The translations under genes were made by a program, and so were the position numbers. This document shows positions 1 through 64,000 of a DNA stretch of 64,000 nucleotides, one piece after another. The notes under the pieces are model-generated. The model was not told the origin of the DNA. It saw nothing but the letters and a program-made list of their open reading frames with translations, and searched no databases. The DNA lies in assembly GCA_021234155.1 (NCBI GenBank), contig JAJEKV010000098.1, positions 2,754,592 through 2,818,591 on the forward strand, in the 5' to 3' direction. The stretch comes from Isoetes taiwanensis (taxonomy: Eukaryota; Streptophyta; Lycopodiopsida; Isoetales; Isoetaceae). Every line of letters starts with the position of its first letter. The first letter of the stretch is position 1.

Positions 1-29
1 ACCACACGATTTTCCCTCTTCTTCAAAAT

Positions 30-178
30 CAATGGCTAACAAATGGGTTCACTCTAGAAATACCGTTTAGTACGTTCACGTGAATACGCCCGTGAAATCA
101 TATGAAAACCATGCCAAAAAGCGTATAAAATCGCAAAAAAAAACCCCTGTTATAATGCTACATATTATGGTTCAAATC
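30..178 (+). repeat. dispersed repeat, copy A
   Basis: This stretch is recognisably similar to 25604-25740 in the same orientation. Shared pieces include AAAATCAATGGCT, CACTCTAGA, GAAATCATA, AAAAGCGTA and CCCCTGTTAT followed by ATGCTACATAT, with scattered substitutions and small indels. The two copies bracket the whole nested transposon stack, so they could be ends of an outer element or two unrelated dispersed copies. No coding potential is evident. Confidence 0.6.
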
Positions 179-760
179 ACAATTAACCTCCCATCAGTAG
201 AATATGATCAAACCACAAACAAGCATAGGTTAATTACAGGGCATCTTGAAAATAAGAATGCATTGTGCAATTCTAGAGAAAAGCATGCAAATATTTGAGC
301 AAGAGGAGAGATTTACCCAAAGAATCTTATGATCGGACATCATCTAGATTTTAATTCGGTTGCCAACTTAGTAAAATTTTCTTCTGAAGGTAAATCAGGT
401 TTGCTTAGATATTGCACAGATATGATGCAATATAGTGGCCAATTATTGGCTGAAATTCACAGATTATTGAGGTGCATGTATGCATGAAATGAAGATTTCT
501 GTAATTTAGCAAGAACATGCATCTTAATGGAAAGTGCATGGAAGGAGAAAGAGAAGACAATCACAAAATTAAGGAATGACATATTGCATCTTGTGTGCTC
601 AAATTGACATAACGAGAATGTAAGGCAGAAAATATTCGTGCAAATGACTTGAAGAGAAAACTTGTGTTGAGAAGAGATTGGCCCGGATGAAAAGGACCTC
701 TCTTGTTGGATGGTAAGAAAGGAAGAAAGAAAAAAAACGAATTAAGAACTTGAATATGAG
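179..760. other. no gene recognised
   Basis: AT-rich sequence with only short open frames and no recognisable domain. From about 560 it may already be part of the decayed transposon gene that follows, but frames here are short and interrupted. Confidence 0.4.
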
Positions 761-762
761 GT

Positions 763-1955
763 GTGGTGCTGCCAAGAGAATATGCAATCAAGAATGTGTT
801 AAATCTAAAGAGGCCACACAATGACCAGAAGGTTGCCAGGAAAAATGTGGGGCAAATTGTTAAAACAATTGCTAACAATAATGAGATAATTTCCTTGCTT
901 GATGACCCTTCAAACATTGGCTTTAGGAAAAGAGTGCTTGCGCATGTAGTTGGCGAGATATACTCTAAAATTGATGCATCCAAAGTTAAAGAGGTTTGTG
1001 ATACTGCTGGGATCAGCAGGCATGATTACAAGTTGCTGTTCAAGCCATTTTATGATGCTATGAAGTCATTGAGCACAAAGAAAATTGTCATCCCGAGGCC
1101 CTACAGCTTAGAACTAATCAAAAGGAGAAAAAACATTTCAGTAAGTGAAATCCTAGGAAGCATGCATTCTCAGGAATGTGGTTTTCCTGTTGCAGCTTCA
1201 GTTACAGTTGGGAATAATAAGAGCATACTTGGTGGTTGGGCATATTCCAGGTTCAGAAAGAGAACTACAATGTTTTGAAATGGGTTTTTGATCAAGCAAA
1301 CATTCCAAGACTGCTAGGTATATATGGCAATGGTGAGAAATTATGTGTTGCAGGCCATGGTTCATTTATTGTTAATTTCCATTTGGCATGTGACTTGAAG
1401 ACAGAAAAGGCCACGTATAACATAAGTTCTTCAGGTGCCAAGACCACAAGGAACTGTATTTATTGCTGCTACACATTGAGGGAGAAAAAGAAGAAAGGTC
1501 CAAGAGCACCCTTGAGTGTGATCAGAACATGCCTCCTGATCGTCATTTGAAAGATAACATCTTTGGTCCAATACTCCCAATACCACTAGAAAGAGTGCAA
1601 TTTGCACTCTTCATGCACTTGTCAGCATTTTGGAAAAGATGATACATCACTCGGAGTGTTTTGTATGGAACATCTGAGGGGAGAAGGAGAGGGAAAATAG
1701 CATTGAGCGGGTTGAAAAGGTATTGTCCGAGAAAGGCTTGCATAGTGGATGTATCAAACTGGAACAAGACCACAAGAAGTCATGTAATGGAAAAGCTGCC
1801 TCAGTCCTAACCAAAGTATCCATTGGTGGAGAGCTAGGCATTTTTGAACAGATCTGAGAATGCTAAGGATGGTGTTTATGAATTTGAGAAGAAATTAGTT
1901 GGAAGGGGATCAGACAGTCGACATGAATGGTACTGAGAGAAAAGTGACTGCATGG
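763..1955 (+). pseudogene. decayed transposon-type protein, 5' and middle part
   Basis: Codon-like sequence runs through this stretch but changes frame several times. About 150 residues are open from 763 to about 1225; a shift near 1230 leads into a frame (to 1548) with a D-L-K ... G-A-K ... C-I-Y-C signature. Further pieces follow at about 1530-1640 (ILPIPLERVQF) and 1701-1857. The last open piece ends TERKVTAW exactly at the TRIM insertion point, and the same reading frame resumes at 22916 with NALSNLNIF. I do not recognise a named family; the D-K and C-x2-C signature resembles proteins spread as mobile-element genes in several eukaryote groups. It is interrupted by frameshifts and by a 21-kb insertion, so it is not functional here. 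Confidence 0.6.
1951..1955. repeat. target-site duplication CATGG, left copy
   Basis: CATGG lies immediately before the TG start of the first terminal repeat. The same five bases follow the CA end of the last terminal repeat at 22911-22915. A 5-bp duplication is typical of LTR-retrotransposon integrase. Confidence 0.75.
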
Positions 1956-2090
1956 TGTGACGATTAACTATCAGGTCTGGAGCGTGTGATTTGGTTTCAT
2001 CCAAATTATCGTGGCCTTTTCGGTTAGGATGCACAGCTACCACTCTAGAGGTAGTGGGTTCAGGTCTCGTTCAGACCGTTAAATGTGACA
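1956..2090. repeat. TRIM terminal repeat 1
   Basis: TG...CA-bounded repeat of 135 bp. It contains an internal stretch resembling tRNA T- and anticodon arms (a CTACC/GGTAG stem and GGTTCAGGTCTCG), which is shared by all copies. Confidence 0.75.
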
Positions 2091-2263
2091 GTATGATTTG
2101 GATAACTCATGCCCTAGTGGTATGGGCAACCCGTAATAGGGTTGGGGGTCCAGATGGTTGTCGTGACACTCCTTGGTTTCAGTCCCTTGCAGATCGATTT
2201 CGGTCCGCCTCAAATTCCCCCGGTTGCAAGCCTTCAAGGAGGGGGGCCTTGAGGGGAGGATAG
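2091..2263. other. TRIM internal segment 1
   Basis: Non-coding segment ending in a purine-rich tract (GAGGGGAGGATAG) directly before the next repeat. It also appears at 2406-2578, 2714-2835 (shortened) and, split by the CACTA element, at 2862-2887 plus 22626-22775. Confidence 0.65.
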
Positions 2264-2405
2264 TGAGATAATTAACCATCAGGTCTGGAGCGTGTGATTC
2301 GGTTTCATCCAAATCATCGTGGCCTTTTCGGTTAGAATGCATAGCTACCACTCGAATTCGAGAGGTAGTGGATTCAAGTCCCGTCTAGACCCTTAAATGT
2401 GACAG
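2264..2405. repeat. TRIM terminal repeat 2
   Basis: Second copy of the repeat. It has a changed start (TGAGATAATTAAC) and a short GAATTC-containing insertion, which makes it a few bases longer. Confidence 0.7.
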
Positions 2406-2578
2406 TATGATTTGGATAACTCATGCTCTACTGGTGTGGACAACCCGTAATAGGGTTAGGGGTCCAGATGGTTGTCGTCACACTCCTCGGTTTTAGTCCC
2501 TTGCAGATCGAGTTCGGTCCGCCCCCAATTCTCCCGGTTGCAAGCCTTCAAGGAGGGGGGGCCTTGAGGGGAGGATAG

Positions 2579-2713
2579 TGTGACGATTAACTATCAGGTC
2601 TGGAGCGTGCGATTTGATTTCATCCAAATCATCGTGGCCTTTTCGGTTAGGATGCACAGCTACTACTCCAGAGGTTGTGGGTTCAAGTCCCGTTCAGACC
2701 CTTAAATGTGACA
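2579..2713. repeat. TRIM terminal repeat 3
   Basis: Third full copy, TG...CA bounded, 135 bp, preceded by the purine tract. Confidence 0.72.
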
Positions 2714-2835
2714 GTATGATTTGGATAACTCATGCCCTAGTGGTGTGGGCAACCCGTAATAGGATTGGGGGTTCAGATGGTTGTCGTCACACTCCTTGGT
2801 TTCAGTCCCTTGCAGATCGATTTGGTTCGCCCCAA

Positions 2836-2861
2836 ACCCGTTCAGACCCTTAAATGTGACA
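2836..2861. repeat. TRIM terminal repeat 4, 3' remnant
   Basis: Only the last roughly 26 bases of the repeat (…TTAAATGTGACA) survive. The join to the preceding internal segment is abrupt (GGTTCGCCCC then AAACCCGTTCAGACCC), which indicates a deletion fusing two units. Confidence 0.6.
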
Positions 2862-2884
2862 ATATGATTTGGATAACTCATGCC

Positions 2885-2887
2885 CTA
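2885..2887. repeat. CACTA target-site duplication CTA, left copy
   Basis: CTA precedes the inverted repeat and is repeated at 22626-22628. The uninterrupted TRIM internal segment (for example around 2731-2750) reads GCCCTAGTGGTGTGGG, which is what joining the two flanks with a single CTA gives. Confidence 0.8.
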
Positions 2888-2916
2888 CACACTCACCTCG
2901 GTTTTTGGTCCACTGT
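2888..2916 (+). repeat. CACTA left terminal inverted repeat
   Basis: Starts CACACTCACCTCGG and ends TTTTTGGTCCACTGT. It pairs with 22597-22625 with three mismatches (positions 7, 11 and 14). Confidence 0.85.
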
Positions 2917-3094
2917 GGAAAACATCAGTTTTGGTAGGTCTACATGTCCTGTTTTCAAAGAATCCTACATGTGGATTTGTGGAGGTATGGTTTTGTTCAA
3001 TAATGATGTTCTTTTTTCAGTGGACTAAAACATCCACTGTTGTTTTGTAGTTTCCTCTATTTTGACACGTCATTTTATAATACAATCCAATCGT

Positions 3095-3600
3095 AGGAAA
3101 GAATACTTGAATTTCTACATGTCTAATACCCTCGTTTGTCACATGTCTTTATAGATGTAGGAAAGAATATTTGATTCTCTACATGTCCTATGCTTCCATT
3201 CACATGTCTTTATAGTAGTAGGACGTAGTACTTTATTTACTAAAGCATTGTAGGAAAGAATACACCTAATTACAACATGTGTAATACTTCTATTGTCACA
3301 TGTCTTTATAGAAGTAGGAAAGAATACTTGATTCTCAGACATGTCGATGCTTCCATGTCACATGTCTTTATAGTAGTAGGACATAGTACTTATTTGCTAA
3401 GGCATTGTAGGAAAGAATACATGAATTACGACATGTGTAATACTTCTATTGTCACATGTCTTTATAGAAGTAGGAAAGAATACTTGATTGTCTACATGTC
3501 GTATCCTTCCATATCATGGTCTTTATAGTGGTAGGACAAGTTGTACTTGATTTGCTACATGTGATGCACGCACTCCATCACATGTCCTTATACTAGTATT
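3095..3600. repeat. 157-bp tandem repeat in the CACTA subterminal region
   Basis: The unit starting AGGAAAGAATAC recurs at 3095, 3252 and 3409, a period of 157 bp. Each unit contains several ACATGTC or CACATGTCTTTATAG motifs, so a shorter repeat lies inside the longer one. Motif density and position, a few hundred bases from the terminus, fit transposase-binding subterminal repeats. The array fades out by about 3600. Confidence 0.75.
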
Positions 3601-3636
3601 CCATGTAAGACAAGTTACTTCAACTACTTCAATTAC

Positions 3637-3850
3637 TTAACGCCTATTTTTGCATAACAAAACCATCAAGAATTTGATTTGTATTCCTTGAGGGGGTGCA
3701 GGACCGCTGCAACAAATCCCTAAGCATTAATGTCATAGGACCACGCAAAATCCTAACAATATCCTAACATTTTGGATATTGTTAGAGAAAGACCATTAAA
3801 CCACGCCTACATTTTTGCATAACAAACCATTAAGAATTGTGAGATGTATT
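3637..3850. repeat. direct duplication of about 50 bp
   Basis: ACGCCTA(C/-)ATTTTTGCATAACA, followed by an (A)CCAT-(C/T)AAGAATT-like stretch, occurs at about 3640 and again at about 3800. The interval is about 160 bp, close to the period of the neighbouring array. A short hairpin, ACAATATCC/GGATATTGT, lies between. Confidence 0.5.
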
Positions 3851-3875
3851 TCTTCAGAGACAGAATCCTAGCACT

Positions 3876-4091
3876 ATGCTCTCACTTACCTCGAACAGAA
3901 GCCCAAAGGAGGCCGCCCATGCCGATTCTTCCTCCTCGCCTCCAACGTGGTCGCTCGAATCCGCCAGCTGGTTCTCGGCTCCCGACTCCAACTCCACGGC
4001 CTCCTTTGCTAGCGCTCCGACCTCGTGGAAAACAAAAAAACCCACCGCATATCCAAACCCTGGACGCCACCGTCAGCAAAATACGGTGTGA
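3876..4091 (+). pseudogene. possible first-exon remnant inside CACTA
   Basis: A GC-richer patch is open in more than one frame. One frame from an ATG at 3876 gives a Ser/Pro/Ala-rich peptide of about 70 residues; an overlapping frame gives RSDLVENKKTHRISKPWT. No domain is recognised and the frames conflict, so this is at best a decayed exon or a captured gene fragment. Confidence 0.2.
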
Positions 4092-5870
4092 AATACGAAT
4101 ACATGCTATAAACCTTCGGAAACCTTATGTAACACCTCCCCCTTTCCACATTTCGGCCACCTTATTGCACTTAAGACAATTTGCACTAAGAAATAGAGAT
4201 GTAATTGTTGGAGCCATCAAGCAAAATACCACAGCTAACACCTTAAACCTAAACCCCTTGCTCGTGAAAACCTTGCTCGTGAAAACCTTGCTTCCGAGTC
4301 CACGAAGGTATCAGAGAGGAGGAGCTCCTCTGCATGGTAATCCTCTAAACTAGTGGCTAGACGTTATAGTTTGGCAGCTCCCCAATTCCAAACGATTGCA
4401 TCAGAATATCTTTGTCATACTTCTGCTTAGATAGGAATCCTTTAAATCGTTGACTAAGCTTCCTAAGGAGTATGAATGCAATAGAATTGATTGTGGTAGG
4501 TTTTTGCAGCAACTGAATTGGGTGGAAAGATTATCTCTTAAGGGCCTTTATTCTTGTTTTAAATGGCAAACTTGTCGGAGTTCTCACTGTAAGTGCTTTC
4601 TTCCTTTTTACAAAGTTATAATCTCCATAGAAAACTTTGTATCAAAGACATGATCAGATGAAGAATCATAATATCTTAGACAACTTATGCAACAAGCAAA
4701 CAATTGTTAAGACTCCTAAGAGAACCTCCACATCCGCATGAGAATGTTTGGTGCTTATGACAAACAGATTGCCGCACCGCATCAGGCTCGAATGCATGAA
4801 TGCTAAGGAAGGAGGACCCTAAGTGAAGTTATGCCCTTTAGAACTTGATAGGAAGTAAAGAATTATAGATATGCCATGTGGGTTCGGCCCATCGGGATAA
4901 AAGGGACTACTTCCTTTGCTGGTTCGCTCCTTCAACCTCTTGTATTGCAACCTCTTGTATTTTCCCTCAGAATTACATAGTTTACAACTTTGGTTGTTTT
5001 ACTTGTTAAAACGGCCATTGAAACCAATACATGATTCGGCTTAAATTCTAGTAAGAAATACATGTACCGATTGTTTCTCTTCCTATCTCACGACGCCATC
5101 TCCAAGGAGCATACCGTCGATTTGGTAATGTAGGCAAGTTGTTTAAAGCACGATGCATTTTTACTTGTATTGAAGACCTTGCACTTGTCAATCTTGTGTA
5201 CTGAACTGCAATTCAAGCAAGCTAGAAGTGTCACGAGTGAGGCGCTCAAGCTGATCTCTCCTAGCTACCCGATGACTAAGAGTAACAGAGGTTTAGGTTT
5301 GAAGAAGCCACAATCCACAAGCAAGAGGCGCTTGAAGCTCGCAGCCGTAAGTGTGAAGCCAAGAATCCACCGGGTGTCTTGATTCCACTCAACATGGTGG
5401 GATCACGATAGAGAGTCCAAATGGGCATCATTCGTGGCAAGCCTTCGCGAAATCCAAGACTGCCGGGAGGGATTGCATTTGCCAATGCCAAAGGTGTATT
5501 CTTGCCAATCCCCATGGCTTGTCTTTTAGGCGCAAGTGATTATCTCATGCATTTGGCGCATAAGTAATGCAAATCTTGGCTTCGATGTTGGGGCTGAAGT
5601 GAACATGATTGAGGACTGCGATGTGGCAATGCCTCGCACAGAAGAGGGACATGTTGGTTGCAGCCAGGTGGTCGCTGAGGAAACAGAGCAGGGGAGTGGC
5701 TGCGACACAGATATTATTTGTGAGCCGAGGGCTTTTGTTGCTCCGTAAGAATTTACCGTCGAAGGTGATCGCCATCTCGTTGTTTTTGCTGCTGTGGAAG
5801 ATCGGGTTGGACAAATGATGGAGACGAGGAGGGGGATGATGATGCGCCTGGGTTTTTAAAACCGGGCCAT
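4092..5870. other. no gene recognised (CACTA interior)
   Basis: Mostly AT-rich sequence with short open frames only. A perfect 17-bp tandem (CTTGCTCGTGAAAACCT) lies at about 4258-4292. The open stretch at 5170-5382 has no recognisable motif. Confidence 0.4.
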
Positions 5871-5872
5871 AC

Positions 5873-7110
5873 TACAGATGCAACCGTAGATGACCATATT
5901 CTCCTGGCTATAATGAAGCTAGAGAATGTCCTCGAGATGCACTCAGGATCAGAAAGTTTGAGAGACGACATTCTTAGAGTTCTATTCTGCGATGCGAAAC
6001 AATCTAGTCTAGCTTCCCTGATCTCCCAGAAGGGCAACTGGGACGGCTTTATCAATGGCCATAAAGTCCCTTCTAGTTCGAGGAGCATGAAGCGCCTTCT
6101 AAAGCACTGGCCTCACACCAATTCAGCTATGCAATTTGCTACCACAAAGCGGGCTTTCAAGGATCAAGAACCATGTATTCAGGGCAGTAGTTGATGATGA
6201 GAGCATTGTTACCGCCCAATTGCCGTTCCGCCCAACCCGCAGCAAAGACACCCGGAAGGAGAGTGTACAATTTGCTGTGATTCCTTTGGCGAACCGTGTT
6301 AGACAGATGTGCTCCGTGCCCTCGATTTGTTGGAATTCACTTCACAGCTGGAGGTTGCGGGATGACTGGCTTGGCAAATCAGTTGACTCTGCACCAGAGG
6401 TACGACATTTATGTGGAAGCACCATGACAGGTGCATTTGGAGAAGTTATAGTTGATTAAGTTGCATTGTTTTGGCAGTTCATGAAACATTTTTGTCACGG
6501 AAAAATTTGGAGGCAGCGACAAGATCTATGGAATCCAAAAGCATTGTTAGAGCTTCCAGCAATGTGCCCCAAGTGTGAGACTGGGCATAGATGTTGGCCC
6601 GATGTTCACCCTGCAGTCTTGGGCAAGAAGGAGCATGGGACCGGCTTTGCAGTTGAATGTGCAAATTGCTCCAATGAATTCAGATATGAGCCCAGATACA
6701 TTGCAGGTGACCCGCGCCATTGGGCAGCGATGTTGCACAGGGATGGCTTCCAAGCTGCGTCAACAAAAGTGCATTCGGTTGAAGCGTACTCTCTAGTCGT
6801 CCTAAATGGAGATCCGATGCTGCCCGAGTCAGAGGTTTTTGTTCTCCCGCTCATGTACATCCCGAGCGAGCTAGTCGAGGGTGGGGGGGCAGATGTGTTT
6901 GACGAGTTCGAGGACATCATCGTGAGAATGATTGACCGGTTGTTCTGCCACGGTGTGGAATTGGACTATGCTATTGACATCCCGGACTTCGAAGGTTTGA
7001 AATTTAATAGGCATTTCATCCACAGGACTTCTTTCTTTGGTTTCATGGGAGACCACATTGCTCATTGCGCAATCGCCAAAACTTCGCAAGGTCCTTGCTT
7101 ACTCTATTAA
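5873..7110 (+). pseudogene. decayed CACTA-interior protein with zinc-ribbon cysteines
   Basis: Coding-like sequence passes through three frames: about 5873-6183 (VPSSSRSMKRLLKHWPHTNS), 6136-6459, and 6466-7110. The last piece has paired cysteines (CPKC ... C ... CANC) in its first third. It then has a stretch resembling the middle of TNP2-type CACTA transposases in layout: a DGF motif, a hydrophobic LVVLNGD-P strand, an LPLMYIPSE strand, a GGGADVFDEFEDIIVRM helix, and L-C-H-G-V. That resemblance is by eye and weak. Position inside a CACTA element supports a transposase origin, but a captured gene is also possible. Frame changes make it non-functional here. Confidence 0.4.
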
Positions 7111-7199
7111 AGCCGTTGACTTGTCGACTGTTGCTTACCAGTGACTTCCTCAAGTGCAGCTAGCCTAAGCCCGTGCGCCATTGCTTACACTTGATATCA

Positions 7200-9215
7200 T
7201 TTGCAGTGTGGCCTAAAACCCATGCCGCTATCGCCATGTTCAGACGGATGGTGGCATTTTCAAGGAGCTGCACAAGAAGTCAAGATTCCGAGATGAGCCA
7301 AAGACAATGGAGTTCATTCTTGAGTCCATTGACAGGTACAAAAGCAGCAAAGCAACATTCAGGGAGCATGGCGTGAAGGGGAAGTCCACACTCATACGAC
7401 TTCATCATTCAAGAAGGTCACGATCTTACCGCCAAGATCACCCCATTGATACGATGCACACAGTTGTTCTTGGTAACACGCTAACCCCGCTCAAACCCTC
7501 GGAATGTCTTAGTATTGAATGTGGTCTAGTTTAACATTTTGATTATTTTGTGTAGCAAGAGTTGTGGCAACCGCCCCGACCCTCGATAATTGAATTGGGA
7601 CTGTTCCTTCATGTGTGTGGCCAAAGACACCAACGAGGACACCTTCAAGTTGCTAGAGGTGAGAGACGGTGACACTTCAAGACGCAAGGAAGTTGAGAGG
7701 CGATTAGTCGAGGTTAAACATAACCGAACTCCGTGATTTACGCATAATAGAAGATTTCCAGCGCATCCTTTTACGCCGCTAGGGGGTATTGGAAAGCGCA
7801 TCTAACATCAAGCTTTTGCTCAGTTTTATGCTGAATATGTTTTTCGTGGTCCGATCTCTGAGGAAAGAATGCTCTTTCATCAATCGGCCGGGCTGATTGT
7901 TGTCGCCTCATTTACTTACCAGCCAAGGAATGGTGGCTGGTCCCAAGTAGCCCTTTGAAAGTCTTGCTAACCTCGCAAGTCTCCCCGGCGGATCATGAGC
8001 TTAAGCCTTCTTCTGGAGAGAATAGCAAAATCATCCATCATATGTTCGGGTCGAGGCACATGATTGAGGACATTCGCAACTACTTGTAATGGATGGGACA
8101 TGGTGTTACTGTGTATACAACAGCTTTGAATTACTTTTTACATTTAGGGTTTGCTTAGTAAACTTCCGCCACTTACTAAGCAGGATGGAGAGGCGCTCGA
8201 AGGTTAACAAGATATGCACCAACCCCGCGCACATGGAGCTCACTTTTGCAAAAATTTGCGAACAAACTTTTTCTGAGATTATGTGTGCTCAATCCAAGAC
8301 AGAATGGTGATCTACACCCACAAAGGTGGGAGAATTTGTCATGGGTCATCACTTGAAGGGGACTTGGTACGTACAAGTAACCTTGTGATTCCCCTTGCAA
8401 GTGACCTTGTGATTCCCCTTGCAGCCGATACATTTATAAGCTCACCGCCTTTACCGCTTGTATGAATTGGGTCTTTTGTACATGAATTGTCCTCGCCGAA
8501 TGTTATAATGTGACATCCCTACGCAAGGTGGTACATTGCCACCAGAAATGAGAGGGACGACGATTTTTGGGTTCTCAGAGGGTGTTCCGAGGAGAGGCGT
8601 AGAGATTATTGCGTAGACTCCAATCTTGAGCGGGGAGAAGCCAAACCGTAGATGCCTCGCTGAATGGAGCTATTGGCTGCCCGCAATTATGACCTGGAAT
8701 TGACGCCCAACGGCGAGACCGTTTAAGCATTGTTTCTTCCGCGGAACTCTTCCCGGTTGGCGATCAGGTCGCCGCTGTTTCGCATTAACCCGGATGTTCA
8801 TGATTGGTATTGTCGATCGATTAACATCATCATATTCAAGACAACCATCGGATCGGGCCACGTGTTTCACGTGTCTTTACCACAAGGTATGTCCCGTTGA
8901 AGGAAATCGCGATCGAGAAGGATAGCACCGGAAAGTGGTGTTGCAAGGAAGTGTTGGAATGACATCGGAGTGCATCGCATCCGCTTCAACCACCGCTTAG
9001 AGAGGTTTGCATTTTAGCTGGTCACGAGATGGCACAAAGGTGGTTCTAGAGACCGTGACACTTGAAGTTCCTTCGAGATTACTTTCACAGTGGCCCGGCA
9101 TACCTCCACACTATCCATGCCGTGGGGACATAGTAAGATTGCGCCACCCCGTGGTGACTAACTTTGATGGGACAGTCGACACGGGCCGACTACGCAGGGC
9201 AGCATACATTCAGTA
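7200..9215 (+). pseudogene. further decayed coding pieces of the CACTA interior
   Basis: Short stretches with coding character follow each other in changing frames. Examples are about 7240-7470 (EPKTMEFILESIDRYKSS), about 7825-7955 (FYAEYVFRGPISEERMLF), about 7990-8088 (IIHHMFGSRHMIEDIRNYL), 8180-8310 and 9007-9215. They are probably exons or continuous parts of the gene that starts upstream, broken by indels and stops. No catalytic motif is identifiable. Confidence 0.35.
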
Positions 9216-11543
9216 ATGACATGGATGAAGAGCCATGCTCATGGTTGGTTGCGCCACTATGAAGAAAGACTCGAAACAGCCATTTGGCACAATCACCAGA
9301 GTCCCCGCCAGTGAGTCATTGGAAGGGTAAGCACACGCTATATATTCCTACCGATGACATGAACTAGGAAAAACCTAGTTTGAATGTCGACGGCCATTGC
9401 TTAATCAAGAATGTATTTTACCGTAAATAAGAAGGGCTTTGTTAAAGAAACATTGCTGCTAAGAACTCCTACTATGACATTCTCATGTGCCTTTTACGCT
9501 TGCATGCTAGAAATGAGCAGAGAGCATATAGTTTTAATCATGTTTGACTACCGGGTTTATAACAGTTTTTCCAGTTCTTGTACTAGTTAACAAAGGCAAA
9601 GAAAGGCAAGACACCTGAGTCCGAAAGTGTTTACAAAGGCAAAAAAAGGTGTGTGTGAGTTATATTTTTCAAAAAAGGTGTTACATCGCTATAATCAATG
9701 CAAAGCAGTGTGCAGTGTTATATCAGTGCAGTGTGCCGCTGATCCGAAAGCAAATCGCATAAACATTGTCAACAAATTATGCATTCCCTTTGTCGATAAT
9801 TCTTTTCTCACTTAATTGTTTTTCATTAATGCGTATTAGGGTTGGTACAGTTAGCCATATTGCCATAGGACATGTTTGAACTAGTCGTAAAAATTTGCGA
9901 TGAGCATATGAAATTTGGGCCTTGGCCGGAGTTACATTACACGTATTATATTGTCCATTACTAGGTTCCATATTTTTGTAGAGACAGTTCTCATGGAGTC
10001 ATGAATCTCTTATTACGTATAGTTCTCAATAGAGACAGCTTTTGAAAAGTTCAATAGAGACAGCTCAATCTCCTAATAGAGACAGCTTCTAACAAATACA
10101 GAGGTCCTAGCTTCAATCTCCAAGGAGTACAATGGGGTCCTAGCTTTTGACTCTCCAAATTGTACAATGGTAGTACAATGGTAATAATCTGCTAGATCCA
10201 TACGCCAGTTGGAGTGCAGGCTAGTAGTTCTCAAGATCGAGGATCCGCAGCCTTTAAACCAAAACAAAACGAGAATAAATAACAAGGTAAGGTAGTGGAG
10301 TCCAAAAGGTGGCAGCTTGAGTTGCATTATCACATGTTATCACATGTCATGTTTTAAAAAGTACATAAATGAAACAAGAGCAATTCGTTAAGACCAATAG
10401 GAGAGACCGAGGCACCAAAGTTCAAGCTCTACTCAAGGTTGTAACTATTTTGGAGAGCAAATGAAAGGCAAAATGAGTGATAGGGAGGCTCAAGCCGCGA
10501 AGATCAAGTGTTGTTGTGAAGCACCAAAGTTCGCTCGCTGGTGTCATAAACTTTTAACAAAACTGCAATGGAGCAAATAATGCCATATGGTTGAGTGATT
10601 TCAGATTTGTGTTTTGGGTAATAATGCCATGTGGTTGAGTGAACAGTGCCTGCGGCCATGTAGAAGCATCAAAACGAAATCCTCGAATGCATGCAAAGTT
10701 TTTGATGGCTAGTTCTGGATTGATAGATAGTTTACAGAAGAAATTTCATTGATCCGACATAGTTTTGGCAAATCGGTGAGTCGGAGAGGTAAAATTTGAC
10801 GAGAATCGATGGTTCCCAAGATCAAAACGAATTCCTGTTTTCACAAATAAAAAAACCTAACGTTATAAATCATCAATGTTACAACCTATTATACCTATTA
10901 CTACTACTCCCGACAATGGGTTATTACCAATAATAATGGTTACAATAGTAAGTTCAAATATTATTAACTTATAATATTAATCCTAAGATTATAAATTGTA
11001 AGGCACCTAAAAATCCTCGCACCATGTGGCTCAAAAGGTTACCAAGTTCTAATCGCTGGCTTACGGTTAGAATTAGTTGGGGTTAAAACAGTAATGATCT
11101 TTAGAATATTCGAAGATTATTTGAATATTCTAGAGATTATTGTGATAATCTCCAAAACATTCTTTTTATTTCGTTATTATTTGTAGTAACGGCTTTTATC
11201 AAAAACATTGAAAACAACCTGCTTAACATAGTCCCAAGACTAGCAAATGCAAATCCAAAAATTGCTATTTTAAACAATGTCCGACAATGAAGGCCAAACC
11301 GCCATCTTTACCCATGGTTTGAAGTTCGGTGCTTGGCGCGACTAGTTAATATATGCAACATGTTGGACAGCCGTAATGATGCTTTCAGATGTATAGGAGC
11401 CTTTAGACTAGTTTAATTAACGTGATCGTACATATCAAAGAGGACTTCCAAAAATAGAAGCAAACCCACAAGGGATAGTGAAAAAATGTGGGCCACATTT
11501 GATGCAGCCAAAGATGCCCCACTTAAACCTACAACCTAAAATG
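9216..11543. other. non-coding CACTA interior with short tandem motifs
   Basis: No gene recognised. Four close copies of TAGAGACAG(C/T)T lie between about 9980 and 10090. ATAATGCCAT(A/G)TGGTTGAGTGA is present twice at about 10580-10645. The segment 10880-11240 is strongly AT-rich. Confidence 0.5.
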
Positions 11544-11550
11544 CCGAGGT

Positions 11551-12190
11551 GGCATGTTGGAGCTCACGTGGCATGTTGGATCCTGTGGCATGTTGGAGCC
11601 TAGGTGGCATTCTAGGTGGCATGTTGGAGCCCACGCGGCATGTTGGAGCCAAGGTGGCACGTTAGAGCCTAGGTGGCATGCTAGAGCTCACGAGGCATGT
11701 TGGAGCCTAGTTGGCATGTTGGAGCCTACACGGGCATGTTCAAGCCTTGGTGGGATGTTGAGCCTAGGTGGCATAATTGAGCCACATTGGCATGCTTGAG
11801 CCTAGGTGGCACGTTGGAGCCAACTTGGCATGTTGGAACTCACGGGTAACGCTTTGAGCCCGTGTGGCATGTTGGAGCCTAGGTGGCATGCTAGGTGGCA
11901 TGTTGGAGCCCACGTGGCATGTTGGAGCCAGGTGAGGGTGGCATGTTGGAGCCCAGGTGGCACGTTGGAGCCCAGGGTGGCATGTTAGGAGCTCACGAGG
12001 CATGTTGGAGCCTAGTTGGCATGTTGGAGCCTACGTGGCATGTTGAAGCCATATGTGGTGGCATGTTGGAGCCTAGGTGGCATATTTGAGCCACCTTGGC
12101 ATGCTTGAGCTTAGGTGGCACGTTGGAGCCTACTTGGCATGTTGGAGCTCACGTGGCATGTTGGAGCCACGTTGGCATGTAGGAGCCCAC
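11551..12190 (+). repeat. satellite arm, forward
   Basis: About 30 imperfect copies of GTGGCATGTTGGAGCC plus 2-5 variable bases (CTAG, CACG and similar), period about 19-20 bp with irregular spacing. The open frames across it are translations of the repeat and not genes. Confidence 0.85.
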
Positions 12191-12985
12191 GTTTGGATTT
12201 ACCGAGGCAGGCTTTCCTACCAGTGCTCCTCCGGGAGGGCAAATGCCAATGCCTCCCTTCCCGGAGCCCGGTTTCCCTATCCGACCGTTGAATTCTCCAT
12301 TCAAGTAACTTGCTTCGAGCAGGTTCAAAAAAATTCAACATCTGTCCGGGAGAACATATAAAACCGCAAAGTGTCATGCAGTCGACGGTGTAGAAAACCA
12401 AGTGTTTTGTCGTTCGGGCAGTACAAAGGCCCCGGAATGGAGATTTGACTTCGCCATGTCGTCCGAAACAGCGAAATTACCCTAGGGACCAAGTTACCCC
12501 GCTTATTTTTGCAAGAAAAGATACACGAACCCTCTACATGGCAAGATTCAGCCCCGCTAGAAGGCCAATTCACTACTGAACGTGTTGGGACAGAGCTACT
12601 TTGGCGCTTCCGGGCGGGGGTGGTCTTCTGCCCACCGAAACTTGGTCTCCGTGGTAATGTCGATGTTTCGAGTCCGCTTTGAGTCGGATCACGCCCGGTG
12701 GGAGAGTTGCCCGCCCGCGGGCCGGGGACCCTAAAGAGAGGACCTTTGGGTCGAACTTCTTCCCGAAGGTTTAGGGCTCCCTCTTCCGCTTCACCGCCTC
12801 CCACTACCTCATGACATTGTGCAAGATCCCGGGTCCACCGACTGTGGTGTGGCCTCCAAAACGCAAACCCCGTGGCGCTGCCGTGTTATTGTAGGGTTTA
12901 CGTTATGGAGGTCGAGTTTTATTCAGTTGCACTTGAGACATGGTCGAGAAGCTGCAGTTGAAAACCAGAAGCAACAGAAATTGAC
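12191..12985 (+). repeat. foldback inner unit, forward copy
   Basis: Runs from GTTTGGATTTACCGAGGC to GGAGGTCGAG...AACCAGAAG. The reverse complement is found three times to the right. At 12986 the start of a second forward unit (GGGGTTTGGATTTACCGAG) appears, then similarity stops. Confidence 0.75.
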
Positions 12986-13154
12986 GAAATGGGGTTTGGA
13001 TTTACCGAGCTCCCAGTGTCGCAATTAGAAGTCAAGAACACATTTTGTAGTAGCAAATTTTTTTGGAATGATTCGGGATTGCCAATAGATCCAAAGTGTG
13101 TTATTACAGTTGCCATGGCTCCGGATGCATGTTCGAAAAAGGTACACCAGGTCC
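12986..13154. other. central spacer of the foldback structure
   Basis: The sequence between the opposed units has no counterpart on either side, apart from the first roughly 25 bases. No gene or motif is recognised. Confidence 0.5.
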
Positions 13155-13945
13155 CAAGTGCAACTGACCACGTTTTGACCTCCATAACGTAAACCCTACA
13201 ATAACCTGGCAAGGCACAGGGTTTACGTTTTGGAGGCCATACCCTGGTCAGATTGGACCAGGATATTGCACAATGTCATGAGGTAGTGGGAGGGCGTTGA
13301 AGCCAGAAGAGGGAGCCCTAAAGCCTTCCAGAAGAAGTTCGACCCAAAGCTCCTCTTTTTAGGGTCCCTGGCCAAGGACGAGCAACTCTCCCACCCCGGA
13401 ACTGTGATCTGACTCTGCCAACGGACTCGAAACATCGACATTACCCTGGAGACCAAGTTTCGTGGGCAGAAGACCACCCCTGCTCCCGGAAGCGCCAAAG
13501 TAGCTCCTGTCCAACACGTTCAGAGTGAATTGGCCTTAGCGAGGGTGCGTAATAATCGCCATGTAGAGGGTTCGTGGTTTCTTTGCTGCAAAAATAACCG
13601 GGTAACTTGGTCCCCGTGGTAATTTCGTTGTTTCGACGGACGACATGGCTAAGTCAAATCTCCATTCCGGCCTTTGTACCGCCCGAACGCCAAAACACTT
13701 GGTTTTCTACACCGCCGACCGCGCATGACACTTTGGCGGTTTTATATGTTCTCCTGACAGATGTTGAATTTTTTGAACCTGCTCAAGCAAGTTACTTGAA
13801 TGGAGAATTCAACGGCCGGATAGGGAAACCGGGTTCCGGAAGGGAGGCATTGGCATTTGCCCTCCCTGAGGAGCACCGGGTAGGAAAGCCCGCCTCGGGT
13901 GAATCCAAACCCCATTTCGCCGGGTTTGTTGTTTAGTTTTCAACC
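13155..13945 (-). repeat. foldback inner unit, reverse copy 1
   Basis: Reverse complement of the forward unit. Its anchor GACCTCCATAACGTAAACCC starts at 13177 and recurs at 13986 and 14792, giving periods of 809 and 806 bp. Confidence 0.75.
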
Positions 13946-14755
13946 GCAGTTTTCACCATGTCTCAAGCGCAATCGATAAAACTTCGACCTCCATAACGTA
14001 AACCCTACAATAACCCCGGCAACGCATTGTGGTTTACGCTTTTTGAGGCCATACCGGGTCGATTGGACCAGGATATTGCACAATGTCATGAGGTAGTGGG
14101 AGGGCGTTGAAGCTTTAAGAGGGAGCCCTAAAGCCTTCCGAAGAAGTTCGACCCAAAGGTCCTCTCTTTAGGGTCCCCGCCACCGGACGAAAGCAACTCT
14201 CCCACCCCGAATCGGATCCGACCGCCAATGACTCAAAACATCGACATTACCCCCGAGACCAAGTTTCGTGGGCGTAAGACCACCCCCGCCCCTAAGCGCC
14301 AAAGTAGCTCCCCGCTCAACACGCTCAGAGTGAATTGGCCTTAGCGGAGGGTGCGTAATCACCGCCATGTAGAGGGTTCGTGGTTTCTTTTGCTGCAAAA
14401 ATAACCGGGTAACTTGGTCCCTGTGGTAATTTCGTTTGTTTCGGACGACATGGCTAAGTCAAATCTCCATTCCCGGCCTTTGTAACGCCCGAACGCCAAA
14501 ACACTTGGTTTTCTACACCGCCGATCGCATGACACTTTGCGGTTTTATATGTTCTCCCGGACAGATGTTGAAATTTTTTTGAACCCGCCAAGCAAGTTAC
14601 TTGAATGGAGAATTCAACTGGCCGGATAGGGAAACCGGTTCCCATGGAAGGGAGGCATTGGCATTTGCCCTCCCTGAGGAGCACCGGTAGGAAAGCCCCG
14701 CCTTCGGTGAATCCAAACCCCATTTCGGGCCGTTGTTTCTAGTTTTCAATCGCAG
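13946..14755 (-). repeat. foldback inner unit, reverse copy 2
   Basis: Direct repeat of reverse copy 1. Differences are mainly short indels and C/T or G/A changes. Confidence 0.75.
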
Positions 14756-15180
14756 CTTTCGACCATGTCTCAAGTGCAATCGATAAAACTCGACCTCCAT
14801 AACGTAAACCCTACAATAACCGGGCAAGGCAATGTGGTTTACGCTTTTGAGGCCATACCCCGGGTCGATTGGACCGTGATATTGCACAATGTCATGAGGT
14901 AGTGGGAGGGCGCTGAAGCCGTAAGAGGGAGCCCTAAAGCCTTCCGCCTTCCAAGACGCTCGACCCAAAGGTCCTCTCTTTAGGTCCCCTCGGCCACCGG
15001 ACGAGCAATGCCTCCCACCCCTCCAACCGTGATCCGGATTAGTCGCCAACAGGGCAAACATCGACATTACCCCCGAGACCAGTTTTCGTGGGCGTAAGAC
15101 CACCCCCGCCCCGAAGCGCCAAAGTAGCTCCCCGCTCAACACGCTCAGAGGAATTGGCCTTAGCATTAGAGGGTGCGTCA
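14756..15180 (-). repeat. foldback inner unit, reverse copy 3, truncated
   Basis: Starts like the other two but is cut off after about 400 bp, where the reverse satellite begins. Confidence 0.7.
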
Positions 15181-15185
15181 ACTGG

Positions 15186-15930
15186 CCTTAGCATGGAGGG
15201 TGCCACCTAGGCTCCAACATGCCACCTTGGCTCCAACATGCCACCTAGGCTCCAACATGCCAAGGTGGCTCCAACATGCCACCTAGGCTCCAACACGCCA
15301 CCTAGGCTCCAACATGCCACGTGGGCTCCAACATGCCACCTAGCATGCCACGTAGGTCGCAACATGCCACGGGCTCCAACATGCCACGTGAGCTCAAACA
15401 TGCCACCTAGGCTCCAACATGCCACGTACGCTCCAACATGCCACCCAAAGCTCCAACATCTCAAGGTGGCTCCAACATGCCACCTAGGCTCCAACATGCC
15501 AAGGTGGCTCCAACATGCCACCTAGGCTCCAACATGCCACCCACGCCCAACATGCCACGGGCTCTAACATGCCACCCAAAGATGCCACCTAGGCTCCAAC
15601 ATGCCATTGGCTCCAACATGCCACGTGAGCTCCAACATGCCACAAAGGCTCCAACATGCCAAGTTGGCTCCAACGTGCCACCTAGGCTCAAGCATGCCAA
15701 GGTGGCTCAAATATGCCACCTAGGCTCCATCATGCGACCAAGGCCCCAACATGCCAAGGTGGCTCCAACATGCCACCTAGGCTCCAACATGCCAAGGTGG
15801 CTCCAACATGCCACCTAGGCTCCAACATGCCACCTACGCTCCAACATGACACGTGGGCTCGAACGTGTACATGGGCTCCAACATGCCAGATGGCTTAGAC
15901 ATGCCATGTGGGCTCCAAATGCCACCTAGG
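15186..15930 (-). repeat. satellite arm, reverse
   Basis: About 40 imperfect copies of GGCTCCAACATGCCAC with CTA, AAG or GTG spacers: the reverse complement of the left arm. It is somewhat longer than the left arm, so the arms have changed length independently. Confidence 0.85.
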
Positions 15931-16600
15931 CCCGTGAACCTCGTTCTTAAGGTTCATTCTCTCTTTTCCGCTTTTACGACCGATCGTCATGAGTTACAAA
16001 ACCAGACACATAAAACCAGGACACTTGCAACATGTTAGGGCGAGACAACATTACTATGTGACGAAGCTTGTTCAGAACGCCAAGACAACTATTGCCCTCT
16101 TCTTTTTTTCAACGAAGGCCGCGACGAGATCGATGCATTATTTCACGGGATGTGGCGATGATCGGGCGGGATCAACTACTGGCCACATGGTTGGTGCCAA
16201 CTTCACTTGGGTATCGCACCCATTGAGCGGCATAATATTTGCTACCGCTTTCAATGATCCAATCGGGCTAACGCTACGCCTTCTTGTTCACATTCACATT
16301 TTCAATGCTAGATTTGCCACAATAATGGCTTGTAACATTGGTCCACCTTCATGATTTGTTCATAACAACAACATGCTAGTTCGTGTGACACATTAGGTTT
16401 TTAAGCACAATGTTGAGGTAACACATTAGGGTGTAAGTGCATGGGGTAAAAATTATTAATTTCTTATAACCATTGAACCATGCAAAGATTTCCACCTTCC
16501 GTGAGTTTACATTTAGGTCCGCCCACCCAAATCGAAATTATCCCAAATTATTGTGGAGGGAACGGAGGAATGAATGATCGCGGCAAAGCATACATGGGAG
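15931..16600. other. no gene recognised (CACTA interior)
   Basis: A 120-residue open frame at 15989-16354 has no recognisable motif and begins just beside the satellite. I do not support it as a gene. Confidence 0.35.
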
Positions 16601-16610
16601 ATGGGTTCGA

Positions 16611-17361
16611 TTGGGTCAGGGATTCCACAGTTCTTTCTCCATCTCCTACTCCTTCTCCTCCGCTTCCTCCGACTCACGAAATCCCTCGGCTGATGGCTCA
16701 ATCCGGGTTTCTCGCGTAATTCAAATCTTGAGCTGGGATAAGATTTTTGAACACATTGCGGGCATGTTTGCAGGGGAGGATTGGGAGGATGATCGAAAGA
16801 TCATCGTGCAGGCTTTAGAGAAGGGAAGAGTTAATGGAATGGCCTTCTTAAGGCTCAAACTTGAGCATTGGATGCATTCCCGGGCGCCGCCCAATAGGCA
16901 TTGCCGCTTCTTTGGTGGGAATAGCCGAGGAGATTTCGGACCAAAAGGCACGCCCCCATCATTACAAGGGCCTTCGGCATGTCCAAAAACATCAACCAGG
17001 TGTACAAAGAATCGCTCATCTTTACAGGCCGCTTTGATGCTCGACTCTAACCGTAATAAAAGAAGCCTTTCTATCGATCCCAAACTCATTTACAAGAAAG
17101 GGGCTTAAAGGGGGCTACAATCATTTGGATTTAAAGAGATGTGGGTATGATGAGCAGAGTGGAGCATTGCTTGAACAAATACCGGGCGTTAATCCGGAGT
17201 GGGCAGACAAACACTTCCCCATTTATGATGAAGTGAATTTTAGCAAGGACAACGTGGAGGAGAGAAACTTGAGGGCTAAAGTGGCTGAAGAGATACTTGC
17301 AAGTGGTTCTCTCAAGGCTGTGAAGTTCGAGGATGGATGCTCTCGTTTGCCTAGCTACTGA
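16611..17361 (+). pseudogene. decayed coding stretch in CACTA interior
   Basis: Overlapping frames show coding character: 16611-16870 (WDKIFEHIAGMFAGEDWEDD) and 17125-17361, an acidic, helix-rich peptide ending in a stop (DNVEERNLRAKVAEEILA). Between them the frame is broken. No family is recognised. Its position between the foldback structure and the right subterminal repeats suggests it belonged to the transposon's second gene or to captured DNA. Confidence 0.35.
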
Positions 17362-17955
17362 AGTTCAAGGTACGTAAGTAAGTGGATTCTTTGGATTATT
17401 TTTTAACTTTCTTTAAGTTGCTAGTGCCAGTGATTATAGAGGTGAAAGTGTTAGTAGGTTACTCTTTGTTTCGAGCATTACATTACTGTAAAAGTTTCCT
17501 GTTTTTTGAGTTCAGATCTAGAATGAGTTGCTACAGATTACAAATTTTGTTTGCCCTCCAATGGGTTCCTCTCCATACTTTTCCCTCAATCCATTCATGG
17601 CCAGATCCAGGGTTCCATTCTTGAGGTTTAGGTTTTCATTGCCAAAGATAAGATCTAGACCAGGGCTTTCTTTTAGCTGGGACGAAGATTGAGTACATGT
17701 ACCAGAGGTTCAACAACTTCGATCCTATTTTGCTTGCAAATTCCAGCTTTTAGTTCTTAAACTATACTGCCATTTATTCTGTATAATTCAATAGTGGTTG
17801 ATTGAATCATGCAGCACTGTTTACCTCGCCTAATGAATGGGCTAAAAAACTTCCATAAAACCAGAAAAGGGGCTGACCCGAAAAATGAGCAATCACAATT
17901 GTATTAATTCTTTGATGCTTGCTAAATATCAGATACTTCCTTTTCTTCCTCTTTT
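17362..17955. other. no gene recognised; possible intron
   Basis: T-rich sequence between two coding-like pieces. A TGCAG at 17960-17965 could be a splice acceptor for the next stretch. Nothing else is seen. Confidence 0.3.
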
Positions 17956-19265
17956 AATTGCAGGATTTCGACATACTTGCACGATAAGAGGGCTCGGCTC
18001 AAGGACATGCTCAAGAAGCAGAGGCCTCAAAGAAATTATGACTTTGGTGAAACCATCGTCTTCCTCGTTGGAACTCGACGATTGTTCGAGCTAAGGGAGC
18101 TGAAATTTCGCGGATCGCGTGTATGCCGCGTTGCAAAAAGAGAGAGAAGTACTATGAGGACCTCACCGATCACGTTGGGACCGCCATTGTACATGGTATT
18201 GCTGTGGGGATGGTATGCTAAGTTCAAGTAATCGCCAAGACAATTGTCACTCCGTAAGACACATTGCAAACAATGTTTGTCCCGGGCTAAACGCATCGCT
18301 TTTAACTGGAAGTAGAGGTAAATTGCTTGGCGCACGCGCTTCATTTTCTGTCGTGATTGGTCATTGAAATTAGTATTTACAATCGAGGTTGTCTTAAATT
18401 TACTTTTCTCAATCGTTGTTTCAATAGATGTTTGCATTTTCTTGTCATTTACATTCTTTGGACATTTATCCAATAGGAGAAGGTCATCTCGCCGGAGTGT
18501 ATGACAGATTTGAATGGGGAAGTCCTTGCACGAACAGGGGGGAGACGGAAGGTAGAGGCACTCGATTCCTTTCATGAGTGTTTAGTTCAATTCTCGCAAC
18601 TTTGTGTGGTCTCGCCTCATTTTAACATGTTCTCTTTTCCCAGAGGGCAAGGAGGCTAAGTGTCTGGTTTTCTCGCGGCGCAACAAAGAAAGCAGAAATG
18701 AACAGCCGCGGGTAATCCCCCGTGGTAGGTACCTTGGCACATTCGTAACTTGTTTTGTTTCGCTTTTCCAAATCGAAGGACGGCAGTGTGCTCTAGCAAA
18801 CCGGGCGTGAAGGTTGTAGCAGCGGAAATTCCGCCAACGCCACTACTTCAAGTGGACATTACTTAACCCTCGACCGCAGTTGAAGATCCGGATGGCGGGC
18901 TGGGAGGATTGGCAAGAAGGCCTCGCAACTAGGTCAACTCCACATGAACAACATGCCGGTAGCTTAACGAGGAGGACGGCCGCAGAGGACGAAGTTGTAG
19001 AATTAGTGCTTCACTATACGCGCTTTTGTTGCAACATTATTTTCTAATGCCTCACCGATGATGGGATGACGATGACAAGTTCCAAAAAAGGGGACAACAT
19101 CATTCTTATGAATGAAGATGGAGAAAAGGTCGCCCGAGGCAGAGTCAAGTCACACGAGGGGAGTTAGAGATACTTATCCAAGGGGTCACCTGATAAAGCG
19201 GGACCTGATATCATCAAAGCGATGGTTGCCTATCCTCCAAAGCCTATTAGCTAGTCTCCCAAATT
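17956..19265 (+). pseudogene. decayed CACTA-interior protein, tnpA-like at low confidence
   Basis: Coding-like pieces in shifting frames: 17977-18110 (RARLKDMLKKQRPQRNYDFG), about 18130-18215 (KYYEDLTDHVGTAIVHGIA) and about 19085-19165 (GDNIILMNEDGEKVARGR). The last piece resembles, by eye, the C-terminal region of plant Ptta/En/Spm-type transposon proteins, where a V-A-x-G motif follows a short strand pair. That fits a CACTA regulatory protein but is an inference from one short motif. Stops and frame changes show that it is broken. Confidence 0.35.
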
Positions 19266-21559
19266 GGTATGTCCTTTCTCGTTAAACTAGGTCGCAATAG
19301 TGTTTAAACATGAATTTTAATTGGAGCTCTAGGTTAAGATGCTTGTTTCTAGCTTTATCATGATTTTAATTCTAGCTTTTGTTACGATCGTTGCAAGCTA
19401 ATCAGCTTTAATACTTTCTTCACAAAGCAAAATGGGATCTAAGATGAGGAAGAGTACGATATCCCGGTCTATCATCTTCCAAAACATGGAAGAATAAGTC
19501 GCTAAAGCGAGTCCCGCAGATTTAAGAAATCTTGCCCGCTTTGTCCTTCAAGATAGGCTTTCGCCAACCGGATCATGTCCTTCAGAAGGAGAAGCATGAT
19601 GGCAAGTTCCACCCGAAAAATATCAAGATAGACGAAGCTCACGCATGAGTTCGTGGAGCAATGCTTGAGTTGCGCGGTGCTGCTCGTTAGGACAGATGCA
19701 TGGGATGGCAAAGCAAATTTGAGGACAGCCTTCTCCTTATGTAGCTTTTATGTTATCCGTTCTCCTCGATTTAGCTTTCATCTTCTCGATCACAATACTC
19801 TCGAACTAGTGATTAAGCACATAATCTTATGTGACGCGGCTACTTTTTTTTTTTTTTTGAACTTCTAAACCTTTGTGACTTTCGCTTTCTCGATCTTCTA
19901 AGATCTATAGCTGTCCTGATAATATATGCTTTGAATTATGTAAATGCTTTGAATTATGTTCGGATAATAGATGCTTTGAATTATGTAACAGTTCGGATAA
20001 TAGATGCTTTGAATTATATTGTCCCAAATATCTGCCAAGGTCATTTTGAACTTCAAACTTCAGAACCAAACGTAAGAATCTCGCTTAACTTAAAAATTCG
20101 CTGAGTATTACTGCTTTTTGTATGGTTTGTAAGTAGCCATCCATATTAGGCTTACTTGTTGGCATAGGCTTCTGGCCGGCAAAGAAACATTTGGAGCGAC
20201 GCAAGACCAGGTAATGAGGACTTCATCCTTGCTTTAGAAATCTACAAAAAATCTGCTTGCTTTTGTTATTGACCATTGCTATTTACTAGGGCCTGCTCGA
20301 TTGTGAAGGAATTTGCTGACTAGGTACCGTGACCAAAACATTTTCCTCCACGCCTTCTTCTATTCGTGTATTTATCGCTTTTATGGTTGTTTATAGTTCT
20401 CTACCATGTCTCAAGTTATCAAGTTTAATGAAGTTTATTGGATTATAGTCTTTAGTGGATGGCGCCTCGGCGATGCCCAGCCTCGCAAGTGTTCTCATTT
20501 GTAGAGTTGGCAGCAAGATGCAAGTTGAACAGCCAAGTCTACATTGAGAAAACTTGCGAATTGGGATTCGCTGACGCCATCCCTGCAACTATAATCCAAA
20601 GATAACATTAATTGTTGCAGAGAAACGTCATCATACATGTTCAGTGCACGGCAAGTGAAATCTTTTGTTTCTCATAGCCAGGTGTTCATCAAAGCCAGGT
20701 AAAATTTTTAGTTTTCGTCAGATATGCACTCTCAAATTGCTTAGAAATGTGGTGCAATTTCATCCAGAACAATCATGGATACGGGTCCAACAGATGTCAT
20801 CCCCAAAACTATGAGTTCAGCCATGCTGGGGTTATTGTAAGTGTTATGCTTTTAATTATCGAAATACGAGCGACAACAGATATGATTAATGTGCACACAT
20901 GAACCTGCAGGGAACAACCAGACCAGCATACTACGTTGTTTTAATGGATGACATCGGTTCGGACATTGATGCTAGAGCATTTCAAAGATGTATTACGTGT
21001 ACGCATGAGATTACTTCTGGGCTGATTTTGCAGAGAGCCATGAGTTAATAGTTTGCCATTCTAACAGGCATGATTAGGCCACAACTACTGATCCAAAAGG
21101 GTTGTCGATGCACTTGATCGTTTAGTTTTGTATTAAGCGGTGGGAAGAAAAAGTAAGCTCGTGAATTATGTGTATGCGCACTTACCTGCCACTAAGGCAA
21201 CCAATATTTCTCGATATGACGGCCTACCGTGACCGCAGATCTTCACCGGAGGTAGGCACTTCGAAAGTGGAACACCGCAGCCGTGTCCAGATCAAGTCGC
21301 ATGAGAAGATGCTCACGTGTCTCTTTTGGTAATGCTCTATCAAGACAAGACAATCATAATGTAAATTATGGGCGCTTGTGCTCTATGCATCTTGTATTCA
21401 CTTTTCGCTCCATAATATAAAAGATTTGTTCATATTGTCTCTTGTCAGAATTAAGAATGTATGATAGAATATATGTTTAGGAGGCAGAGACAACAAATTA
21501 AAATGCTGCACCAAGAAAAATATGCAACAATATCTAAAAGTGAGAAGAATACAATACTA
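19266..21559. other. non-coding CACTA interior
   Basis: Only short open frames. A small tandem of TGCTTTGAATTATGT with GGATAATAGA lies at about 19925-20015, and a run of 14 T is at about 19844-19858. No gene is recognised. Confidence 0.45.
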
Positions 21560-22596
21560 AACACGGTAGAACAAAAGAAAAACATTAGACCTTTCACACG
21601 TAAACCGTGGAGAAACATCACATACTTTAAATAGAAACCCTTGAAACCACAATGCTTTTAGATGGGTCATTGTGTAGTATTACCTTATTCACATGTCTAA
21701 AACAAGAATATTATATCTGTAGCTTTATTTCGTGTATTGTAAACAGGTTTTCCACGTGATAAAACAACATGCTCTTTTAAAGGACATCAATGTTTCTCCA
21801 CCTATTGCTTTTCTAAATGTTACATGTCTAAATGCATAAAACAACCAAACATGATTCTTTTGGACTGTTGGAAAGCCATATAGCAACGTGTTTCTTCTCA
21901 AATAAAATTGTTTTCTACACATTGAGTTTACAAAATGACATGTCTCAAATGCCTAAAAGAACAATATTCAACTCTATAGTTTTCTTTTTGGGTGTTGTAA
22001 ATTGGTCCAAAAAGTATAGAACAACATGTTTAATTTAGATATAGCAATGCATACAAAATTGTTCCTCTACATATTGAGTTACTAAAAAAGTACACGTCTC
22101 ACATGCCTAAAAACAACAATATACAACCCTATAAACTTTTTTTTGGCTATTGTAAATTGGCTCAAAAAAATATAGAACAACTAGTGTACTTTGGAGATAA
22201 CAATACATGGTTTATGCAAAAAGTGGTGTTTTTTTCCCTTCTCCTACATGTGGCTATTTCTTTAGTCTTTTATTTATAGTGTTGATATTAAGTGGTCCAC
22301 ATGTATAAATGCTTAAACCTACATCTGTTATTTTGAAGACAAACAACACCTAGAACCTCATAAAACCACATTACATAAAAACAACACGTGGATAAAAAGT
22401 AGCAAAAACAATAGTCAAAGAAAAAAGACATGTTAGAAAAAAAAAATATTTGCGCCTAATTTTCCACGTGTAGACCTTTTTCTTCAAAAACCACCGCCCC
22501 TTTGTGCAAATCCGGATAAACGGGCCACGTGGTCTTTTAGGACCATTTTGGTGTTGTTTTTGGCATAAAACAACACTTCCGTACAACAAAAAAACA
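21560..22596 (-). repeat. CACTA right subterminal repeat region
   Basis: Repeated blocks contain ACATGTCT(A/C)AAATGC, CTACACATTGAGTT and AAAACAACAA(T)AT at intervals of 100-180 bp (for example about 21690, 21825, 21940 and 22090). They mirror the ACATGTC-rich array at the left end and fade before the inverted repeat. Confidence 0.65.
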
Positions 22597-22625
22597 ACAG
22601 TGGACCAAAAATCGGGGTCAGTGTG
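22597..22625 (-). repeat. CACTA right terminal inverted repeat
   Basis: ACAGTGGACCAAAAATC...CAGTGTG, the reverse complement of the left end with three mismatches, followed by CTA. Confidence 0.85.
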
Positions 22626-22775
22626 CTAGTGGTGTGGGAAACTCGTAATAGGGTTGGGGGTCCAGATGGTTGTCGTCACACTCCTTGGTTTCAGTCCCTT
22701 GCAGATCGATTTGGTTCGCCCCAAATTCCCCCGGTTGCAAACCTTCAAGGAGGGGGGGCCTTGAGGGGAGGATAA

Positions 22776-22910
22776 TGTGGCAATTAACCATCAGGTCTGG
22801 AGCGTGTGATTCGGTTTCATCCAAATCATCGTGGCCTTTTCGGTTAGGATGCACAGCTACCACTCGAGAGGTATTGGGTTCAAGTCCCAGTCAGACCCTT
22901 AAATGTGACA
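22776..22910. repeat. TRIM terminal repeat 5 (distal end)
   Basis: 135-bp copy starting TGTGGCAATTAAC and ending AAATGTGACA, preceded by TTGAGGGGAGGATAA (polypurine tract). CATGG, the target duplication, follows directly. Confidence 0.75.
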
Positions 22911-23335
22911 CATGGAATGCACTATCAAATTTGAATATATTTAACTGAGGCTGAAATGGCCAGGTTTAGGATGGTGATCAGGGAGTTTACACATGCATAT
23001 ATATAGGCCTGGGGTGAGACAGAGCTTACTCATTACATCCACATCATATATGCTCATGGGCCTTAGTTTGCTCAGAAGTATGAAAGCTTATCAATTTGGA
23101 ACACGCAAGGTATGGAGAAGTCCCACAAGCAGGCCAAGGTTGCATATAATCGGAAAACTCAGCATGGAGGGTCACATTCTTTGTCAAACCCACTCATACA
23201 GATTGCACAATAGTTCTACAGGAGAGTAACTTCTCGACATGAAGAGTGTGGCAAGACGCGCTACTCCTTAGTTGCATAAAGCATTGGCTGAGGCCTCAAA
23301 GAAAAGAAAAGGAGAAAAGTTCTGCTGCTAGCCAA
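22911..23335 (+). pseudogene. decayed transposon-type protein, 3' part
   Basis: Continuation of the gene broken at 1955. Removing the TRIM and one CATGG joins TERKVTAW to NALSNLNIF in one frame. The following pieces, over two frames, read EMARFRMVIREFTHAYI, then LTHYIHIIYAHGP, then IWNTQGMEKSHKQAKVAY and RKTQHGG. The G-(M/I/L)-E-K-S-H ... T-Q-H-G-G motif is shared, in my memory, with the same mobile-element protein family whose middle part has D-K ... C-x2-C. At least three stops or shifts disrupt it. Confidence 0.55.
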
Positions 23336-23900
23336 GGCCTGTTAGTATGGAGGCGGAAAAGGCAAAGAATTAGTAGTAGATATTGCTCTTTAAATTTGGT
23401 AAAAGACAACTTGTAGATCATGTGTATAAATCAATATCATTGTACTTGTCTTGTCATGTTCCATTGAGTGTTATCTGTTACAGAAAATTTAACTTTGAAA
23501 CAGTTTAACTTTAGCCAACAACCAAAAAAGGGATTAGCAGTCCATATTTGTCGAGATTTTTTTGGCCATAAAAGGTTAGCTATTTTTAAAAAGAAAAATC
23601 CCCGCTCTGGTATTGATGTGTGGATGTATTATCACTGTTTTCATTTGTTTTGATCTCGAGTTAAAACACTTATTCACAATTGTTCTAATGGCTGCCTCAG
23701 ATTATTGGCAGGGAACAGAATTTGGTACAGATATTCGCATGAAACCCTTGCAAACTTGCACTCAGATTGAACATGTACACACGGATTGAACAGAGATTTG
23801 CACATTGACTTTCACAAATAGTATTACGTGAACCGATAACATGAATTGATATTAACATGAACCGATAACATAACAAATTGAACATGAACACGATAATAGC
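23336..23900. other. no gene recognised
   Basis: AT-rich 3' flank of the broken transposon gene. No motif or repeat stands out. Confidence 0.4.
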
Positions 23901-23904
23901 CAAA

Positions 23905-24245
23905 GAACCAAAAAGGAATTTGCAATCCTAAGGACTTCATACATGCACCAGGAATCCCCATGTCTCACAAAGGTTACTTCCACATGCATCATATGGCGCA
24001 GTGGTGCTGCCTCAGCCCAAGCTAGAATCTGGTCCTCGATTTTTATGCCCATCTCAAGATACGCCATCACGACCCTTTGAGGTATAGTCTGGTGGTATTT
24101 CTTGATATCCAAGGGTGCCACTACCTCACACTCAACAATGGCATCAGATTCCTAATTACCCATACCTCTCCTTTAGAAGCTTCCACAGAGTAGATTGTTG
24201 GCCACTTCAAGGAACCTTGCGAATCCGGATCACTTTCAAAGGTCG
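23905..24245 (-). pseudogene. unassigned coding remnant
   Basis: On the minus strand, two frames read in succession: DPDSQGSLKWPTIYSVEAS from about 24220 to 24140, then a shift into APLDIKKYHQTIPQRVVMAY (24115 downward), continuing HMMHVEVTFVRHGDSW to about 23920. Codon-like composition and a single frameshift suggest a former exon. No family is recognised. Confidence 0.35.
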
Positions 24246-24297
24246 GACCTAAACCCTAAAACAGGCTATCTGCCCACATATATCCCACATATTCATG

Positions 24298-24577
24298 TTG
24301 GTTTGGGTGCATATTCACACGGGGGGTGACTCCGGGCAACGAGAGCTGTTGAATAGGCATATTCACCCCTTATTCCTTAATCTACACCGTACGTAAAGTT
24401 CCTCGTTTGTGGGGTATGCAAGTACAAAATTTGCTATATTGTATAACAAGATTCGCAAAATACTATAAGATTTCAAGCGGAATACTATATGGTGTTGATT
24501 TTGTACATGCAAAATATAATTATGAGGGCTCTCGCTGCCCTACATCACCCCCGGTGCGAATATGCACCCAAACCAAA
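24298..24577. mobile_element. MITE-like element with long inverted repeats
   Basis: The left arm TTGGTTTGGGTGCATATTC (24298 onward, to GAGAGC at 24346) is mirrored by the right arm 24527-24577 (GGCTCTCG to CCAAACCAA). About 50 bp pair with a few mismatches. The middle is AT-rich and non-coding, and the total is 280 bp. Size and structure suggest a miniature inverted-repeat or foldback element. No clear target duplication was found by eye. Confidence 0.6.
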
Positions 24578-24599
24578 GGGGGTTTAATGGGAATTTTAA

Positions 24600-25420
24600 T
24601 TTAAATGTGTTGGACCCAATGGTTGTGTTAATTAATGTCAATGGTAGTTATGTGTTGATTGTTAATATCAATGGTTGTTATGTGTTAGTTGTTATGTGTT
24701 GGGGGATTTAATTTTTATATGTTAGATGTTAATGGTTTGTGTTGCAAAAAAAAAAAATTTCGCCCCTTTGGGGCCTTAGGGACGTCCCCCCCTCCCCCCC
24801 GGTGTGACAAAAATTTTAGAATTCAAACTCAGAAAAAAAAACTAGAATTCATTTGAGGCTTTCATCACCTGTAGCTTTTGAATTTCATCACAATAAAACA
24901 AATAGAACATAAGTAAAAGTTACCATAAAGATAGAGCGGATCGATCCCATTATTCTGAAAGTCATAAAGTTTGCAACACCCATACACAAACATTTTTCAA
25001 CTGGAATTTAATAGCAGCCTTTGGCCTCCATGGATTCTTGTGGTGAGAAACCAAAGTGGGAAACTTTTCTGCTTGTTAGCACACGGATCTAGAAGCCTTG
25101 GAATTTGCTTAATAACTGCCTCAAAAACTTAAAATGCATAGTAATTTTTTGCAAGCTTCATTCGGAATGAGCTATAAAACAATATCCAATAGCGCAATCC
25201 TGTATCAATCAGCTGGTAGGATGTGAAAGCCTACCAAACCCGGCCGAGAAATTGCTGTTTTAGCATAGATAACTTAACCAAACATATCCATATCATACAC
25301 CATCAAAAAGATCTCGGAGAGAGGTTTCCAACGCAATAAAAATCATCTCAAACAGAGTTCTGGATTAAAAGTATGATAAGAAATGTGTTGCGGCGAGGAA
25401 ACTGCACTACATGCGCCCTT
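24600..25420. other. no gene recognised
   Basis: Short microsatellite-like TTAATGTCAATGG-type repeats at 24600-24730 and homopolymer A and C runs at 24745-24800. The rest has no coding potential that I can support. Confidence 0.45.
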
Positions 25421-25429
25421 GAAGCCCAC

Positions 25430-25600
25430 AAAAAGAGGGCTTTTGTTGTGAGTCATTGGTTGTTGACCATTATGCACCACACGCACAAAAAAAGGGCTTT
25501 TGTTGTGAGCCATTAGTTGTTAACCATTATGCACCACACGCACAAAAAAGGGGCTTTTGTTGTGAGCCATTCGTTATGGACCATTGGAAAAAAAAAGGCT
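25430..25600. repeat. tandem repeat, about 62-65-bp unit
   Basis: GGGCTTTTGTTGTGAG(T/C)CATT followed by a GTTGTTGACCATTATGCACC-like stretch and CACACGCACAAAAAA occurs nearly three times. The unit ends in an A-rich run that varies in length. Confidence 0.75.
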
Positions 25601-25603
25601 AAA

Positions 25604-25740
25604 ATCAATGGCTCAGAAATGGTGCACTCTAGATGTACGCATTAGTACATCCATTTGAATACATCACGAAATCATAGGAAAACCTTAGTGAAAAGCGTAC
25701 AAAAACAAAAAGAAAATCCCCTGTTATTATGCTACATATA
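25604..25740 (+). repeat. dispersed repeat, copy B
   Basis: Counterpart of 30-178 in the same orientation (see that entry). It lies directly after a tandem array, which copy A lacks within the window. Confidence 0.6.
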
Positions 25741-25794
25741 AGCAATTCCACATTATTTTCAGTTGGATCGAATCTTCATGGCGAAAGAAACCTC

Positions 25795-25960
25795 TTTGCC
25801 ATGGAGATCCATTCCTTTTGCTAAAAAACCCCTTCGCCATGGAGATCCATTCCTTTTGCTAAAAATTTCGTTGAATCTACATTGTCTACGTTGACTCATA
25901 TTAAAAAATTTCGTTGAATCTACATTGTCTATGTTGATTCATATTAATTTCTTTACTGAG
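25795..25960. repeat. two adjacent tandem duplications
   Basis: GCCATGGAGATCCATTCC with TTTTGCTAAAAA is present twice (about 25797 and 25841). TTTCGTTGAATCTACATTGTC followed by TA(C/T)GTTGA occurs twice (about 25865 and 25907). Confidence 0.7.
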
Positions 25961-26304
25961 CTATGAGCAAAGCCATTAGATGCATGATTCAAAGCATGAA
26001 GTGCAAATTCAAAGTAAGAATTCAACCCATGGGATGTTAAATCAAAGTAAGTAATTCATACCATGGTATTTCAGGTATGGTTACATTGTTTCTTGTTAAT
26101 TGAGTGAATTATGGGCAATGCCATAGTTCAACCCATGGGATGTTAAATCAAAGCAACACCTATAGGAATAGACTATTTCTATTTGATATCTATATAGTGA
26201 ATAGACAATGTGAAGTCAAGAAGCTACTACATGGACCCAGCTACCAACCATAAGGCTTCATTATCCAAAATGGGTCATGCAAATTTGGCATCAGATACAA
26301 CAAG

Positions 26305-26430
26305 AGTACTTAAACTCTTTCAGCATATCCATTGCTTGTTTATATTCGTTATCCAACAGATTGGATAGTTTCTTCTCAAGTAGATGCCATGCAACAAAAA
26401 TAGCTTGGCAACCCCAAACTTTACAAGCAG
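26305..26430 (-). pseudogene. short coding remnant
   Basis: On the minus strand a frame reads CQAIFVAWHLLEKKLSNLL, followed by DNEYKQAMDMLKEF, then a stop. It looks like an internal exon piece of an unknown helical protein. Too short to assign. Confidence 0.25.
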
Positions 26431-26754
26431 TGCAACAATGAAGATGATTTCATAGTTTTTTTTAGAATTGAGCTTATCAATGGTCTTAAAGTGTTATTGA
26501 TCTTAAACACGAAGGAAAATATTGAAACCCATTGACCTTGAATCCATTGCTCTTCATCTAATTGATCATCCACCCATGGGATCATGATATTGAACATTGA
26601 AAAAAATATTGCGGATGAATTATAGTCGGTGGCTCAGGCCTTGAGCACAAAAATCGTATGCATGCAAACTTTCCTTTCCTTTCTTCGCTTCACTCCCAAA
26701 TAATTGCCTCTTTAGTGCCAATCCGTTCGTCTACCTGCCCCAATTTTGAGCTCC

Positions 26755-26991
26755 ATGGCAAAAATGAAACTAACAGCATTAGCACAGGCTCCATCTCTTG
26801 TTCCTTTAGCAGCGGCTCCAGCTCGGCCAAAGTCAGTGTCTTCAAGTGGAGGTCATCTGGTTACAGTGGTAGCTAGGTTCACTCCTCTAGTTGTTGAAAA
26901 GCTTATTGAGGCTGGAGCTATATGTTTTGCTAGGGTGCTCGAGCTTATATTCATCAAGATGTCTCCTGGAGATGAAGATGTATGCCATTGA
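26755..26991 (+). CDS. small hypothetical protein or gene fragment
   Basis: An ATG in a favourable context opens a frame of 78 codons with an Ala/Pro/Ser-rich N-terminus (LAQAPSLVPLAAAPARPKSV) and a hydrophobic middle, ending ...DEDVCH. A second frame continues past the stop with EDDLHIELRMP, faintly like the start of an alpha-crystallin domain of small heat-shock proteins. One base change could therefore have broken a longer gene. I cannot assign a function; a gene fragment is as likely as a real small protein. Confidence 0.25.
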   Translation: MAKMKLTALAQAPSLVPLAAAPARPKSVSSSGGHLVTVVARFTPLVVEKLIEAGAICFARVLELIFIKMSPGDEDVCH

Positions 26992-27061
26992 AGATGACCT
27001 GCATATCGAGTTGAGGATGCCCCCTGCCTGAAGACCAACCCTATTATTTTGTACTTAGATG

Positions 27062-28085
27062 TAGTAGATTAGTTTATAGATTTGTGTTTTTTGAATCCCA
27101 GGCTCATGTTTCCTTTGTATATTTTACATAATTGACAGAAGATGCATGCTGGCTAAACACTTTTTGTAAAGCATCCTTACAGTTATCTTATGAATATATT
27201 TGTACAAACCCTTTATTAGTAACGTTCGCTATTCTTTAACTATTTTCTGTAACCCTTTTTATACTGTTATTGTTCTTTTTGTACTTCTTAACCTACTACA
27301 GAAAAACTAATTTCTGTTTTAAACAAATTCTGTTTTGTGCAACTTGAAAGCAACAGTCATGCAACTTGAATTACACACAAGTATTTGGAAGTACATACTA
27401 GAATCATGTAAACCCTGTTTAATATTGAACTTGCAACTGGTATAACAGACATGCAACATGAATTACACACAAGTATTTGCAATAACAGACTGGAATCATG
27501 TAAAACTTGTTTAGTATTCAACTTGTTTAGTAAAACTTGGTTAGTACTTATTATTCAGAATCAATATCAGGTTTAGTACTCATCTAGACTTGTAGCATGT
27601 TCTGGAATCATAAACTTCGAACATATAAAACTTAGAACTTATTCTTATCTTCAGTTTGTTGGAATCATGGTTGTCTAGATACAAACAAGCAAGTGAAACA
27701 TAGAACAAGCAATAAAAAACCAAACAGACTTAAAACAATAGACACTTTCTCAGGTTCAATCCCGTTTTGGACAAAGCAAGTTCGTCAAAAGCCTTGAACT
27801 TTTAAAGATGAGGACTTCAAAAATGCCTTGAACTTCTGAACCTTTGAACTTCAGAAAACTTAGTGTAAAATTCATAGACAAAACTTGCTGGCTAAATTCA
27901 TAAATAAAACTTGCTGAAGATTTGAAATCCAATTTCTTAACTTTAATAAAACTTGCTGATATGCATTTTAGAGTATTAGGATTTGAACCTGATTTCAATC
28001 AGTATTCTCAAGATTTTTTTTGCTGCACTTTAGTGACATAAATTACATGACATTGATCATGAACAGCCACCTATTCTATCATTAT
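27062..28085. other. no gene recognised
   Basis: AT-rich sequence with degenerate short repeats (CATGCAACTTGAATTACACAC at 27358 and a near copy at 27449; AACTTGCTGA(A/T) at 27906 and nearby). No coding potential can be supported. Confidence 0.45.
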
Positions 28086-28089
28086 CCAA

Positions 28090-29280
28090 GATTACAATTC
28101 TTAGAGTGCTTGGAGCTTGCAGATCTTGCATTGCATGGCAAATTCACGACGTAAGCCAATCTTTTTACCATAACAGCAAAATGACTCTACTAGTTTCCTG
28201 CATTCGAATAATATCCACTCTTGCTCCACATTAAAAATTCTATCATCCATACCCATAAGTGGCCGAATGATCCTCCACTGCCTTCCATTCCCAATGACCT
28301 CGTTCCCAAATGCGTCGTCTTCTCGCCACAAAATAATTTGCATACAATACCTGCTTGGTGAGTTTATACCTGCAGTCGCATGTGCCAAATATTTCAGACT
28401 TAATCCGAGACAAATGTGAATCAAGCAACATACCTGAACACTAGTGTTTCGCATGCAACCGAGGTTTCGGTCAGTTGCCCTCCACTTTCGTGCTGCCTAC
28501 TTTTCCTATTAATTGGGAGCAGTAAGTCTAATGCTTCATGTGAGATTTTGATGACTGTGTATGTTACTGGTGCCACACTAATCTTCTCATGCTTGAAAAA
28601 AGAAAGCAAAGGCAGCAAATTGATAGAAATACTTTGAATGCACATCTCACTCCACCTCTTTCTGTCAGTGTTCTAAAGAATTCAACTCCAACACATCCTT
28701 GATATGTTGTCACAAGACTCCTGTCACAAAAATAAGCACTAATTTGCTTCAAATCTGGCTCTCTAATCTCGGCCAACTTACCAATACCTACACGAGAGAC
28801 CATGTAATGATACTTGTGAAAGCAAATACCTCGCGCTCTCAAAGTAGATGCAGAATCCTAAAAAATCAATTGACCAAGCTTGTGATGATACACTTCAAGC
28901 ACGCTAATAATGCTGCAGGCAGGAAAAGTGTAATCCGAAGAACAAATGGTATTGGCTTCAAGATCCGGGCTTCCAGAAACTTGTTTGTTGGCCAATTCAA
29001 AGCTAGTGTAGCCATCATGCTCCACAATGACCTCCTTCACCTTAGTGCCTCCTGAACCAAATACAATTCCTTTTACACGGACCTTCCAGTGGGCATTCAC
29101 ATCCTTTACTCTGGCTCTTTTCACTGCATGGGTACCTGTGGATCTAGGACAGAGGGTAACCCAGTAGCCAATAGAAATAACAAAGTCAAGCAATTCGCCA
29201 TTGGCATCCCTGACATTGTGAAGGACTATTGCTCTTATTTCAGATCGGCCTTCAGATCGATTACCTATACTGCATGAATG
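28090..29280 (-). pseudogene. multi-exon gene remnant of unknown family
   Basis: Minus-strand coding pieces separated by plausible introns. About 29270-28670 gives an acidic-to-basic protein (NRSEGRSEIRAIVLHNVRDA, then FVISIGYWVTLCPRSTGTHA, WKVRVKGIVFGSGGTKVKEV and later DLKQISAYFCDRSLVTTYQG). About 28560-28432 (SHEALDLLLPINRKSRQHES) ends in a GTATG donor, and 28370-28101 ends LRREFAMQCKICKLQAL-stop. One in-frame TAG (near 28861, Trp TGG to TAG would explain it) and a likely frameshift in the last exon mark it as decayed. No domain is recognised; the CKIC pair at the C-terminus may have been a metal site. Confidence 0.4.
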
Positions 29281-29755
29281 CCAAGAACAAAAAGTTAGTT
29301 TTAGGGAAAACTTGAGCGGCTAGATCCATCAAAACCTTATCCCATGAGCTTATCACTGGCCTACATTCTTCAAAAACAATTTAGAAAATCGAAATCATAC
29401 CCTATTTCGAGTATATCCATGCTTGAAACCTGATTTGGAGCAATTTCTGTGCTTTACAATAAGTTTTCCCATACAATTTCGAAACTCTATGGTTTTCCAC
29501 ACCAGCTCGACCCCGCCAAAATAGAATTCAATAACAACAACCAATATTAACTTCACGAGAGTAAATGACTTCAAATCTCCATTGGGAAATGCTCTCTATG
29601 AGAAAATATGAGAAGACTTCAAATGACTTCAAATCTCCATTGGGAGTCTCTCTTAGGAGAAGGGACTCTATCTAAATCCAACACGTGGCTACCAAAGCTA
29701 ATATGCCATGGCCGACATGTACAGATTAAGAACAAAGGCACTCATTTCTGATTGG
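29281..29755. other. no gene recognised
   Basis: CTTCAAATCTCCATTGGGA is duplicated (about 29570 and 29628), giving a 58-bp direct repeat. Nothing else is seen. Confidence 0.45.
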
Positions 29756-29756
29756 C

Positions 29757-30885
29757 TAGAGCAAAAAGCTGATGTAGATTTTCTCTATTTTTACAAAGGC
29801 CTTTTGGAGACCCCATATTTTCTCTCTAATTAATGCCCCGTGATCATCCATTTCCACTGGTAGTGGCAGTGGAGGAATATGATCCGGAAAATGGTTAACT
29901 ATATAGGGCTCCAATGGTAAAACATGAAATACTGGATGTAGACAAACAACTGGAGGTAGCTCAAGCAGGAATGCCACATCACTGATCTGGGCCGCTGGTA
30001 AGGACGAAGGCGACGATAGTCAAGCTCGTTGCATGGATGTGAGGTAGGGAGGTCCCTATGAAGAAGCCAGACAAGGTCACCAACACGAAACGTAGGAGCT
30101 TCTTGCCGATGTAAATTGGAATAAATCCGATAGCGTGCCTGGAGAAGATGGCACTGAAGATTTTATTAAAGAGCTTGGAGTCTCTCAAGTTGAGACTCGG
30201 CACTAGGATTAACAGAGTCTCTAGGCAATGACAAAAGGAACCAACGAGGATGCTGGCCAGAGTTAAAAAAGATTGAAGTCTGGCCAGTGGAAGCATAAAC
30301 TGAGTTGTTATAGGAAAAGCTAACGGAAGATAATCGACCCAATCATCCTGTTGATAACTGATAAATCACCTCAAATATTGCTCTAGAGTCTGATTAGTGC
30401 GCTCTGCTTGTCCGTTACTTTCTGGATGATGACCGGATATCAATGAGTGGTCAACATGCAATAACTTCGAAAGTCGATTCCAAAAACCTGCAATGAACTG
30501 AGATCCACAATCACTGACAATCGTGTCTGGTAGTCCATGAAGTTTGACTATTTCATGAAGAAATAGATAGGTTGTGTCTTTAGTGATGATGGTGATATTG
30601 CAAGGAATAAAATGACCCATCTTAGAGAAGCAATCGACAATGACCATGATAGCATCATGCCCCCCAGAGAGTGGCAGCTTCGGAATAGAGTCCATAGAGA
30701 TATTCTTCCAAGGTCCATTTGGAATATGCAATGGCTAAAGAAGACCATGAGGAAGATGTCTCGGAACCTTTGCTCGACAGCAAATATAATAGGATCGAAT
30801 AAAAGCTTCAACAGAGCGACGAAGCCTAAGCCACCGTGCCTCACCCTTCGTGGTGAGTATTTATTTGAGTTATGTGATTGATGCT
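29757..30885 (-). mobile_element. Ty3/gypsy integrase remnant
   Basis: Minus strand, 3' part of a pol gene in several frames. The integrase core is readable: the PW-ISMDS start of the domain, VIVDCFSKMGHFIP (first catalytic Asp nearby), IVSDCGSQF (second Asp; the family usually has DRGSQF) and HPESNGQAERTNQTLEQYL (Glu). Downstream, 29977-29757 gives FLLELPPVVCLHPVFHV, the typical C-terminal integrase segment before a chromodomain. The join between core and C-terminus is frameshifted. No LTRs or RT are found nearby, so this is an old fragment. Confidence 0.8.
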
Positions 30886-30887
30886 TG

Positions 30888-31116
30888 TGCTTACATTCCA
30901 CGCTTCCACAGTGAGATCGGCCTCGAGGAAGATGGGGAAGACACGTTCATCTTCCACATCGACTCTGGAGCACCCCCAGTAGCTGATGTCATATGGCCTC
31001 CTGTCGGACTGCAGGGTTGACACGAGGGGATCTCCAGATCTTATACGATAGGAGCATCGTAAAGGATAGGGGACATCACACATTTCTCTTTGTGCATTGC
31101 TTAAGGACTTAAACAT
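30888..31116 (-). pseudogene. unassigned open stretch
   Basis: A minus-strand frame of about 75 codons (VDVEDERVFPIFLEADLTVE) lies just upstream of the gypsy remnant. It does not resemble gypsy pol. It may be a fragment of an unrelated gene. Confidence 0.2.
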
Positions 31117-32270
31117 CTACACAAATTTGCCACCAAGTCATTAAGGTGGTGTTCTCTTTTGCCACCAAGTTATTAATGTTCAACGATTATGGATTTGTAA
31201 AAAGAATATGTGAGTATTTCTTCTTTTATTGTCCTTGGACATTAGGATAAGCCATTATCTATAATCCATTTGTTGTCCTATTTTGGCCATACGTGTGCAT
31301 CTTACCTAAGGAACCAAGAAATGAATTTGGAGCACGTCGTTTGTTGACGGACCACAAGAAAATTTGTCATACCATGGGACATACGAGAAATGTCGTCAGT
31401 TTCATTTCTGAGATTTTTGGAGCTCGATTTGTCAAGTTTGATCTTTTTAGGAGCTTGTTTTGGAAAGCAGCGGTTTACACGGGCAAGCAAAATGGATAAC
31501 GGCTAAAGGCTTTTATTTGTCTTTGCGCTTCTAATAGTAAGGAGTTGCCGCTTGTTTAAATCTGATAAAGTTCATCTATTTGCAGCAATAACGTGAAGTA
31601 TTATATGATTTATAAGACAAGACAATCTGTAAGCTTCTTGGTGGAGAGCACATTAATTTGATGGATATATACGAAGCAGGACTTGTGCATTCAACAACTC
31701 TTACAATTAGCAATTGACATTGTTAAGTACTTTTTGCTGAAAACAAACAAAATCCCATCCCTTTCAAATAATTCATTTCATATTCTATATTTGCTTTACC
31801 CTAGTTAGAAAGCATCATTTCGTCTTTTATGTTGAGCTTCTTAATTTCTATCCACGGTGATATTTGGCAGAATAGTTCTAAATCTTTCTTTGTAAATTGT
31901 TAGTGTGCTGGCCCAAACATTTACAGGTTTATTGATTCGCACGTCATTGAATGGATGTGAAATTTAACTTATGCGCTAAGCTCGTACCTGTTTTGATTTA
32001 TTCTTAATTCCTTGATTTCGTTTCTAAGCGTATGGATTAAAGCTTGAGCAGTACTTTTCTTTACCGGAGGCTAGATAAATGAATGCAAAGAAATTGGAAC
32101 AACCACTTTTACAAGTTTTAGAACTTAGTATTGATATGATGTCTCATAATTAAGAGTGTTATAAAATGGCTACCGTGGAAAACCACATATTTGCATGAAT
32201 ACTTTTAAATATCATATTTGCATGATAGATATAGTGAGATGAGTTTTTCTTCTGCATGATAGACAAGTAT
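31117..32270. other. no gene recognised
   Basis: AT-rich intergenic DNA downstream of the hydrolase-like gene. Its proximal part must hold that gene's 3' UTR, but no clear polyadenylation signal could be fixed. Confidence 0.4.
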
Positions 32271-32273
32271 GGC

Positions 32274-33239
32274 CTAGATGGTTGAAATAGAAGGGGCATG
32301 AGCTGCAAACCATTCAAATATTTGTTGGGCTGGAAGACTAGTCATTTCATGATATGCAAAGGCTACATTCAGCTCTTGCTGGATCTCCTCCTCCAATTCT
32401 AGTTTGCCAACTGAAGCCCTGTTAAGAACATTTCTCTTCTTCAAAGGCATCTGCCAATTCACAGACCGCGGGTCGCGCTTTAAGTATCCTTGATAATCTA
32501 AGACTCCATTTTCCTTAAGCACTGCAACAATTTTTCCTGCTAGATTTTCATCCAGTCCCTGAATTCTCTGCCTCAAAAATCCTGCACTAACCTGCACCTC
32601 ATGGCATTGAATTTCATCTACTGAAACACCTCTGCTCTTCAAATTCTGCATAGATTTAGCAACCAAATCTGCAGTCTTTTCATCTTTTGGCATATGAACA
32701 AACAAAACAGGAGGATAAGACCGTATCTCTGGATCAAAATCAGCACCTGCTGAGACTGTAAGAGCAATTGCCTTAAATTCAATTGTAAATGCAAGCTTTG
32801 AAACAAAATCCCCTCCCTCTCCAGCTCCAGCAGCAAAAAGGGGCAAGTCGCGAAGCTCTTTCTTTTGCCCTAAATACTTAAGAACAGAGCGTACCTTTAC
32901 CAAGTCGCTATCTTGCCAAGAATCCGAAACCATGCTATTGATTGTAACCACGGCATAGTGCCGTTGAAGGGCAGCGAGAGCTAGGGCTCGTTCTTCGGGC
33001 AGGCTATGGCAGATTTGGCAATTAGGGTTTCGATCCCAGAACGAAGTAAAACGGGCCGAGCAGCCATGGGCGAGGAAAATGAGAGCCACCGGATTGGGAG
33101 GAATTTGATAAACGAAGTGGGTTTTTTCCCATTGATCCAAAACTGGAGCAAGCGACGGCGATGGCGGATTCTGAGAATCTGAAACAGATGATATGAGGCG
33201 GAGGCTGCAGAGAAGAACGGCTAAAGCTAAAAGCTCCAT
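32274..33239 (-). CDS. alpha/beta-hydrolase-fold protein, nucleophile apparently lost
   Basis: Uninterrupted single-exon gene of 321 codons from an ATG 35 bp from a TATA box. Residues 1-18 are hydrophobic (MELLALAVLLCSLRLISS), suggesting a signal peptide or membrane anchor. The body matches the plant family of uncharacterised alpha/beta-hydrolases: HGCSARFTSFWDRNPNC (about residues 59-75), SLPEERALALAALQRHYAVV, then LPLFAAGAGEGGDFVSKLAF and PPVLFVHMPKDEKTADLVA. In family members I recall, the nucleophile elbow reads G-A-S-S-G-G; here it is G-A-G-E-G-G, so the catalytic Ser of GxSxG is replaced. The protein may therefore be a non-enzymatic homologue, while the rest of the fold and the reading frame are intact. 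It is the only complete ordinary gene in the window. Confidence 0.8.
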   Translation of the reverse strand: MELLALAVLLCSLRLISSVSDSQNPPSPSLAPVLDQWEKTHFVYQIPPNPVALIFLAHGCSARFTSFWDRNPNCQICHSLPEERALALAALQRHYAVVTINSMVSDSWQDSDLVKVRSVLKYLGQKKELRDLPLFAAGAGEGGDFVSKLAFTIEFKAIALTVSAGADFDPEIRSYPPVLFVHMPKDEKTADLVAKSMQNLKSRGVSVDEIQCHEVQVSAGFLRQRIQGLDENLAGKIVAVLKENGVLDYQGYLKRDPRSVNWQMPLKKRNVLNRASVGKLELEEEIQQELNVAFAYHEMTSLPAQQIFEWFAAHAPSISTI

Positions 33240-33273
33240 CTTTCAAACAAAGGAAGAGTAAGTAGTCCTAACC

Positions 33274-33285
33274 TATTTATATAAA
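33274..33285 (-). promoter_or_regulatory. TATA box of the hydrolase-like gene
   Basis: TTTATATAAATA on the minus strand, about 35 bp upstream of the ATG at 33239. The 5' untranslated leader must be very short if this box is used. Confidence 0.6.
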
Positions 33286-34735
33286 CTCTTCGGTTGCACA
33301 AGATCCACGATTTCAACCACTCCATCTCTTATAATTTTCTCTCTCTCTTGTGGCAGTCAGGTTCAAGTTTTATTCCCTACCATTGATCTGAGGGATATTC
33401 TCGGTAATTGTGCCATATCAATGGCCATTAGAATTCTAAGAGAAAAAATGCATGCCAATGTCAATGGCGTAGAACGAACCTATGGTTGAAGCAAAAATAA
33501 CTAGTAGAAATGCTGGGGGAGAATGGAGTAGTTATATTGGCGAAGCTTACTTTGAGATGGTTGTCTAGTGGAGTTTGGTGAAGGTTTGGGTAAGGATGGA
33601 GTAGTTACATTGACAAAGCTTACTTGGAGATAGTTGTCTAGTGGAGTTTGTGTGTTAAGGCATGAACTGAAAGTTGCTTAGCGCTTGAATTAGTGCGAGC
33701 TAGACATGTGGGTGCCCGATAGGGGGATTGTGTGGATTTTCATGCTACGCGATAAGGTACGACGACGTTTAGAAAGTATTGTGAATTTGGATGCTATCTG
33801 ATAGGGCTATATAGTTGCATTATTGATCCCATCGATCCGAGACATCGGATCGACATTCTAGAATGGGGCGAGCATGCATGTCTTGCATGCATGCATGCAG
33901 CGCATGCTCTTTCGGGTTGGGAGTTCGCTATTTTAGGCGCGGTTCTGCATCAACGTCTCATCGGCGCTTCCTCTTCTCTCAGCAGTACCTTATTCTCTTT
34001 GAACCCACCCTCCCCCCCTTCTTTGTTTATTGTATTTGTCGCCTGGCACGCGTGACCAGCCCCTCTATTTGAAGAGGTTTTTGTTTTTTGTCGCGTGGCA
34101 CGCGTGATCAGCCCCTCCACTCTGGGAGGTTTGTTTTGTCTCGTTTTGTTGTGTTGGTGATGTGCAGGTACAGGTTGGCGAGCGGCATCTATTTCGACTT
34201 CTCCATGCGTGGGTTTTCGGGAGCGATTTCTATGCTTTACGTTTGTCCAAGCCCCTTGCCGAAGGCTTATCACTAGGGTTTTTCCTCGAAAACCCGAAAG
34301 GGCGGGGTTTTTTAATCCCGGTGATAAGCTTTCGGCAGGTACACCAGCCACACATCTATTAGTGTTGTATTTTTTGGGGTCCAAATGATATAATTGGATT
34401 TTCCCTTTATTTTTCATGGGTAGTTCGCATGTGTGCGGCTACCCACTATCCACCATTGTAGAAAATCTGCTGAGATGAATGAGAAGCCTATCTCGAGCGG
34501 TTTGTTGGTTTCATGCGAGCCCCATTCTAGAATCAATGTTGCTAAAGTTTTTCACGTTTGTCGAGTACACTGATGGCATTTTTTTATCGTACAAATATGT
34601 ATTAATATGTAAATTTACAATGGATATCCCGAAATGGGATTTCGATAGAAAGAATTATGACAAAGTGGGGATTACTATAGGACTAGTCGTCTTCAACTAG
34701 ACTTAGATACTATATGAAGTTAGTAGCCAATGTTA
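33286..34735. other. intergenic, with small duplications
   Basis: A tandem duplication of about 75 bp lies at 33520-33650 (GGAGTAGTTA(T/C)ATTG ... GTTGTCTAGTGGAGTTTG twice). Another of about 60 bp lies at 34037-34140 (TGGCACGCGTGA(C/T)CAGCCCCTC twice). A GCATGC tandem is at 33885-33905. No gene is supported. Confidence 0.5.
34257..34337. repeat. 81-bp near-perfect hairpin
   Basis: TGCCGAAGGCTTATCAC at 34257-34273 pairs with GTGATAAGCTTTCGGCA at 34321-34337 (16 of 17). A nested GGGTTTT/AAAACCC pair adds to the stem. It may be a tiny foldback remnant or a small-RNA-type hairpin. Confidence 0.6.
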
Positions 34736-34736
34736 A

Positions 34737-36423
34737 GTAGTAAGAGCTGGAGAGAGTACCCCACTGAGAATGGAGTTCCGCTATTGAACATTATGATAGG
34801 TGTCAGACAAGTCATATACCCTTACTGCACGTTGTTTGAATCCGTCTTCCAATGACATTTGGAAAATGAATGCCCTCTGTCCCCAACACTATTCGGTACA
34901 TACATAGATGCATTACAAGGGTTCATCACAGAACGCCAAGGGGATACAGACGCCCCCACACTGGGGGACACCAAGGTACCTATCATGCTATATGCAGATG
35001 ATTTAAGTATGATGGCTACAAAGAACAAGGATATGCGCAGGTTACTAGGGCTATTAGAGGCATTTTGTAAAAGGACAGGGCTAACAGTAAATCTCGCAAA
35101 AACCAAAATAGTTACATTCGGCACCAAGAATAAGCACATACCCTTCAAATATATGGGGACAGAACTGGAAGAATGGACGGAGTACAAGTATCTAGGATAT
35201 GATGCACACGGCACAGGCAATTGGTCCAGGGGGGCAGATGCCAGATTTCAAGCAGCCATTGGAACCTATTTTAGTATGAAAAATTTCCGTAATAGGAGCA
35301 GAATAGTTAACTGGGAGATCAAGTGTTACCTGTTTAATACAGTAGTTGCGCCAACACAGCTATATGGATCAGAGGCATGGGGACCCGGCCTATCAGACAA
35401 AAAATGGGATAAGCAAGAAGGGATCTTTAGGCAATGGCATAGACAAGAATTCAGAGTACGGGCAAACACACCTCTGACAACCATGGTATATGAGATAGGC
35501 CAGAAACCAATGGAGGTGAGGGCATGGGAGAGGACCGTCAGATACTTGATGAAAGATAACAAGGGTGGTCATACTGGGAAGCTGTCAACAATCGCAATCA
35601 GCGAATCAGCCAAGTCACATATCATCACAGGCCGCGGGTGGTTCAGGGAGATGGCAGTATGGACTAGAGAGATGGGGCTAAACCTGAGTGATGTAGTAAA
35701 TGAAGGAAAAAATGGAATGAAGACTGGGCCAAAATAGCAACGAAAGCATGGCTACAAAAACATAGCGGTCCCAAAACACTATGGCTAACAGCAATCTTCA
35801 ACCCGGAGCAACAGATAGGACAATCGGTATATAGGGACAATCTAATAGGGAAGACGAGAAGGGACACTTTGGCAAGATTTAGAATGGGGAGCCATGATCT
35901 AAGAATTGAAAAGGACAGGTGGAGGAAAGTGGAAAGAGAAAACTGGATCTGTAGAATTTGTAACACAGGGAAAGTGGAAGACGAGAATCACATGCTCAAC
36001 GAGTGTACAGTGTATGGAGACATCAAAAGCAAGTACGAAATATAAGATGGGGACAGCCGGCACACATCTTAATGACAAGAGGGGATACAATAAAAGATAT
36101 GGCAGATGCAATCAGGGAAATGACAACTAAACACTGGGAGTTACACAAAGAAAGAAGGCTTATAATATGAACCATCAGAAAGGTGGGACATCAAGGCCCG
36201 AAAAGAGCTCAGCTAAAAGCTGATGATAGTGACGCACCACCGTGCAGCCATGATGCCGATTATAAGCGGGGTGCTAGTATCAATAGAAAATAAGAAAAGC
36301 CCTCCGAAAGGGCTACAATATATCAGCGTGTTGCACTAGTAGCACCCTTTGGGAGCTCGCCCATGCTACATCAGTACGGGGGCCTCAGGGCACTGGGGAC
36401 AATAATTCTATTCTATTCTATAT
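34737..36423 (+). mobile_element. 5'-truncated non-LTR retrotransposon
   Basis: The 34859-35737 frame carries the reverse transcriptase C-terminal half: ECPLSPTLFGTYIDAL (motif B), LYADDLSMMA (motif C, catalytic Asp pair intact), then a thumb region. A further frame to about 36043 has RRDTLARFRMGSHDLRIEKD and a C-R-I-C ... ENH ... C zinc knuckle typical of LINE C-termini. Upstream, GVRQ (34799-34810) is separated from CPLSP by about 60 bp that do not belong to the domain and include an in-frame stop. The 3' end has ATTCTATTCTATTCTA repeats (about 36402-36419), a simple-repeat tail. Truncated and disrupted, so inactive. Confidence 0.8.
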
Positions 36424-36664
36424 AGCCGCATATGCTTAGAAGCACGATACTTGTCTGTTTAATGTATGCTGAAAGTGGGATCTCTAAAAGAAATTAGAGC
36501 CCATTAAATCTCCCTTCCCTTTCCTCCAAATTCATTCCACTCCAAAATGACGGCATTACTTGCATTATGATCCGAGCAAAAAACCACAGAAGTATACTCT
36601 CCAAAGAGCATATGAGATCCTAAAAAGAGTCGAGGGCGATCCTTGTGTGAGAGAATAGCTGAGG
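36424..36664. other. flank between two LINEs
   Basis: No gene. Its last ten bases, ATAGCTGAGG (36655-36664), are the likely target duplication of the next LINE. Confidence 0.45.
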
Positions 36665-36668
36665 GATT

Positions 36669-38015
36669 TTGATTGCTCTATACCAACAATTAGTGGCTTG
36701 CAGGTCTGTTGTACCATCAGATGCCCAACAGGAGAAGCAAATTTTGGCCAGCATTAGACAGATGGAAGCTGAGCAAGTTCATCATGCTCGAGTTAAAGCG
36801 GGCCTACAATGGTTCAAAGAGGGGGATCGTTGCACAAGCTTCTTTTTTAGGGCTGCAAAAATTCGGAGACAAGCTTCTGCGATGGTGTCTCTCCAAGTTC
36901 AAGATGGGCCTCTCATTTCTGATCTTGAGCAACTTAAGTTCTTTCTGCATGGCCACTTTTCTTCCTTTTTTGCTTCTCGTCACCTTCCCTTCCAATCAGA
37001 TTTTCAGGAGGCATTACTGGCAAAGATACATCCTATTATATCTGAGGAACAAAGAGCTACTCTAGAAGCAGAGATTACGATGAATGATTTAGTAGATGCT
37101 ACCTTCCTTTTGAAGAAAGGAAAGTGTCCTGGAATTGATGGTATTCCTATGGAGTTCTTTCAGGAGTTATGGAATTGGGTTGGCGATGATGCATACGATG
37201 CGTTTCAGGATTTCAAGAGGCAAAGGCGTCTAGACAAAATTCTTAACTCGGGCTACATTTCTCTTATTCCCAAGTGCACAGAATCTTCATCAATTTTGGA
37301 CGGGCGCCCTATCACCTTGCTATCTTCTGTGTACAAGATTTTTGCCAAAGCTTATGCGCAAAAGCTTCGGGATATTCTTGCTAATTCCATATCCTCTACA
37401 CAGTCAGGAGTTTTGCCACGACGATGCATATTAAACAATGTAGCTACTGCCTATGAAGGTATTTACTAGGCTCGACTTCAGGGCCATGAAATTGTATATT
37501 TGAAGCTGGACTTTGCAAAAGCGTATGACAGTGTCGACTGGGCCTTCTTAGAGAAATGTCTCTTACGCTTTGGTTTTGGTGCACAATTCATAGCTGAGGT
37601 CATGAGGCTTCATTATTCTGCTTGCTCTTCTATTCTCTTCCAATGGGAACCCTCAGCATTCTTTCAGGTGGGTCGTGCCATCCGTCAGGGCTGCCCATTA
37701 GCTCCATTGTTATTTACAGTTGTGGCAGAGGTCCTTGCCCAGGTCTTCTTTCTTGCCCCACAGGATGGAATCTTGCATGGCCTTCCTATGAACAATGGGT
37801 CGCAGAAGATCTGTAATCAATATGCGGATCACACTTTTCTTTTTCTAAGGGCAGATGAACAAAATTTGCAGAATGTCGTTTTCTTGTTGGATTCTTTTTC
37901 CCTAACATCTGGTATTTTTGTGGGTTGGCAGAAATGCACAACACTATGGGCATTGGACTCTCCAGTTCCACCATGTGTAAACTGCCTATCCATGGAAGAT
38001 CCTTCCCCATGGTAA
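36669..38015 (+). pseudogene. LINE reverse transcriptase, catalytic Asp lost
   Basis: Frame open to a TAG at 37467, then in the same frame to 38015. Motifs in order: KKGKCPGIDGIPMEFF, GYISLIPKCTESSS, RPITLLSSVYKIFAKAYAQK, KLDFAKAYDSVDWAFLEKCL (motif A), RQGCPLAPLLF (motif B), then NQYADHTFLFL in place of the usual YADD (motif C). Loss of the second Asp removes a metal ligand, so this RT is dead even apart from the stops. Confidence 0.85.
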
Positions 38016-39101
38016 AGCAACCAAAATTCTTGGTATCCCTGTAGGTATTCATATCTCATCAGGAGATGCATGGGAGGCAGTGATTAAGGGCTTGGAAAAA
38101 CACCTTTTTTGGTAGTCCACAACGAAGCTTTCCATGGCGGGATGAATCATTATGGCTAAGTCAGTTTTAAGTAACATCCATGTGTATATGGCTTCGTTCG
38201 TGTTGGCTCCACAGTCAAAAGTACAACTTATCGTAAGGATTGTCAGGAACTTCATTTGGGGGGGAACAGGGGAGGGTGCTGCTGTCAAAGTCAGTTGGGA
38301 AAAGTGCATATTGCCAAAGCATTTTGGTGGCCTTGGGATGATCAATTTTCTTTTACAGACCAAGGTGATGATTTCTAAGTTTATTTGGAGAATTTTGAAT
38401 GATGTGGATGAGTCCCCGGGTTTCCATGCAAATGTGCATTTCTTTTGGGTCTCCATCTCTTAGGCCACTTTTCCTCTGGGCTCTGTTTTATCCACTGACC
38501 GCATACCCTAATGCATCCCCATTTCTTAGAGGATTGCTAGTTGCGTGGGAGACTGTACAATCTCTGTCTCATTTTCACCATCTTGCGCACACTAGCACTA
38601 CTGCAAGTTGTTGGTGGATTCCATTGGACGGTGGTCCTCTGGTATCTTCAGTCCACCCATCGACGCAGCGTCGATGGAGATCAGCAGGTGTGTATACAAT
38701 ATCTGATTGGTATAATAATCAAAGGCAATTGCTGACATGGGAAGAGTTTGGAGCTAAGTTCCTCCTTTTAAAGTGGGATCGGGCTATTTGGCAGAAGGTG
38801 TCTTCAATTCCTCCAGTAGCGCAAGTGGATGACCCCCAGCCTTAGGTAGTTCATGAGCGTGTCAAAGCAGATAAGTTTGTGAATTCCATGTACAAGGTCT
38901 TGCTTGCTGCAGACGTCTTGCCTCCTTCGTCCAAGTGGCCTTTGGTCATTCCTAGGAATCGACAGAAAGCAGTATGGAAATGGGTATGTGATAAACTACT
39001 CCATCCCAAAGTATCTGTTTTATGGTGGAAAATCATTCATCGTTGTCTGCACGTTAATATTTTGATGCACAGATTTCGTCCAGAGGTATCTGCACTTTGT
39101 C
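38016..39101 (+). pseudogene. LINE C-terminal region before the copia insertion
   Basis: Mixed frames: 38152-38463 (AKSVLSNIHVYMASFVLAPQ, FGGLGMINFLLQTKVMISKF), 38399-38845, and 38846-39101 ending FRPEVSALCPLC. The last piece contains the first cysteine pair of the LINE reverse-transcriptase zinc knuckle; the rest lies at 44514 onward. Confidence 0.75.
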
Positions 39102-39106
39102 CCTTA
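39102..39106. repeat. copia target-site duplication CCTTA, left
   Basis: CCTTA precedes TGTTGG of the left LTR and recurs at 44509-44513 after the right LTR. Joining the flanks restores the LINE frame. Confidence 0.85.
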
Positions 39107-39458
39107 TGTTGGTCTAAAGGAATCTGAAACCCACCGGTCTGCCACAGATGAATTGATAGCCCACTGAACTATTCTGAGTTGCCTCCGACAGCCCAAGCAC
39201 GATTCTGATCAAACTTCTGTTCTGTGCTCACTGCGGCCTTCCCGATCTGACTTGCAGATCTACCGGATTCCTCCTGGGTCTATGCCGCTTCCACCCTCTG
39301 TCCCTATTCAGTCTGTTCGCTCACCTTTTTTTTTTATCGGCCCACGTTTTCGTGTCTGCTGCTTTTCCCTGATCGGAAGTTGCACCGCTTCATAAGGTTG
39401 TGCCACGTGCACACGTTTTTTTTTCCCTTGTTTTGAGCATAAAGGCTAATATTCAACA
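39107..39458 (-). repeat. copia 3' LTR (left in window)
   Basis: 352 bp. Lacks 37 bp present in the other LTR. The missing piece is bounded by short GCAGAT repeats, consistent with a slippage deletion. Confidence 0.9.
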
Positions 39459-39470
39459 AACTCCCCCTTT
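39459..39470 (-). promoter_or_regulatory. copia polypurine tract
   Basis: On the minus strand AAAGGGGGAGTT lies directly upstream of the 3' LTR; it primes plus-strand DNA synthesis. Confidence 0.8.
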
Positions 39471-40045
39471 AGCCTTTATGGTCTACAACTCCCACTAAGT
39501 TCTTTGCAGTCACTAGTTTGGGCTCAGATAGAGCCTTTGTTAACATATCCGCCTGCTGGAGGTGGGTGGAAATATATGTGACATTTATCTCCCCCTTTTC
39601 CACTTTATCTCGTATGAAATGATGATGAATGTCGATGTGCTTGGTTCTAGAGTGTTGAATTGGATTCTTCGTCATTGCCACCCCGCTCTTATTATCACAG
39701 TACAGCACGGTAGCTTCACTTGGTGAATTTCCCAATTCTTCAAGCATTCTCACGCTGACCAAATTATTTCGATGCCGCCATGGACACCGCTACATATTCG
39801 CGCTCAAGACTAGATTTGGTGACGATTCTTGCTTTTTTACTTGCCCATGATATTGCTTTGATCCCCAAGTTTGCACAAATAACCGGATGTGGATTTCTGT
39901 CATCGATGTCTCCTCGCCCCAATCTGCGTGCATAACCAACCAATCTGTTTCTCTGTACCCTTTGAAAAGCAAATCCCCTGTTTACCTTGTCCTTTTTAAG
40001 TATCTAAGCACTCTTTTTCATTTTGCTACCCAATGTCAGTATTCG
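39469..40045 (-). pseudogene. copia RNase H
   Basis: Pieces in different frames: about 40040-39790 (LFKGYRETDWLVMHADWGEE, then ISWASKK) and 39762-39469 (TVLYCDNKSGVAMTKNPIQH, HSRTKHIDIHHHFIRDKV, ADMLTKAL). The D-N-x-(S)-A-x2-L/M-type motif and TKHI-D-HHF(I/V)R are standard for copia RNase H. Frameshifts separate the two halves. Confidence 0.85.
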
Positions 40046-40047
40046 GG

Positions 40048-40689
40048 TTATTGCAAAACCTCTTTCGACAAGTTAACTACATAAGTGATGTCCGGTCGAG
40101 TGCAGTTAGCAATGTATAATAAGCAACCAACCAATGATCTGTACGGTCTGGCCTTCATTTCTTTAGTCTCCTTTGGGTTCTTAGGACACATATCTCCGCA
40201 AATTTTTACTCCTGAAGCCATAGGAGTTTTTGATGGATTGCATTCAAGCATTCTAAATTTCGCTAATACTCCCTTAATATTTTGTTCCTGCGTAAGATAG
40301 AGCAATCCCCGTTCTTTATCTCTTCGAACTTCCATTCCTAGCAATTTCTCCAAATCTCCCAAGTCTGTCATCTGGAATCGACTATTCAGTAATGCTTTGC
40401 AATCTATCAACAAACTTCTGTCATTGCTTACAATGACGCAATCATCCACATAGAGTGCCATAATTAGACATTTGTCCCCATTTCTTTTCATGTATAGATT
40501 ACCCTCCGTTCTTAACTTTGCAAACCCTGCAGAAATCAGAAACTTGTTTATGCACAAATACCACTGCCTGGCTGCTTGCCTGAGTCCGTAGACTGCCTTT
40601 TTTAACTTGCATACCATGTTCTGACCCTGTTCATAGCCCTGTGGCTGCTCCATGTATATTTCTTCGTCTAAATCCCCATTCAAGAATGT
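40048..40689 (-). pseudogene. copia reverse transcriptase, main part
   Basis: FLNGDLDEEIYMEQPQGY, then CKLKKAVYGLRQAARQWY, LIMALYVDDCVIVSND (YVDD catalytic motif intact) and RPDITYVVNLS. The domain starts at the edge of an insertion: the preceding residues DVKTAF lie beyond 41677. Confidence 0.9.
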
Positions 40690-41677
40690 CACGGTTCTAT
40701 TGCGAAGTATTCGCAATAGAACCGCCATTCTTTGGCAAGGGACGTTGCTATTCCAGGACTGCCTTCTTCTATATATACTCTTCCTTTTCAGTTTTTCCTT
40801 TATCGGCGTTCTCTTGAGCTAGTTCTATACTTTATTCTGTTCCTTCTAGCTTCCCTTATCCCTCCCACCATGACATGGTTCATTCTATGGTGTGGTCTAG
40901 TGGTCTCCAATTTTTATACATTTCTCTAAGTTTATTCTCGGCATGGTGTTGTAGCCTTCTGGGCAATATCTATTTTAGTTTTCTCCTGCTTCTCTATTCC
41001 ACCAGTTTCCCTTGTCCTTTCTTCCTTGATGAATTGTTTGCACTTGATCGTGTCTGTTTTCCCGTTTGTTTCTATATTCTTGATGTGCATTCTTCATTTT
41101 TTTCTCGGCGTGGCATGGTAGCCTCCGAGGCATATTTATCATTCTTTCTCGGCGTGGCAATGTAGCCTCCGAGGCAGCACTAATCGAATGTTTTTTCCCG
41201 TGATGGTCATTCCGCGGATGGTTCTCGATTGGTCGGCTGTTGTTTCCTTCTCGGCGTGGCCCTGGAGCCTCCGAGTTTTACGCTAATTTTTATATTGCGC
41301 ATTAGTGCACGTTCTTTCTTGTAGCATCTAACTCCCTGACGGGTTATTTTCTTTCAGCCTCAATTTTGCAGGTTATTTTTTAAAGATCTTGTGGCTGCCA
41401 GAGTACGCGGGGTCATACTTGCTTGGCGCAATGTTTTCGAGTTGTCTCTCACCTTTGCATAGACCAGACAACGGACTCTTTAGTTTCTTCGTGCTCTCGA
41501 TGATTGTCTAGTTTCGGAGCATTTAATTTTCAAGTTTTCAAAGTTTTCTACCCTTAGTAAGGGGATCAATTTGTACTCTATGATTTTACAAAGCTCAATG
41601 AGAACACCACTTCACTTCACTTCGGCTGATATATCTTGTGTCTAGGACCTTGCCATAGAATGCAGTCTTGACATCCA
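40690..41677. mobile_element. roughly 1-kb insertion in copia RT, type unknown
   Basis: The RT reading is cut between DVKTAF and FLNGD, and GAATG (40685-40689 and 41678-41682) flanks the extra DNA as a 5-bp duplication. At the left edge lies a perfect 15-bp hairpin stem (CGGTTCTATTGCGAA and its complement, 3-nt loop). A 30-bp motif with TTCTCGGCGTGGC ... TAGCCTCCGAGGCA is repeated three or four times in the middle. The right part has a TTCACTTCACTTC run. No protein and no LTR are recognised. It could be a non-autonomous LTR or SINE-like element. Confidence 0.6.
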
Positions 41678-42437
41678 TATGGTTTATCTCCATGTCATTC
41701 TGCACTGCAACTGCAAGAAGTGTCCTCAGACTGGTTACTTTGACAATAGGCGAGAATGTATCCTTGTAATCCACACCTTCCTCTTAAGTATACCCTTTTG
41801 CAACCAGTCTTGCTTTATACCGCTCTACTGATCCATCTGCTTTTCTTTTAATTTTAAATAGCCACTTGCTTCCCACGACGTTCTTATCTTTTGGCCGCGA
41901 CACGAGTTCATAGGTGCCTGTCCTTTTAAATGAATCTAATTCACTTTGCATAGCCTCTCTCCATCGATCTGCATCCTTTCTTTCTAAGGCTTCTTCCACT
42001 GTTTCTGGCTCCACTGTACAAGACAATACCTTAGGCTTTCTTGGTCTGGTTGTCTTCCCACTTTCTGCCCTGCCATATAAACTCGTGTCAAATGAAACTC
42101 CGGCTTTTAGGCGTTCTGCATCACTACGCCGAGTCCTCCTACTTCCTTCTCCCACCAGACTGTTCGGCAAACCTGCATGCTTAAGCATGGATCTAGCTGC
42201 GTTCATGATGGTGCGATTTTTGCGTTCCGCTACTCCATTCTGCTGAGGTGTGTACCTGCATGTATATTGTCTTCGTATCCCTCGCACTTGACAATACCTA
42301 CAGAATTCAGACGACCTATACTCTCCACCAAGGTCAGACCTCAGACATTTAACTTTTAGTGATGTTTCCCTTTCAACTTCCGCAATATACAATCTAAATG
42401 CATCAAATACTTGGTCTTTGGTCCTTAAAAATAACAT
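41678..42437 (-). pseudogene. copia integrase C-terminal part and RT start
   Basis: From 42437: FLRTKDQVFDAFRLYIAEVE, RSDLGGEYRSSEF, then TPQQNGVAERKNRTI (catalytic Glu). GLPNSL is then joined directly to a basic, Arg-rich linker, so the usual stretch beginning WAEA is deleted. RT begins in TVEEALERKDADRWREAMQS and KWLFKIKRKADGSVERYKAR. A TAA (CAA would give the usual Gln) interrupts KGYT-EEGVDY at 41786. Confidence 0.88.
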
Positions 42438-43120
42438 TTAGTACGTCTACTGTAATCGTCAATAAAGGTAGCGAAGTAGGATTTTGCTCCTCTACTTTCA
42501 ACCTGCATAGGCCCGCAAACATCTGAATGCACTAGTTCAAGCAATTCATGCGCCCTTTTCCCTTTATTTCTAAATGTCACTCTGCTTTGTTTTCCCAACA
42601 TGCAAGCTTCACACATGTCATCAACATCGCAATCCTCATAATCAAGCTCATCTAACAGATTGTGCCTTTTGGCTATTCTAATGTTGTTGTAACAGACATG
42701 CCCTAATCTCAAGTGCCAAAGCTTTAAGCTATCGAGGGGAGATACCTTATTGATGGTATCATTCACATCCAATTCAAACAGATTTCCTCTTCTCTGAGCT
42801 TCAAACAATTTAATGCCTCCTCTAATAAATTTGCATCCATACTTATGAAAAAACAAGTCATATCCATTATCAACCAAATTGGCAACTGAAATTAAATTAA
42901 ACAACATTCCCGGCACAAATAAAGTATCTGGCAAACTCAAAACATTCTTGCCTTTAACTAGAATATGCAAACTCCCTTTTCCAAGCACCTTTTGCATTGC
43001 TCCATTGCCCATCTGTACAGCCTGGCAATCCACACTTGGCTCAATGCATTTCAACATGTCAGGCGAGCTCACTATGGAGACTTCAGCTCCAGAATCTACA
43101 GTCAGGGTATTAGTTTGTCC
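42425..43120 (-). pseudogene. copia protease and integrase N-terminal part
   Basis: TLTVDSGAEVSIVSS is the aspartic protease active site. LPDTLFVPGMLFNLISVANL follows, then the integrase zinc domain (LWHLRLGH ... CEACMLGKQ) and the start of the core (LELVHSDVCGPM, FIDDYSRRT). The frame is lost near 42425, where the next piece continues one base away. Confidence 0.9.
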
Positions 43121-44097
43121 AACTTTTTCTTTGCAACATTAATTTTCGAAATGTGATGTTCATTTTTGAAAAGCGATTTGCAAGTACTTACTTCTTCTTC
43201 TGTGAGAGCTCCCACTGTCGGTGCTTTTGCCTCAGATGTCTCTCCAACTGCTGCAACCACAGTGCGTGCCCTTCCACGACTAAACGAACCACGACCACGT
43301 CCTCGATACCATTTTTCTCGATTCGGACACTCCGCCTTGATGTGACCAAACTCTCCGCATCCGTAACATTGTATCTCTGCTCTCCCCCTTCCTCTGCCTC
43401 TTCCGCGTCCTCGACCTCTCTCTCTGCCAGATTCTCCTGCATACAAGGTAATTGGGTGCTCTTCTGTCTCCCCTGGCACTGGTTTTACCAAAACCTCCTG
43501 TTCAAGCTCAGTTCTAATTGCTTCTATTGCTTCATCCAGGGTGGATGTAGTCCTTCTCACTAGCATAGCTAAATCTTTAAATGAAACTTGAAATGCTCTG
43601 GTTAAGGCTAATACCTTCTGCTGCTCATTATAACGTGCTCCAGCTCCATCCAAATCGTGTAACAGCAATCTAAGATTTCGTATCAAGCTCTTGAGATCAT
43701 CACCTTTCTTGAATTGCAAGTTGCGCAATTTCATTTCCAAGATATCAATCTGGGTAGACGTCTTCTCCTCATATCTTTTTAGAAGATACTTCCATATCTC
43801 TCTGGCCTGTTTGTGCTGAATTTCAAGCACAATGTCACCACCCAGCTTCGCCATGATAATGGCTTTTGCAATCTCCTCCCTCTCGTCATCTGAAATTTTA
43901 GTTTCCTCAGATCCCGATGCTTCCGCCTTTACTTTAGACTTGGATGGAATCTCCCTCTCTTTGGCTGGATCCACCAGATCCCACAGCTTATCTATCTTCA
44001 GGGCCTGCATGATTTTGGCCTTCCAAAGCTGGAAGCCAATGTCTCCATCAAACACTTCAGTACTGTTGAGATAGGTCAATGCCAATCGGCTGGCCAT
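43102..44097 (-). CDS. copia gag, 331 codons
   Basis: Open from ATG at 44097, about 20 bp after the primer site, to a TGA beside the protease. It begins MASRLALTYLNSTEVFDGD, has the LWDLVDP and RNLQFKKGDD regions of plant copia gag, an Arg/Gly-rich stretch and one zinc knuckle, CYGCGEFGHIKAEC (C-x2-C-x4-H-x4-C), which binds the RNA. The protease lies in another frame, entered around 43135, either by mutation or by a programmed shift. This is the only uninterrupted gene of the element. Confidence 0.9.
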   Translation of the reverse strand: MASRLALTYLNSTEVFDGDIGFQLWKAKIMQALKIDKLWDLVDPAKEREIPSKSKVKAEASGSEETKISDDEREEIAKAIIMAKLGGDIVLEIQHKQAREIWKYLLKRYEEKTSTQIDILEMKLRNLQFKKGDDLKSLIRNLRLLLHDLDGAGARYNEQQKVLALTRAFQVSFKDLAMLVRRTTSTLDEAIEAIRTELEQEVLVKPVPGETEEHPITLYAGESGRERGRGRGRGRGRGRAEIQCYGCGEFGHIKAECPNREKWYRGRGRGSFSRGRARTVVAAVGETSEAKAPTVGALTEEEVSTCKSLFKNEHHISKINVAKKKLDKLIP

Positions 44098-44106
44098 ATC
44101 TTTCTA

Positions 44107-44118
44107 GCTCTGATACCA
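44107..44118 (-). promoter_or_regulatory. copia primer-binding site (tRNA-Met-i)
   Basis: TGGTATCAGAGC on the minus strand, one base inside the 5' LTR: the standard plant initiator-tRNA primer site. Confidence 0.9.
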
Positions 44119-44119
44119 C

Positions 44120-44508
44120 TGTTGGTCTAAAAGAATCTGAAACCCACCGGTCTACCACAGATGAATTGATAGCCCACTGAACTATTCTGAGTTGCCTCCG
44201 ACAGCCCAAGCACGATTCTGATCAAACTTCTGTTCTGTGCTCACTGCGGCCTTCCCGATCTGACTTGCAGATCCGATCTCCCTGGTGCACACTTCCGCAC
44301 CTGCAGATGCTACCGAATTCCTCCTGGGTCTATGCCGCTTCCACCCTCTGTCCCTATTCAGTCTGTTCGCTCACCTTTTTTTTTTATCGGCCCACGTTTT
44401 CGTGTCTGCTGCTTTTCCCTGATCGGAAGTTGCACCGCTTCATAAGGTTGTGCCACGTGCACACGTTTTTCTTTTCCTTGTTTTGAGCATAAAGGCTAAT
44501 ATTCAACA
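44120..44508 (-). repeat. copia 5' LTR (right in window)
   Basis: 389 bp, TGTTGG...CAACA, including the 37-bp segment missing from the other LTR. Confidence 0.9.
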
Positions 44509-44513
44509 CCTTA

Positions 44514-45030
44514 TGTGCACAGAGGGATGAGACAATTGAGCATTGTTTCTTCTTGTGTAAACATGTCAGACATAATTGGTTGTAGCTTCAAGGCCTCTTT
44601 CGTTGCAATTTGAATAGCCAACAGGTGTTATTAGCAGTCTATCCAAGTAGTTGGGATAATTTGGCAAAAAGGGCATTTCATTTGGCTTCTGCATGGATCA
44701 TTTGGTCCATTTGAAAAATAAGGAATTTTCTCATATTCAAAGGTCTTGTTTGTTCAGATGCACAGATCCTTCTTGATGCCCAACAACGAATTATCAAAGC
44801 ATTCAGGTGCTCATCAATTGCCAATGAGGTGAAGAGCTGTATTTGGGAGCACTATCTTCAGATTCATACTTACTTATGAGTTTTTTCTTGCTCTTCATAT
44901 TGTTTAGATGTTGTATTTGAGTGGCGTGGTTTTGCTCTGGTGGACATTCTCTCCACTGAGTTTTTAGTCCTCATTGTACTTTGTAACTTTCTCTGGATAG
45001 TAAAGGCTCAAGTCCTTCCAAAAAAAAAAT
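44514..45030 (+). pseudogene. LINE 3' end after the copia insertion
   Basis: Resumes the zinc knuckle (CAQRDETIEHCFFLCKHVR, then W), with coding-like sequence to about 44877 (EVKSCIWEHYLQIHTYL, stop). The 3' untranslated part then ends CTCAAGTCCTTCC and a 10-base poly(A). Confidence 0.8.
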
Positions 45031-45039
45031 AGTTGAGGC

Positions 45040-46526
45040 AAAGTTTTAGGAAACCTTTCTAGTTTTTCTATTATGCTACACATTTTTAGCATCACGTGGC
45101 AGGTTCTACTCCCACAACAATTCTTGCAATTTTAGTTTGCACACATGCCTGACATGTCATGCTAAAAATGATGTGGCTGCCTTTGAGTTTTGTAATTATC
45201 AATCAGATGGCTAGCAAAATTAGAAATTCTCTGTGAATTTCCATTCATCCTTTTGATGTACCTGTGGCAGCTTCTCTCTTGACATAACTATTTCTTGTAC
45301 TTAGGATGAGGTCTTGCTTTTAGATATGCGATCAATTGTCCCACAATTTTGAAGGAGAATGCAGACTAACCCATTGAGTAGCACCATTTGATTCAGGCAA
45401 AAGAAACCAAATTTGAAGAATTGAAGACAAAATTTAAGTTGGTAACCAAGAGTTACCTTTATGAATATTTTCTCTATTTTTTATCTACTCTCACTTCATT
45501 GGCTTTGTATTTTTTGGTATGGCTGATGTTGATTTTGGCTTGTGGCATCTGCTTATCAATTTTGTTAGAAACCAAGATAGAATGAATAGCAGGTCAAATT
45601 TATGGATAATACAGCTTGGATCTGGTAAACTCTCAAGTCTTTTATTGTTTATATTAGACATAAGGTATCGCATGAAAACATGGATTGCCAATGCCAAAAG
45701 TGATGCAGGTTGTTTATGTATTGACCCACAAATGAAGAGACATGTTTAATCTATACTTCCATTTGAATATGATTATTGCTTGCATTAGCCATTTTACATT
45801 TTGCTACTATACTTTGCGACAGTGACCTTTAACAATTGTTATATATAATAAGTGGAAGAATGTAGATAACAAGCAGGGCGTATGGGCAAAACCCTTCAAA
45901 AGAGTGGATTGAGATAGATTATAAGCTACATCAGTTCATAATTAGTGATAAATGAGTGCAAATTTTTGGAGGGTTTTTCTGGGAAGGGTTTCGAGGGTTT
46001 ATTAGATTATGTCTTTTTTTTTTTTTTTTTTGTCAATGGTTCTGAGATATAAAAGATGCACTTCTAGACTACATATTATAATAAATATAACTACACCAAA
46101 GTAGTATATTGTCCATACCACACCATACTCCTTACTATGTTATGTCCATACATCATACTGCCCATACTATTATAATAAATATAACTGCTCTAGTGTTCAT
46201 ACTGTTATTATTATGTCCATAGTATATGCATAGAAAAAAGAGAGCATTGTAAAGCAAATTGTTTGAAGTAAACAATGGAAGCCAAAACACTATGAGAAAC
46301 AATAATGTTATGAAAATACAGCCACAAGAAGTCGTCATCCTTCTTCACACTCATCATCTACAAGCAGACAACATCGACGTCTCCCTTCCACTTGAATTGG
46401 CGATTCCCTTGTTGACAATAGTGATGCGACTGATTCTGCACACACAGGAAGAACGCTAATACATAAAAAAAGTTAAGTAGCATTGACATAAATGCTAAAA
46501 AATTACAGTAGAAAAAAACAAACATA
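45040..46526. other. no gene recognised
   Basis: AT-rich. One open frame at 45388-45585 encodes a hydrophobic peptide but has no support as a gene. Poly(T) run of about 18 at 46014-46031. CATAC(C)-rich simple sequence lies at 46105-46220. Confidence 0.45.
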
Positions 46527-49500
46527 CTATGAAGGTTCTTCATCTTCCTCTGCCACTTCGTCGTCTGAATCCTCGGGATGATCAATGTTCCTTTCATCAA
46601 ACTTTTGTAAAACACTTGCTAAGGCTGAAAGACGAGATGCCTTTACATCAGTTTATCATTATCCAACCCTTAGCAGTGACGAGATAAAATAGCAGATGCT
46701 ACCAATGCTGAACCTGTGCCGCTAAGTAGGTCCAATACCAAGCCTTCTCTTGGACTAAAATTCTCAATAATAAACTCCATGAAAGAAATGGACTTCTCGG
46801 TGGATTTCCTACCAGGCGTAGTAGGACTTACTGTAAGTTTACTGCCTTCCATGAAGAAATAAGCAAGAGATTGCTTGGAGATTGAAAGACGTTTGTCTGA
46901 AATGGACAAATATTAATAAAACATGAAACCAGATATAGTAAAACTAAGATAAACATAAAATCAATATACATCAAATAAGATAGCTTGTAATGTAATAGAT
47001 ACAATTGAAGATCACTTACTTGAGAACTGAACATTACTCTGAATGCTTGGTGAAGTACCCTTTCTTGACCATACAGTCACTAGCAACACGTTGCTTGTGA
47101 ACTTCCCAATTATGTTCTTCATGTATCCAAAAGGGGCATCCTGATGCAAGTAGTAAGTTCTAAAGGGCTCCAAGCATTTTAATGTTGCCTCTTTCTCCAC
47201 TATTCTTGCTTGTTCAACCGAAGAAATGGAGACCAACCAGCCATCATCATCAAGGCACAATGTGCCAAACGAGAAAGAGGCTTGGATTAAAGAAGTGTTG
47301 CATACGTTCCATGGAGGAATCTCAAAATCTTCCCCGCATGACATGTTATTCGTAGGGAAATCAATAATTATTAACTCAAACCCCCAATCCCTGACATTAC
47401 CACCTCTCTTGTACTCATGCAACTTCCTAGCATTTCTCTTTGCAAAATCTATAACATTTTGAAAAACTGGAGCTTCTACCTTCTTTGAATATTGTTCATA
47501 CATACGCAATGCAATTCAAGCGAAGTGTTTGTAATCACCTTGGCAATGTCAAAATGTTGGATATCTTCCTCTGAAGTAGCCTCGGATAAATCCAAATCAA
47601 TTGCTGCAGTAGCTGCCACATGTTTAAGAAAGTGTCACACGTTTGTGAAAGATCTATATTCACATGAATGCAAAAAAATAAGTAAAATTATTTACCAGAC
47701 GCTTGTGACTTTTCTTGATTTTTTCTCTTTCTTTTCACATCTCTTTTATCGATTGGAGCATTCAAACTTCTTTTTATCGTTTCACTAGAATCCACTTTGC
47801 TCGTGAGCTTTAAAACTTTCACATTTGCCTTATACTCTTCCTCCTCACTTAATGGATATTCTCCACTAGCAAAATCTATCCACCAAGGACAATTTTGAGC
47901 TTCATAATCACTTAGACCACCTGGCCTATCCAAGTTTCCCATTTTTGAGTACATGGAATTTTCATCTGTGGACTTCCAACATTCCAATTCAGTTGGAAGA
48001 TTTGCTAAAAAAATTTCACTGAGAATGTGTTTGTAATATCTGCAAAATTGCACATAACATTTAGATGGATTCTTATAAGAGAAATAAATGCAGAAACTTT
48101 TATACCTGTAGGCTACTCTTCTTGAACTTCTATCTATCTCATAGGAAGAGACATGAGCTGTAATTGCAGACATATGTTTGTGATATGGCTTGAACATATT
48201 GGCTTTGTTCTTTAATTTGAAGGCTTGGAACCAGCTTTCCAGGTCTGCACCATATGAAACTTGAATCTGCAATTGATATGTTGCAGAAGTCTCAGTGAAG
48301 ACTTCACAAGACTTCTCAACCAAGTGCTCCAACCAAACTTCCTTTTTTATTCAGTCCTTAAAGCTTTTGTCACCCTTAGGAATCCCATGCGTGCTGTGGA
48401 TATCAGACCCAGACGACATCCAATGCACCCAACGATCTCTTATATCATTGGGTACCTTAGCCTTCACCATGTCAAGCAACTTTTCAATGGACAAACACAA
48501 TGTTTTGGTGTCAAAATCAGCTCTAGTAACAACATCTAACCAACTTGGACCCAATGCAGGATTGACTATGGCAAGCAACTTTCCCATTTTCTGTACTCAT
48601 TTATCTTGGACCCTTCTTGTGGCTGCTGTCCACAAGGCCTCTTTGTCATCATTATCTTTTGCTGCTGCCAATTCAACTGCTATCTCCTTATCCATTTGTC
48701 TCTATCTCAATTACAAGGACAATCCAATTTGTTATGAGCACACAAATGAGGACAATAAATTCAAAAGGGTTAATAAACAAGTATGTCATGTAACCTGGAA
48801 TAGTATCTTGCAGTAAGCCAGACGCGGTAGTTGATACCATTGTTCCGTGCCAGTACTGAAAGAAGCATTATCTTTAATCTTCAATGTAGCCAGGTATTGA
48901 GGATCAAGTTTGGAAAAATATTGCTCTGGATTTGCTGTAGCAATTTTGTGGACACTATATATTGTATCCTTCATTGTGTTATGAACAACACCATCTTCAT
49001 TCAACCTAAAATGCACATGAAAATCATCAACAAAATTCAAAACCATAACAATGCAAAACATGCAACCCACTTACTCGTTAACTCTATTGAGGGCCGAAAT
49101 GAGTTGTTGAACATGGCACTTCTCCACGTCAATGAAAGACACTTCAACTCGAATGTGCCTGCTCTTCTCATAACAGAATTGATGGTTGTAACGTATCTCC
49201 TCCATCCACGCTACTTTTCTATGGTTACCATCCCAACAAAGGAACATTTTACCTGACAAGTCCTTCCACTCCTCGGAAGCTTTAAGTTCCTTCTCAAAGT
49301 CATCGTTAACTTCATTCCAGTAATCATCCCATTTAGAGCGAATAGAGTCCGTAACTGGAACATCACATCCCTTAATGGATTTCATGGATAGCACAAATTT
49401 TCCTTTCTCAGGTAAATATCCATCATTATGAAGTATATCCCTCATCTTAGTATCAGATTTTGAGACTGCACGCACGGCTTCATTTCGCAAAACACGACAA

Positions 49501-49815
49501 AGGGGAATCTTGGGAGGTTATGTTCCTCTCTCAATGCGACATTTGCTCATTATGTCAGCCACCATCTCGTGAGCAAAAACCTATACAAAGTTCATGATTA
49601 AATATTTCACAAGGAGAAAAAGAAAATGATCCAATTCGAGAACCACTCACCTGTGCAAATTCTGGATCAGTGGCAATCATAACCTGAACATCACTTGGTT
49701 TGCCTTTCTCTGCCATTGGACTTTCTATATCTTTGGTCATTGCTGATTCGGTTAACACTGGGTCGGGGGCTGTAGATTTGAGTGTAATTTTTTGTGGTTT
49801 TTTGTCGCTGGGCAA
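46527..49815 (-). pseudogene. ParB-like domain plus beta-class DNA methyltransferase, decayed
   Basis: Seven exons fit splice consensus: 49815-49651, 49580-49075, 49005-48795, 48701-48106, 48039-47696, 47612-47020 and 46896-46527. Exon 2 carries a ParB/sulfiredoxin-like signature (KMFLCWDGNHRKVAWMEEIR). Exon 6 has a motif-IV-like strand, ELIIIDFPTNN (families usually have D/S/N-P-P-Y/W/F). Exon 7 has GRKSTEKSISFMEFII then GLVLDLLSGTGSALVASAIL, which is motif X plus motif I (SAM binding). This order (IV before I) is that of beta-class N4-cytosine/N6-adenine methyltransferases. The C-terminus is acidic (DDEVAEEDEEPS). Lesions: stops at 49520, 48599, 48353 and 46672, and frameshifts near 47510 and 46650. 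It lies 195 bp downstream of the SWIM transposase on the same strand. Confidence 0.72.
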
Positions 49816-50009
49816 AATGGGCTTTTTTTCAGACCAAATAATATTATATACAAAATAGAAAATAACATTGGCAAATTGCCTAAAGAGTTAAATAAACGGA
49901 ACAAATAATATTAATAGATTGAGTACTCAAACAACGCTTACTATAATAGTGCTATAATATACTAATAGTAGATGAAACACAAATAACATTTATCCAATAC
50001 AATAATACC

Positions 50010-52735
50010 CTAAGCTAGAATAACATCCAGCACGGAATCTGGAAACATTGGTTGTATCAGTCGTAGATCAGCCAAAGGATCCCTCCCAAGCACCTTAGTG
50101 TATATGTAGAACAAGTGCTTGCAAGGAACAAATTGCTTCTTGTTGCTCCAATGCATGAAGTCTGGACAGGTGCAGGCTGGTTCACGTTTTATGCTAACTG
50201 TGTACACTTTACCTTCTCTTTGGATTGTGTAGTTGACATGCCTCCTTTGAATTACTGCTTCCCTGGCCACATCATCGACCACCATATCTTTACTTTGCTC
50301 AAGGTGCACCATCCCAAATTTGGTCAACTCCTTCCTTTTATTCACACGTCTTCCATCCCTTGTCATGCGGACACTTTCAGAAACATCATTATGTGATGTT
50401 TCCTCAACTGCACTACCAGTGTGAATGACTGGTTGCATGTGAATCCCATCTAACTGGTATCCTTTGTTCACCAAGAACTCTATTTCATCCTGTCGCAGAT
50501 TGCTTCCTCTTGCAACTGGCCATAGTTGTGGTCTTAGAGGTGGGTGCAACAGAGCCTTATCTGGGTACCATGTGCACTTCACATTAACGGACAAAACCAA
50601 ACTAATTGTTCCCTGTGATCCCCCACGAATGTCGATTCCATAGAAGCTAGGTCTTTGCAAGAGAAGACAATCCCTTGTTAATTTTCTTGTTACATTTCCT
50701 TCCATTTTAGGATGTCATTCCACGACATTTAACTTGATCCGGCCAGATTGTTCTTTCGATAGCCCAAAAAGTGTTGTGAACATCTCTCTCCACCCAGGCG
50801 AAGATGTAGCAAACAAACAGATTTTCGACCACCGGATCATCGGGAAGCAACTCTTGGAATATTATGTGCTTGCTTATCCAGGCGTCGCGTTCGAGAACCC
50901 CGTGTCAAGTTCCCATCATTTGAGATTGTTTTTGCTTCTTGGATATAGTTTGACCATTTCCACTGTCCACGAAACATGTGGATACATGCCATGTCCGCCA
51001 ACTTCTCGATTAAAACATTCAAATAGCAGACTTTTGACTTAATACCACCTTTGCTAAGTTGCCCTTGCGATCACGGTAAAATAAAGTCGAAATTCCAGGT
51101 CCAGGACCAACATAGTTGTGCTCTAAATATGATTTGTACCTTGTGCTCTGCAGTAATGCTTCAGTAAGGTCAAAAAGACTTGCATCATATAATGTTAAGG
51201 TTCTAGTGTATGTCGATTGCAGCCTAACCAACTCCCATGTGCGGATTACGACAAATTTGTGTCGCATATACATAAGCGTGGATAAGTCCGTGGCTGGCCT
51301 TCATATAATTTCCCCATCTACTTATTCTATGGTGCCACCATGCTAACCATGAGGACAAAGAGTTTACATCACTTGGTGAAGCCTTGCCATGCCACCAATC
51401 TATGATTGATTGATACATCTTCTCAGCATCATCTATTGTTCTTGTCTATATTCTGGATATATAAGACTCTTAGTATGGCGTTGTAGACACTGTTCAAAAT
51501 GGAAAACACAAGATCTTTCTTTTTCGGTGTGTATTTGGCCATTATAAAATACTTCTCTAATTGCTGTCCAATTGGCTTGGGCCTCATCACCATGAACCCG
51601 TGGAAACTCTGGCCGGGTGGATAGTTCTTACTAGTCATGACCTTATTTAGCTTGACCCAAAATTTCTTTTGAGACAAGACATCTTACATTTTCATGTCAC
51701 ATACAAGCTATGGTCATCAAACCCCTAACATCAGAATGTAACAATGGTATTCAAGATATTATATATTGACTTAGGTTAAATGGATACTACCAAATGCAAT
51801 ATATAAATAATACTTACGTGGGGTCATATACATGGCAAGCAAGGGTTGTCCAACCTTGAATGCTTCGCGTGATCAAAATGCACCCATGCCTTTGATAAAT
51901 CACCCGGATGGCGCGATTACGTTTTACTAAATCAACTCGAGGCCGGCCCATTAGTAGACATTTTGAAAACATAACATCTTTCATTCTCGCCATGTGCCTG
52001 ATAAGGAAACTTGGATCCATGAAAATATTCATAACGACACCTTCGTTTTAGGTTGAGTATACTGCTAATATCATCACAACATTCTTTATTCTTTATTCGA
52101 GCATTGTCTAACCATCTTCTCAACCTATAAAATAAGTAAATTTTAATCAGAGGCTAATCAATGTCAATATAATGTACTTATGAAATGAGTTTTTTTTCCT
52201 TACCTTCTCTGGTTGCAAAGTGGTTCGGTCGAATTAGAATAAGCTCATCCATTTGCTCGACACTCAACTTGTTCACATGATCTACGTCAGCTGTTTCAAT
52301 GACACTTTTGCAAATTTCTTGCATGGCAATTTCGTTTTGAGCATGTCTAGTTCCCTTCAGCTTGCAAGAAGATTGCACAGAACTCTCTAAGATTGATCTC
52401 AAGTGCAATATATCAGATCTTGATTGCACACGCCTTATTGGATGACTATGACTGCCAGTGTGTATAACTAGCCTCGTATCATGAATATTGTCTGGAATAC
52501 AGTAATATACCATTGCATTGCACAACCCCACACATGAAGGTTGCTCTTTGCAATATTCACAACACAATGATCCATGTTCCTCGTTAACCTCACCAACTAC
52601 AGGCCTCTTGTTTATAGCCCCTTTCCATTGCACATTGTTAGCCTTCCCATGTGTAAGATTATAATCACACCAGGGGTTGAGACCCTCTAGCTCTCCAGCA
52701 CAATACGATAGCCTAACAGTCCCACGAACTGCTGG
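50010..52735 (-). pseudogene. MULE-like transposase with SWIM finger, copy 1
   Basis: Homologous throughout to the copy at 56458-59518. In order: a cysteine-rich N-terminal finger (NPWCDYNLTHGKANNVQWKG, CCEYCKEQPSC, then HTGSHSHP), intron after 52204, GSKFPYQAHGENERCYVFKM, WTTLACHVYDP, QKKFWVKLNKVM, and a DDE-type core (DEAQANWTAIREVF, SCVFHFEQCLQRH after a one-base shift near 51575). It continues WWHGKASPSDVNSLSSWLAW and LEHNYVGPGPGISTLF, and ends with the SWIM finger CTCPDFMHW...CKHLFYIY. The SWIM finger (C-x-C-xn-C-x-H) and MULE-type core are DNA-binding and transposase parts. The 5' end is cut at about 52735; several frameshifts and a TGA before 50705 disrupt it. Confidence 0.75.
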
Positions 52736-52937
52736 TACTGGCTCTATGATGGAAGCATGCGCGTTAAAAGGTGTTCATTACTTTGGAACTGAGAAGGATG
52801 AAGTGTTGGTTCAGTCTGTGCTTGCTTTGCGGCGTTGTGGGGCTCCTTCTATTGATCTTGACAAATCAGATGAGAGTGGAGATGAAGACGACATTGAGAA
52901 TGTTCCAGATCAGGATGTGGACGAACCCTTGGACTAG
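52711..52937 (+). pseudogene. C-terminal fragment of a second DNA methyltransferase copy
   Basis: The frame reads TAGTGSMMEACALKGVHYFG, followed by TEKDEVLVQSVLALRR and an acidic tail (DESGDEDDIENVPDQDVDE) to a TAG. The G-T-G-S motif followed about 14 residues later by an acidic T-E-K-D is motif I and the ribose-binding acidic residue of an amino-methyltransferase. The same layout and acidic tail occur in the gene at 46527-49815. Everything N-terminal to motif I is missing. Its left edge meets the truncated head of the minus-strand SWIM transposase, so the junction is a breakpoint. Confidence 0.6.
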
Positions 52938-53390
52938 TCCGTGAGTTTTTCAGTTTCATACTTTGCTATTAAGCTTTTGATCTTTTTATGCATCGACATA
53001 TTTACTAATACATCTAATTCTTATGCAGCACGTTTAAATTACCGGTATATGCAGAAAGTGAAGCTCGATATATGTCCACGTACATGATTCCTATACATTT
53101 GAAGGAAAAAAAAAGAAAAAAATGCAAATTTGTAGATGATGAGGCACAACTAGCATAGAGTGCATACTTTTGACTCTATATTTTGTTGTTTATGTTATTT
53201 CACTTATGGTGTCCACCATTGTGTTTGTCAAATTCGTTTTCTTATGATAATAGAAGCTATAGGCATGCATTTGACACTAAATTCAAGGGGTAAATACATT
53301 CTTCAAATGTCAAATTTCATGTTAAGATAAGGTAGCTAGTTTGGGGTTGTTTGTATGCTTGGTTTCAATTTCAAGCGTTCAGATAAAATC
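52938..53390. other. 3' flank of the methyltransferase fragment
   Basis: No gene. A-rich run at 53105-53120. Probably former 3' untranslated and flanking DNA of the transposon. Confidence 0.35.
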
Positions 53391-53606
53391 TTATCTTGGT
53401 CTCAAAAAAGCCCAGAGTGCCCAAATAAAAAAGCCCATGAAAAAGATTTTCCCTGTAGATTTTGTTTCTTCTTTGGATACCTCCAGTGAATGTGAATGCT
53501 TCTGTCGCCTTCTCTTTGGTGGTGTGTAAGCTAGAGGAACAAATGGGATGGGAGTTTCGTTTCTAGTGTGAACCATAACAGACCATGTCCCTAATCTGCA
53601 CAACAC
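53391..53606 (-). pseudogene. possible exon of an unknown minus-strand gene
   Basis: After an acceptor-like TTGTGCAG at about 53600 a frame runs through TWSVMVHTRNETPIPFVPLA, then PPKRRRQKHSHSLEVSKEET, to a stop at 53391. The basic, Ser-rich stretch looks like a nuclear-targeting segment. It could be the last exon of a gene whose upstream parts are the exon-like cassettes at 53.7-55.7 kb. Speculative. Confidence 0.25.
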
Positions 53607-53687
53607 CAAAAGTAATCAATATATATAAAATGAATGCATTGAACCTTATTTTTGGTTTAACAAACAAACATTATGAATGAAAGTGCC

Positions 53688-55700
53688 AACCTTTTTGGAA
53701 GAGCGCCACCACACTGGGTCTATAGTCTAGTGTCTGGTTTAGATCTTTGTCTTTTGCTAGATAAGAGACACCACCATCAATAACAACTATCTGACATGGA
53801 TCTGCCAAAAACCATAGAATATTTATTTACTCTAAACAAAAGATGAAGAGAGCCACATTATTATCCATAAGGGATCTCAACATTTCGAAGACATGTCAAA
53901 AAAAGAGCAAGAAAAAATACAGCCGAGCAAATTGCTAACAAACAATAAACAATAAACAAAAGAACAAACAATAAACAGCCGAGCAAATGGATCTAAGACC
54001 ATAACAAACAATAACTAAAGATAACAATAAACTAAGATAACAAACAATAACTAAAGAGTGTTGGAGCTTTTCGGAGGGGAGCCACCCCATTATAAGGTCT
54101 GAGCATAGCACTAATTTTAATACAATTGTAAAACTTATATCCAGATATAATTATAAGATCTGAGCATAGCACTAAGTTTAATAAAATTATAAAACTTATA
54201 TCCAGATATAATATCTGGAAACCCCAATAAAATGGTCGGAGCTGAAATATCCGGGGAGTTCGGCGAATATGAAGAACACGATTTGAGGAAATATTATATA
54301 GAGTCATATTATATTTGAGTCATATTATATAGACTGCCACTTTAAAAGTGTACAGTTCAAGGCCTCAACATAATTCTTATGCAGGCTCTGCGACAATCAT
54401 GGCATGGATGTGGCTATAGCTGTAACACTAACTTTGTCCATGGTTCTGCTCAATTGGTTTGCAGAATCTTATGCACAGGAGACCTTGCTTAGGGCCTAAG
54501 AGTGCTTAAAAGCAATGCTTACATAAACAGAGTTTTAGAACATAAACAGAGTTTGAGAACATAGTCATCAAAATTTGAATGTTTCAACTTACCTTCCCAG
54601 AAGTGGTGCCCCGCCACACTAGGTCTGCAGACTGTTGCCCGGACTTAAATGTTTGTCTTCTGCCATCATGTTCTGAGCAACAAATTGTCCCAATTAATCT
54701 CAAGAACAACGACATTTCAACAACCAGTTTAAGTCATATATCTACATCAGAATAATCTACCCGTTTAAGTCATATATCTAAACATCTGCAGAATAACAGA
54801 CCCGAAATTGTAAAAGCTTAAGCAAGCAGAACTGTAAAATGTTGAAGTCCATAAATAGCAAATAAGCTGAATCAGGCCGAGCTTGAAAACGTTGGAAGCC
54901 ATAGATTGAAAACATTGAGTTTTGATTAACCATTATAGCTAGGAAACTAACCTGAACCATTATAGCTAGGAAACTAACCTGAACCAAACCATTGTAGCTA
55001 GGAAACTAACCTAAAATTGCTTGAGACCGTCAATGGCCTGTTTTGCAATGAAATTGCAAGTCCAGTGTAGACACACAGAAATTTGGATGATTAAAGAAAG
55101 AAGAAGGAGCTATCTTCTTGTAGTGATATCCTGATTCAAGGTGTAATATCTGGACTTTCTGAGACCTAAATAATGACAAATAGATGCGACAAATTCCTGA
55201 GAAACTGAACATTTGTGTCTACTGAGTTTGAGTTTGCTTACTTTCCCAGAAGAGGTGCGTCGCCGCACTAGGTCTGCAGACTGTTGCCTGGACTTAAGCA
55301 AGCAAGCGGAACTGTAAAATATTGAAGTCCATAATGACAAAGAAGGTGTAATATCTGGACTTTCTGAGACCCAAATAATGACAAATAGATGCGACAAATT
55401 CCTGAGAATCCTACTGAACATTTGTGTCTACTGAGTGTCTACTGAGTTTGCTTACCTTCCCAGAAGAGGTGCGCCGCCGCACTAGGTCTGTAGGCCGGTG
55501 TGTAAATGTGTTCAAACAGAATAAAAAACTGGAGCAAGGGTTCAGATAACATATCAGAAACATATCAGAAATCGCCATCCACAAAGAATCATCGAAAACA
55601 TATCAGAAATCGTCATTCACAAATAACAAACATCTAGTTTTTCAAACTGAACTTACCTTACTGGATCAAGTGCGCCGCCGTACTGGGTCTGCAACTGGGC
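53688..55700 (-). repeat. six dispersed copies of a 32-nt exon-like cassette
   Basis: On the minus strand GCAG-ACCTAGTGCGGCGGCGC-ACCTCTTCTGGGAAG-GTAAG and variants occur at about 55700-55652, 55492-55451, 55298-55237, 54650-54587, 54102-54065 (degenerate) and 53730-53688. The best copies have a splice-acceptor-like and a splice-donor-like border. Flanking intron-like sequence is also duplicated; for example GACAAATAGATGCGACAAAT occurs at 55168 and 55380. GC content of the cassette is well above the AT-rich surroundings. Function unknown. Confidence 0.55.
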
Positions 55701-56457
55701 AGATGATTTTCCAAACACAGTTGATTTTCAGAAAGACCTGATAGCAAGAAACCAAAATTTCCAGATAGAACTGATAGCAGATACAAAATAACAGTATGTT
55801 TGCCTATTGGTTTGAAAAAGCAATGGTTCAAAAATTAAGTTTCACAAAAGCAATAGAGGTTGCAAAGGCATTATTCAAAAATTCTTGCCTACATTTTCAA
55901 ATATTTTTTTTAACGCAAATATTTGCAAAGGCATTCTCAAATATTTTTTAATGCCTACATTTTCACACATCGCATGTCCCTAAAATATTTAAACGTTTTA
56001 AACGGACGGAAAATATTGCATTTTGTAATTAGCATACGAAATTGTTGGCGTGCAATTTATTAATTATGAATATTCGTGACAGTAATTAATTATGTTGAGG
56101 ACCTCAATTGATTGTTCAACGTCTTCAAATTAGCTATTCTTGTTTTAGTAGTCTAGTTTCCTGCGAGAGAGTTGTCTGTGTAGCACGAAGTTATTTGTTG
56201 TTGCAATGGCTGCAAAGATCGTGAGATTCCTTTCACCTAAATGACGATAACTTCATCAACTGCAAAACATTGGAGAATGGTATGCTCTTTTGTGAATGGC
56301 AGTCAAACCCGGGTTTGTTGGTTGGGTGAGAGCTCGCACCTTTATAAATGAAAATTGTGTGTTGTGCAATCCAAGAGCGTGCGGCAGAAATCGGACACAA
56401 TTCTTCACCGGTTGTGAATCAAGGGGCGTATCATGTATGTGGCCCTAGTTCCCAGTA
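55701..56457. other. no gene recognised; upstream of transposase copy 2
   Basis: Two similar TTTTTTAA-containing blocks at 55890-55960. The stretch 56100-56457 has plausible leader character for the next gene, but no TATA box can be fixed. Confidence 0.35.
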
Positions 56458-59400
56458 ATGGAAACTCTTATTACCGGCGGCACACCTTTTATTCTTGAGG
56501 TCAGCACTCCTCATGCACCAATAATTGTTGATAGTCCGATCCAGCATATTCGTGAGAGTACTGTAAACATTGTTTCCACGTTTCAAACACTTGTTGATAG
56601 TTTTGGATCTAGCAAACTTAAGAGATTGTGTTCATCTATTAGTGCACCAATATCAGTGAGATGTCTACCCTCTAATTACAATGGCAATGTGGTGTTTGAG
56701 CTACCTCCAGATGATTTGAATTCTATGGCAGGCATGGAAAGAAAGTTTGATCCACATCTCTGGACGAAGCCCGAGAAGACAAGTCATTCATTCGATGGCA
56801 TAGTTAAATATTCCAAGTGCTGTGGTCATTTAAGGTGCATGAATCCAACGTGTGACTATTTTCTTTCCAGGAGTGTGCCAAATGATGTCCAGTGGAAGGG
56901 AACTATGAAGCAGCTACCTGCACTTGGTCCTATATCCCGTTCACATGGAATTCTAGCTTGTGAGTACTGTGAGGATTAGCCAACATGTCTCGCACTATGC
57001 AGTTGCATGATATATTATGTTATACCTAACGAAGCCATGCACACAAGATTATCCATTCATGTTGGTTTACATGATCATCCTATCAAAACTCCTCCAACTC
57101 GTGAAGAAATACATTTGCTGCACCAAATGGTCAATAGTAGAGTTAATGCTTCCAGAGGAAGCAAGAAGGGTGCAAAACAGATACAGATGGAGGTAGCTAT
57201 GGAGCTCACTGTCAACAACTTGATAACAACTACTGATTGTGATGACATACACTTGTGGGGGAGAGATAAAATAGACAATCTTTTGAAGCAACTTCAACCT
57301 CTTTGCAACAAAAGAAGGTATTCTTATACTCAAGTTTAAATTGTAACTATTTGATTATCTTTATTTTCTAAAAATTGGTTCTGTTGTAGGATACGCCAAT
57401 GGATAAATAAGAGTCTTGAAAGTAAAGTCCACCAAAAAGATGAAGTTGGAAAGATCATATACTTAAAACAGCACTGCAAATATCAAAATTTCCACGGTTC
57501 CAAATTTCCATACCAACTTCATGATGAAGAAAATGGTCGGTGCTATATATTCAAAATGTCCACAACAGGAGCAGGTTCTGGAGTGGAACTCGTCAATAGA
57601 ATGCGTCCAAGAGGAGATGTAGAAAGCTCTTGGGTACATTTTGACCACGTAAAACGCACTGTTGGATGGACTACTTTAGCATGTCATGTGTATGACCCAA
57701 GGTGATATTTTTTTCATCATGTTTTTCACTTGCCATTTCAAAGTGTTTATTTACGTACTGTAATTTCTAAAATGTATAGTATGTGTTGCCTTCTTACAAT
57801 AGCAACATGTGACATGAAAACGGAGGATACGGAAGCTCAGATAAAGTTCTGGACAAAGCTAAACAAAGTTATGATACTAAAGAACTCACCACCTTCTTAA
57901 TTCAAAGGATTCATGGCAGACGAAGCTCAGACTAATTGGAATGCAATTCGGCTTGTGTTCAATGATGGCCAGCCCATGGAAGGAAAGGAACATGGCTGTA
58001 AGTTCCATTGGGAACAATGTCTTCAACGACACATAAATAAGTACATATTCCAAGAGCATAGACAAGAGCATCTAAATTTGTGCAGGGCATGGAGATCAGC
58101 ACCCACTGCAGAAGATGCTGAGGTTGCTTTTCAAAATATTGTCAGTTGGTGGCATGGAAAAACTAGCCCTTCAGACATAAGTTCATTAGGCTCGTGGCTA
58201 GCATGGTGGCATCAAAGAGTGAGCAGATGGGTCAACTTCATGGAGGATGGAGTGAATCTAGCAACTGCAGCTCAAATCCCTAACATTAATCTATCAGAAT
58301 CTGTGCATGCTAGTTGGCTAGCATCAAGAGGGTACGTGAATAAATTATCCTTGTACAATGCATGCTTGTACGATCTGACATAAGCTGTGCTGCAAAGTGC
58401 AAAGCACATAGAGAACACAATTTTATTGGAATAGGTCCAGGAATGGATACCTTAATGCGCAGAATGGGCACTCCAGTGACTAGTAATGTTACTCCATCTG
58501 GTGTGTCAGCGCAGTTATCTCATCAGTTTTACATAGTGGTTTAAGACCCATTCATGCAGGTTCAGGAGGAAACAATCAGACTGTGCTAAAAAGGACCAGA
58601 GATAGCACGGAATATAACAAGGATGTGGGTTCCGGTAGCCATCGTCCAGACAAGAGGGCCCATACTCGGTCTAGAGTTAGGGTAGATGCTTCAGCAAAGT
58701 GGAATATAATCTTTGATGATGCTACATACCTTGTACAGGAGTATGATTTGCTGCCAGGGGAATGGGCTATTAGAAGAACAGAGCCTGGTAGTAAAATAAG
58801 ATGTCAAGGTAGAATAAAGTCCAATGGTCGAAGATGCAATGCTGAAATTAATAAAGTTCATACAGAGTCTACTATTGCACCATGCTTCACTGGACAAAGG
58901 AAAGTAAATGGGAGAGAGGTCACACAAAGGTTTTGGTTTTGTCCTCAAAATGTGCAGCATACCTATTATCCAGCTGCAGGCATCATAGCCATACCAACTC
59001 GTCTAGCAGATTGGCCTGTGGCAAAAGGAGTAAATATAACTAGTGCAGAGTTGGAAACATTGGAGAGAGGGAACTATTCCGTTAGAGGGATTACCCCACG
59101 AAACTCAATGCCCGATATGGCTAGTGTGAATTCTTCTACTTTGAACAGCTCTGTCCACTTCATTGAACGTTTTGGCAAGCGCATGAACAGACGAGGGAAG
59201 CTTTGTGTAGAAGCTGAAACAAAGCTTAATCAAGCTTTACAACTGGAGTGTGATATTGAGTCTATAAAGGTCAATATCACCAATAGGGATGTTGCATACC
59301 AGTTGCGTCGACCAGATGAAACTTATACAGTGAGGGTATGCAAGCATCCCACCTGCACATGCCCTGATTTCATGGGTAGAGAACTGAAAAGGATATACAT

Positions 59401-59518
59401 TCCATGCAAACATCTGATGTACGTATTTGCGAAAGTCCTAAACCACGACCCCAGGTTTTTCTTGGACATCATTCAGCCTGTATTGACAGAGGATGTTCTC
59501 CAAAGGGTCCTCGCCTGA
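56458..59518 (+). pseudogene. MULE-like transposase with SWIM finger, copy 2
   Basis: Exon 1 (56458-57317) begins with a non-finger N-terminus, then KCCGHLRCMNPTCDYF, CEYCED, and HVGLHDHP (metal-binding finger, GCM/FLYWCH-like by eye). Introns lie at 57318-57389 and 57702-57779. Exon 2 has GSKFPYQLHDEENGRCYIF and WTTLACHVYDP. Exon 3 has TIATCDMKTED, FMADEAQTNWNAIRLVF and CKFHWEQCLQRH, the MULE-type core. The last part (58583-59518) holds the SWIM finger (CTCPDFMGREL...CKHLMYVF). Stops at 56977 (TAG), 57898 (TAA) and 58381 (TAA) plus a shift near 58400 break it. Aligned to copy 1, the first two stops replace Gln codons. It diverges head to head from copy 1. Confidence 0.78.
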
Positions 59519-59900
59519 GGAAAAACAGTTCTTGGTAGGAAGATTTCCATATCAAATTATAATAGTTATTAGTGTGGTAATTAGCGATTTCGCTAAATGT
59601 TGACTCAAACTTATTTCATTATGGTATGTATATGTTATAACCTTCACACTACACATGTTCATTAGATGAACGCAAATTTGTTTTATGTTAAAAGGTCTTA
59701 TAGTGAATTTTGCTACATGAAAAAAACAAGGTGCTACGCACGAGGGGTTGCCCTCGGGTGGCCCAAGAGTGTGTTTTCATGGGTTCTGTGTGTTGGCTCT
59801 TGTTTGTCTTGTGTGGAGCCATATAAATGCAATGAATGCAAGTTGCCGTTTTTTCTTAGTCCAAGAAGGCGCTCATTGTTGCAGGTTGTCATTGTGCTTA
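59519..59900. other. 3' flank of transposase copy 2
   Basis: No gene recognised. A short open frame at 59666-59908 is not supported by any motif. Confidence 0.35.
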
Positions 59901-59949
59901 TGACATGACTGATCAGTTCCTTTTATATCTCTAAAAATGCATGGAGAAA

Positions 59950-61180
59950 TTGGACAAGAGATAACACAAGACTGTAGGAAAAAACTTCGTAGGTAGTCAA
60001 ACTTTGCAACTACACTTGAAACAAATCGAAGGCCATCAGTTGAAGTACACTCAGATAGAGAGTTGGTAGATACCCTGGATCATTTCAAACACTTGTCTCT
60101 GCCCTCTGGTCATTTCTTCAAAGGTATCAAACTACATTTACCTTTGATTGCTTCTAGAATAAATACCTAGCAAAATAATGCTGTTATGGCCAAGGTAGAC
60201 AAGGTTGACCTTAAAATTGAAAGAATGTGGGATCAACTCTTAAAGCTTCATAAGGGAGTCATTATTAACTCCATTTTTTTGCTCAATTTCCCCTATATGA
60301 TGATTGAATGTGCCAACCTCAGAACTGCCAAATTCTTCCTCAAAAATGAGCGAGTTACTTGTGACACCTATCAACTCTCTTTCCTTAAATGGAGCCCCTC
60401 TCTTCCATTATAAAATCTGGAAAAACTTTGGTTGCATTAGTCTCCGTGAGTGATCTAAGTCCTATCTACTGGCATGAGGAATGTTTTTCTTCAATTTTCA
60501 ATTCCTTTGAAACCTATTACTCTCCATACAAGCCACCAAAATGTTATGTTCAAATTGATTTTTCCAAACTCGTGCCAACATCCATATCCTTCGTTGACTT
60601 CTTTGGTTCAAAAGCTTCCTTACAACTAAAATGGATTTGCCTCCCATGTTTTTGCCAGAAATGCAATGTCAGGTATTTTCCAAACTCAGGTTGCTATGAA
60701 GATTATTCACTCCAAAAGCCAGGCCAACAGAGACAGAATCTGGATGCAAGAGATACAAATCAGTATACAGGATATGCCCAAGCTAATCCTCTTACTAATA
60801 CAGACAGAATTTTCCCATTGTTTCATTAGAAAGACACAAGAAACGCAAATGGGAGCTACAAGAGAAATGGAAATAAATAAGCACTTCTGATTTAAAATCC
60901 ACAAGTCAACTCTCTAGCTCCTCTATCCTAATTCAGCCTCGAGTTAAGATAGCAGTGTTAAATAGGGGTATTGAAATCAAGGATACACAAGGTCCCTCAG
61001 CAAAAAATAATATACCCATCTCTATGCAAGGGAAAAATAAGGAATGCAAGACAATGGATAACAACAGATTACTCAATAATATTGAGCACAACAGAAAACT
61101 TTTGAAAGGAAAGACCCCTATGATCCATGATACTACGACTCTTCATAATACTCTGAACAATATCATGATGAATACCAAAT
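59950..61180 (+). pseudogene. LINE ORF1 (gag-like) remnant
   Basis: 60186-60410 reads ...FLLNFPYMMIECANLRTAKF, then TYQLSFLKW-P. The next frame (60389-60829) has PPKCYVQIDFSKLVPTSISF and LPCFCQKCNVRYFPNSGC. The order (F-L-x-F ... R ... L-x-x-W-P, then C-V-x-I-D-x-S-x-x-x-P, then L-P-x-F-C-x2-C zinc knuckle) is that of the DUF4283-type gag domain of plant LINE ORF1 proteins. Frames are broken at least twice. No RT follows within the window. Confidence 0.55.
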
Positions 61181-62129
61181 GTTGAGACTCAAAACAAAAT
61201 GGGATTTATGCAAAAAATAAATCCAAGAAAGGCATTGTCTTTAAAAAGCCTACAAACAGAGCTGCAGAGAAGACAACAACTATGAATCCTTAGAAAGAGA
61301 AAGAGAATGGGATTCCATTAATTATAGATAAGAAAAGATTGAAGGAAAGTCAGACCCCTACTGCTTCAAAGCAACAAAAACTGCAACAACATTCTTCAAA
61401 TGTTCCTGATCAACTGCATGTTTCTGCTAATATCCAGTCAAACCATATTGAAAACAAAGGCAAAATCAACACTGCAGATGCTGAAATACTAGTTATAGCC
61501 ATATAATAAACAGCAAGCTATTTGCCTGCAGCCATTCTTAATCATTTTTGTACAAGGCATTTGGTAGTTATCCAATAACAAAACAGCAAGCTATCTATGG
61601 CTATTCTTAACCATTTGTCTAAGAGTAAACATCGATGAACCTGAAGAATTTGCTGTTCTTCATTTCTCTTGAATCCACGTTAAGTTACAACAACAATTCA
61701 AATTTCGAACCTTCTAGAACAATGCAAAGAAGATTACCATAACGTTCCGGCATGGAACATGCATGTTTAAAACCATGCCCCCCAATTTTTGAATGGCCAT
61801 AATTCTGTGGAAAATTCTGAGGCATACCAATATTGCAGTTTGGTCAGGTAATTATGCACTAACAATTTTTCCAGCCTACTTGGCGTGTAGTAAAAAATCA
61901 GGTAAACCAACTTGGTCTGGCACATATCAGGCTGTATCTTAATGTTAGCTGGTTCTCTTTTTGTTGCTGTAGTCTCCCTAATTCACAAGTTAGGCTCTTG
62001 TCTCTTTAGTGCAAATTCCTTGACCCTGTATTGTTGCTTTACTATTCATACCCAGAACTCTGAACTCCTTTTAGTAGGAAGCAGTTACAAGCATAGAACA
62101 AGCCCAAATATGTAATAAAAATAAAATTA
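61181..62129. other. no gene recognised
   Basis: A-rich first third (possibly more of the LINE ORF1 tail), then AT-rich spacer with AACAGCAAGCTAT duplicated (about 61509 and 61580). It should contain the 3' UTR of the dioxygenase gene near 62100. Confidence 0.4.
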
Positions 62130-64000
62130 CTAGGTAGGATGGACTAGTGGAAGCAAAGGGTGACGAGCTATCTGCCCTTCCTTGAGGTTCTTCTTCCACC
62201 ATTTGAAGCTTTCCATGTCTTCTTCTTGCACTTGTCTCCTATAATCAAAAAAAGCATTGTAAGTAGTATACTTATAAATATAATAAACACGTATATGGTG
62301 GCCACACCAGATGGAGAAAAATAGCTTGCTTTACAACATTCAAACATAAACATAACCCACCCTCTGTCTAATATATAAGGGCACCTTTAATGTTTACATC
62401 AGCAAAGAGTTCGATCCAAATTCAAACCTTGCATTCTTTGTAGAAAGAACCCGTGCTCCATCAGCAAAATAACTTATTGCTAATGCAAATCGAGGAGTGC
62501 AATTCATAGGTTGCGGAGGAGCCCAATGCAATGTCCATCCATGATGTATTGTCCTGAGAACATTACGTAAGATGGGACAAATAAGCTTCATAAAATCTAA
62601 TGCTCACAAGCATTCACTTTTCATGCCATACAGCAAATGTATTCATATGCTCTTTATACAACAAACAACATGTCTAATGTTCACTAATGTAAAGTTTGTG
62701 TACGTCTGTAGAACGTTACAGAATTGTTGTTTACCAAATGAGATGTCTTACTATGGTACTCACAAATCACCAGCTGATAGGCCCGTGTATGTATGGATCG
62801 AGTATCCCCTTTCTTCTAAGCTAGCCATGCCCTCATTGGATTTCCAATATGGCAATGCGAAATCCCGATGAGAACCTGCATGATATGCAAAATAAAGACC
62901 AAAATGGAGAACAAATATTCAGTAACAATGTGAAGCAAACGAACAGTGGGGTGCCAATGGCAAAGATGTCAAAGTAAAAGATGTTCTTAACAGAAGAGCA
63001 GCCTTAGAAGTAAAATATGTTATGTTATGTAGGCCTAAAATAGAAGAAATTATGCAACCTAAATGTAGGATGTTCTGCGTCAAAATTATCTCATAAATAT
63101 TAAGGATATAACAAGGGACTACAAAACGGGTCCTACCATCCTTGGGTGCAATATAATTACTAGAACCTGCCCCCAATTTCACACGACCAGTACAACCTGA
63201 ATTCAACAATGGAAAACAAGCGCCCAAGATCAAGCTTTGCAAATTCAAAGAATTCCATTCTCCTCATTTCGTGCCATTTTTAAAAATGACAAGGGCAAAA
63301 TGCTGGTGAGAAAAACTCATACTTGGTTGGCATGGGTTCTGTAGCAGGTTTAAGGGCACAAGAAATAGGAATGCATATAGTATGGGTTCTAGAGTTACCA
63401 GGCATTGCATCTAATAGAAAGAATACCTACAAATAATTCAAAAAATGTGATCTATATGTGTTATCTGGTAACCCATCAATATGATTAAAATTACCTGAAG
63501 CGAAATGAAGACTTGAATCAGAAGAAGAAAGATTATGTAGAGGAGTCCAAACTGTCAAAAATGAATTGGTATCCAAGGGGACCATGTTCAAATCAGAGTG
63601 CCAGTTAGTAACGTCAAAGCCCGGAAATTTTATGAAAAGGCAATCCTGATAGAGACGCACCTACAATAGCAAAGCATGCTACAATTACCCGCTGTTATGA
63701 ATTAAGTAAGACCTATTCAAGTATATCACCGACCTTCTCAGTATTAAGCAACTTAGAAACAGCAGCACACAATACAGAAAAGTGAGTAAATTCCTTAATC
63801 ATCCTCTTTTTTCTATGAAGATTGAAAATCTGAAGGAATCCAACTTCATCTGTACCCTGTGCTTCATAATGCAACTTATAAGTCTCAATATTTGTTTAGT
63901 AAACCAATTAGCAGAAATATAGGTCACCTTCTTCCGAAGTAATGATTGAGCTTGTTTCAGATCCAGTACCATGGACGGATCAATTCCAGGACAAAGGACC
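62130..64000 (-). CDS. phytanoyl-CoA dioxygenase (PhyH) family protein, 3' part
   Basis: Exons by splice sites and frame: 64000-63928 (continues outside), 63856-63734, 63660-63495, 62875-62764, 62553-62428 and 62238-62130, all joined in frame without stops. Exon 3 has CLFIKFPG...TNWHSDLNMVPLDTN: the H-x-D iron ligands. PLHNLSSSDSSLHFASG-SH follows across the next junction, then RDFALPYW and LSAGDL. TIHHGWTLHWAPPQP gives the distal His, and PRFALAISYFADGARV the Arg that binds 2-oxoglutarate. The C-terminus MESFKWWKKN...PLLPLVHPT matches the family. PhyH-type enzymes are Fe(II)/2-oxoglutarate oxygenases; this plant branch has no firmly known substrate that I can name. Frames and ligands are intact, so it is probably functional. 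Confidence 0.88.
62876..63494 (-). other. intron of the PhyH gene
   Basis: Bounded by GTAATT (donor after the codon interrupted at ASG) and TTGCAG-like acceptor sequence. It holds an open frame of about 100 codons that has no homology that I can see and is treated as intron. Confidence 0.8.

Follow-up and report, generated by a model that had tools for sequence, protein, structure and literature searches.

An intron-bearing, methyltransferase-like gene travels with a MULE-like transposon lineage in Isoetes taiwanensis

The window, as we call the whole stretch of 64,000 nucleotides of the Isoetes taiwanensis genome analyzed here, contains element A, a broken copy of a ~10-kb TIR transposon. 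Its two genes, transcribed divergently, encode a methyltransferase-like protein (the MTase gene) and a MULE-like transposase with a SWIM finger. The lineage to which this element belongs has radiated in Isoetes, and its spreading members keep the MTase-like protein functional in some way. In our interpretation, the MTase gene has an accessory role in this two-gene, MULE-like lineage, and its product would bind and methylate the element's own DNA, a reading to which we assign a probability of roughly one half.

In the window, the MTase gene occupies seven exons on the minus strand, which can be joined and have GT-AG borders at all 6 of their 6 introns. A reading of this DNA made from its sequence alone had given the gene an extent of 46527-49815; exons do lie there, but the true start of the protein, MVHTRNETPIP, is at 53576, beyond a nested insertion of 3,673 bp. 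In the related copy L040, the 5' sequence of exon 1 continues directly into MTKDIESP... with no break. The exons, motifs and lesions of the gene, in window coordinates, are:

53463..53576, minus: exon 1, 5' part (MVHTRNETPIPFVPLAYTPPKRRRQKHSHS...; MVHTRNETPIP...), with an uninterrupted counterpart in L040
49651..49779, minus: exon 1, 3' part, placed by tblastn to the copies and by its GT donor
49075..49580, minus: exon 2, candidate N-terminal ParB/Srx-like domain with DGNHRKVAW (DGNHRT[DEV]AW in the family)
49520-49518, minus: stop in exon 2
49232-49206, minus: DGNHRKVAW in exon 2
48795..49005, minus: exon 3, from splice borders and comparison with copies
48106..48701, minus: exon 4, middle region, with two stops
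48599-48597 and 48353-48351, minus: the stops in exon 4
47696..48039, minus: exon 5, from splice borders and comparison with copies
47020..47612, minus: exon 6, N-terminal half of the MTase domain, with motif IV DFPTN and one frameshift
47362-47348, minus: DFPTN of exon 6, in the place of motif IV
46527..46896, minus: exon 7, with motif X, motif I, an acidic tail and one stop
46804-46772, minus: STEKSISFMEF, motif X in exon 7
46738-46709, minus: VLDLLSGTGS, motif I in exon 7
46672-46670, minus: stop in exon 7

With its four stops, the frameshift in exon 6 and the nested insertion in exon 1, the window copy is a pseudogene. The protein encoded by the family measures ~900-980 aa and consists of a basic N-terminus, a putative ParB/Srx-like domain, a middle region (that of exon 4 gave no database match), a permuted MTase fold and an acidic tail. 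The motifs on which the sequence-only reading had been built were all recovered on the minus strand at the positions listed: DGNHRKVAW in exon 2, DFPTN in exon 6 where motif IV falls, and motifs X and I in exon 7, followed by the acidic tail. A chance origin of these motifs is excluded, because the same exons and motifs recur in dozens of copies and the selection on them is purifying. The basic N-terminus is itself conserved (window 53576-53487 and L053-L061), reads MV[EH]TR...PKRKPRGR and looks like an AT-hook or a nuclear localisation signal.

For the C-terminal domain, we compared a profile of the family with six phage ParB-MTase fusions using hhalign, which gave a probability of 96% and E=3e-9 over 180 columns covering motif IV, then motifs X and I, and which placed IDFPTNE over TDPPYNV. 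A profile of 11 copies matched DNA MTases in the PDB (8urk, E=3e-6; DpnA, 9e-5; Adineta N4CMT, 0.0019), and PF01555 matched the MTase half of L058 with 37 bits, above the curated cut-off of 26.7, and the window copy with 24.8 bits (E=2.5e-5), below that cut-off. Given these hhalign, PDB and PF01555 matches, the fold and the permuted order IV-X-I hold, and the profiles identify the domain as a homolog of the permuted beta-class amino-MTases. The proposal that this is a permuted DNA amino-methyltransferase is thereby borne out at the level of homology. We write “homologous to” rather than “active amino-MTase” because the canonical catalytic motif, (D/N/S)PP(Y/F/W), occurs in none of 50 copies. 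In 49 of these 50, motif IV reads D[FL]PT[NH], and in one it reads GFPTN; D-x-P-T is invariant in alignment A2, and the fourth residue is Thr in every copy seen. The aromatic residue of motif IV normally stacks on the flipped base. Catalysis is not assured, because D[FL]PT does not have this residue, while known forms of the motif are SPPY, DPPY, NPPY and DPPW (PMC8885841). No relatives of the domain were found in viral contigs, and phages match its motifs X and I only; the phage matches H3, H4 and H15, which we inspected as candidates for a ParB-MTase fusion, are plain MTases. Another amino-MTase family, distinct from this one and very abundant, is present in the Isoetes genome (L001-L008; PF01555, E=5e-20), with DLPYGF/DIPYGF as motif IV and DAFSGSGTT as motif I; with 2 of 104 members within 20 kb of the transposase studied here, it is not linked to it.

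For the N-terminal domain, the assignment is less firm. WDGNHRT[DEV]AW is nearly invariant among the copies, and the order of segments, IPLCR..N - LR.TLR.DGY - FILS - DGNHR - FV.ID..E..L..AM.RIN, resembles that of ParB. A low-stringency alignment with ParB puts DGNHR over GHGR and MxRIN over ADNK, in the expected register. When columns were permuted, 5 of 200 decoys of the N half and 8 of 200 of the C half reached the ParB score, a marginal result, and the profile comparison with 15 phage and archaeal-virus ParB domains gave a Prob of ~1-2%. Searches of Pfam, PHROGs and the PDB with this domain found nothing, a whole-genome search with the ParB profile PF02195 had no match, and no relatives were found in the viral contigs, prokaryote genomes or phages searched. 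A single-sequence AlphaFold2 model reached a pLDDT of 35 and is unusable as fold evidence. Of the ParB part of the sequence-only reading, then, the motif and the segment order fit and the decoy test is marginal, but the profile and structure databases are negative; we regard the domain as a ParB-like candidate, weakly supported and unproven.

The genome searched for relatives of the gene comprised 1,658,258,908 bases in 1,110 contigs. With exon 6 of the window as query, at least 150 matches were obtained, ranging in identity from 96% down to 33%, many of them without stops; the transposase core as query likewise gave at least 150. Intact relatives of the window pseudogene, presupposed by the sequence-only reading, do exist, as seen in these stop-free matches and in the open MTase gene of the element L058+L077. 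The N-terminal domain and the MTase domain form one gene: in 87 of the 150 N-terminal matches listed, the MTase domain lies within 6 kb on the same strand, downstream in all 87, at a median distance of 2.0 kb among the matches listed. In comparisons between lineages with unsaturated dS, the N-terminal domain, the most constrained part of the protein, has a dN/dS of 0.05-0.09 and the MTase domain one of 0.10-0.25; the youngest pair, L058-L062, reaches 0.2-0.5, as expected of decaying copies. From the ratios between lineages we conclude that the protein is maintained.

In the mechanism that we propose, the N-terminal domain would bind the element's own DNA, at its termini or at the promoter region in its center, and the bound DNA would be methylated at N6-adenine or N4-cytosine by the MTase domain. 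Such self-methylation may help the element to avoid host silencing, or may serve transposition as a mark on its ends and daughter copies. The bolder form of the idea, that a large, long-lived DNA transposon superfamily in a vascular plant writes 4mC or 6mA on itself through a ParB-guided MTase with D[FL]PT as a new catalytic motif, we put forward tentatively. Because of motif IV, the proposed mechanism competes above all with a binding protein that has no catalytic function, a pseudo-enzyme whose fold still binds SAM and offers a DNA-binding surface but no longer methylates DNA; this we consider possible rather than probable. Such a protein would be a sequence-specific DNA-binding accessory or anti-silencing factor (like MURB, VANB or VANC) or a regulator of the divergent promoter. 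In its favor are the constant Thr of motif IV and the strong constraint on the N-terminal domain, and binding or anti-silencing accessory ORFs are normal in MULEs (PMC6446971). A pure scaffold, however, would need neither motifs X and I nor the D and P of motif IV, all of which are nearly invariant under purifying selection. Rather unlikely, in our view, is an active methyltransferase with another substrate, such as RNA, a protein or host chromatin: enzymes of related fold act on RNA or glutamine, and such a substrate would explain why motif IV is unlike that of all canonical base amino-MTases, but the best profile matches are DNA MTases, and a search for an RNA-binding domain found none.

The self-methylating accessory-gene reading has the gene travel with a transposase of its own. 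A cognate transposase lies within 20 kb of 59 of the 143 MTase matches listed (0.5 expected), and 58 of these 59 pairs are divergent; pairing was judged from coordinates, and the pairing fractions are lower bounds. The identities of MTase and transposase to the window family co-vary (Spearman rho 0.88, 52 pairs). In the elements at C1066:6099454, C1054:9785655, C1028:17264781 and C372:48943, the MTase is ~40% identical to the window family but the transposase ~78%; here an exchange of the accessory gene between lineages is possible. A bacterial-type domain in a plant genome could also suggest an ordinary host gene, a bacterial contaminant or a horizontally transferred gene that lies near transposons by chance, but this is very improbable given the GT-AG introns, the at least 150 dispersed copies, the TIR/TSD bounds and the 58:1 divergent pairing, on which chance adjacency and contamination were rejected for the family at large; a domesticated member present in a single copy may nevertheless exist.

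The carrier itself was delimited by comparing the window with other copies. Its features and those of the related transposon nested in it, in window coordinates, are:

45954..59736, no strand: element A, carrier transposon, right end truncated, left terminus GAGTGCAAATTTTTGGAGGG, from boundaries shared with other copies
55942..59515, plus: MULE-like transposase gene of element A, broken, with C-terminal SWIM CTCPDFMGRELKRIYIPCKHLMYVF, conserved in L039, L040 and L044
49780..53452, no strand: nested element B, a related transposon of 3,673 bp that splits MTase exon 1
50013-52774, minus: SWIM transposase of element B
52665-52937, plus: remnant in element B of another MTase C-terminus, GTGSMMEACALKGVHYFG...DVDEPLD
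49770..49779, plus: left copy of the element B TSD, CTGTAGATTT, a site that is single in L040
53453..53462, plus: right copy of the element B TSD, CTGTAGATTT

The left boundary is sharp and the same for the MTase gene copies of L039-L044; it corresponds to window position 45954 and reads GAGTGC[AG]AATTTTTGGAGGG. Element A is common to L039, L040/L045, L042/L047, L043 and L044/L046, where it is bounded by TIRs and TSDs of 8-9 bp (TTCTAATT, CCGAGGCC and TAATTCAG among its copies). Those copies whose right end was read terminate in ...CCTCCAAATAAAATTCCCC; the right TIR was not found within the window. The full-length copy L040+L045 is ~10.2 kb long, and a divergent element, L058+L077, has 7.9 kb with a 34-bp inner TIR (91%), a 9-bp TSD (CGAATGGCA), the open MTase gene and a long-ORF transposase ending in a SWIM finger. 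The inference that the gene is carried by a transposon thus stands, in that its copies are bounded by TIRs and TSDs and keep their pairing with a cognate transposase. The choice of transposase did not survive: all copies that span the site jump from window position 49779 to 53453, so the transposase in between is a nested, later insertion, and element A has its own at ~55.9-59.5 kb. That the MTase gene travels with the adjoining transposase at 49.8-53.45 kb, as adjacency in the window suggests, has a vanishingly small probability and is refuted by the empty site in L040, L042 and L044, from which exactly those 3.67 kb are absent, by the 10-bp TSD that flanks the segment and by its splitting of exon 1.

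Several further observations concern this region. The stretch between the two divergent genes (window 54000-55600) is repeat-rich and varies in length among copies; it may be a promoter that both genes share or an array of binding sites. The subfamilies differ in how the termini (GAGTG... and GGGRAAA...) are placed with respect to the gene order: they are swapped in L058+L077 and in window 49780-53452 as compared with window 45954. Outside the element, two relics resemble, by eye, a retrotransposon of Ty1/copia type with a zinc-knuckle gag, integrase and RT (window 40051-44103, minus) and a LINE-type reverse transcriptase (window 34856-38012, plus).

As for the class of the transposase, five insertions have TSDs of 8-10 bp, and TIRs are present both in L058/L077 and, as shorter and imperfect repeats, in L040, in agreement with the TSDs of 8-11 bp and TIRs by which MULEs are recognized. 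The SWIM finger profile PF04434 matches the L077 transposase with 19.8 bits at a cut-off of 19.6, the window copies scoring below it. We use the label “MULE-like” provisionally, because the MULE DDE transposase domain PF10551 has no Pfam match in the transposase core and the D...CxxH pattern of this core is visible by eye only. PF17015 (DUF5094) also matches the SWIM region of the L077 transposase (E=6e-5), below its own cut-off.

For the sequence-only reading, the combination of a ParB-like domain and a methyltransferase next to a plant transposase was not known to have been described, but a precedent exists. Dinatale et al. 2025 (PMC12477816) describe a protein with a ParB-like part and an N4C/N6A MTase part that the Ectocarpus transposon Sola1-1_Ec32 encodes opposite its transposase, and they cite Petroll 2025 and Iyer 2011 for similar proteins in transposons of red and green algae. 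Since transposon-borne ParB-MTase proteins are reported from brown, red and green algae, the kind is already known. Compared by description rather than by sequence, the Isoetes proteins resemble the algal accessory proteins in size (~1,000 aa), in joining a bacterial-type MTase to a putative ParB-like domain inside a DNA transposon, and in being encoded opposite the transposase strand, as in 58 of 59 Isoetes pairs among the matches listed; they differ in occurring in a lycophyte, in MULE-like elements with 8-10 bp TSDs, a SWIM transposase and at least 150 copies, and in having D[FL]PT. With phage ParB-MTase fusions, M.DpnA-type enzymes and Adineta vaga N4CMT (PF01555), they share the order IV - X - I and profile homology, but unlike the PF01555 enzymes they have a motif IV without the second proline and the aromatic residue, a long middle region, introns and a transposon as carrier. 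The VANDAL/Hiun MULEs of Arabidopsis, with VANC (PMC13317346), are likewise plant MULE-type elements with an extra gene beside a SWIM transposase; VANC, however, is not an MTase, and causes hypomethylation. Other mobile elements also bring their own epigenetic enzymes, but of other families and in other element types: TET/JBP in fungal transposons (PMC12730594), DNMTs in Symbiodinium and charophyte retrotransposons (PMC5890265) and, as cited in these two papers, SET in Phytophthora MuDR (PMC12730594) and Dam-like MTases in DIRS elements (PMC5890265).

We found no earlier report of such transposon cargo in a vascular plant, and within the literature searched, surveys of MULEs or of gene capture in plants mention none. 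As far as this literature shows, then, what is new is the vascular plant, the MULE-like element, the copy number of at least 150 across deep lineages, the measured selection and D[FL]PT. The prevailing view of vascular plants is that their transposons are marked by 5-methylcytosine alone, and real roles of 4mC or 6mA in these plants are disputed. A maintained bacterial-type MTase fold in a two-gene transposon is a concrete, testable candidate source of 4mC/6mA in a lycophyte, and would widen the range of the ParB-MTase accessory proteins from algae to land plants and to one more transposon superfamily. The motif D[FL]PT raises the question of whether amino-MTases can work without the canonical aromatic residue, or whether the fold has taken on a binding role instead. 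Work on 6mA or 4mC in such plants should also take these genes into account.
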